From Thermodesulfovibrionia bacterium (lineage in GTDB: Bacteria; Nitrospirota; Thermodesulfovibrionia; UBA6902), in assembly GCA_945788685.1 (NCBI GenBank), contig CALZMZ010000001.1, positions 1 to 42,842 on the forward strand: a stretch of DNA of 42,842 nucleotides, read 5' to 3'. The notes under the pieces were generated by a model. That model had not been told where the DNA came from. It made no database searches and saw only the letters and a program-made list of their open reading frames with translations. A program made the position numbers and the translations under genes. Below, one piece after another: positions 1 to 42,842 of this stretch (within the stretch, counting starts at the first letter, position 1; every line of letters starts with the position of its first letter).

Positions 1-1015
1 CCCGCTCACCTATTACTTTTGATATTTCAAATGCATCAGCAGGCGGCACACCTATCATTATGGTAAAAGGGTAAAAGACATAGCCAAGCAGGCCCTTTAA
101 AGACCAGTCGATATTAAGGCCGATTAATGCATTCACCTTTGCACCTGCGCCTGCGGATATGAAGTCAGCAAGGGCAACAAGGCCGAGAAATGCAACAAGC
201 AGTGATACAACGCCAACAGCCAGTTTAAGCCCTGCATTGGCGCCATTTATAATTGCTTCAATTACCGATGACTCTTTTTTATAATACGGTCTGATATCCA
301 GGCCAAGAGTTTCAGGCTGTCCGGTTTCCGGCATTAACAGCTTGGACATGATAATGGCCGCAGGAGCAGACAGAAACGATGCCGATACAAGGTGCCCTGC
401 AATTGTCGGAAACTGTTTCTGGAGAATGAGAATGTAAATTGCCAGTACAGTTGATGCAATGGTGGCCATTCCTGCTGTCAGAATTGTGCAGAGTTCCGAC
501 TTTGTCATCTTTTCCAGATAGGGCCGGATAGTTGTGGCAGATTCAATACCTACAAAAATATTACTTGAAGCACATAAGGATTCTGCACCGCTGACCTTCA
601 TAAGCTTTGTAAATAATTTTGCAAAAATCCTGACCAGCCATGACATGATCCCTGCATAATACAGAACCGCCATGAGACTGGCAAAGAAAATTATCTGCGG
701 CAGTACCTGTACAGCAAAGATAAAACCAAGGGATTCTTCTCCCCATTCATTTGTAGTGCCGGGCGGCAGGGCCAGTCTTCCAAACAGGAATTTAGTACCT
801 GAACTCGCAACATCTATGATCTTTACCAAGGCATCATTTATAAACATGAACACATTTGCCCCTGCCGGAACTATAAATATAAATAAGGCAAAAATCATCT
901 GGAGCACAAGTCCCCATATCACTACGCGCCAGTTTACAACACTCCTGTTGGAAGACAAAAGCCATGCAAAAGCCATGAGAATAAATATGCCTGCAAAGCT
1001 CACAAAATTATACAT
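1..1015 (-). CDS. Concentrative nucleoside transporter (NupC/CNT family), truncated by window edge
   Basis: Minus-strand reading from ATG at 1015 gives MYNFVSFAGIFILMAFAWLLSSNRSVVNWRVVIWGLVLQ...GAESLCASSNIFVGIESATTIRPYLEKMTKSEL...SKLLMPETGQPE, a CNT-like pattern. It is open to the window edge and so absent from the ORF track. Confidence 0.85.
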   Translation of the reverse strand, partial: MYNFVSFAGIFILMAFAWLLSSNRSVVNWRVVIWGLVLQMIFALFIFIVPAGANVFMFINDALVKIIDVASSGTKFLFGRLALPPGTTNEWGEESLGFIFAVQVLPQIIFFASLMAVLYYAGIMSWLVRIFAKLFTKLMKVSGAESLCASSNIFVGIESATTIRPYLEKMTKSELCTILTAGMATIASTVLAIYILILQKQFPTIAGHLVSASFLSAPAAIIMSKLLMPETGQPETLGLDIRPYYKKESSVIEAIINGANAGLKLAVGVVSLLVAFLGLVALADFISAGAGAKVNALIGLNIDWSLKGLLGYVFYPFTIMIGVPPADAFEISKVIGER

Positions 1016-1279
1016 TTTTTATCCTTTCATTTATTAAAATGGTCACGTAAACATATAGAGAGAAAACCCGGCCCCGGAACAACTATCAGTCAAGGAAACT
1101 GGCAAAGACTGTCGATGCATATAAAGTATCATGTGTAAGCTCTGAAATAATATCGTAAAATAACATGTTAGATCAAGAAATAAATTCAACCTCCGTGCAA
1201 ATTGAATCTTAAACTGAATACTGCTAAACTTCTTTAACTATTGAGCTTTAAAAAAGATTTTCCAAAATATGGAGGGCAT

Positions 1280-1528
1280 ATGATAGTTCATAATGAAGAC
1301 ATAAAAGAAATAATCGCTGAAATTCCTGAGGGTCATAAGCATGTAAGGACAACTGTAGTGTTTCAAGACGGCAAAAGTATGACCTTGCAGGAGGCTGCAA
1401 TGGCAAATCTTGTAAGGGCCTATATTAATATCAAGACTCATCCCTTCAGGGCTAGAATACGGTTAACAGGAACAAGGTTAAAAGAAAGAAAAGATGGTTT
1501 TGCTGAGTGGCAGCTGGTGGAGGACTGA
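1280..1528 (+). CDS. Small hypothetical protein
   Basis: ORF 1241..1528; an internal ATG at 1280 is preceded by a GGAGG-like RBS. No family recognised. Confidence 0.6.
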   Translation: MIVHNEDIKEIIAEIPEGHKHVRTTVVFQDGKSMTLQEAAMANLVRAYINIKTHPFRARIRLTGTRLKERKDGFAEWQLVED

Positions 1529-1647
1529 ATAAATATGTAAAACTGTAGTATAGTCATGATGACAGTTAAAGGGTCTTGAAATTTTTTTTTCTCATTCGTA
1601 AAATATTTTCTCTGAAGTAATTACCTTTGAAATACGAAGGACCATTA

Positions 1648-2583
1648 ATGATTAAGATAGAGAACCTGACAAAATATTTCGGCGACACATGTGCTGTTGA
1701 TCAGATCAGCTTTGAGATCAGAAAAGGTGAGGTCCTTGGCCTGCTCGGACCAAATGGAGCGGGCAAGACAACAACCATGAGGATGCTTACCTGTTACCTG
1801 AAGCCGTCATCGGGTGATATCAATGTAAAGGACTTCAGTATAGAAGACAACGCCCTCGAGATAAAAAAACTGATCGGATACCTGCCTGAGTCAGCCCCTC
1901 TGTATCCGGACATGATTGTATATGATTATCTCAGGTTCATTGCTGATGTCCGCGAACTGGAAAAGTCAAACGTTGATGCACGCATTAAGGAACTGGCAGG
2001 CATATGTGGTATAAGTGAGGTAATGCATAAGTCTATCAATGAACTCTCAAAGGGTTACAAACAGAGAGTCGGTCTGGCCCATGCCATGATGAACGACCCT
2101 GAAATACTTGTTCTTGACGAGCCAACATCAGGACTTGATCCAAATCAGATTGTCGAAATACGGGACATAATAAAAAAGATCGGCAAAGAAAAGACTGTCA
2201 TCCTCTCCACTCACATATTGAGCGAAGCTGAAGCAACATGTGACCGCATAGTTATCATTAATAAGGGTAAAATTGTGGCTGCCGGAGCTACTGATGAGCT
2301 CAAGAGGGAAGCAGGAAGTGATTTCATAATGCAGGTATCACTGAAGCACAATAATTTTGAAGATATCAGCAACTCCCTCAGGAATGTTCCTGAAGTTAAT
2401 GATGTGATACTTATCAATGATGAAAATGGGACCATAGACTTTCATCTTGCCTGCAGCGGCAAAAAGGATGTAAGGCCTGAAATTTATGAAGTCATAAGGA
2501 ACAACAGCTGGATTCTTCTGGAGTTTCATATGGAATCAAGGACTCTGGAGACGATCTTCAGGGAACTGACAAAGGAAAGTTAA
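1648..2583 (+). CDS. ABC transporter ATP-binding protein (gliding-type/GldA-like)
   Basis: Walker A GPNGAGKTTT, Walker B ILVLDEPTSGLDP; next to a GldF/GldG-like pair. ORF extends upstream to 1627. Confidence 0.92.
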   Translation: MIKIENLTKYFGDTCAVDQISFEIRKGEVLGLLGPNGAGKTTTMRMLTCYLKPSSGDINVKDFSIEDNALEIKKLIGYLPESAPLYPDMIVYDYLRFIADVRELEKSNVDARIKELAGICGISEVMHKSINELSKGYKQRVGLAHAMMNDPEILVLDEPTSGLDPNQIVEIRDIIKKIGKEKTVILSTHILSEAEATCDRIVIINKGKIVAAGATDELKREAGSDFIMQVSLKHNNFEDISNSLRNVPEVNDVILINDENGTIDFHLACSGKKDVRPEIYEVIRNNSWILLEFHMESRTLETIFRELTKES

Positions 2584-2584
2584 A

Positions 2585-3289
2585 ATGACAAACACACTTA
2601 ATATTTTCAAAAAAGAGTTGAAAGGATATTTCATCTCACCTATAGCCTATATCGTCATTTCCATATTTCTTATTCTTACGGGATGGTTTTTCTTTTCAAC
2701 TTTTTTTCTGTACGGCCAGGCTGAGATGCGGGGCTTCTTTTCACTTCTCCCCATTATCTTTTCATTTATTATTCCCGCCATAACCATGAAACTTTTTTCA
2801 GAAGAGTTCAATACAGGATCGTACGAACTTTTGCTTACATTACCCGTTTCATCACTGAATATTATTTTAGGCAAATTCATGGCAGCAGCCTCCTTTGTCT
2901 CAATTATGCTTGTACCCACTATTTTTTATGCTTTTTTTATCTCGTTTCTGGGAGACCTTGACTGGGGGCCGGTTATAGGAGGATATATCGGGGCGGTATT
3001 ACTGGGAGCAGCTTTTTCTGCCATAGGCCTGTTCGCATCTTCCATAACCAGAAACCAGATTATCGCATTCATAACCGGAATGTCATTATGTTTCCTGCTT
3101 ACATTAGTCGATAAGATACTGTTCTTCTTGCCCGAGTCAGCCTTGAACTTTTTTCAGTTTCTAGGTGCTGATTTTCATTTCAGGAACATTTCAAAAGGGG
3201 TCATAGATTCAAGGGACCTGTTATATTTCCTGAGTGTCTGCTTTGTGATGCTTTACAGCACCAACCTTGTTATTCAGGAGAAGTCTTAA
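2585..3289 (+). CDS. ABC transporter permease (GldF/ABC-2 family)
   Basis: Multi-TM protein starting MTNTLNIFKKELKGYFISPIAYIVISIFLILTGWFF; adjacent to the ATPase. Confidence 0.88.
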   Translation: MTNTLNIFKKELKGYFISPIAYIVISIFLILTGWFFFSTFFLYGQAEMRGFFSLLPIIFSFIIPAITMKLFSEEFNTGSYELLLTLPVSSLNIILGKFMAAASFVSIMLVPTIFYAFFISFLGDLDWGPVIGGYIGAVLLGAAFSAIGLFASSITRNQIIAFITGMSLCFLLTLVDKILFFLPESALNFFQFLGADFHFRNISKGVIDSRDLLYFLSVCFVMLYSTNLVIQEKS

Positions 3290-3298
3290 GATATTATT

Positions 3299-5491
3299 AT
3301 GGATAAGAAAGTAAACATAAATACATATTCAAGGTTTCTCATATATGTAATCGTCATTGTCCTTATCAACATTGCCGGGATTACTCTTTTTTTCAGGGCA
3401 GACCTTACCTCCAACAAGGTGTACTCTCTGTCAGACGCAAGTAAAAATGTGGTCAGCACTCTTTCAGAGCCATTGACCGTCAAGGTGTTCTTCAGCAGCA
3501 ACCTGCCTGCTCCCTACAATAATATTGAGCGTTATCTTCATGACCTGCTGGAAGAATATGCAGTTGCAGGTGAAAGATATTTCAACTACCAGTTTCATGA
3601 TGTATCAGGCGAAGAAAGTGACCGGCCCGGTCGTAACAGGGAACTGGCTCAGAGCTATGGAGTGCACCCGGTGCAGATCCAGAATATTGAACAGGATGAG
3701 GTCAAGTTCCAGCAGGCATATATGGGAATAGTATTAATGCATGGTGATATTATCGAGGCCCTTCCATCAATTACATCTACTGAAGGACTTGAGTACCAGA
3801 TAACATCTGCCATACAGAAAATGAATAACAAGATAAGTGCGCTCTTAAGACTGAAAGATAAAATTAATGTAAAATTATTCCTGTCATCCTCCCTGAGTAT
3901 TGTCGGACCTTATATGAACATACCCGGGCTTTCCGAGCTTCCTTCCAAAGTGCAGGCAATAGTCAATAAGCTGAATGGAAAAAATTATGGCAAGCTGGAA
4001 TTTTCTCACCTTGACCCGAGCATACATCCCGACAGTACAAATATCGCAGAGCAATACAACATTGTTCGCCTCAACTGGGAGCAGTTCCAGGACAGAAGGG
4101 GAAAGACAATACCTGCTGACAGGGGCTATGCTGGTATTATCGTAGAGCACGGAAATAATGCAGAGAAAATCAAGCTGATAGATGTCGTCCGGCTGCCGAT
4201 ATTCGGCACCCAGTATCATCTTACTGAACTTGATACGCTTGAAACAGCCATAAATGAAACCATCGAGAATGTAATTGATGTTAATGAGGAGATCGGTTAT
4301 CTGGCTGATCACGGAACACTTGCTTTTGGTCAGGCATCACCCCAGATGATGGCATTTCAGCAGCAGGAATCATTAAGCAGCCTGAATACTCTCCTGTCAA
4401 ATCAGTATTCAGTCACACAGGTTAATTTAAAAGAGGAAGGTATTCCTGAAGGTCTCTCATTTCTTATCATTGCAGGGGCAAAGGAGAATTTTTCAGATTA
4501 TGAGTTGTATCAGATTGACCAGTTTCTCATGAGAGGCAATAAACTTGCTGTTTTTATGGATTCATTCAGTCAGATTACACCCCAGGGACAGCAGGCCATG
4601 CAGCAAATGAGACAGCCGGTCTTTCTGCCTCTGAACACAGGACTGGAAAAATTGCTTGCCCATTACGGAGTGACAGTGAAAAAATCCATTGTCCTTGACA
4701 GGAACTCATATAAACAGAGGGTTCCGAGTGCCTTTGGCGGTGGTGAGAGACAGATTTACTTTGCTCCCCTAATAAAAAACGAGATGATTAACAAAGACAC
4801 AGGATACCTGAGTAATATTAAAGGACTTGTAATGCTTCAGGCATCACCCCTTATTATTGATGAAACAAAGATAAAGGACAACGGACTTGTTGCTACCAGG
4901 CTGTTTTCATCATCAGAAGAATCATGGGAGATGTCTGAAAGAATAAACCTGAATCCGATGTTCATGACTCCTCCGGCTGATGATGAAGAATTCAGAAGTT
5001 CAGAACTGGCCTATACACTTGAAGGTCCGTTCCCGAGTTATTTTGCAGACAGGCCCATACCGGAAAAGGATGTAGACAAAACAGATGAAGCCGCTGCTGA
5101 TGAAACAGGAATAGATGCGGAAAGCACGGGAATAGACATGTCAGCCATTGCAGCTGAAGACACAACCATTAAGAAAGGCAAGCCTTCCAGGATATTTGTT
5201 ATCGGGACATCTGAAATACTGAAAGACAATGTTATGGACAAAGACGGAGCAAGTCCAAATTCACAATTCATAATGAACGTGGTTGATTACCTGAACAACA
5301 GGGAGGATATAGCTGTCATGAGAAGCAAGACCCAGAGTTTCAACCCTCTTCGTGATATAGAGCCCGGGGCGAAAACAGCCATAAAGACAGCAAATATTGC
5401 AGGTCTGCCTGTTCTGGTCATAATTGCCGGAATGATTTTCTGGTTCAGAAGAACATCAAGAAAGAGATTTATCCAGAAAATATTCAGCTAG
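3299..5491 (+). CDS. GldG-family (ABC-type uncharacterized transport system auxiliary) protein
   Basis: N-terminal TM, long extracytoplasmic domain with SNLPAPYNNIERYLHDLLEEYA, C-terminal TM; operon context. Confidence 0.87.
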   Translation: MDKKVNINTYSRFLIYVIVIVLINIAGITLFFRADLTSNKVYSLSDASKNVVSTLSEPLTVKVFFSSNLPAPYNNIERYLHDLLEEYAVAGERYFNYQFHDVSGEESDRPGRNRELAQSYGVHPVQIQNIEQDEVKFQQAYMGIVLMHGDIIEALPSITSTEGLEYQITSAIQKMNNKISALLRLKDKINVKLFLSSSLSIVGPYMNIPGLSELPSKVQAIVNKLNGKNYGKLEFSHLDPSIHPDSTNIAEQYNIVRLNWEQFQDRRGKTIPADRGYAGIIVEHGNNAEKIKLIDVVRLPIFGTQYHLTELDTLETAINETIENVIDVNEEIGYLADHGTLAFGQASPQMMAFQQQESLSSLNTLLSNQYSVTQVNLKEEGIPEGLSFLIIAGAKENFSDYELYQIDQFLMRGNKLAVFMDSFSQITPQGQQAMQQMRQPVFLPLNTGLEKLLAHYGVTVKKSIVLDRNSYKQRVPSAFGGGERQIYFAPLIKNEMINKDTGYLSNIKGLVMLQASPLIIDETKIKDNGLVATRLFSSSEESWEMSERINLNPMFMTPPADDEEFRSSELAYTLEGPFPSYFADRPIPEKDVDKTDEAAADETGIDAESTGIDMSAIAAEDTTIKKGKPSRIFVIGTSEILKDNVMDKDGASPNSQFIMNVVDYLNNREDIAVMRSKTQSFNPLRDIEPGAKTAIKTANIAGLPVLVIIAGMIFWFRRTSRKRFIQKIFS

Positions 5492-5586
5492 CGGATATGT
5501 TTTAAGTTGCATGTTATACAATGCCTCTTTGTCTTTACATATAACAGGTAACTAATAATTAATAACAAGATGTTGAGGAGCACTAT

Positions 5587-6540
5587 ATGAAGGGCAAAAA
5601 AGAAATAGCCATCCTGTTTTTTATAATGGTTGTACTTGTGTTTTATATCAAGTCAGAAAAAGGGGATAACACCAGTTACACACTTCCTGATATTGCTAAA
5701 ATTGAAACAGGCAATGTTTCCGGAATCACCATAAATAAAATAGACTCTGAGATAGCGCTCGTCAGGGAAAACAATATATGGCTGGTTGGGACCGAAAAAT
5801 ATCCTGCAGACCCTTCAACAGTAGATAAAATTCTTGGTCACATATCAGGTGTATCACTTACCGCGCTTGCATCTGAATCTAAAAATTATTCCATATACGA
5901 ACTTGATAATGATAAAAAGCTCGAGGTCAGGGCGTTTAAGGGTGAAGATGTTATCCGTACTCTCAGCATAGGCAAACCGGCATCCTCTCACAGACATACG
6001 TTTGTAATGATAGATGATGATCACAGGGTATATCATGCTGAGGGAAACATAAGGACTGAATTCGACAAAACAGTTCCTGATTTGAGGGACAAAAAGGTCA
6101 TGGCTGTTCAGGATGATATCAGTGAACTGACTCTGCAGGAAGGCGATAAAAAAATAACTGTCGTAAAAGCTGCTGCACCTGTGTCTGTTGATGTAACTGC
6201 CGCCAAAAAAGAGGATTCCGCACCTGAAGAAACAGGTCCGAAATGGACCACATCTGATGGATCGCATGTTAAAGACAGTGAAATAGACAGTATGATCAGC
6301 AGCCTGTCTGATTATCGATGTGACGAATTTATTGAAGGAAAGACCAGGGAGGATTTTACATCGCCTGTTTATACTGCTACGTTTAAAGGAGTAAAAGAGT
6401 ATTCCATCTCATTTTATGAAAAACAGGATGAAAAATATCCTGCCGTTTCCTCTGAAAATGATTATCCATTTATGGTTTCAGAGTGGAAAGCAAAGAAAAT
6501 CATGAAAGAGCTGGACAGCCTGGTAGAATCAGAACAGTGA
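5587..6540 (+). CDS. DUF4340-like membrane-anchored protein
   Basis: N-terminal TM and WLVGTEKYPADPSTVDKILGHISGVSL pattern; follows the GldG-like gene. Confidence 0.75.
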   Translation: MKGKKEIAILFFIMVVLVFYIKSEKGDNTSYTLPDIAKIETGNVSGITINKIDSEIALVRENNIWLVGTEKYPADPSTVDKILGHISGVSLTALASESKNYSIYELDNDKKLEVRAFKGEDVIRTLSIGKPASSHRHTFVMIDDDHRVYHAEGNIRTEFDKTVPDLRDKKVMAVQDDISELTLQEGDKKITVVKAAAPVSVDVTAAKKEDSAPEETGPKWTTSDGSHVKDSEIDSMISSLSDYRCDEFIEGKTREDFTSPVYTATFKGVKEYSISFYEKQDEKYPAVSSENDYPFMVSEWKAKKIMKELDSLVESEQ

Positions 6541-6542
6541 TG

Positions 6543-6711
6543 ATGTAATGACCAATGTCAAAGCTCCAATGTCAATTGAATGTCAACTGCCTTATTAATA
6601 AACTAAAAGAATAGGTAAGCGGATGAGTTGGATTTTTCAAATGTATAATGTACTTACATTGCGACATTGGGATTTCAATTGACATTGGAGCTTTGACATT
6701 GGTCATTACAT
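6543..6711. repeat. 38-bp perfect inverted repeat pair (6543-6580 / 6674-6711) enclosing 93 bp
   Basis: ATGTAATGACCAATGTCAAAGCTCCAATGTCAATTGAA and its exact reverse complement; intergenic. Confidence 0.92.
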
Positions 6712-6726
6712 ACGCTATATTATCTT

Positions 6727-7398
6727 ATGCTGGAAATAATGCGCAGCAACAAGTTTTTCAGTGTCTTCGTGCTGTCAGCGGTGACTTTCATGATTATCAT
6801 ATCCTTCGTGTTCTGGGGTATCGGCCCACAGGATAATCCCACATTATCCTATGTTGCCCATATTGAAGATGAAAAAGTCTCGATCGAAGAGTACTGGAGA
6901 ACATATGATAATGAATACAAGAAAGCAAAAGAACAGTACACCGATGAAAAAGAGATAGAAGCCCTGAATCTTCCTGACAAGGTTATCAATGCACTTGTTG
7001 ACAGAAAGGTCCTCCTGATAGTTGCTGAAAGGGCTGGCATAATCACAAGCGACAAAGAGCTTCAGAATGCCATCGTGGCTATGCCTTATTTTCAGAAGGA
7101 CGGGGTTTTTAATCCTCAGGTTTACAAAAGGGCGTTACGTCTTAACCGCACTACTCCCCAGACGTTTGAAGCAGGATTAAGACAGGACCTGATCGTTACA
7201 AAAATAAGCAGGATAATTGGAGAGACAGCTGAACTGTCTCCGGATGAATACAAAATGCTTGAATCAATTGAAGGTGACAATAGAAGTCAATTGGAACAGA
7301 TATTCCTGAGATCAAAAAGCAGCCAGAACCTGCAGGCTTATATTGAAGCAATGAAACGGCAGCTTGATATCACAGTAAACAGAGATCTTGTTTTATAA
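6727..7398 (+). CDS. SurA N-terminal (SurA_N-like) chaperone domain protein
   Basis: Single N-terminal TM followed by EEYWRTYDNEYKKAKEQ...VINALVDRKVLLIVAERAGI, PpiD/SurA_N-like. ATG at 6739 is an alternative start. Confidence 0.75.
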   Translation: MLEIMRSNKFFSVFVLSAVTFMIIISFVFWGIGPQDNPTLSYVAHIEDEKVSIEEYWRTYDNEYKKAKEQYTDEKEIEALNLPDKVINALVDRKVLLIVAERAGIITSDKELQNAIVAMPYFQKDGVFNPQVYKRALRLNRTTPQTFEAGLRQDLIVTKISRIIGETAELSPDEYKMLESIEGDNRSQLEQIFLRSKSSQNLQAYIEAMKRQLDITVNRDLVL

Positions 7399-7753
7399 TA
7401 TTTCCTGCACCCTTCATTCGTCCTGAACATTAAATGCACTTACAATATCTGTAAATGCTTTTCCTGACTTCACAGGACATAATAACAAATAACAAAATAT
7501 CAAATAAGCACCAATGACCAAATGTCAAAATGTGAGAAGAACAGGCGAACCGGTAAAGGTAACTCTCCGGCAAATAAAATTATTGTCTTGTTATCCATAG
7601 TCTTACAGTAGTTCTTTTTTTGGATTATACCATTCAGATGAGGGATTGCACTTATAATATACAAAACTAATGGATCAAATCCTATTATTAATAAAGATAA
7701 TTTCTATATTCATCTCTTGTAAAAATGCGTGTCTCATGCAATAATCTATACAA

Positions 7754-8668
7754 ATGAAAAAGATTATTCTTATATTGGTTGTTGTTACGGTTGTCCCGGC
7801 CATGATGTCATTTGCGAGAGTAAAAGAGAAGGAAGCCGGGGTTATAAAGGACAGTACAAACCTGCATTTCACCGGCAAGTACTGCACAGAATGTCATGAA
7901 AAGGCCCCTGAAAAGGGAGGAGACAAACTCCTGAAGTTTAATGGTGATTATTCGCAGTTATGTAAATGTCACGGATACACACCCGGGACGTATATTCACC
8001 CGGTAGAAATTGTCCCAAGTGAAGAGAAGAAGCCCCATCTTCCTGAAGACCTTCCTCTTGTAAATGGAAAGCTTGTGTGCTCTACCTGTCATGATATGTA
8101 CCTCCAATGTCAGGACGATAAACAAACAGAAGCACTGAATAGACGATTCTTAAGGGGCGCTCCCTATATGAAGCGCACGGCTTTGTGTTTCCGGTGTCAT
8201 GATGAAAAGAAATATGCCATGCTTGATCCCCATAACCAGATTTCAGAGAGTGGTGGTATTAACAAAGACAAATGCCTCTACTGCCACTCTGAGATGCCTG
8301 ATGCAGATGTTCAGTCATACAGTGATGTAAAACTGATTGGCAAGCTTGAGGTATTGTGCTTCAGGTGCCATTACAAACAGAGCAAGTTTCATCCCATCAA
8401 CGCTAATCATCTGCGCATCCCTTCTGAAGCCATAGTTGCGAACATGGAGGAATCAGAAAAAAAGCTGGGTGTTATTCTTCCCCTGGACAGGGAAGGAAAA
8501 GTCACCTGTCCTACCTGCCATAATCCTCATGAAAAGGGTGTCCTGCCCAGTGATAAAGCCAGTGCACAGGGCGCCAGTGAAAAATCCAGGCTGCGGCTTG
8601 CAGCTAAAAACCTGCAGATATGTGTTGCCTGCCACAAAGATAAATTTAAGGACATGAAACTTGAGTAA
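7754..8668 (+). CDS. Multiheme cytochrome c (7 CXXCH plus one CXCH)
   Basis: Signal peptide; CTECH, CSTCH, CFRCH, CLYCH, CFRCH, CPTCH, CVACH, and a CKCH site. Confidence 0.9.
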   Translation: MKKIILILVVVTVVPAMMSFARVKEKEAGVIKDSTNLHFTGKYCTECHEKAPEKGGDKLLKFNGDYSQLCKCHGYTPGTYIHPVEIVPSEEKKPHLPEDLPLVNGKLVCSTCHDMYLQCQDDKQTEALNRRFLRGAPYMKRTALCFRCHDEKKYAMLDPHNQISESGGINKDKCLYCHSEMPDADVQSYSDVKLIGKLEVLCFRCHYKQSKFHPINANHLRIPSEAIVANMEESEKKLGVILPLDREGKVTCPTCHNPHEKGVLPSDKASAQGASEKSRLRLAAKNLQICVACHKDKFKDMKLE

Positions 8669-8711
8669 TAGCCCTCATTATTTATACATATTTAAGTAAG
8701 GGAGGCAAGCT

Positions 8712-9866
8712 TTAGTTTTTACCAGTGTGGCAGTTTCCGCAACCGGATATGGCAGTTGCAAGTGATCCTTTAATGTCCCACCTCATCATTTTGTAGTAAT
8801 CTGTAGCGTGGGCGCCATGACAGGATAAACACATAACAGCGTCCGATCCAGTCACCCCTGCTCCTATGGAAACAGGAGGACTTGTCCTGGCAACCGGTGT
8901 TACAACATCGTATGTTGTATAAGATGAATATTCTCCTGTACCAGGGAGCTGGACATCGGTTGGGTGTCGTTTAAATGGTGAAAAGGGCGCAATCTTGTCA
9001 GCACTGATACCTTCACGAGCTCCACCGCTGGAACTGTCAAAAAGGTGAAAATATCCATGACATGTTGCACAAAATCCGCTCATCGTCTTATTATTTGGCC
9101 TGTTATTGTTAGTACTTAAATCATGGCAGGTCTGACAACCTGATGAATCAAAATCCATGGGAGATGTTGCTCCATAGTACTCATTGTGATTGGCTGCATT
9201 GACATTCTGCCATTTGGAAGCTGTCGTATTTTCAAGCCCTATCACATAATAGAGAAACCTGTAACTGTTGGCAACTATATCAGCAGTACCTAGTGCTCCA
9301 TCTACATTACCGTGATGTGCCCCCTTCATGGCAGTCAAACCATTACCCTGGTTGCCACGAATTCCGTGACATCCATGGGTACCGGCACATGTAAAACCCG
9401 TATTATTTATTGTTGTATTAATTCCTGCAATATCATGTCGTCTTCCGGGTGGCTGGGATGGATTATCGAAACTTCCAAAGTCTTTAATATTATGTCCCTT
9501 TTTGTCAGAAGCCCCGCTTCCTTTTGTTCCATCTATATAGGCAAAATTTCCTCCTGCCAGGTCAGGCGCTCCTCCTGATCCGTTATGATAGATCTGCGGC
9601 GCATTGGTAACAGGATCCACGCCACTTGCATTTACATTACCGCTTGCATGACATCCCAGACATGTGCCCCTGAGAAGATATTGCTTTGCATCTGTTGTTT
9701 CAGATCCAACTATGAGATTAACCATAGCCAAATTGTTCTGTTTATTATGCATTGTATGACAGGTACTGCACTGGCCTGACAGCACGGCATACACCATACT
9801 GGTCATCATCAGGACACAGATCATTGCAAAAAAACAGAATACATATTTTTTCTTTCCATTTAACAT
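8712..9866 (-). CDS. OmcS-like multiheme cytochrome (6 CXXCH plus CX5CH), candidate filament-forming cytochrome, paralog of 22684..23862
   Basis: Signal peptide; QCSTCHTMHNKQ, KGHN, SYRF, FCATCHGYFH, RHPTD, VMCLSCHGAHA, GCGNCHTGKN. Motif order matches OmcS as I remember it. Confidence 0.82.
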   Translation of the reverse strand: MLNGKKKYVFCFFAMICVLMMTSMVYAVLSGQCSTCHTMHNKQNNLAMVNLIVGSETTDAKQYLLRGTCLGCHASGNVNASGVDPVTNAPQIYHNGSGGAPDLAGGNFAYIDGTKGSGASDKKGHNIKDFGSFDNPSQPPGRRHDIAGINTTINNTGFTCAGTHGCHGIRGNQGNGLTAMKGAHHGNVDGALGTADIVANSYRFLYYVIGLENTTASKWQNVNAANHNEYYGATSPMDFDSSGCQTCHDLSTNNNRPNNKTMSGFCATCHGYFHLFDSSSGGAREGISADKIAPFSPFKRHPTDVQLPGTGEYSSYTTYDVVTPVARTSPPVSIGAGVTGSDAVMCLSCHGAHATDYYKMMRWDIKGSLATAISGCGNCHTGKN

Positions 9867-9874
9867 ATCAGTAC

Positions 9875-11134
9875 CTATTTATCATGACATTGAATACATA
9901 ACGACCTGTTTCTATCATGGGTCAACATAAAATCAGACCTCGCTGCATGCATACTATGACAGGATATACATGTAACCGGTTTTCCATTACGAATGTCTAT
10001 TATATCATTTCCAACGGGATGAGTTGATGAATGTTCGGAATTATGGCAGCGTGCACACATCTCGATTCCATTGCCTCTGAAGCTCAGCGGCTGATCTGAA
10101 TGGCCGGGTATATGACACTCAAAACATTTTCTGTCTTTTATGGGGGTGCATTCCGCTGTCTTTAATCCTCGTTCCATATCCAATGTTCTCTTCTCTGTTT
10201 TTTCGTGACATGCAATGCATACGTCACCCTCTCTGACAGTCAGGTCCTGTTTGTCAGTTGAATGATAGCTGTGGCATAAATTACACGGATTTGACTGTTT
10301 TTTTGAATGCTGAACATCTTTGACATATGTATATTCTTCTTTCTTATGACAGGTAAAGCAGAGTTCTTCTCCCTTAAATCGCACAGATATTGCATCACCG
10401 GGAGTTATGGGATTATGACATGTGCCGCATTCCTTATTCATAAAGGCCTTGTGTCCAAATGGCCCCAGAGCACTGCTGTTTTTCGATCCGTGTCCGGAAT
10501 GGCATGACGTACAGTCCATATTCTCTACAACAGAAGATATGGATATACCTTCTGCCTTACACCTTGGAGCATGACACTCTTTGCAAAGTGTATTTGGCGA
10601 TGATCTCAGGAGATTGTTATTTACAGATGCATGAGAGTCATGACATGCTGAACATTCCCCTTTTTTGAAGGGAAGACAGCCGTGAGTTAGCCCGGCCTGT
10701 TCCTTTGTTCCGGCATGACATTTCACACATAATTCTTTTTCCTCATCAGCAAGCAGATGCTCCCTGTTCCCGCTATGAGCTTCATGACATTCGGTGCAGT
10801 CGCCTTTTCTCAGGACATTATGCACCCTGCCTGCATTAATCATTTTTCTCAGATCTTCATGACAGCCCAGGCAGATTGACCCTACTGTATCATCAAGCAG
10901 CCCGGGAACAGAGCTGACATGTGAGTTGTGACATGTGATGCATTCTCCTTTTTTAAAGAGAACATGTTGAAATTTATCTGCCAGGCCCTCTTTCAGCTCT
11001 TTATGACAGTCATAACAGAGCTCCGGGATGGGCTTTTTAAGTTTGACCGCAGCATTTGTATCATAATGAAATATTAAACCGGCAAGCGTTAAAATGCTCC
11101 ATATAATAAGCAGTATATTTTTTTTACTTTTCAC
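9875..11134 (-). CDS. 16-heme cytochrome c (doubled-CXXCH type)
   Basis: Signal peptide and 16 CXXCH motifs with the paired CXXCH...SH/PHGS spacing. Confidence 0.92.
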   Translation of the reverse strand: MKSKKNILLIIWSILTLAGLIFHYDTNAAVKLKKPIPELCYDCHKELKEGLADKFQHVLFKKGECITCHNSHVSSVPGLLDDTVGSICLGCHEDLRKMINAGRVHNVLRKGDCTECHEAHSGNREHLLADEEKELCVKCHAGTKEQAGLTHGCLPFKKGECSACHDSHASVNNNLLRSSPNTLCKECHAPRCKAEGISISSVVENMDCTSCHSGHGSKNSSALGPFGHKAFMNKECGTCHNPITPGDAISVRFKGEELCFTCHKKEEYTYVKDVQHSKKQSNPCNLCHSYHSTDKQDLTVREGDVCIACHEKTEKRTLDMERGLKTAECTPIKDRKCFECHIPGHSDQPLSFRGNGIEMCARCHNSEHSSTHPVGNDIIDIRNGKPVTCISCHSMHAARSDFMLTHDRNRSLCIQCHDK

Positions 11135-11148
11135 TTTTCACTTTTCAC
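11126..11148 (-). repeat. (GTGAAAA)n heptamer array over the start codon of the 16-heme cytochrome
   Basis: Minus strand reads GTGAAAAGTGAAAAGTGAAAAGT; GTG codons at 11148, 11141, 11134. Confidence 0.8.
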
Positions 11149-11155
11149 TTGTTTT

Positions 11156-13120
11156 TTACTCATGACATGCCTCACAATGTCCCTGTATAAAGGGTTCATG
11201 ACCGATATGCTTCAGCATTCCGGGTTTTTCAGTCACATGATGCTCATGGCAGCTCATACATTCACTGATTTCGTTAAGTGACTGCCTGTGAACTGCAATT
11301 AACCGCTCTGTATCATCTGAATGGCATTGTAAACAGAGTTCAGGGTCTTTATCTACCATAAGTCCATCCATGTCAGCATAATGAGATTTGTGACAGTTCA
11401 GGCAACTGCCGCTTTCCATGGCTAAATGACCCTTACGTTCCAAGGTGATCATAATTCTTTCATGACAGGTAAGGCATAGGTCATTGGGCTTATTCAAAAG
11501 CTGGTACTCCAGCTTTGTGCCGTGAGGACTATGACATGCTGTACAGTCACCCTCCTGAACAGGAGAATGTTTGATTTTACTCTTCATCAGACCGCTTTCC
11601 ATGGATGTATGGCATTCAAGACACATCTCTTTGACAGGATTCTTTGTAAATCCTCTATAGTCTTCTGCGTGGGAGTCATGACAGGTCAAACATTTTCTGT
11701 CCCGGAATAACGGATGCATGCCCTTTTCATCAATATCAACAAGCATACTCTCATGGCAGCTCATGCAAAGGTCATCGGATGAAGTGCTCAGAAGCCCTTT
11801 ATGAGATGAAGAATGCGGTCTGTGACAGTCCATGCACTGTTTATTGTTAACAGGTGTGTGTATATAGGTTTTAAAATAGCTGTCAATCTCTTTTTTATGG
11901 CAATTATCACATATGGTCGTGACCGGGGCCTTTAATATAACAGTATTATCTGAACCATGCGCATCATGACATTCTGTACATTCAGAACCGGAAAAAGGTG
12001 TATGAAGGACATTTTCCTGCAGGTCCTTCTCTGTATCGTTATGACAGGAATAACATAATTCTCCGTCTGGCTTCTTTAAAGTAAATTGCAGATCTGAAGC
12101 ATGGGGATCATGACATTCCGTGCATCCATTTTCTTTTACTGGCTCGTGCACCTGTCTCACATCTAAATCCGGTTTTTCCTTATGACATTGTGTGCAAAGT
12201 TCAACTTTATCCAGAAGAGTTACAAAAGGATAATCCGAGGCGTGCGGGCTGTGACAGGTGGTGCACTTACCCTCGTCTGTCAGCGGATGTGTATGCTCTT
12301 TCATATACCTGTCTTTTTCCTTTTCATGACAGGAATAGCACAGCATGTCAATGGATTGTGAAACTCCCAACGGATCATTTCCGCCCGCAGGGTTATGACA
12401 GGCACTGCATTCATTCTTTTGAAGTGGCTCATGTACAGACTCACGCAGCAGCTGGCCGTTTGATGAGCTGTGAGGACTGTGACAGCCTGTGCATTTTTTA
12501 TTTTCAACAGGATAACTCTTATGTGCTTTATTAAACTCATGAGCTTTATAATCATGGCATGTCCCGCACAGATCTGCTTCATTTTTAATGAGATTATCAG
12601 GATAGTCTGATCCATGTGGATCATGGCACTGATCGCAGCCGTTTTCAAGAGGCTTGTGACGCGTCAAGCGTTCAAAAGGAGCGCGCTCATGACAGGTAAA
12701 GCAGATCTCGTTTCCCGTGATTTTCTGCAGATACTGATTTTCAGAACCATGTGGATCGTGACAGGGGATACAGAGTCCCTGTTTAATTACGGTGTGGTTG
12801 CTTGTCATTTTTGACAACTGCTCTTCCATGTCAGAATGACATCTATAGCACAGCTTTCTTTCGCTTTTTTCAACAAACGATTTTATTGCAAGCCTTCCAT
12901 GACGCAGATGACATGCCTCACAATCCTTTTCACCGGCCGGGGCATGAACAAAGGTCATCTGAAGGTCTTTCAGTTTTTCTTCATGACATTCAATACAGGG
13001 CTTGGGAGCAAAACGTTTTCGGACTTTTTTCTCAGGGCCGCAGGAGAGCAGAAGAGAAAAAAGTAATGCTACAAAAAGTAATGAAAAAACAGATTTGTTA
13101 TTCATATATACGATTCTCAT
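11156..13120 (-). CDS. 26-heme cytochrome c lipoprotein (doubled-CXXCH type)
   Basis: Lipobox-like LLLSC after a signal sequence; 26 CXXCH motifs counted in the translation. Confidence 0.93.
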   Translation of the reverse strand: MRIVYMNNKSVFSLLFVALLFSLLLSCGPEKKVRKRFAPKPCIECHEEKLKDLQMTFVHAPAGEKDCEACHLRHGRLAIKSFVEKSERKLCYRCHSDMEEQLSKMTSNHTVIKQGLCIPCHDPHGSENQYLQKITGNEICFTCHERAPFERLTRHKPLENGCDQCHDPHGSDYPDNLIKNEADLCGTCHDYKAHEFNKAHKSYPVENKKCTGCHSPHSSSNGQLLRESVHEPLQKNECSACHNPAGGNDPLGVSQSIDMLCYSCHEKEKDRYMKEHTHPLTDEGKCTTCHSPHASDYPFVTLLDKVELCTQCHKEKPDLDVRQVHEPVKENGCTECHDPHASDLQFTLKKPDGELCYSCHNDTEKDLQENVLHTPFSGSECTECHDAHGSDNTVILKAPVTTICDNCHKKEIDSYFKTYIHTPVNNKQCMDCHRPHSSSHKGLLSTSSDDLCMSCHESMLVDIDEKGMHPLFRDRKCLTCHDSHAEDYRGFTKNPVKEMCLECHTSMESGLMKSKIKHSPVQEGDCTACHSPHGTKLEYQLLNKPNDLCLTCHERIMITLERKGHLAMESGSCLNCHKSHYADMDGLMVDKDPELCLQCHSDDTERLIAVHRQSLNEISECMSCHEHHVTEKPGMLKHIGHEPFIQGHCEACHE

Positions 13121-13214
13121 AATTCTTTATATCAAACATAAATACGTATTAGAGAAAAATTTCAAACAACTGTTTATTATGCCAAAGCAGTCTTTTCTAT
13201 ATAAAACCTTGATA

Positions 13215-14855
13215 CTAAGACGTGCTGTTATTAATGATTCGATCTAAATCCTGTATAACCTCATCATTAATAACAATATCTGCCTCACTTCTCAGTTTGG
13301 TCAAATATGATTCATATAATTCTTCATATTTAACAGCAAATACTCTCCTGTAAATATCAGGGCTGACCCGATCAAAATCTTCCACTTTGCTTTCGGTCTT
13401 CTCCTGTACTCTGTATATCCTGAATAAATCGCCTGACCGCGTGATATCACTGATCAGACCTGGTTCCAGGTCTTCAATTATATCCTGAAGCTCTGAAGGC
13501 ATCTGGTGCTTTCCCTGCCATCCAACCATACCGCCGGCAAATGAATTTTTATCGATTGATTTATTTTTAGCCATCCATGAAAAGTCAGCACCATTCATCA
13601 GTTCTCTCTTTATGTTTTCAGCTTCCATTCTTGTATTTGATGTAATTTGCTGCAGCTTATATCTTATTGGCCTGAAAAAATCTTCATGGTTATCAACGTA
13701 ATAATCCTGCAGATCCTGATCTGAAATTTTCACACCTGATGAAAGCTCGTTTTTTACAAACATTTTCACGAGCATTTTGTTTTTATATCTCGTTACATGG
13801 TCTTTCAGGTCAGAGTACATATCATATCTCCGGTCAAGTGCCTCATAATCTACTGCCTTGGGGTCAATCCACTGTTTTATCGTTCTAACTTTTGATATGT
13901 CTTTCCCGGGTCTTAGCATTTTGACAAACTCTCCGACCGTCAGAGTTGATTCCCTGAGTTTTACCAGCACCCTCTTATCCGACAGCCACTCAGACCGATG
14001 CGCCCGATTTACATCGACCGGTATTGAGGATAAAAGCTCCTGATTTATCTCCGGGGTCATCTTCCTGACCAGATACTCAAGGTATTCAGCACTTCGTTGT
14101 TCAACACCTTTCTTTTTTAACAATTCCTTAATGCGTTCCCTATTCATTTCAAACTCATCTTCTGAAGCATTATTTCTGCTGATGAGCCTGATTATATAAT
14201 AGCTTCCGCCTGACTTAAATACATTACCTGTTTCACCCGGTTCAAGGCTGTCGATTACTTCTTTTACTTTTTTATTAAGGTCCTTTCGTGCATGGGTCGC
14301 CTGCACGGTAAATTTGCGGAACTCATGGGAACCATAAAGCTGAGCCAGTGCATTAAAATCAGTTTCTTCATGTATGGTTTCCAAAAGGGCCCCGGCATCT
14401 TCAACGGAATTTGTCTCTGCGTAACTAAGAGTATACTGTTCATATTCTTTTTTGTAATAATCCCTGACCTCGTCTTCTGAAACCTGAACTTTCGACAACA
14501 CTTCATCATTATAGAGCCTTGTTACCGACTCCCTGAGAATAAATGCATCTACCTTATTAAGCAGCCCCGGATCAGTGTCCAGGTTCATCCGTATCGCTTC
14601 ATGTACAAGGAGCCTTTCATCGATCACCTTGTTAACATAATCAGAAACTTCAATGCTTTTTGTTTTTGAAAGACCTTCTCTCCGGTGGGCAATCTGTAAT
14701 GAATACTCTATATCCCCAATTGTGACGGGATCATTGTCAACGTATGCAGCAATATCTTTTTTTGGAGCAACAGCAGCGCAACTAAAAAGAGAAAAAATAA
14801 GAATTAAATAGACAGAACATAATAACCATCTGAATTTCATAAAGTCATACATCAT
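13215..14855 (-). CDS. Peptidyl-prolyl cis-trans isomerase (parvulin/SurA-like) lipoprotein
   Basis: Lipobox-like LFSC; repeated parvulin-like segments (LEPGETGNVFKSGGSYYIIRLISR; FAGGMVGWQGKHQMPSELQDIIEDLEPGLISDI). Confidence 0.87.
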   Translation of the reverse strand: MMYDFMKFRWLLCSVYLILIFSLFSCAAVAPKKDIAAYVDNDPVTIGDIEYSLQIAHRREGLSKTKSIEVSDYVNKVIDERLLVHEAIRMNLDTDPGLLNKVDAFILRESVTRLYNDEVLSKVQVSEDEVRDYYKKEYEQYTLSYAETNSVEDAGALLETIHEETDFNALAQLYGSHEFRKFTVQATHARKDLNKKVKEVIDSLEPGETGNVFKSGGSYYIIRLISRNNASEDEFEMNRERIKELLKKKGVEQRSAEYLEYLVRKMTPEINQELLSSIPVDVNRAHRSEWLSDKRVLVKLRESTLTVGEFVKMLRPGKDISKVRTIKQWIDPKAVDYEALDRRYDMYSDLKDHVTRYKNKMLVKMFVKNELSSGVKISDQDLQDYYVDNHEDFFRPIRYKLQQITSNTRMEAENIKRELMNGADFSWMAKNKSIDKNSFAGGMVGWQGKHQMPSELQDIIEDLEPGLISDITRSGDLFRIYRVQEKTESKVEDFDRVSPDIYRRVFAVKYEELYESYLTKLRSEADIVINDEVIQDLDRIINNSTS

Positions 14856-14918
14856 TGCATATCTATCTATGGGTACTGAATAAAATGTCTCAGTGAAAGC
14901 AAATATCGTACATATACA

Positions 14919-16133
14919 TTACCGGGGCAAACCTTCTGATTCCAAATCTTCTACCAGGCCTGATACCGTAGCATCGGCAACTTTATCAGCAGATCTCAGT
15001 CTGCCCCAGTCAAGGGCTATAATATTCTGGTCCCCGGTCAGTTGATGATTGTCATACCAGATAATCCTGCTCCGTTGGCTGTCAAGCAATCTTGCTGATA
15101 TAGTTACTCTTGGAGGAGATGAATAATCCTGTCCGGTATAATATTCTTCCACTGTTCCGGTCAATACAACGTCCACTCCCAGCGCCCTGGAGAGGGCCTT
15201 TAAATTAATGTAATCCAGTTCCCCTTTACGCCCCACTCTGAGATCGGTGATTATTTTTTTAACATCGCCAAAATCTACAGGTTTAAACATCGGATTACCT
15301 GATAACTCATGCTGGAACAGATAGTTGACAATCATTCCGGCATGTCTGTGACCACTTTCATTTTTAAATGGTAATACGGCAATTTTATAAGTATTCTCAC
15401 TTTTATTCTCAGGTGTGGAATTTCCCAATGATGCAAATAGACTGTTAATTGCTTTGGGGATCAGTTTATCTACAGATTTGATTGTTCCCAGTCCAAGCAC
15501 TCTTGTAAAATCTTCCCCTGTCATGGAAACATAGCCAGACCAGACAATGAGCCCCGTAGGTACATCAATGAGGCGCGCCAGGATACCGATTTTTGGATTT
15601 CCTTCAGTAGCAAATGTCAGCACAGCACCTGCCATAACTGCATTGATCAATTTATTTTTCCCTAATTCCAATGCTACATCTCTGGAAATATACGATGAAT
15701 GCCTGATTCGTTTTTCACACAAAAATGCTTCAACGTTTTCATGGTCCAAAATGTCGAACCCCCTTTTTTCAAGATGAGGTACCAATAAAGGCATGATTTT
15801 ATTCAGGGCATCATTGTTACCGCTGAGGTTATCAAAAGTAAGCAGCGCTATTTTCCGTTTTACTTCTTTTATCTGTACGGATGAAGCTTCACCCAATGTC
15901 TGCATCGCTGCATTATCTTTAGCATCATTGATCTTATCCGGTACTGTCTCGTTATTAACAGCAGCTAGAGCAGCAGGTGTTGATGCCTGCTGAACAAAAA
16001 CTTCCTCATCTTCAGGATCCGATGTATACGTATATTTTGAAGATGTTGTTTCTCCGGCGACTGCAGTTAAGGAAACAGGGGAAAGAATTGCCAGCAGGAG
16101 TAATATGCAGTAACACTTACTCATTTTAATCAA
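14919..16133 (-). CDS. Exported CsgG/TolB-fold-like protein with two tandem domains
   Basis: Signal peptide; KIALLTFDNLSG...GAVLTF and KIAVLPFKNESGHRHAG...GVDVVLTGTVEEY...SRIIWYDNHQ repeat the CsgG-like pattern. Confidence 0.7.
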   Translation of the reverse strand: MIKMSKCYCILLLLAILSPVSLTAVAGETTSSKYTYTSDPEDEEVFVQQASTPAALAAVNNETVPDKINDAKDNAAMQTLGEASSVQIKEVKRKIALLTFDNLSGNNDALNKIMPLLVPHLEKRGFDILDHENVEAFLCEKRIRHSSYISRDVALELGKNKLINAVMAGAVLTFATEGNPKIGILARLIDVPTGLIVWSGYVSMTGEDFTRVLGLGTIKSVDKLIPKAINSLFASLGNSTPENKSENTYKIAVLPFKNESGHRHAGMIVNYLFQHELSGNPMFKPVDFGDVKKIITDLRVGRKGELDYINLKALSRALGVDVVLTGTVEEYYTGQDYSSPPRVTISARLLDSQRSRIIWYDNHQLTGDQNIIALDWGRLRSADKVADATVSGLVEDLESEGLPR

Positions 16134-16200
16134 TTTTAATCTCCGTCATATATTCCCTTACCTTTATACCTTTGATGCAAATCAGTCATTTCATGAAAAA

Positions 16201-16785
16201 TCAATTTTCCGTTAATGTACTGATTGCGTCCCTGACAGCCCCAAGAGATGTCTCACTTAATGTCTGGGAAGAAGCCCCAAAATGCCTGCTAAAAAACCCG
16301 CCCCCGCCTCTTCTTTTTGTCACAGACCAGATAATGTCACCTGTACCGGTCTCAGCCATCATGAGTGTAATAGTTACTTCAGGAGCAGAGTTGTTTCCTG
16401 CCTTACTATAACCATACTGTTCAATCGAACCCATGACTATTCCCTCAATTTTAAGGGCCCTGCCCAACTCTGTGATCTGTTGTTTGTCAAGTGACGTGTT
16501 GTTTTTTATACTGAGATCTTTGACAGCTGCATTTACTTCTCCGGGAATAACCACATTAACCAGCCCGGATGCCAGCAGTTCACTCATAACAAGACGTCTT
16601 ATAATTTCACCGGACTCTTTTTCATTGCTCAGGTTTTCAAGAGGTAATACAGCCACATTCTTAATAAAACTGAAATCAACATCCTGACTTACATGATAGG
16701 AAGAATGCATGCTGCTGCGGCATCCTGAAATAATAAATGATGACAAGACAATCATAACCAGGCAGCTTTTTCTTAATATATTCAT
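16201..16785 (-). CDS. CsgG/GNA1162-like lipoprotein
   Basis: Lipobox ISGC; NVAVLPLENLSNE...IEGIVMGSIEQYG...PEVTITLMMAETGTGDIIWSVTKRRGGGGFFSRHFGA. Confidence 0.78.
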   Translation of the reverse strand: MNILRKSCLVMIVLSSFIISGCRSSMHSSYHVSQDVDFSFIKNVAVLPLENLSNEKESGEIIRRLVMSELLASGLVNVVIPGEVNAAVKDLSIKNNTSLDKQQITELGRALKIEGIVMGSIEQYGYSKAGNNSAPEVTITLMMAETGTGDIIWSVTKRRGGGGFFSRHFGASSQTLSETSLGAVRDAISTLTEN

Positions 16786-16843
16786 TATGTTCTCCTTTAA
16801 TACATACTACGGAATATGACAATAATTTATTAAATCACAAACA

Positions 16844-17452
16844 TCAATATAAACTGTCAAAGGCCTCTTTTATGACTTTTCTGGCTGTTTCATCCAGAGT
16901 CGTACCTTCAGCGCCGAAATGCCTGGTCCAGATACTCGCACCTCCAGAAGTATGCCATGCCGACCACAGGATATTACTTGAGTCCGTGTCTATTAACATT
17001 AAATGCATTGACACCTCCGGGTATGAGACAGAAACTCCTTTTTTCATGTCATATGTTCCTACAGAACCCTTTAATACAACATCGACATCCAACAGCTCTC
17101 CCAGATTCTGCAAGTTCCTTCCGGACACCTGCTGAAATGACCTTAACCTCAATTCTTTATATACTCTCATCACCTCTCCGGGTTCAATAACATTAACATC
17201 TCTTGATAAAAGGTCCATGATAACAAGGCTTCGGACTTTTTCATCCGCATATTCATTAGCTGTCAGATTTTCCATTGGTAAAATAGCTATCCTGTCAAGG
17301 TTCCTTGTTTCAATTTCAGCATGTTTATATTTCTTCAGATTGCTGCTGCAGCCATAAAATGATACGGTCACCATAAATATAAAGATAACCGACAGGTGCA
17401 GAGCCCTGCTTTTCCCTGCTTCTTCACGTAAAAAATATCTTTTATTAATCAT
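16844..17452 (-). CDS. CsgG/GNA1162-like lipoprotein (paralog of 16201..16785)
   Basis: FYGC lipobox-like; RIAILPMENLTANEYADEKV...VDVVLKGSVGTYD...PEVSMHLMLIDTDSSNILWSAWHTSGGASIWTRHFGA. Confidence 0.78.
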   Translation of the reverse strand: MINKRYFLREEAGKSRALHLSVIFIFMVTVSFYGCSSNLKKYKHAEIETRNLDRIAILPMENLTANEYADEKVRSLVIMDLLSRDVNVIEPGEVMRVYKELRLRSFQQVSGRNLQNLGELLDVDVVLKGSVGTYDMKKGVSVSYPEVSMHLMLIDTDSSNILWSAWHTSGGASIWTRHFGAEGTTLDETARKVIKEAFDSLY

Positions 17453-17542
17453 TTATTTCACCGATACGGTATTTATATATACAATTAGTTTCTGCTAACC
17501 TGTTCATGTAAAAAGCAATGCCTGATATTATAAGTAACATTC

Positions 17543-19861
17543 CTAAAATCTGCAATTTAAGTAAGTGTTATACCCATGGCTGTTCGTCCTGTCAATATCT
17601 ACTGTTTCTGTAAATGTATATGTGAACCTTAGATCAGCAAATTTTGTTATGTGCCAGGTCATATAACTGGAAAAAGTATCACTTCTTGAAGGAGAAGCAT
17701 CAGAGTTTGTATGAATATAATTAAAATTAATTCTCACCGCCGGCAAAGGTATCCAGTCCACGAGCAGACCTTCGGAAGTAGTAGTAAGACCATCCGTATC
17801 CTGGAACCTTATATTGGCTGATACATTAATAAGACGGGCAGGCCTGTAATTTAATGTCAGCAGTGTATTTATTGAATCACTCGTTGCTCCGTTCGAAGAA
17901 GAGTGGAGAAAACCATAGTTTATACTACCGGACAATTTTCGGTTAAGGTTTGCATTAATTGATCCGTCAAACAGGTAAGATTTTGTAGTGATATTACTAT
18001 TCAGGGATTCTGACCTGGTGAAACCCGCATCATTTATCATATGTACCTCCCTGTGAAGCCGGGACCCGACACTGAGCAGAATCGAATGTGCTTCATTTTC
18101 TTTAGTGTCAGACTGAAATGTTTCGCTTCTCAGCAATGAAAGAGTTGCATCAAGTGTTGGCAATGGCGTCGAGTTAAATGAAAGATTGTAAGAGTTGGAG
18201 GCAAAATCATTAAACTTGAGATTATCAAAATTCTCACTCCTCTGCAATCTCAGGGATGTTGAGACCAGTCTGTGTGCATACCAGTTGGCGGTTGCTCCAT
18301 AACCTCTTGTAATTACACTTCTGAAGTCAGCATCATCCCCGCTTATATCATCACTGAAGATGTTTTTGAAAACACCCCCGAATGATTTAAACACTGAGTC
18401 AGGATTCCGTTCAGACCTGTCTAATGAGTAGTGCATGGCAAGCGTCACTTTCTCATGCAGTTGTGAGGTAGTCCTGAATTCAATCCCCTGAATAAATGAA
18501 TCAGATACATCCGTTGTTTCCGTTTCCAGTATGTCATCCGTCCCATACGTCTCAATTTCCGTAACAAAAACATTAGCAGTTGAAGCAGTCTGTAAGTTAA
18601 TGACCTTAAAAAATAATGCTGATACAGGCATTGAAAGCTTAATCTCAAACCGGTAAATGGAATTCGTTAAATCATGTTCAATGACATTTACACTTTGTAT
18701 AGTCCTCTCCGTCCAGGTGCCGGGCACATTAATATTAGTGTCACTGCTATAGGCCTTCCAGTTCGATAAATTGTTAAGTAAATCACTTCTTACATCCTGG
18801 TTAACATAGACATATATGGTATCAACAGGTTTTGATCCCGAGACCCTGATTCCCAGATTCTCATACTGTCCTGTAATTACAGTGCTTATATCAATACCGG
18901 TTGACGTAATGAAATCGTTATCAATCAGAGATACCTGGGAAGGAAGAAAATCAACATCAGGATTGGCTGTATTCCCCCTCGCATTAAACCCTCCAAGTGC
19001 ATCCCGCTTTATCAGGAAACTGCCTGTCTGGGTAACAAAAAACTTATTATCATCCCTGGAGTAATTTCCCCTGTATGAAACTGAGTAGGTCATTCTGCGG
19101 TTCCAAAGTGAGCCCGAGTATCCGGTCAAATAATTAAGGTTGAAATCATCACTGATAATTTTATCGGTTATGTCATCAGGTTTTTTGTCTATGCTGTGAG
19201 TAAAATTAAGGTAATACCTCGCTCTTACATCCCCGGGGGGTATCGAATACGTGGAACTCACAGAGTACTCATCACGTGTACGGTCTGTACTCTTTGGTGA
19301 AAGGTAGTCAAATTTCTCTAATCTGTCATAATCAAAAGATAATGTAGGCAGGTTTTCAGGTATGAGGTCTAACCGTGCATAATATAATTCAGTTGTTTCT
19401 CGTTCATTATTTCCCATACGGTCTTCTGAAATCAATAACTGATATGGATAAAAATACCGTATGTTTCCTGAGTTTAAATTATCCGACCAGTTTTCCAGTC
19501 TTCTGTAGCCTGTTGTAAAATTGTAAAAAGAGTTCCGTAAATAAATGTCAATGGCAGGCTCAATCATTCTGTTATGATTTAAAGATATAGCATTGTTGAT
19601 ATCAGTCAATCTGGTCTGACGTTCATTAAATCTCAGATATAACTGATAAGAAACCACTCTTGTAACTGATTTATCGTAAGTTAAATAATAATTTTCATTA
19701 AAAGTCCTGGTATCTGATTCTTTATTGCCGTTCCTGTCAACTGACACACTGCTGTAGTTAAAGTTTGCCAGTCCGCCAAGGCCATCTGCAAATGCACCTG
19801 TACTGCACAATATAGTAATTAACATCGGCACAGTGTAACTACAGATTATTTTTTTCATCAT
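17543..19861 (-). CDS. Outer-membrane beta-barrel protein candidate (large porin-like)
   Basis: Signal peptide MMKKIICSYTVPMLITILCSTGAFA, repeated alternating amphipathic strands, C-terminal Phe (NTYLNCRF). The ORF extends to 19903. Confidence 0.75.
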   Translation of the reverse strand: MMKKIICSYTVPMLITILCSTGAFADGLGGLANFNYSSVSVDRNGNKESDTRTFNENYYLTYDKSVTRVVSYQLYLRFNERQTRLTDINNAISLNHNRMIEPAIDIYLRNSFYNFTTGYRRLENWSDNLNSGNIRYFYPYQLLISEDRMGNNERETTELYYARLDLIPENLPTLSFDYDRLEKFDYLSPKSTDRTRDEYSVSSTYSIPPGDVRARYYLNFTHSIDKKPDDITDKIISDDFNLNYLTGYSGSLWNRRMTYSVSYRGNYSRDDNKFFVTQTGSFLIKRDALGGFNARGNTANPDVDFLPSQVSLIDNDFITSTGIDISTVITGQYENLGIRVSGSKPVDTIYVYVNQDVRSDLLNNLSNWKAYSSDTNINVPGTWTERTIQSVNVIEHDLTNSIYRFEIKLSMPVSALFFKVINLQTASTANVFVTEIETYGTDDILETETTDVSDSFIQGIEFRTTSQLHEKVTLAMHYSLDRSERNPDSVFKSFGGVFKNIFSDDISGDDADFRSVITRGYGATANWYAHRLVSTSLRLQRSENFDNLKFNDFASNSYNLSFNSTPLPTLDATLSLLRSETFQSDTKENEAHSILLSVGSRLHREVHMINDAGFTRSESLNSNITTKSYLFDGSINANLNRKLSGSINYGFLHSSSNGATSDSINTLLTLNYRPARLINVSANIRFQDTDGLTTTSEGLLVDWIPLPAVRINFNYIHTNSDASPSRSDTFSSYMTWHITKFADLRFTYTFTETVDIDRTNSHGYNTYLNCRF

Positions 19862-19913
19862 ATATATGTATCGGCTTTTCTCATTTATTTCAACACCTTG
19901 CATGACTGAATCA

Positions 19914-21488
19914 TTATTCTGTCATTACAGTCACGTCATACGGTCTTTTACCTACCGGTATTCTTGCGTCAAGTCTCCTTGTTGTCTTGTCAATAATATA
20001 TATATCGTCTGAATCCCGGTTTACCACAAATATTTTTCTTTTTTCTTTGTCCAGTATTAACGTCCGGGGGGCGTTACCTGCTTCAATTCGCCCCATTACA
20101 GGTGATATCATTGCCTGGCCAAGGGTACTTTCCCCTGATGAAGGCCTCAAGATAATTATTTCGCCGGGTACGTCCCTTAGCAGATAAAGTCTGTCAAAGT
20201 CCGGGTCTGAATAAATTGATATTATACGATGTCCCACATTGTTGATGGATGTTACCGCATCTGTTGTGTTGGCTGACAATATCTTCACTATATTAATGAC
20301 AGATAGTTTGTCAGATCCATAATTCGATACATACACCTTGCCCCTGGTATAATCAACGAATAGAGACCTCGGGTCCCAATCCACATCCAGAGTCATGACA
20401 TCTACACATCTGCCTGATATTACGTCAATCCTTAAAATAGATACATTATTGGAATTCTGGTTCACTACATATATATTCATAAATTTCTCTCTATAACTTC
20501 TGAGCTCATTTATATCAATGGCGCTTAAATATCTGTTAACAGAGAGCGTATCTGCCGGTGGATCAGCCGCCAGCGCTATCGGTCCTGATCCCACATCGAT
20601 TTTTTCTGATTCCCTGTATGTGGCAAGATCAATAATTGATATGGTATTTGACCTGAAATTTGCTGTAAATAGCAGTTTTTTTTCTGTTGATATATCTGCT
20701 ACGGTTACATCAACAGGTTCAGTCCCGAATCTTACAGGCACTTCATTTTCTACCCTGTTCTTCGCCGGATCAATAACCGATATATTGTCAGATCCTGAAT
20801 TGGCAACAAATAATCTGGGACGGGTACTGGAAAGAGAAGCTGCAATCCCCTTTGGTTTCCTGCCAACCATAATGGTTTCCACGACTTCTCCTGAATAGCG
20901 GTTTATCACAGAAACATTATCAGATTGTTCATTAGTAACATACATCAGCGCTGAACTTAACTCCTTCTTTTTCTTTTGCTCAGCCATGACAGGCCTGTAA
21001 ATATTGTCATCTGTTACAGATTCTTCCGGATTCCAGTATATGAATAAAGACGTATTCTGCTGCCTCTTTACTGTTACATTGACAGGAACAGTTAAACTCT
21101 CATCAGGAACAGCCAGTAAAATAACCGTACCCTCCCTCTTGATAGTTGCTCTGTTAATTATAAAAACCAGTTTTGTATACTTGCCTGCGGGCAGCGGTGA
21201 TTCCGCCAGGTTAACATGACTGCCTGAAACTGAACGAGAGTTAATAACACGGGTTCCGGTTGTAACCGGAACAGAGGAACCATTTTCAGAAATAATATTG
21301 ATGGCTGCTATATGAGATGAGATGTCAGCGACACTCTCTTTAGGCGCAACCAGAAAAAGTGAGAGCTGTCCTTCAGCACCGAATGAAGAATCGTCCTGCT
21401 CTCCAAATGTTATACAGCCCGATAAAAAAACGGACAGCAGTGCAATGCAGATAAAGGATGTTTTTATATCTTTTTTACTTAATATCAT
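19914..21488 (-). CDS. YVTN-type beta-propeller lipoprotein
   Basis: Lipobox LSGC; repeats such as LFVANSGSDNISVIDPAKNRVENEVPV and VYVSNYGSDKLSVINI. Confidence 0.88.
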   Translation of the reverse strand: MILSKKDIKTSFICIALLSVFLSGCITFGEQDDSSFGAEGQLSLFLVAPKESVADISSHIAAINIISENGSSVPVTTGTRVINSRSVSGSHVNLAESPLPAGKYTKLVFIINRATIKREGTVILLAVPDESLTVPVNVTVKRQQNTSLFIYWNPEESVTDDNIYRPVMAEQKKKKELSSALMYVTNEQSDNVSVINRYSGEVVETIMVGRKPKGIAASLSSTRPRLFVANSGSDNISVIDPAKNRVENEVPVRFGTEPVDVTVADISTEKKLLFTANFRSNTISIIDLATYRESEKIDVGSGPIALAADPPADTLSVNRYLSAIDINELRSYREKFMNIYVVNQNSNNVSILRIDVISGRCVDVMTLDVDWDPRSLFVDYTRGKVYVSNYGSDKLSVINIVKILSANTTDAVTSINNVGHRIISIYSDPDFDRLYLLRDVPGEIIILRPSSGESTLGQAMISPVMGRIEAGNAPRTLILDKEKRKIFVVNRDSDDIYIIDKTTRRLDARIPVGKRPYDVTVMTE

Positions 21489-21553
21489 TGAAATGAGATA
21501 AAAGATTTATAACCGGGAGACAGTCAAGTACGTCCGGAAATATAAAAATCAAA

Positions 21554-22501
21554 TTACCTGGTCTTAAATATCTGCACACGATGGTTAAAGTAATCAGCGA
21601 CAAATAATCTGCCCTTACTGTCAATCGTAACGTCGTTTGGGTGCTGAAACCAGCCGGCACTCCAACCCAGTCCGCCGAATTCATGCATATAAGATCCGCT
21701 TGAACTGAAAATGGTAATGGTATGACGCATGTAATCAACTACAAACATGTTGCCAGTGAAACTGTCTATAGCAACAGCTCTGGGCCTGCTCAGTTTACCT
21801 GAACTGCCGCCTTTTTCACCGAAACTGGCTATCATTTTTCTGTTCCTGTCATACATATAAATACGGCCTGCATCTTCACTGACAAGAAAGATACGTCCTG
21901 TATCATTAATAGCGACATTGGTGAGTGTCACCTTTTTCCCCTCCTCATCCGGCGACAGAACATCGATGAGTGTTCCCTCACTGTTCAGAACAAGCACTCC
22001 ACGGTTGTGGCTTGAAGCGACAAAAATATTGCCTTTTTTGTCTATGGCCAGACGATATGGAAGAAATGTCCCGGCCCCCTCAAAACCCTCAATATAGATA
22101 TCACGGTCCTTTCTTAAACATGGTTTATAAACCGAAATTCTGTGCCTCGAATTACCTTTTGAAGCTGACTGGGCTACATATAAATTCCCCTGATCATCCA
22201 GTGCCAGTCCATGGGGAGATTCAACACCTGATTCACTGTTCATTGTGTAAAGGGGAAATAAGTCTGAGGTGTAAATCATTATCCTGCTTCTGCCGTCAAC
22301 GACATATAGTTCATCCATCTTCGGATCTACCATGACAAAAGATGGTAATGACAACCTGTCTTCTTCATCATCACGGAGTATGCTGTCTTGATAGATAATT
22401 GCATCAGGCTCTGCATGCACCGGACCGGGAACAGCCAATATACCAAACAAAACAAGTAATACAGGCAGAAACCTTATTACATTCATATTGGATATGTTCA
22501 T
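21554..22501 (-). CDS. NHL-repeat beta-propeller protein
   Basis: Signal peptide; repeats FVVDYMRHTITIFSSSG, LFVADYFNHRVQIFKTR. Confidence 0.88.
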   Translation of the reverse strand: MNISNMNVIRFLPVLLVLFGILAVPGPVHAEPDAIIYQDSILRDDEEDRLSLPSFVMVDPKMDELYVVDGRSRIMIYTSDLFPLYTMNSESGVESPHGLALDDQGNLYVAQSASKGNSRHRISVYKPCLRKDRDIYIEGFEGAGTFLPYRLAIDKKGNIFVASSHNRGVLVLNSEGTLIDVLSPDEEGKKVTLTNVAINDTGRIFLVSEDAGRIYMYDRNRKMIASFGEKGGSSGKLSRPRAVAIDSFTGNMFVVDYMRHTITIFSSSGSYMHEFGGLGWSAGWFQHPNDVTIDSKGRLFVADYFNHRVQIFKTR

Positions 22502-22620
22502 TTAATTCACCATTTAATGCATACCAGCTTTATTTTAATGCATAAATAATAGCAATACATTCTGTATAAATACAAAGCAGTTATACAGAAATTTATCCTT
22601 CATGTATCCTGCAAATTAGA

Positions 22621-22655
22621 AAAATGGGCATCTAGCAAAACACTATGATGCCCAT
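22621..22655 (-). terminator. Intrinsic terminator candidate after the OmcS-like gene
   Basis: Minus-strand RNA: perfect 9-bp stem ATGGGCATC/GATGCCCAT followed by TTTTCT, about 30-60 nt past the stop codon of 22684..23862. Confidence 0.7.
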
Positions 22656-22683
22656 CCCTGTTAAACGCTAATGCCTGAATACC

Positions 22684-23862
22684 TTAGTTCTTGGCTGTAT
22701 GGCAAACAAAACAACCTGTATTATTGGTACCCGGGCCACTGCCTACTAACATAGTTGTATAGTCGAATCTGAGCGCATCATCCTCAGGAGAGCCATGGGC
22801 CCTGTGGCATGACAGACACATAACAATGGCTCCGTCTACTGCATTGCTATTTCCTGGAACAACAGTGTTTGTGCTTCCCGTTGCATTATCTGGTATATCA
22901 CCCCTTGCAACCGGTACTGAAAGACTGTAATCCCCTGCACCTGCACCGCCATCATTATTATAGGTAGCATATTCGGTTGCTCCTCCTGGTAATACAATAT
23001 CCGTGGGATGTCTTACCCAGGGGCTCCCAAGGGTGGGTGCGGCAGCTGTACCAATCCTGCTATGGAAAAAACCATGACATTGAGCGCAGAAATAATTAAT
23101 TGTATCTGAAAAACCATATATATCAGTCGCATCGTCATCCCTCTCCGCGTCAACATCATCGCGTCCGAAGTACTCATTATGCGATGATGGTGTTTCACCC
23201 CAGTTCCATGTCGCGTTTTCAAGTCCCTTGATTCCGCCCAGGAATCTGTAACTGTTGGCTATAGTACCAGATGCATTGGCATATGTTGCTGATACGCCGC
23301 CTCCTGTATCTGCATTATTATGATGAGAAGTTGCAACTGCGAGCAAAGGATTTGCAACGGTACGTACTCCATGGCATCCGTAGGTGCCGGCACAGGTCAG
23401 CTGACTGGTCCAGTTTACTTCTCCCCCGGCAACCTGGCCAAAGGCATGGCCGATTGTAGCGTCAGGGTCCCAGCCAGGAGGTGTATTGCCGATTACTCCA
23501 TCAGGACTGCTTACATCAAAAACATTATGCCCCTTTGCATCATCAACATTCTCCACCCAGTAAAAATCTCCTCCAGCAAATGTATTGGTTGCTCCCTGTC
23601 CAGCAGGCAGACTATCATCATAAACAACTGGAGCTCCAAGGCTGTTTTTACCAGTACCGTCACGTGTTCCTGAATGACAGCCTACGCAGCTGGCTTTTAA
23701 TAACTGTCCCTGCGCACCCGGGTCACCTATGTCAAGCGTAGCACCCTGTCTGTCATGCATGGTATGGCAACCTGAACACTGTCCGGTTACTGCCTCAGCA
23801 TTAACAGCAAAAAATGTTAATGATAGAAAAACAAGAATGGCTGCAAAAAATACTCTTTTCAT
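22684..23862 (-). CDS. OmcS-like multiheme cytochrome (5 CXXCH plus CX5CH), candidate filament-forming cytochrome
   Basis: Signal peptide; QCSGCHTMHDRQ, SCVGCH, GGDFYWV, KGHN, SYRFLGG, FCAQCHGFFH, RHPTD, VMCLSCHRAHGSPEDDALRFDYTTM, GCFVCHTAKN; same motif order as OmcS as I remember it. Confidence 0.84.
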   Translation of the reverse strand: MKRVFFAAILVFLSLTFFAVNAEAVTGQCSGCHTMHDRQGATLDIGDPGAQGQLLKASCVGCHSGTRDGTGKNSLGAPVVYDDSLPAGQGATNTFAGGDFYWVENVDDAKGHNVFDVSSPDGVIGNTPPGWDPDATIGHAFGQVAGGEVNWTSQLTCAGTYGCHGVRTVANPLLAVATSHHNNADTGGGVSATYANASGTIANSYRFLGGIKGLENATWNWGETPSSHNEYFGRDDVDAERDDDATDIYGFSDTINYFCAQCHGFFHSRIGTAAAPTLGSPWVRHPTDIVLPGGATEYATYNNDGGAGAGDYSLSVPVARGDIPDNATGSTNTVVPGNSNAVDGAIVMCLSCHRAHGSPEDDALRFDYTTMLVGSGPGTNNTGCFVCHTAKN

Positions 23863-23959
23863 ACCCTTTTTCTCCTATTTACTTTTTTGAAATATATAAT
23901 CATCATTATTATTATTTAAAAGTTCAATTTTAAAATCTGTGATCATACATGTAAATTAA

Positions 23960-23975
23960 TGCAAAATACATACCA
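23960..23975 (-). promoter_or_regulatory. Sigma54 (-24/-12) promoter candidate for the OmcS-like operon
   Basis: Minus strand TGGTATG-TATT-TTGCA matches YTGGYAYG-N4-TTGCW with exact GG-N10-GC spacing, about 100 bp upstream of the start codon. Confidence 0.65.
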
Positions 23976-24150
23976 GTTTATATTATGTATTAAATACTAA
24001 AAAACAGCCCAATAATAAAGCAAAAAAACTATCTGCAAACAACTTTTAACAACAAAATCAAGTATTTTTCTTAAAACCAATATATTTTTCTGCGTCATTT
24101 AGCACAGTTGTGAAATATGACCCGATGATATATATATACACAACGTGCCC

Positions 24151-24159
24151 ATTATACCA
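24151..24159 (-). promoter_or_regulatory. Extended -10 (TGGTATAAT) candidate
   Basis: Minus strand TGG TATAAT in the gap between the response regulator gene and the OmcS-like gene; no convincing -35. Confidence 0.3.
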
Positions 24160-24238
24160 CAATGCATTTAATCAAAATCATTGATTAATAAAATATATGC
24201 ATAAGTTGTCTTAATATATCGGATTTTTTTACTGAATC

Positions 24239-25612
24239 TTAAAGCAATCCGAACTTCTGCATTTTATACCTGAGCGCATCCCGCGAGATGTCAAGAAGTT
24301 TGGCTGCCTTGGTCTGGTTCCCATCTGCCTTTTGTACTGCCTGCATAATCAGATCCTTTTCAACATCTTTTAGAGATAGCCCGTCTCCGGGAAGCTCGAC
24401 AGTCTTTCCATTGTCTGAATATGAATCAACATGTTTAATTATTTCTGTTGGCAAATGTTCAGGATATATTAAATCAGTGTCTTCAAGGATGCATACGCGC
24501 TCAATGACATTTCTCAGTTCCCTGGCATTCCCATACCACGGGTAATTCATTAAAAGCTTTTCTGCACCCCCTGATATTCCTTTAACATGTTTCTTGAATT
24601 CCCTGTTAAACCTGTTGATATGATGCATTGCCAGAGGGATGATGTCCTTTTTTCTTTCCCGCAATGGTAAGATTGCAATCGGAAACACCTTGAGTCTGTA
24701 ATACAGATCAGCCCTGAAATTGCCGTCCCTGACCGCACTTTCAAGGTCTTTTTTATTTGTCGTTGCAATTATCCTGACATTGACCTTTATATCCTTAAGG
24801 CCGCCGACCCTCTTGAAGGTCCTTTCCTCAAGTGCCCTTAACAGTTTTGCCTGTGTGGACATTTTGATATCACCAATCTCATCCAGATAAATGGTACCTC
24901 CACTTGCAACTTCAAAGAGCCCTTTCTTGGCTGATTTGGCATCAGTAAAGGCCCCTTTTTCATGACCAAACAGCTCACTCTCGATAAGTGTTTCAGGAAT
25001 GGCCGTACAGGTAACCTCTACAAAAGGTTCAGCTGATCTTGGGCTGTCATAATGAATGGCCCTTGCCAGCAGGCTCTTTCCTGTTCCGCTTTCACCCTGG
25101 ATAAGTATTGTGTTTGCATCGCTGGCAGCAACTTTCTGTGCAAGTTCTTTTATGTCCTGCATGGCCCCGGACTCACCTATGATATTTTTAAAACTGTAAG
25201 CATCGTATTTCTCTTCCCTGAAGTAGTTGACCTCGCGTTTAAGATTTACCGTTTCTATCCCTTTTTTAATAACAACAGTGATACGATCAAGTTCAAAGGG
25301 TTTTTCAATAAAATCATAGGCGCCTGATTTAATAGCAGAAACCGCCGTTACTATATCGCCGTGAGCGGTAATTATTATTACAACTGCATCATTATTGATT
25401 TCGCGCATTGACTGTAATGCTTCTATACCACCCATACCGGGCATATTAAGATCAAGAAGAACAACATCCGGCATATCAGACTTATAGATTTCTATTGCCT
25501 TCTCACCTGATGAAGCTGTCGAAACCTCATAGTCTTCTTTTTCTAAATGCTGTTTAAGTGTTCTGGTTATAAATTCCTCGTCATCAATAACGAGAATTCT
25601 GCCTGTTATCAA
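24239..25612 (-). CDS. Sigma54-dependent response regulator (NtrC family: REC-AAA+-Fis HTH)
   Basis: REC domain VVLLDLNMPGMGG; GESGTGKS Walker A; GAFTDA loop; GGTIYLDEIGD; C-terminal Fis HTH NQTKAAKLLDISRDALRYKMQKFGL. TTG start. Confidence 0.95.
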   Translation of the reverse strand: MITGRILVIDDEEFITRTLKQHLEKEDYEVSTASSGEKAIEIYKSDMPDVVLLDLNMPGMGGIEALQSMREINNDAVVIIITAHGDIVTAVSAIKSGAYDFIEKPFELDRITVVIKKGIETVNLKREVNYFREEKYDAYSFKNIIGESGAMQDIKELAQKVAASDANTILIQGESGTGKSLLARAIHYDSPRSAEPFVEVTCTAIPETLIESELFGHEKGAFTDAKSAKKGLFEVASGGTIYLDEIGDIKMSTQAKLLRALEERTFKRVGGLKDIKVNVRIIATTNKKDLESAVRDGNFRADLYYRLKVFPIAILPLRERKKDIIPLAMHHINRFNREFKKHVKGISGGAEKLLMNYPWYGNARELRNVIERVCILEDTDLIYPEHLPTEIIKHVDSYSDNGKTVELPGDGLSLKDVEKDLIMQAVQKADGNQTKAAKLLDISRDALRYKMQKFGLL

Positions 25613-25858
25613 CTGTCCTCCATCATCAAATAACTGGTTTCCGGTAAATACACGTAAAAGTTTTACCCTTGTTCATTTCGCTGTTAACGATAATTTCCCT
25701 GTCATGGCCCTGTGACCTGTAAACAGTGATCTTGTCTTTTCATCGACTTCCATATCAATCTTGTCGGAATCTGAGGTTACTATCTTGAGATTGCCTCCAT
25801 CAGGCATGACCTGAACAGCGTTTATCATTAAATGCAAAAACACCTGCCGTAAGTGATA
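25595..25858 (-). pseudogene. Sensor histidine kinase remnant (HATPase C-terminal fragments)
   Basis: Minus strand gives HLRQVFLHLMINAVQVMPDGGNLKIVTSDSDKIDMEV (N-box-like), then after a frame change REIIVNSEMNKGKTF, then after another YVYLPETSYLMMEDS*, which abuts the response regulator start. Confidence 0.75.
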
Positions 25859-26096
25859 ATTATTAATAATGCAACACTGAATTTAAATTTGAGAGTATGT
25901 ACCATGATCTTAATTAAAATTAACGGATTCATTCAGCGCTATATTAAGTCAGATTATGCAGTAATAAGTATTTTCAATAATTATAACTGTCTATTTTTTA
26001 ATAGTTTTTTTGATCTGAAATAAATTTGTTCATCTAAATTTCAATCATTGCGTTAAGTTCATAAAAACGAGTTATACAATGATAATAATTTTTGTG

Positions 26097-26125
26097 TTGG
26101 ACTCTCATAACATGTGTGATATATT
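26097..26125 (+). promoter_or_regulatory. Sigma70-type promoter candidate for the plus-strand cytochrome bc operon
   Basis: TTGGAC-N17-TATATT with TGA immediately before the -10; about 220 nt upstream of the first gene. Confidence 0.4.
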
Positions 26126-26351
26126 TATGTCTGATATAGCTCTTTTTTATAGATAATTCCAATTTTTAACTCGTAGACTAAAGTTAAAAACCAATTAACA
26201 AAGAAGTGTTTTTTATGTACATGATGGCAATATTGAGTACTTGTATTTTTCCCGGGCGATGAAATGGAGTCGCAAGACATTAGAATATCTGAATTAAATA
26301 GATCTGAATAAAGTTTATAAAAATCTCTAGTTTTAAAAGGAGGGGCGTATC

Positions 26352-27497
26352 TTGGAGACGCAAGAGGTCTTAACCAAATGTATCAGAAAGGATGTGTGGG
26401 GCTTAATATCTTTTTCTGCAAAGACAACACTGTTTCTGTCTGTATTCTGTTTACTTTTATTCTCTTCAATCAGCGTTGAAGCTGCGGACAATGAGAACTG
26501 CCTCATGTGTCACAAATACCGGCAGATCGGCCGGATTGATGAGGAAGGCAAAAAAAGAAGTTACTACGTGGATGAAAATATCTATGCCAATACAACGCAT
26601 AGAAATGTTCCCTGCAGAGACTGTCATACCTACATAACAAAACTTCCTCATGACCCTATAACGGAAGAGGTCAACTGTGCAAACGAATGTCACATCAAGC
26701 CACCATTTTCAAAAGAAAACTTTTCTCATAAGAAGATCATTGAGGTATATAATAACAGTGTTCACGGTATCAAAAAAGAGGACGCACCGGAATTAAAGAG
26801 TGCAAAACCGCATTGCAAATACTGTCATCTTAACCCTATTTTCACCAGAGTACAAGAGGAGAGAATAGCTTTTGACAAAACCCTCAGCCGTTGCCTGAAT
26901 TGCCATGAACAGAAAGGCGTAACGCAGGCCTACAAACATATAACGCACAGACTGCGGCATAAAACATCCCGTTCTCCGAAGGAAATTGTTAATTTGTGCT
27001 CAAAGAACTGTCACCAGGAAGTTGACCTGATGAAGACGTTAAAGGTCTCTCATGAAAGCCTTGAGGCTGTTGAAACATACTCTCAATCGGTACATGGTAA
27101 ATCAGTGGCGCTGGGTTCACAGGATGCGGCTGACTGTATCAGCTGCCATGCAACAAATGCAATTCATGATATTTATAAGAAAGATGATAAAAAATCATCT
27201 GTTCATGCTGAAAACCGCACAGAAACCTGCAGGCAGTGTCATACAAATGTGGGAGACCAGTTTGCAAATATTGATGTTCACTCAAAACTGGATCCTGAGA
27301 AAAAACCTGTTCTTTATTACATGAATACAGGCCTGACATTTGTGTTTTACGGGTCGGTATTGGGACTGGTCGGACTTATGCTGATCGAGACAGTCGGCAG
27401 AAGAAGAGATGGCATTAAGTGGCAGATACGACGCGGAACAACATGGCGTGGAATTTCAAAAATAAAGACAGATATAAAAAAAATATTAAACAAATAA
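26352..27497 (+). CDS. Membrane-anchored multiheme cytochrome c (6 CXXCH plus 2 CX3CH), bc module A
   Basis: CLMCH, CRDCH, CANECH, CKYCH, CLNCH, CSKNCH, CISCH, CRQCH; C-terminal TM. TTG/internal ATG start uncertain. Confidence 0.88.
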   Translation: METQEVLTKCIRKDVWGLISFSAKTTLFLSVFCLLLFSSISVEAADNENCLMCHKYRQIGRIDEEGKKRSYYVDENIYANTTHRNVPCRDCHTYITKLPHDPITEEVNCANECHIKPPFSKENFSHKKIIEVYNNSVHGIKKEDAPELKSAKPHCKYCHLNPIFTRVQEERIAFDKTLSRCLNCHEQKGVTQAYKHITHRLRHKTSRSPKEIVNLCSKNCHQEVDLMKTLKVSHESLEAVETYSQSVHGKSVALGSQDAADCISCHATNAIHDIYKKDDKKSSVHAENRTETCRQCHTNVGDQFANIDVHSKLDPEKKPVLYYMNTGLTFVFYGSVLGLVGLMLIETVGRRRDGIKWQIRRGTTWRGISKIKTDIKKILNK

Positions 27498-27522
27498 ATA
27501 CCTAATACAAGGGAGAAGATTT

Positions 27523-28425
27523 ATGTCAACACCTTCTGAAAACATTGCAACAACTTCCGAAGACGTTTCATCAGAAACAATGACCGACACATCTGAGGGA
27601 GTACAGGACGTAACTTATGTTGAGGGAGTAGGTAATATTCCAAGGGACATTTACAAACTTGTGAAATCCGATCCTCTGGGAGACATTCCGAGATACTCCT
27701 ATCATATAGTTATCCAGCATTTTCTCACGTTTATTACTTTTCTTGTGCTGGCTTCGACAGGTCTTACATTGCACTTCAGCGACCTCTGGTGGGCGCCATA
27801 CATGATTTCACTTTTTGGCGGAGCTGATACGGCCAGGTTCGTTCACAGGGCAGCAGCATTCTTAATGGTTGCTGCAAGTGTGTACCACCTGATTACAATA
27901 TTAGGAGGTACAATTGAAAAGGTCTCAAAGAAGCGATTTGACATCAGGAGAACACAGATACCAATACTAAAAGACCTTAAAGATATCGTACATGATATGA
28001 AATACTTCACGGGCAAGGAACATTATCGTCCCAAAATGGAAAAATTCATGTACAAACAGAAGCTCCATTATCTTGCAATTCTATGGGGAAGCTTTGTGTT
28101 GATCACTGCGGGCACGAGTCTGCTTTACCCTGAACTCATGTCTACTATTTGGCCGAATGCAGCATTCTTTCAGGACCTTGCAAGACTGATGCATGCTGAC
28201 GAGGCGATCATGGCAATTACGGTCATTGTCTTCTGGCATTGGTCCAATGTGCATCTGGTTCCCGGGAGGTTTCCCTTACAATGGTCTTTTCTTACCGGGA
28301 AAATTACCAGGGAGCACCAGATAGAAGAGCATTTCCTTGAGTACATAAGAAACCTTGAGGAAATCCCTGAGGAAAAAGAGTATATGAAAAAAGTATTAAA
28401 AGAAAACGGTTTTGAAACGAACTAA
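27523..28425 (+). CDS. Cytochrome b (b561/hydrogenase b-type-like) integral membrane subunit, bc module A
   Basis: Four TM-like segments with conserved His (YSYHIVIQHFLTF, FVHRAAAFLMVAASVYHL, FWHWSNVHL). Confidence 0.88.
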   Translation: MSTPSENIATTSEDVSSETMTDTSEGVQDVTYVEGVGNIPRDIYKLVKSDPLGDIPRYSYHIVIQHFLTFITFLVLASTGLTLHFSDLWWAPYMISLFGGADTARFVHRAAAFLMVAASVYHLITILGGTIEKVSKKRFDIRRTQIPILKDLKDIVHDMKYFTGKEHYRPKMEKFMYKQKLHYLAILWGSFVLITAGTSLLYPELMSTIWPNAAFFQDLARLMHADEAIMAITVIVFWHWSNVHLVPGRFPLQWSFLTGKITREHQIEEHFLEYIRNLEEIPEEKEYMKKVLKENGFETN

Positions 28426-28440
28426 GGGAGGTGGATTCAA

Positions 28441-29271
28441 GTGCCAGGCGAACCAAAAAGATTGGAACATCCTAAATCAGTTTATGTTATCGGTTTTATT
28501 TTTAAGATCATTACAATTGCGGTATTAATAGGGGTTACGTACCAGATTACATTTTCTCATCATGGACCGGGGCTTCTCATCCCGGTACAAAAGAAAATCG
28601 AAGCACAGCAGAAATCAGCTATTCTAGAGGAAGTAAAACGCCAGGAAGAATATGAAAAGCACAGGCACTTTCATAACATTGTTGATTTCCCTTCTTTGCC
28701 TGAGGCTTCCAGACCTGTCTGCTACATATGCCACTCTGATTATCCCCATAGTAAAAACAAAAAGGTAAGGGCTTTGTTAAATATGCATACCCAGTTCTTT
28801 GTCTGTGAGACGTGTCATATCGAGGAAATAAAAGACACTGATATTGTTTATAAGTGGTATAACCCTTTTAATGAAAATCCCTCAGGTCCTTTCTTTGGCA
28901 CGAGCTACAACCAGGATACGGGAAACCTGGCAGAAGTAGAAGACCAGTTCTCCAAGATTGCACCTTATTTCCGGTTCGGAGATAATCAGGACCTGGCCAT
29001 AAAAGCCCAGGACGCTCCTCTGGCAAAGGATTACATGAATGTAAGGGACCAGCTCACACCTGAACAGCGTGATAATGTTAAAAAGAAATTTCATGTCAAT
29101 ATCAAGGCAAAAGGACATGAATGCAAGGCATGTCATGCAAAAAAAGGGATTCTGGAATTCAAAAAGCTCGGCTTTGCTGTAAACAGAATTGTTGATCTTG
29201 AGCAGTTAAACATCAAGGGTATGGTAACCAAGTATGAAAAGTTTTACATACCGAAGCTCTTTTCTGACTAG
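28441..29271 (+). CDS. N-terminally anchored triheme cytochrome c, bc module A
   Basis: TM then CYICH, CETCH, CKACH; GTG start with GGGAGG RBS. Confidence 0.87.
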   Translation: MPGEPKRLEHPKSVYVIGFIFKIITIAVLIGVTYQITFSHHGPGLLIPVQKKIEAQQKSAILEEVKRQEEYEKHRHFHNIVDFPSLPEASRPVCYICHSDYPHSKNKKVRALLNMHTQFFVCETCHIEEIKDTDIVYKWYNPFNENPSGPFFGTSYNQDTGNLAEVEDQFSKIAPYFRFGDNQDLAIKAQDAPLAKDYMNVRDQLTPEQRDNVKKKFHVNIKAKGHECKACHAKKGILEFKKLGFAVNRIVDLEQLNIKGMVTKYEKFYIPKLFSD

Positions 29272-29281
29272 ACCCTGTTTT

Positions 29282-29316
29282 TCCTGCAGGGGATCATATT
29301 CCGGACCCCTGCAGGA
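29282..29316 (+). other. Intra-operon hairpin (11-bp perfect stem, 13-nt loop)
   Basis: TCCTGCAGGGG ... CCCCTGCAGGA, 10-45 nt after the triheme gene; no strong U-tract. Confidence 0.7.
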
Positions 29317-29356
29317 TTTGATTTAGAGATACTATTTCGATTATTATCACAGTGAA

Positions 29357-30271
29357 TTGCGAATCGTCTATATACAATTAATAATCCTCTATCTCCTCCT
29401 GGGAGTCCCTCTCAGTGCTTCTGCACTGGACTGCATTAATTCCACATTTCTCTTCGATATTAAAGGTAATATAAACCAGCCAAGTGATATTGCCATCGCA
29501 CCTGATGGAAATATCTATTTTGTAGACGGGGTACACCACAGGATAATTGTGGTCGGCAATGACGGAAGGTTCAAGTTTTCCTTTGGCAAAGAAGGGTCCG
29601 GTAAGGGAGATTTCATACGTCCCCTTGGAATTGATATCACTGAAGACAAGAAAGTTTTCATAGCTGACACAGGAAATCACAGGATACAGGTATTTGACCT
29701 GAAAGGTAATTTTCTGTATATGTTCACTGTTAAAAGCGGTCCCGGAGAAAGGCCCTCTGATCCGGTTGATGTACAGGCGTCGAAGATAAAAAATTACCTT
29801 TATATTTCAGACAACGATAATCATAAAATTAAGGTATATGACCAGAATGGTTCATATGCATTTGAATGGGGATCGTTCGGCGAAGAATATGGAGCATTCA
29901 GATATCCCGGAATTATCAGTATTAATGAATACCACGAAATATTCATAGTAGATGTGTTGAATACAAGAGTACAGAAATTTGATCCTTTTGGAAATTATAT
30001 TACTGATATAGGATCCTGGGGCGTTTTACAGGGCGAACTCTTCAGGCCAAAAGGGGTTGCCCTGGATAGTAAGAACAGAGTGTTTATCAGCGACAGCTAT
30101 ATGGGAGTTGTACAGGTTTTCACAGACCTTGGCAGGTATCTCGGCGTCATCTGCAAGGACAATTCATTATGGAAATTCAAATCTCCAGTGGGACTTGCAG
30201 TAGACAGGAACAGACTATTTGTTGTTGAGATGAGAGGTGATAAAATTACGGTTATAAAACTGATATTTTAA
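29357..30271 (+). CDS. NHL-repeat beta-propeller protein, bc module A
   Basis: Repeats IAPDGNIYFVDGVHHRIIVV, VFIADTGNHRIQVFDLKGNFL; signal peptide; TTG start. Confidence 0.88.
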   Translation: MRIVYIQLIILYLLLGVPLSASALDCINSTFLFDIKGNINQPSDIAIAPDGNIYFVDGVHHRIIVVGNDGRFKFSFGKEGSGKGDFIRPLGIDITEDKKVFIADTGNHRIQVFDLKGNFLYMFTVKSGPGERPSDPVDVQASKIKNYLYISDNDNHKIKVYDQNGSYAFEWGSFGEEYGAFRYPGIISINEYHEIFIVDVLNTRVQKFDPFGNYITDIGSWGVLQGELFRPKGVALDSKNRVFISDSYMGVVQVFTDLGRYLGVICKDNSLWKFKSPVGLAVDRNRLFVVEMRGDKITVIKLIF

Positions 30272-30301
30272 AATGAGAACGCTCAGTTTTATTTATGTGT
30301 A

Positions 30302-32587
30302 TTGATGACCGTAATTAAAGGTACTATGACCAGGACAAAGATTCTTATCTGTTTTTTTTCTATATTATCAGTTTTTCTTGCATCCTCCCGGGCCGGTGCG
30401 GTTGGAATGTCATCCAAGCGTGACTGTGTTGTCTGCCATATAATGTGGCTTGATTCATTCAGGACAGACAGGGAACCTCTCGTACCCTTTGAACCCGGGA
30501 ATGTATTGATGAAAGATACGCAGGGAATTGTGAGTTCTGAAGAAATATGCTACAGCTGCCATGACGGATATGTCATGGACTCAAGGCACATTACATGGGA
30601 CAAACACAGGCATCCGACGTTTGTAAAGCCTTCTGAAAACATCACGGTACCTCCTGAACTCCCGCTGAGCGTAAAAGGTGAAATTTACTGCGGCACCTGC
30701 CACTCTGCGCATGGTAAGGGGGCTGCTGCTCATGGCAATCCCATGGGAAGGACAAAAGTGTACAGGGAACTGAATGTAAACTCCAGTCTCTGCGAAAAAT
30801 GTCACAGCAAAGAGGCATCTTTCAAAATCTCCAACAGCCATCCTGTTCACTCCAACGCAATTGATCTCCCTGACAGGCTGTTTGAACTTGGCGCGGAAGA
30901 GGCCACGAGTAAAAATGAAGTCATCTGTCAGTCATGTCATAAAGTGCATGGAGCAGAAGCAGAAAAGATTTTAATTACCAGTAATAAAAATTCAGAACTC
31001 TGTGAATTATGTCATGAAAATCAGAAAAACATTATTAACACAAAACATGATCTCCGGATAACGTTACCGGAAGAAAAAAATATCAGGAATCAGACACTGT
31101 CAGAGGCAGGTCCCTGCAGTGCCTGTCACACACCTCACAACGCTTCAGATAAAAAGCTGTGGGCCCGCCCTGTTATGGAAGGCAATCCCGCATCTCAGTT
31201 ATGTCTTGGCTGTCACGGAGATCATACGGATTATAAAACAAAACGAATCGGCGAGCATTCTCATCCTATTGATGTACAAATCACACCTAAAGATGACCAG
31301 ACCATAAACCTTCCCCTGTTTGCTGATGATGGTTCAAAGCATGCTGACGGCAAGGTGCAGTGTTTTTCCTGTCATGATATACATAACTGGGACCCTATAG
31401 CTCATGAAAACACAGGGGGCAGGGAGGTTGAGGGAGATGCATCGAACAGTTTTCTGAGGATAACAAATACATCATCAACTCTCTGTTTTGAGTGCCATCA
31501 GGACAAGAAGCAGGTTGCAAAATCAGACCACAATCTTGCTGTTACCGCACCCGGGGAGCGAAACATCCACGGCTTTTTACCGGAAGTTTCCGGTCCCTGC
31601 GGTGTCTGTCACATACCTCACAATGCCATTGCAAAACCTTTATGGGCCAAGAAGCTGTCCGGATATGGAGACTATGTGTCACAGTTATGCAGTTCCTGTC
31701 ATGATAAAAATGCATCAGCAGGCAAGAAACTTACTGGAAAAAATTACCATCCCATTGATGTTTCTCTTGACAAGCTGGGTATTACCTCTTCACTTCCCTT
31801 ATATGACACTAAAGGATCAAGGACCATTGAAGGCAGAGTTTTCTGCACCACCTGTCATGATCCGCACATTTGGGACCCCAACAACGCAGAGACAGATTAC
31901 AAACATAAAAATATCGAAGGTGATACAACAAACAGTTTCCTCAGGCTGTCAAATTTTCCTTCATCTGACCTGTGCAAGTCCTGCCACAAAGAACAGGCTT
32001 ATGTTGACGGTACCGATCATGACTTGAACGTCACATCCCCTGATTCCAGGAACCTGCTGAATCAGACCGTAAAGGAATCAGGCCAATGCGGTGCATGTCA
32101 TCTTGTGCATAACAGTCCTAACAAGATAAAACTCTGGGCCAGGCCTTACGGGAGTGTTTACAGAAAAGAGGATATCATTGATTCATTATGCAACAGCTGC
32201 CACTCCAGGGGCAACCTGGCAGAAAATAAAATTCCCATGACGGCAATGCACCCCGAAGACAAACTGGTCAATAACACCATGCGCTGCGACAGGACAAAGA
32301 TTGATTTTGCCCCGATCTTTGACAAGATCACAGGCATTGAAACCAATGTTGGAAATATCTCCTGTCCTACCTGTCATGATGCCCACAGATGGAGTCCCCT
32401 TACAGAACAGAAGGGCGAGAATAAAAATATTGAAGGAAACACAACAAACAGTTTCCTCAGAAACGTAAGCTACAATAACATCTGCATAGACTGCCATGGT
32501 CTTGATGCTCTTTTCAGATATAAATATTTCCATGATCCTGATGAGAGAGTAGAGCCCCTTTCCCCTGTAATAACCATTAATAATTAG
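30302..32587 (+). CDS. 18-heme cytochrome c (doubled-CXXCH type), bc module A
   Basis: Signal peptide; 18 CXXCH counted; repeated IEGDTTNSFLR segments. Confidence 0.92.
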   Translation: MMTVIKGTMTRTKILICFFSILSVFLASSRAGAVGMSSKRDCVVCHIMWLDSFRTDREPLVPFEPGNVLMKDTQGIVSSEEICYSCHDGYVMDSRHITWDKHRHPTFVKPSENITVPPELPLSVKGEIYCGTCHSAHGKGAAAHGNPMGRTKVYRELNVNSSLCEKCHSKEASFKISNSHPVHSNAIDLPDRLFELGAEEATSKNEVICQSCHKVHGAEAEKILITSNKNSELCELCHENQKNIINTKHDLRITLPEEKNIRNQTLSEAGPCSACHTPHNASDKKLWARPVMEGNPASQLCLGCHGDHTDYKTKRIGEHSHPIDVQITPKDDQTINLPLFADDGSKHADGKVQCFSCHDIHNWDPIAHENTGGREVEGDASNSFLRITNTSSTLCFECHQDKKQVAKSDHNLAVTAPGERNIHGFLPEVSGPCGVCHIPHNAIAKPLWAKKLSGYGDYVSQLCSSCHDKNASAGKKLTGKNYHPIDVSLDKLGITSSLPLYDTKGSRTIEGRVFCTTCHDPHIWDPNNAETDYKHKNIEGDTTNSFLRLSNFPSSDLCKSCHKEQAYVDGTDHDLNVTSPDSRNLLNQTVKESGQCGACHLVHNSPNKIKLWARPYGSVYRKEDIIDSLCNSCHSRGNLAENKIPMTAMHPEDKLVNNTMRCDRTKIDFAPIFDKITGIETNVGNISCPTCHDAHRWSPLTEQKGENKNIEGNTTNSFLRNVSYNNICIDCHGLDALFRYKYFHDPDERVEPLSPVITINN

Positions 32588-32763
32588 ACCTTTTTTGCCA
32601 AATTAATACCTGTATTACAATTAATTATTTTACAGCTCACTGATTCTGTTGTATGTAGAAGGTATGGACATGATTTATTCATTCCGGGAAACAATTAAAT
32701 ATTAAATAACAAATAAACTGCCTTTATAAATGGGTGCAAGTCCAAAATAAGGGGGATAAAAAA

Positions 32764-33825
32764 ATGAAACGTGCAGGTCAGGTTTTTAGAAAAAATTTAA
32801 ATTTTATTATCGTTTTAATATGTGTCCTGTTATTTGCCTTCGCCTCATCTGTCTTCGCAGCTGACATCGGAAATTGTCTGCTGTGTCATAAGTACCCGGG
32901 CATAAGCAGGGTCGATGAAAACGGGGATCTGAAACTCTTTTATGTCAATGAAGATATCTTCAACAATAGTGTCCACGCGAAAGTTAACTGCGAAGGCTGC
33001 CATACAGATATAAAAAAGGTGCCTCATGATCCGGCCAAGAAAGTTGACTGTCTTATAGAGTGCCACATAATGGAACCTTCAACAGAAAAGAAATTTTCCC
33101 ACAAGGATGCTGATTTCTTTCTCGCAAACAGCGTACACAGTAAAAAAGAAAAAGATGGTAATCCCAAGAAGTTCGCTGAAGATATGCCCACATGTAAAGA
33201 CTGTCATGACAATCCGTTGTACAGGCCCCTCTCCTTTTTCAAAAAGGTGCGATATGGAGTTTCAGAAGCCTCCCTTGGAAGATGCAGGGTCTGCCATAAG
33301 AAGGATGAGTTCATTTACAGATTTTACAATCATGTAACAACCAGGCTGCATAAAAGCAGAAATCCCTTAAACATTGCTGAAGTATGTGCAAGGTGCCACA
33401 ATGACCCCGAGATCGTAGCAAGGCATAACCTTTCAACCAAGGCTGTTTATTCATACGGAGAAACATTTCATGGCAAGGCAGCAAGGTTTCTTGATGAACG
33501 GATCCCTGACTGCCTTGACTGTCATGTTAGACAGGGAGAATCAGTGCACCAGATGATGAGCCATGAAGATCCACTTTCATCTACATATAAGGACAACAGA
33601 AGCAATATCTGCACGAACATGGACTGCCACCCTTCGGCATCACCCAAATTCGCAACGTACTCGGTACACGCCGAATTCAACAAGACCCAGAGTCCTGTGC
33701 AGTATTACTTTACCTTTTTCTTTATAGTCCTGACCGGGGGCACGCTGCTTCCGTTAATGGGGATAATATTTCTTGACTGTATAAGACGGCTCTTTCCACA
33801 TGCCGTAATAAAGAGGAGGAAATAG
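32764..33825 (+). CDS. Membrane-anchored multiheme cytochrome c (6 CXXCH, 1 CX3CH, 1 CX4CH), bc module B
   Basis: CLLCH, CEGCH, CLIECH, CKDCH, CRVCH, CARCH, CLDCH, CTNMDCH; C-terminal TM; AAGGGGG RBS before ATG 32764. Confidence 0.88.
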   Translation: MKRAGQVFRKNLNFIIVLICVLLFAFASSVFAADIGNCLLCHKYPGISRVDENGDLKLFYVNEDIFNNSVHAKVNCEGCHTDIKKVPHDPAKKVDCLIECHIMEPSTEKKFSHKDADFFLANSVHSKKEKDGNPKKFAEDMPTCKDCHDNPLYRPLSFFKKVRYGVSEASLGRCRVCHKKDEFIYRFYNHVTTRLHKSRNPLNIAEVCARCHNDPEIVARHNLSTKAVYSYGETFHGKAARFLDERIPDCLDCHVRQGESVHQMMSHEDPLSSTYKDNRSNICTNMDCHPSASPKFATYSVHAEFNKTQSPVQYYFTFFFIVLTGGTLLPLMGIIFLDCIRRLFPHAVIKRRK

Positions 33826-33827
33826 TC

Positions 33828-34658
33828 ATGGAAAAAACTCCGGCCATCAAAATAAAAAACGGTACCAGGTATTTTTACAGATTTACGGTAAACCAGAGAA
33901 TACAGCATGTTATTCTTGCCTGGTCAGTTGTCACCCTTGTCCTGACAGGCATGCCCCTGAAGTTTCCTGATACATCATGGGCCCCCTATCTGTATTCACT
34001 GTTCGGAGGCATTCATGCAGCACCTGTTATACATAAAGTGTTCGGCGCCATACTTCTGGCACTGTTCGTATATCACATTGTCTATCTCGTATACGTCATA
34101 TATAAATATCAGGTGCTCCCTTTGAAACAAAAGGAGCGCCTGACAACAGGAAAAGTGCTTAAGCTGATAGCAAACCAGCCGCTCGTCCCTAACTTAAAAG
34201 ACGCCAAAGATATCAGGGACCTCATGAAATATCTTTTATATATGACAAGAAAAAGACCGGACGGCGCAAAATATACGTGGAAAGAAAAGTTTGATTACTG
34301 GGCCCCTTTCTGGGGTATGGTCATTATTGGTCTTTCAGGCCTGGTCATGTGGAACAAGGAGCTGGCAACCATGATATTCCCGGGAGAATTAATAAACTTC
34401 TCGTTGATCGCCCATAGTGACGAGGCCCTGCTTGCCGCCCTGTTTCTCTTTATCTGGCACTGGTACAATGCACATTTCTCAGAGGCTGTTTTTCCCATGG
34501 GTACGGCATTCATTACCGGATACCTTCCGGAAGCACTTATGGTCGAGGAGCATTATGAAGATTATGTTGAGATCATGACAAAGGCAGGACTGGCAGATGA
34601 AATACTTCCACCCCACGGCATGCATGCCGTGGCTTCAGAGGAAGGAGGTCAGGCATGA
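33828..34658 (+). CDS. Cytochrome b integral membrane subunit, bc module B
   Basis: Paralog of 27523..28425 (QRIQHVILAWSVVTLVLTGMPLKF, FIWHWYNAHF). Confidence 0.88.
   Translation: MEKTPAIKIKNGTRYFYRFTVNQRIQHVILAWSVVTLVLTGMPLKFPDTSWAPYLYSLFGGIHAAPVIHKVFGAILLALFVYHIVYLVYVIYKYQVLPLKQKERLTTGKVLKLIANQPLVPNLKDAKDIRDLMKYLLYMTRKRPDGAKYTWKEKFDYWAPFWGMVIIGLSGLVMWNKELATMIFPGELINFSLIAHSDEALLAALFLFIWHWYNAHFSEAVFPMGTAFITGYLPEALMVEEHYEDYVEIMTKAGLADEILPPHGMHAVASEEGGQA
34613..34632. repeat. 20-bp perfect palindrome CCACGGCATGCATGCCGTGG
   Basis: Direct reading; inside the 3' end of the module B cytochrome b gene. Confidence 0.95.
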
Positions 34659-35584
34659 AAAGTATGTTAATGAAAGTCTACATCCTGGGGTTTGCAGCAC
34701 TCTCGATATTCTTCATGATAATCATCTGGAAGGTAACATTCGCACATGTAATAGAGGAATCTCATGACCGGCAGGAAGTCCTTGAGGCCCTGCAGGCAGA
34801 CAAGGAAAAGGATGAAGCACCTGTTAAGACAACATTTCAGAAAATCATCCTTGACAGTGAACAGACAGTAAAACACTATCTCGGTTACAAGGTTCTGGAA
34901 GAAAAGAGGATAGAGGGCCACTTTCATCACATAGGCATAGATATCGGCCCTGACAAACGATCATATTGTGTTAATTGTCATGGTGACATGCCCCATGACC
35001 AGATCAAGGACCTGCGGGCATTTCTGAATATGCATGCCTTCTTTGTAAGCTGTCAGACCTGTCATGTAAAACTTGAAGGAAAAGAAAAGACAGGCGAGTT
35101 CAGGTGGTATGACAGGCGTACGGGAGTAATTATACCCAGCCCGGTGGCCTTTGAGGAACCCGGCACCTACAAGTCAAAGATCATCCCCTTTGAACGGGTA
35201 AACGGACAGCTTATCAGAATCGATTCAGATGAACGGATAAGTTTTGCCAGTGAGTTTCGGCAAAGCAAAGACACCCTTTCTGAAGCCCAGAGTTCAAAGG
35301 CAAAAAAGATCATCCATAAGATAGTCAGCAAACAGCCCCATTTATGTGAAGACTGTCATAACAGCAAGGACCCTGTTCTGCCTCTTGATAAGCTGGGATA
35401 TCCGAAAGAGCGAATTGACTCCATCCTGAGCACTGAAGTTGTGGGGCTCATCAAAAACTATACACAATTCTATATGCCGAGAATGCTCCATCCCGGAGAT
35501 AAAAGCGGACAGGAAAGAGAGCAGAACCGCAAAAAAAACTTAAAAAAAAATAAGAAACCATTAACTATAACAAAAATTAATTGA
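34655..35584 (+). CDS. N-terminally anchored triheme cytochrome c, bc module B
   Basis: TM then CVNCH, CQTCH, CEDCH; ATGA overlap with the upstream gene. Confidence 0.87.
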   Translation: MKSMLMKVYILGFAALSIFFMIIIWKVTFAHVIEESHDRQEVLEALQADKEKDEAPVKTTFQKIILDSEQTVKHYLGYKVLEEKRIEGHFHHIGIDIGPDKRSYCVNCHGDMPHDQIKDLRAFLNMHAFFVSCQTCHVKLEGKEKTGEFRWYDRRTGVIIPSPVAFEEPGTYKSKIIPFERVNGQLIRIDSDERISFASEFRQSKDTLSEAQSSKAKKIIHKIVSKQPHLCEDCHNSKDPVLPLDKLGYPKERIDSILSTEVVGLIKNYTQFYMPRMLHPGDKSGQEREQNRKKNLKKNKKPLTITKIN

Positions 35585-35636
35585 TTGACCGGAAAACCGG
35601 TTCTATTAACTGTCATGGAATGCCCCATGGATATTC

Positions 35637-36614
35637 ATGCGGCGTTCCCATTATCATGCGATGAAAATGAAAAAACTTTTAGATAGGCCGGGTAATATAT
35701 CGATTATTATTTTTGCAGTTATAAGTATACTCCTTTATTACAGCGGGCATGCCTCTGGAATTGATTTCACCTACATACAACACCTTTATGACATAACATT
35801 TGACATGAACGAGCCAAGCGATGTGGCTGTTTCGGGGAGTGGCCAAATCTACATCGTTGATGGTGTCAACAACAGGGTGGTTGTGAGCAACAAAAAAGGT
35901 AAGGTCATCTTTGCCTTTGGAGAAAAAGGTTCAGGCATGGGTCAAATGCTTTATCCGCTCGGCATTTTTGTTGACAGCACCGGAAATGTTTATCTTGCTG
36001 ATTCAGGAAACCACAGGATACAGATCTTTGACCCCTTTGGTGAGTTTCAATCAGAAATTAAAATCCCTTCAGTTAAAGGTGTTCTTGCCGACCCTACCGA
36101 CATTACTGTTGATGAGTCAAGAAACAGAATCTACATTGTAGACAATAACAACCATCATATCCTTGTGTATGACCTTGATACACTGAAACTGCTTGATACC
36201 TATGGCACCCCTGGCATGGGAAAAAGGCAGTTCCGTTATCCCTTCCTGATTTCAGCTGATAAAGCCAACTATCTTTATATTGTTGATGTCATAAATACCC
36301 GTGTGCAGGTCCTCAACCCTGATGGAAAGTTTGTGCAATATATAGGTGGATGGGGTGTTGAAAAAGGTGAATTTTTCAGGCCCAAGGGTGTTGCCGTGGA
36401 CAGAAGTAACAGGGTGTTTGTCAGTGACGGGTATATGGGAGTCATTCAGGTATTTAAAACAAATGGTGAGTTTGATTCCGTCATAAGCATTGCTGATAAA
36501 TCCAGAATCAAGAAGTTTAACAAACCTGTCGGCATTTTCATTGATAACAATAACAGGCTCTATGTGGTTGAGATGTTTGCCAACCGTGTGGGTGTCTATG
36601 ATATTTTTTATTAA
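35637..36614 (+). CDS. NHL-repeat beta-propeller protein, bc module B
   Basis: Repeats VYLADSGNHRIQIFDPFGEF, YIVDVINTRVQVLNPDGKF; paralog of 29357..30271. Confidence 0.88.
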   Translation: MRRSHYHAMKMKKLLDRPGNISIIIFAVISILLYYSGHASGIDFTYIQHLYDITFDMNEPSDVAVSGSGQIYIVDGVNNRVVVSNKKGKVIFAFGEKGSGMGQMLYPLGIFVDSTGNVYLADSGNHRIQIFDPFGEFQSEIKIPSVKGVLADPTDITVDESRNRIYIVDNNNHHILVYDLDTLKLLDTYGTPGMGKRQFRYPFLISADKANYLYIVDVINTRVQVLNPDGKFVQYIGGWGVEKGEFFRPKGVAVDRSNRVFVSDGYMGVIQVFKTNGEFDSVISIADKSRIKKFNKPVGIFIDNNNRLYVVEMFANRVGVYDIFY

Positions 36615-36617
36615 ATC

Positions 36618-39092
36618 ATGATTAATAAAATTTTTCTGGTATCATTGATCCTGTGTTCAATAATTCCGGCATCTGCATCATTCGCCCTGGTTGAAACTCC
36701 AAGGAATCCTGATTCTGCAAAAGAGTGCGCCATTTGTCACTACAGATGGATAGATACCTTTTATCTGGATGGTAAAGGCTCAGACCTTGTACCATACCAG
36801 CAGGAAAAGGTCGTGGCTAGACTGGAAATGTGCTTTACCTGCCATGACGGCAGTGTTGTCGATTCACGGGCAAGAGTCTATAACGACAAACATCATAATA
36901 CAGACAAGCCGCCGCCTCCCCATATGAAAATACCCGATATTTTTCCTCTCGATGAAAACGGAGTGATGCAGTGCGCCACCTGTCATACTGCCCATGGCGT
37001 ACCAAGCGAGATGGGGATTGAGAAAACGATTTTTATCAGGGCATCAAACAATAACTCTGAGATGTGCATAATGTGCCATACAGATAAGGAAGGAAGCATT
37101 TCAAACGGCAACCACCCTGTCGGACCGGCAGAAAAAGAGATCCCGCTGAACCTGATCAGTCATGGATCACGTGTAGGGGATAAAAAGAACCATATCATAT
37201 GTGAAACCTGTCACACGGTTCATGGTTCACCCAATGAGAGTTTTCTTATAGAGAGCGCGAGAAATTCGGGTCTGTGTCTTGAGTGCCATGCTGATAAGAA
37301 TGTCTTTGATGCTGATGGCAAGAGAAACCACCAGCATGTGGTCAATGTTAAGCCGGTTAATGTCAAAATACCTGAAGAGGTCATTGATAAGGGAGCTAAG
37401 ATCGGCTGGGAGGGAGAGATAATATGTCAGACGTGCCACAAGGTGCACAATAACAATATCGAAAAAACACTTCTTTTAATTATGAAAGATGAGAAGTCAT
37501 CACTGTGCCTGACCTGCCATAAGGACAAGAACTACCTTGCCGATACCAAGCATAACCTGGTCCACTTAGCGCCCAAAGAGAAAAACCTTGAAGGAAAGAC
37601 AGTTGCTGAAGCCGGAATATGCTCACCCTGTCACCTGCCGCATAAAGAAGCAAGAACATCGGGTGAAGGGGAGGACTTTATAACACGTCTCTGTCTGAGC
37701 TGTCATAAAAAAGGGAATATTGCTGAAAAGGCGGTGCCTGTTGATTACAGGCATCCTCTTGGCATAAGTCCTTTTAATAATGGAAGTGATACTCAACTGA
37801 ACCTGGCGACTCCGGACATTGATGAAGACACATTCACCCTTCCGCTGTTTAATAAATACGGGATACAGGACCATGACGGTAATGTGACATGCACGACATG
37901 TCATGATCCGCACAGGTGGAGACCTGATTCAGAAAAGGGCGAGATCAGGGAGGATATAAAAGGGGACAGTTTCAGCTCCTTTCTCAGAAAGACCGCACCT
38001 GATATATGTAAAGAGTGCCACAGTAATAAATTTTTCATTGAGAATTCAAAGCATGATATAGCAAAGGTTGCCCCTGAAGAAAAAAACTCCCTTGACCAGA
38101 CACCATCAGAGTCAGGTCTCTGTGGAGTTTGCCATCTTGTCCATGGCGGACAGCAGGGATATCTCTGGGCCAGAAAAACAGTATCTGAAAGCGGCAATAT
38201 AGTGCAGGACCTCTGTACAGGATGTCACAATGAACAGGGAATGGCAAAGGAAAAGATCATAAAGGACTATTCCCATCCTGTAAACATATCTCTCACTGAA
38301 TCAGGCCTGACCACCACCCTTCCCCTGTTTGATAAGAAAGGACATCTGGCTGATAACGGCTTAATGACCTGTGAGACCTGCCATGATCCGCACAAATGGT
38401 CACCAGATAATACCGCAACCGGGGAACATTTCAAGGTTGAGGGTACAATAAGTAACAGTTTTCTCAGAACAGCAAACTTTCCCTCTCCAGGATTATGCGG
38501 AGACTGTCACAAGGATGAATCCTATATTGAAAAGACCGACCATGACATGATGATATCCGAATCATATGGACTGAAAGTTGCTGAATCAGGAACATGCGGT
38601 GTGTGCCATAATGTCCATAACAGCAAGAACAAGACCCGGCTATGGGCGCTGGACTTTGCTGACGGTGCATCCATGATGGACAAAATGTGCAACTACTGTC
38701 ATTCCGGAAACGGCTCGGCAAAAGACAAAATTCCGGATATTGCCTCCCATCCTGATGATCAACTGATAAACAATATTGGCCGGGACATCAAGCATACACC
38801 CAACTATTTCCCGCTGTATAATGACAGATCAGGTGAGTATCTGTCTGTAGGAAATATCTCATGCCCCTCCTGTCATAATGTGCACCAGTGGGACCCCAAG
38901 TTCAAGAAAATTGGGCCGGGAACAAATATTGAAGGTAATGCAACAAACAGTTTCTTAAGGATGCAGACATACAGCCTTTTATGCATTGACTGTCATGGTC
39001 TTGATGCCCTGTTCAGGTTTAAATACTATCATGATGTTGAGGAGAGAGTTGAGAAGATTACCAATATAATAGTCCCGGATACATTTCAGTAA
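36618..39092 (+). CDS. 20-heme cytochrome c (doubled-CXXCH type), bc module B
   Basis: 20 CXXCH counted; same terminal ATNSFLRMQTYSLLCIDCHGLDALFRFKYYHD as the module A paralog. Confidence 0.92.
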   Translation: MINKIFLVSLILCSIIPASASFALVETPRNPDSAKECAICHYRWIDTFYLDGKGSDLVPYQQEKVVARLEMCFTCHDGSVVDSRARVYNDKHHNTDKPPPPHMKIPDIFPLDENGVMQCATCHTAHGVPSEMGIEKTIFIRASNNNSEMCIMCHTDKEGSISNGNHPVGPAEKEIPLNLISHGSRVGDKKNHIICETCHTVHGSPNESFLIESARNSGLCLECHADKNVFDADGKRNHQHVVNVKPVNVKIPEEVIDKGAKIGWEGEIICQTCHKVHNNNIEKTLLLIMKDEKSSLCLTCHKDKNYLADTKHNLVHLAPKEKNLEGKTVAEAGICSPCHLPHKEARTSGEGEDFITRLCLSCHKKGNIAEKAVPVDYRHPLGISPFNNGSDTQLNLATPDIDEDTFTLPLFNKYGIQDHDGNVTCTTCHDPHRWRPDSEKGEIREDIKGDSFSSFLRKTAPDICKECHSNKFFIENSKHDIAKVAPEEKNSLDQTPSESGLCGVCHLVHGGQQGYLWARKTVSESGNIVQDLCTGCHNEQGMAKEKIIKDYSHPVNISLTESGLTTTLPLFDKKGHLADNGLMTCETCHDPHKWSPDNTATGEHFKVEGTISNSFLRTANFPSPGLCGDCHKDESYIEKTDHDMMISESYGLKVAESGTCGVCHNVHNSKNKTRLWALDFADGASMMDKMCNYCHSGNGSAKDKIPDIASHPDDQLINNIGRDIKHTPNYFPLYNDRSGEYLSVGNISCPSCHNVHQWDPKFKKIGPGTNIEGNATNSFLRMQTYSLLCIDCHGLDALFRFKYYHDVEERVEKITNIIVPDTFQ

Positions 39093-39262
39093 TATTGACC
39101 CGGACAATTCATAATTAAGACAGGCATGCTAAAAATAAATTATTCATCGATACCTTGGAGACAACTGCCAGGAACACGCTGTTTAGTCCACATTATTCAC
39201 ACATCCAGGGAGGTAAGCTTTATAAAAAGCTACGGGAGCGGCTTTAGCAGAAGATGACCAGA

Positions 39263-39658
39263 CTAGGATTTAATAAAGAACTTCGCAACGGAACTTCCCA
39301 GAAAAGCTCCAAAAAAATCAGCGGCAACATCACCTCCGGACGAGTATCTTCCCGGAACAAAATACTGGTGGATTTCATCAGTTACTCCATAAAAACCTGC
39401 AAAAAGAAGTGCAGCTATAAATAACGACTTCTTCAGTCCGCTTCTTCGTAAAGAAAGATACAACAAAAATGCAAGCGGAATATAAATTAATGTATGGATC
39501 ACCTTGTCGGCATTTTCAGGTATTCCATGTATACGAAAGCTCTGCTGTGATGAAAGAATAAAGATTATCCCCATATACCCGAAGGTAAAAATCCAGCACA
39601 TAATTGCACTTCTGAAATTTACATCCTGATGACTATTCATTTCAATCTTCATATCCAC
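39263..39658 (-). CDS. VanZ-like family protein
   Basis: Short multi-TM protein with GFYGVTDEIHQYFVPGRYSSGGDVAADFFGAFLGS, a VanZ-like signature. Confidence 0.85.
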   Translation of the reverse strand: MDMKIEMNSHQDVNFRSAIMCWIFTFGYMGIIFILSSQQSFRIHGIPENADKVIHTLIYIPLAFLLYLSLRRSGLKKSLFIAALLFAGFYGVTDEIHQYFVPGRYSSGGDVAADFFGAFLGSSVAKFFIKS

Positions 39659-39872
39659 TCCTGATTATACTGGTAGCAGCCACTTTATAATTGTAATTAT
39701 TATAAATACATTAGCAATAATTCCGCTAATTTGTTTTTATGAGCACGAGCCAGAAGATCTCCCCGGACAATCCTTTATTATTTTACAACAATTACAAATG
39801 AATACATAAGATGACAGGATAAATATCGCATTTCTTTGATGCAGACTGATCCGTAATATTCTTTAGAAAAGA

Positions 39873-40388
39873 TTATTTTTTATATCGTTCCAGTTCTGAT
39901 GTAAGCTTTGCCACTTCCTCTTTCAGTGCTTTCATTTTTACTTCCCTGTTTACAGCCATGTCGTAAAATTCCTGCAGATCCTTAACTTTTTTCTTAAGAT
40001 TAATCTGCATCTCGATTTTATCCGTAATATCATCAAACAATGAAACAAAATATCCTTTTTTAGGGCAATAGGCATTAACCGAGTACCACTTCCTGAATGG
40101 CTCAAAATATAAATCAAATTTAGCGGATTCTCCGGTTAAAGCAACATTCCCATATATAGTAATCAGGTCAGTTTTTGAATGTTTAATATCCGGTATTATC
40201 TCAGTTACCCTCTTACCGATAATTTCTTTATGTTTCAGGCCGGTGAAGGTTTCAAACGCGTTATTGACCTGCAGGAATATATAGTCTATTGGTTTATTTT
40301 GAGTATCAAATATAACTTCATGATATGCAAATCCTATTTGCATATGTTTAAAAAGCCTCTGAAACTCTGAATCCGTTGTCATAAGCAC
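39873..40388 (-). CDS. PAS-domain protein
   Basis: AYHEVIFDTQNKPIDYIFLQVNNAFETFTGLKHKEIIGKRVTEIIPDI, PAS-like; no catalytic domain follows. Confidence 0.8.
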   Translation of the reverse strand: MLMTTDSEFQRLFKHMQIGFAYHEVIFDTQNKPIDYIFLQVNNAFETFTGLKHKEIIGKRVTEIIPDIKHSKTDLITIYGNVALTGESAKFDLYFEPFRKWYSVNAYCPKKGYFVSLFDDITDKIEMQINLKKKVKDLQEFYDMAVNREVKMKALKEEVAKLTSELERYKK

Positions 40389-40525
40389 CCTCTCTATTCA
40401 TACTATAATACGCAAGAGAGGGAATATGTCAATAACCATACTATGCCTGACAACTCTAATTATCTATGATATTGCATTGAGCGTCATTTCCCGACTGGAC
40501 CGCCCCTGTAAGCTGAAACAGATCA

Positions 40526-40687
40526 TTATTCGTCTACTTTAGTAAAAATATCTTTTCCTGCCTGGCATTGCGGACATAGCCAGTCATCCGGCAAATCCTC
40601 AAATGCGGTCCCGGGACCAATGTTCTGTGTATAATCTCCCTCTGCCGGGTCATACACATAACCACACGGGCAGTCATATTTATCCAT
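40526..40687 (-). CDS. Rubredoxin (53 aa), not in the supplied ORF track
   Basis: Minus strand [62 protein letters not shown] upstream. Confidence 0.9.
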
Positions 40688-41030
40688 GCGTTCCTCCTCT
40701 ACAGTTTGTTATCAAGTTTGTCGTCGCTGCTGGATCACGATTCATATTTTGTGATTAGTGAAAGCACATCTGACGAGTAATTACTGCCTCTTATTTTAAC
40801 ATGAGCCCGGATAAGTACCATGATTTATATCATAACAGGTTTGAGATTGATCGGTAACCGGGTTATCTTTTCTTTCTATTATCATCGGTCATCCATTCAA
40901 GCAATTCAAGCGGATTGATCGGGTAAACCTTTTATCTTTGCGGTCTTTACTTCAGGCCATTTGAGGAGATTAGCAATATTAAGCCACATTGTAGTAAACT
41001 TACTTTCGACTTTAGCTGATGGGGTAATAC

Positions 41031-41056
41031 AGGAACGATTGAAAAATTCTGACCCC
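41031..41056. other. Possible mobile-element-associated scar (AGGAACGATTGAAAAATTCTGACCCC)
   Basis: Resembles the GGGGTCAGAATTTTTC motif I recall around IS200/RAYT-type transposase regions. No transposase ORF is visible here. Confidence 0.25.
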
Positions 41057-41097
41057 GATATAATTTTATTTAAATCTTAATATGGAGGAATTAAAAA

Positions 41098-41424
41098 ATG
41101 GCAGAAGCAAAGGGATTGAGTAAACCGGTAAAGATGAAAAATGATCTCGCAGAGTTTCTGGGAGCTGCAGAACTTCCCAGGACAGAGATTACAAAAAAAC
41201 TCTGGGACTATATTAAAGCGAATAAACTTCAGACAAAGACTGAAAATGGAAAGCCTGAGAACGCGGGCAAATTTATTGTGGCTGATGCTAAATTGCTCCC
41301 GATCTTTAAAAACACAAAATCCACAAGTAAATCAGGCAAGGTCACTGACCTTACTCATATGAAGGAAGGCCAGACGATCAACATGATGCAGATGGCCTCT
41401 GTTGTCGGCGCTAACATAGAATAA
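41098..41424 (+). CDS. SWIB/MDM2-domain protein
   Basis: LAEFLGAAELPRTEITKKLWDYIKANKLQ...IVADAKLLPIF matches the SWIB pattern; GGAGGA RBS. Confidence 0.88.
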   Translation: MAEAKGLSKPVKMKNDLAEFLGAAELPRTEITKKLWDYIKANKLQTKTENGKPENAGKFIVADAKLLPIFKNTKSTSKSGKVTDLTHMKEGQTINMMQMASVVGANIE

Positions 41425-41481
41425 GCTGAATCATTCCCCGGGATCAGTTCCCGTTAAAGAGGAAATCAGATTTATTGAATA

Positions 41482-41597
41482 ACTGTTCCAACCGCTTGAA
41501 CAGTTCCAGCCGCTTGAGCCGTTTAACTGTTCAAGCAGTTCGAGCAGATCAAGCGATTGGAACTTTTTTGTTGAACTGTTCAAGCGGTTGAAACAGT
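41482..41597. repeat. Degenerate CAAGCGGTT-type inverted/direct repeat cluster
   Basis: ACTGTTCCAACCGCTTGAACAGTTC (41482-41506) and GAACTGTTCAAGCGGTTGAAACAGT (41573-41597) are inverted copies with one mismatch; further partial copies between. Confidence 0.85.
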
Positions 41598-41710
41598 ATT
41601 TCCCATCCTGTTTTATCAACATAAATATTGTGGTAGAATGAAGTGATGGCTTAAGTCCCCTTTTTCAGGGTATGAGATAAAAAATTATATGCATTTGAAA
41701 GAACAGAGCT

Positions 41711-42658
41711 ATGGGTAAGAAAAAGAAACGCAAGGCGGCTTCTCAGAAGAAACAGGTGGCAGCAAAAGAAAAACCTGTTCAGGAACAACCGGTAGATCAA
41801 AAAAAGAAAAAGAAGAAAAAACAGCCGGTGCTGAAGATGATGGAAAAGCCCAACTGGCTTCTTACAGGACTGGCAGCAGCAGGTATGATACTGACTGCTT
41901 ATCTTGCTGTAACCGGCTGGCTGGATAAAGCACCTGTCCTTTGTGACGATGGGAGCTCATGCGACATTGTTCAGCAGAGCAGATGGGGGACTTTTCTGGG
42001 CATTCCCACTGCTCTCCTGGGTTTTCTAACGTATGCTGTTCTTGGATATGTCGGTTTCCGGATCCGCAATCCCGGGACTCACTGGAAATCAGCATGGACA
42101 GTCTCAATGATTGGTCTGGGCTACAGTATATATCTGATAGTCATTTCAATGGTCGTGATACAGGCAGCCTGCGTCTACTGCATAGCTTCGTTTACTATCA
42201 TGACCATCATCTTTGGGGTAATAACGTTCCAGCGCCCAAAGGAACTGCCAAAATTCAATTTTACTTCCTTCGCAGGTCAGACTGTAATCATAACAGCGGT
42301 AATCGTGGGGGGAATGCATCTGCACTACAGCGGTGTTTTCGATCCAATGGCCGGGCCTGAAGACCCCTTTCTCAGGGGACTGGCCGATCATCTTACACTG
42401 GATCAGGCCATTATGTATGGAGCATACTGGTGACCTGCATGCGTGGAACAGAAGGATCTGTTCGGGGCATCAGCTGAAAGATTTCCCTATGTAGAGTGTT
42501 CTCCTCAGGGCCGCGGAGGACCAAAGGCATCTGTATGCATACGGGAAAAAATCAAATCCTATCCTACATGGATCATAAAGGGCAAAACTTATCTGGGAAT
42601 ACTCGAGCCAGACCGGCTTGCTACCCTTTCAGGATATGTACATGAGGGAAACAGGTAA
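41711..42658 (+). CDS. VKOR-thioredoxin fusion with in-frame TGA at 42431-42433, candidate selenoprotein (315 aa if read through)
   Basis: VKOR motifs CDDGSSCDIV and CVYC; then MYGAYW-[TGA]-PACVEQKDLFGASAERFPYVECSP...SYPTWIIKGKTYLG in one uninterrupted frame. Confidence 0.82.
42439..42470 (+). promoter_or_regulatory. Bacterial SECIS-like hairpin candidate
   Basis: GAACAGA-AGGA-TCTGTTC (42446-42463) on an ATGC/GCAT lower stem (42439-42442/42467-42470), starting 5 nt after the TGA. Confidence 0.7.
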
Positions 42659-42842
42659 GTAATTATCCATTCGGGAACATTTTCCACCTGATCAACGATC
42701 AAAAAAACTTATTATGCCCCCGTTATGAAACTAATATCTAAGTATTAATGATCCTCAATTACTCTGATTTTTAAGGACTTATCTGTATTGTCATTATTCA
42801 AAGCAATTTATAAATAGCAATATATCTTCCTGTAATCAATAG

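Follow-up and report, generated by a model that had tools for sequence, protein, structure and literature searches.

A predicted selenocysteine-containing VKOR-thioredoxin fusion in a group of uncultured Nitrospirota

The question raised by this locus is whether a TGA codon lying within a gene for a VKOR-thioredoxin fusion ends the protein or is read as selenocysteine (Sec). The window, meaning the whole stretch of 42,842 nucleotides that was analysed, carries this complete gene, a predicted VKOR-thioredoxin fusion selenoprotein, on the plus strand (41711..42658). The frame comprises 316 codons including the TAA stop at 42656-42658, and its sole in-frame interruption is a TGA at codon 241 (42431..42433, plus strand). 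The read-through product has 315 residues with Sec at position 241, and the junction reads MYGAYW-U-PAC-VEQKDLFG. The original prediction had taken the two ORF pieces for a single frame split by one TGA, and both its coordinates and its junction were exact. A six-frame scan of the 42.8 kb window for open frames interrupted by TGA, with at least 90 codons before and at least 45 after it, returned three frames; the two others were antisense to longer ORFs, so that the VKOR-thioredoxin frame was the only sense one in the window. No match was obtained in an Rfam search of the window at the gathering cut-offs.

Several other features of the window were recorded. A stand-alone SWIB/MDM2-domain protein is encoded just upstream of the gene (41098-41424), and the upstream intergenic region (41460-41610) contains several imperfect direct and inverted repeats resembling CAAGCGGTTGAACAGTT. 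Between 7754 and 39092, multihaem cytochrome c genes are densely clustered, together with genes for proteins with beta-propeller-like repeats and for cytochrome b-like membrane proteins; within this cluster, 26352-32587 and 32734-39092 look like two related sets.

The protein consists of two domains. The VKOR domain (PF07884), with its membrane helices, covers residues 49-170 (41855..42220, plus strand; hmmscan E 1.5e-23; 83.9 bits against a cut-off of 27.5), and the thioredoxin-like domain covers residues 219-313 (42365..42649, plus strand), as assigned by phmmer to 3kp8 (E 1.3e-29) and by Foldseek. In phmmer, residues 45-313 aligned to the Synechococcus VKOR-thioredoxin fusion (4nv2/3kp9) with an E-value of about 1e-46. 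Alignment equated the loop cysteines C78 and C84 (41942..41962, plus strand) with C50/C56 of Synechococcus VKOR, and the quinone-proximal CxxC, C154 and C157 (42170..42181, plus strand), with C130/C133; both pairs were invariant. The predicted Sec codon corresponds to the first of the two catalytic residues in the thioredoxin UxxC. The phmmer alignment set U-P-A-C against the catalytic C-P-H-C of the Synechococcus protein, placing the TGA on the first catalytic Cys codon as had been proposed; the thioredoxin CxxC position is retained as UxxC, whose second Cys does not vary. Across the 12 aligned sequences (A1), C78, C84, C154, C157, position 241, C244, C263 and C276 were all invariant, and the two-domain architecture was common to all homologues in the Sec clade.

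The AlphaFold2 prediction, whose mean pLDDT was 72 with low values over the lysine-rich first 44 residues, contained helices at 49-70, 91-116, 121-150 and 155-173, and another at 184-206 after the VKOR domain. Its best structural matches were the Synechococcus structures (3kp8/4nv2), with a TM of 0.95 and an rmsd of 1.2 A for the thioredoxin domain against 3kp8 (Foldseek) and a whole-chain TM of about 0.5, at which the modelled placement of the domains relative to each other cannot be relied on.

The TGA was found at exactly the position of codon 241 in 19 of the 19 distinct clade members, this gene counted. Among 60 genomes searched, namely the window's own and relatives, 15 carried the gene in 16 copies (56-100% identity), each with exactly one TGA at the same codon and with no other stop or frameshift in any relative. 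One of these is a second copy in the window's own assembly (L175, G000:C128, 4256-5194, minus strand), which is 84% identical, contains the TGA and adjoins a FeoB gene. This copy may represent a paralogue, or its contig may belong to a related strain. Further TGA forms were detected in a named genome collection, in another Nitrospiraceae MAG and on a Desulfobulbaceae and a deltaproteobacterial MAG contig (L067, L075). The grouping of L067 beside the window's genus suggests either transfer or misbinning of the contig.

More distant homologues carry cysteine at this position. TGT or TGC was present wherever the motif was readable in homologues from Gammaproteobacteria, Acidobacteriota, Binatota, Cyanobacteriota, Armatimonadota and Dehalococcoidia. 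In 396 genomes of the phylum, the TGA form was present in 12, and a stop-free form of 43-49% identity in 25, every one from family f32; the codon at the motif was TGC or TGT in 17 of 17 readable f32 cases, and one more (L150) did not match the motif pattern. A VKOR domain also lies inside an open frame of 530 residues, with a different architecture, in a further family of the order (G039:C11:3154-3537). The alternation between TGA and TGC/TGT among relatives that had been proposed as a check was found, and the pattern by which bacterial selenoproteins are recognised, an in-frame UGA conserved in orthologues and aligned to Cys elsewhere, was present. Maximum-likelihood tree building placed the 20 Sec rows, which represent 19 distinct sequences, in a single group (support 100/100) among the Cys rows, so that one Cys-to-Sec change is enough to account for them.

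The region 3' of the TGA, described as intact in the original prediction, was examined in relatives for decayed frames; instead, the frame was intact and under constraint. Between the window and its closest relative (G001), dN was 0.078 and dS 0.795 after the TGA and hairpin, and dN 0.082 and dS 0.877 before. With dN and dS about equal on the two sides of the TGA, the C-terminal domain is maintained as protein.

A putative bacterial SECIS element was located at 42439..42470 (plus strand), 19 nt after the UGA. Its predicted fold comprises a lower stem AUGC/GCAU, an upper stem GAACAGA/UCUGUUC of 7 bp (42446-42463, plus strand) and an apical loop AGGA (42453-42456, plus strand). The published bacterial rules for such elements (PMC13188914) were satisfied by 19/19 genes, against 10-19% of codon-shuffled controls encoding the same protein. 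All 19 hairpins, which are not independent because the genes are related, had 7 bp, a loop of AGGA, AGUC or AGGC, a spacing of 19 nt and energies of -10.0 to -19.7 kcal/mol. Folding energy was modestly below that of codon-shuffled controls (mean z -1.24), single-sequence energy being weak evidence, and the argument for the hairpin was based on synonymous constraint in preference to it. Codon identity at same-residue pairs was 0.906 in the 13-codon segment starting 3 codons after the TGA, compared with 0.46-0.48 elsewhere; this segment, in which codons +3 to +13 are nearly frozen at synonymous sites, ranked top of 315. Synonymous difference was 0.24 in the hairpin and about 0.65 on both sides. 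In the covariation check the upper stem was paired in 100% of cells, and no compensatory base changes were found across the aligned Sec genes; with the upper stem almost invariant, covariation gives no support either way.

A host that inserts Sec was expected to possess selA, selB, selC (tRNA-Sec) and selD. This held for selA (617 bits), selB (326 bits, cut off by a contig end) and selD (322 bits), the last of which is itself a Sec form with its own in-frame TGA (GGUAAK). No tRNA-Sec was detected in the host assembly (84% complete, with selB running into the contig end), but 9 of 17 relatives had one scoring above the Rfam threshold (50-74 bits), adjoining selB in some. Sub-threshold matches to tRNA-Sec in the host corresponded to ordinary Ser, Leu, Trp, Arg and His tRNAs. 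In the closest relative, which belongs to the same genus, the first 53 nt of tRNA-Sec are readable at 94% identity, and a run of N follows (L143, 1501-1653). selA was present in every Sec-form genome tested and in none of the 15 Cys-form f32 genomes tested.

Other readings of the codon were weighed against these results. If the UGA were a true stop, the product would be a shortened VKOR lacking a functional thioredoxin domain, and what follows the codon would be a remnant or a small protein starting from the GTG at 42443. ORF calling does divide the gene at the TGA, and this GTG does lie four codons after it. Termination is nevertheless very improbable, because purifying selection is as strong after the TGA as before, the downstream part is intact in all relatives with no further stop or frameshift, the frozen synonymous sites just past the TGA would be left unexplained, and a protein initiated at the GTG would miss both UxxC residues. 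Decoding of the UGA as another residue, by near-cognate insertion of Trp or Cys or under a changed code, has a precedent in bacteria that read UGA as Trp or Gly. Here, however, UGA serves as the final stop of the VKOR-thioredoxin gene in most relatives, the host possesses selA, selB and a Sec-type selD, the hairpin is a signal of the SelB type, and the residue replaced is always the catalytic Cys, which makes this reading equally improbable. A sequencing or assembly error at 42431-42433, which the original prediction had recognised as fatal to it, could be imagined since the window's assembly is a draft in 192 contigs; recurrence of the TGA at this position in numerous independent genomes, and also in the second copy within the window's assembly, ruled it out and leaves it a negligible probability.

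The gene product is thus very probably a selenoprotein in which UGA 241 is read as Sec, and the conserved TGA/Cys alternation, the hairpin, the selection after the TGA and the Sec machinery together upheld the original prediction. Judged from sequence comparison, Sec is almost certainly inserted at position 241. The overall explanation, of a VKOR-thioredoxin in which UGA 241 would be read as Sec by means of SelB, tRNA-Sec and the hairpin and which would make disulfides as the Synechococcus enzyme does, is considered highly likely.

Synechococcus VKOR promotes disulfide formation in exported proteins and passes the electrons to quinone. By analogy, after SelB and tRNA-Sec, guided by the hairpin 19 nt beyond UGA 241, had decoded this codon as Sec, the thioredoxin domain on the periplasmic side would use U241-x-x-C244 to exchange electrons with exported proteins. 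The loop cysteines C78/C84 would then hand the electrons to C154/C157 within the membrane, from which they would reach quinone, and the outcome would be disulfide bonds made in exported proteins. At its exposed nucleophilic position, Sec would form a selenenylsulfide with C244, and would be expected to speed thiol exchange and to resist over-oxidation. We infer the topology, the direction of electron flow and the kinetic benefit of Sec. The disulfide-forming direction is likely. The Sec protein might instead mainly reduce or isomerise disulfides, for example by keeping CXXCH haem motifs reduced in cytochrome-rich cells: the apo-forms of multihaem cytochrome c need reduced cysteines, and multihaem cytochrome c genes crowd the window. 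This alternative is unlikely, since conservation of both cysteine pairs in the VKOR domain argues for oxidation linked to quinone and there was no conserved link to cytochrome maturation genes. Nor did any conserved neighbour gene tie the VKOR-thioredoxin gene to a pathway, the neighbourhood not being conserved beyond closely related genomes.

Compared with known systems, the predicted Sec protein is close in design to the Synechococcus fusion (3kp9, 4nv2, 4nv5, 4nv6), sharing its two-domain architecture and all electron-relay cysteines, with 53% identity and the TM given above over the thioredoxin domain; they differ in the first catalytic residue of that domain, which is Cys in the Synechococcus protein and predicted to be Sec here. 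The Cys-form VKOR-thioredoxins of f32, Binatota, Acidobacteriota and Cyanobacteriota are alike over both domains (28-49% identical) and in the YGA(Y/F)WCxxC region, but have a TGC/TGT codon, do not share the hairpin and, in the f32 genomes tested, occur without selA. The Rhodanese/DsbD fusion-like selenoprotein TsoB (NF045694) is likewise a redox fusion selenoprotein, although with other domains and with two Sec residues in a UxxxxU motif. Sec is also the first residue of a thioredoxin-fold UxxC in the DsbA-like, DsbG-like and thioredoxin selenoproteins, but these are listed without a VKOR domain (PMC13188914, table), whereas here Sec would lie within a quinone-coupled membrane enzyme.

The inventory of May 2026, with 119 prokaryotic selenoprotein families or subfamilies, contains no VKOR entry (PMC13188914), which bears out the doubt in the original prediction that a Sec VKOR-thioredoxin is an established family. 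NCBIfam of June 2026 gave only general VKOR models, below their cut-offs, and full-text searches joining VKOR and selenoproteins yielded ferroptosis reviews and other unrelated papers. One study is said to have screened more than 44,000 groundwater MAGs for selenoprotein candidates, and a VKOR entry in its supplementary list is therefore possible. The gene is judged to represent a selenoprotein family that is new but derived from a known enzyme, and that belongs to one group of uncultured Nitrospirota. The family is probably unreported, and would probably be the first quinone-linked, membrane-embedded, disulfide-generating enzyme with a catalytic Sec, arising from a single Cys-to-Sec change in an ancestor of the Nitrospirota group and kept since.

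Standard ORF calling splits such genes in two, as the VKOR-thioredoxin case illustrates. Most UxxC selenoproteins in the catalogues are thioredoxin-fold proteins that stand alone; the present gene would place selenium in a membrane enzyme coupling disulfide formation to the quinone pool, and such a membrane selenoenzyme would occur in organisms rich in CXXCH cytochromes. As Sec and Cys forms exist naturally in one phylum and track the Sec machinery, they would offer matched pairs for testing why a disulfide-exchange enzyme uses selenium.
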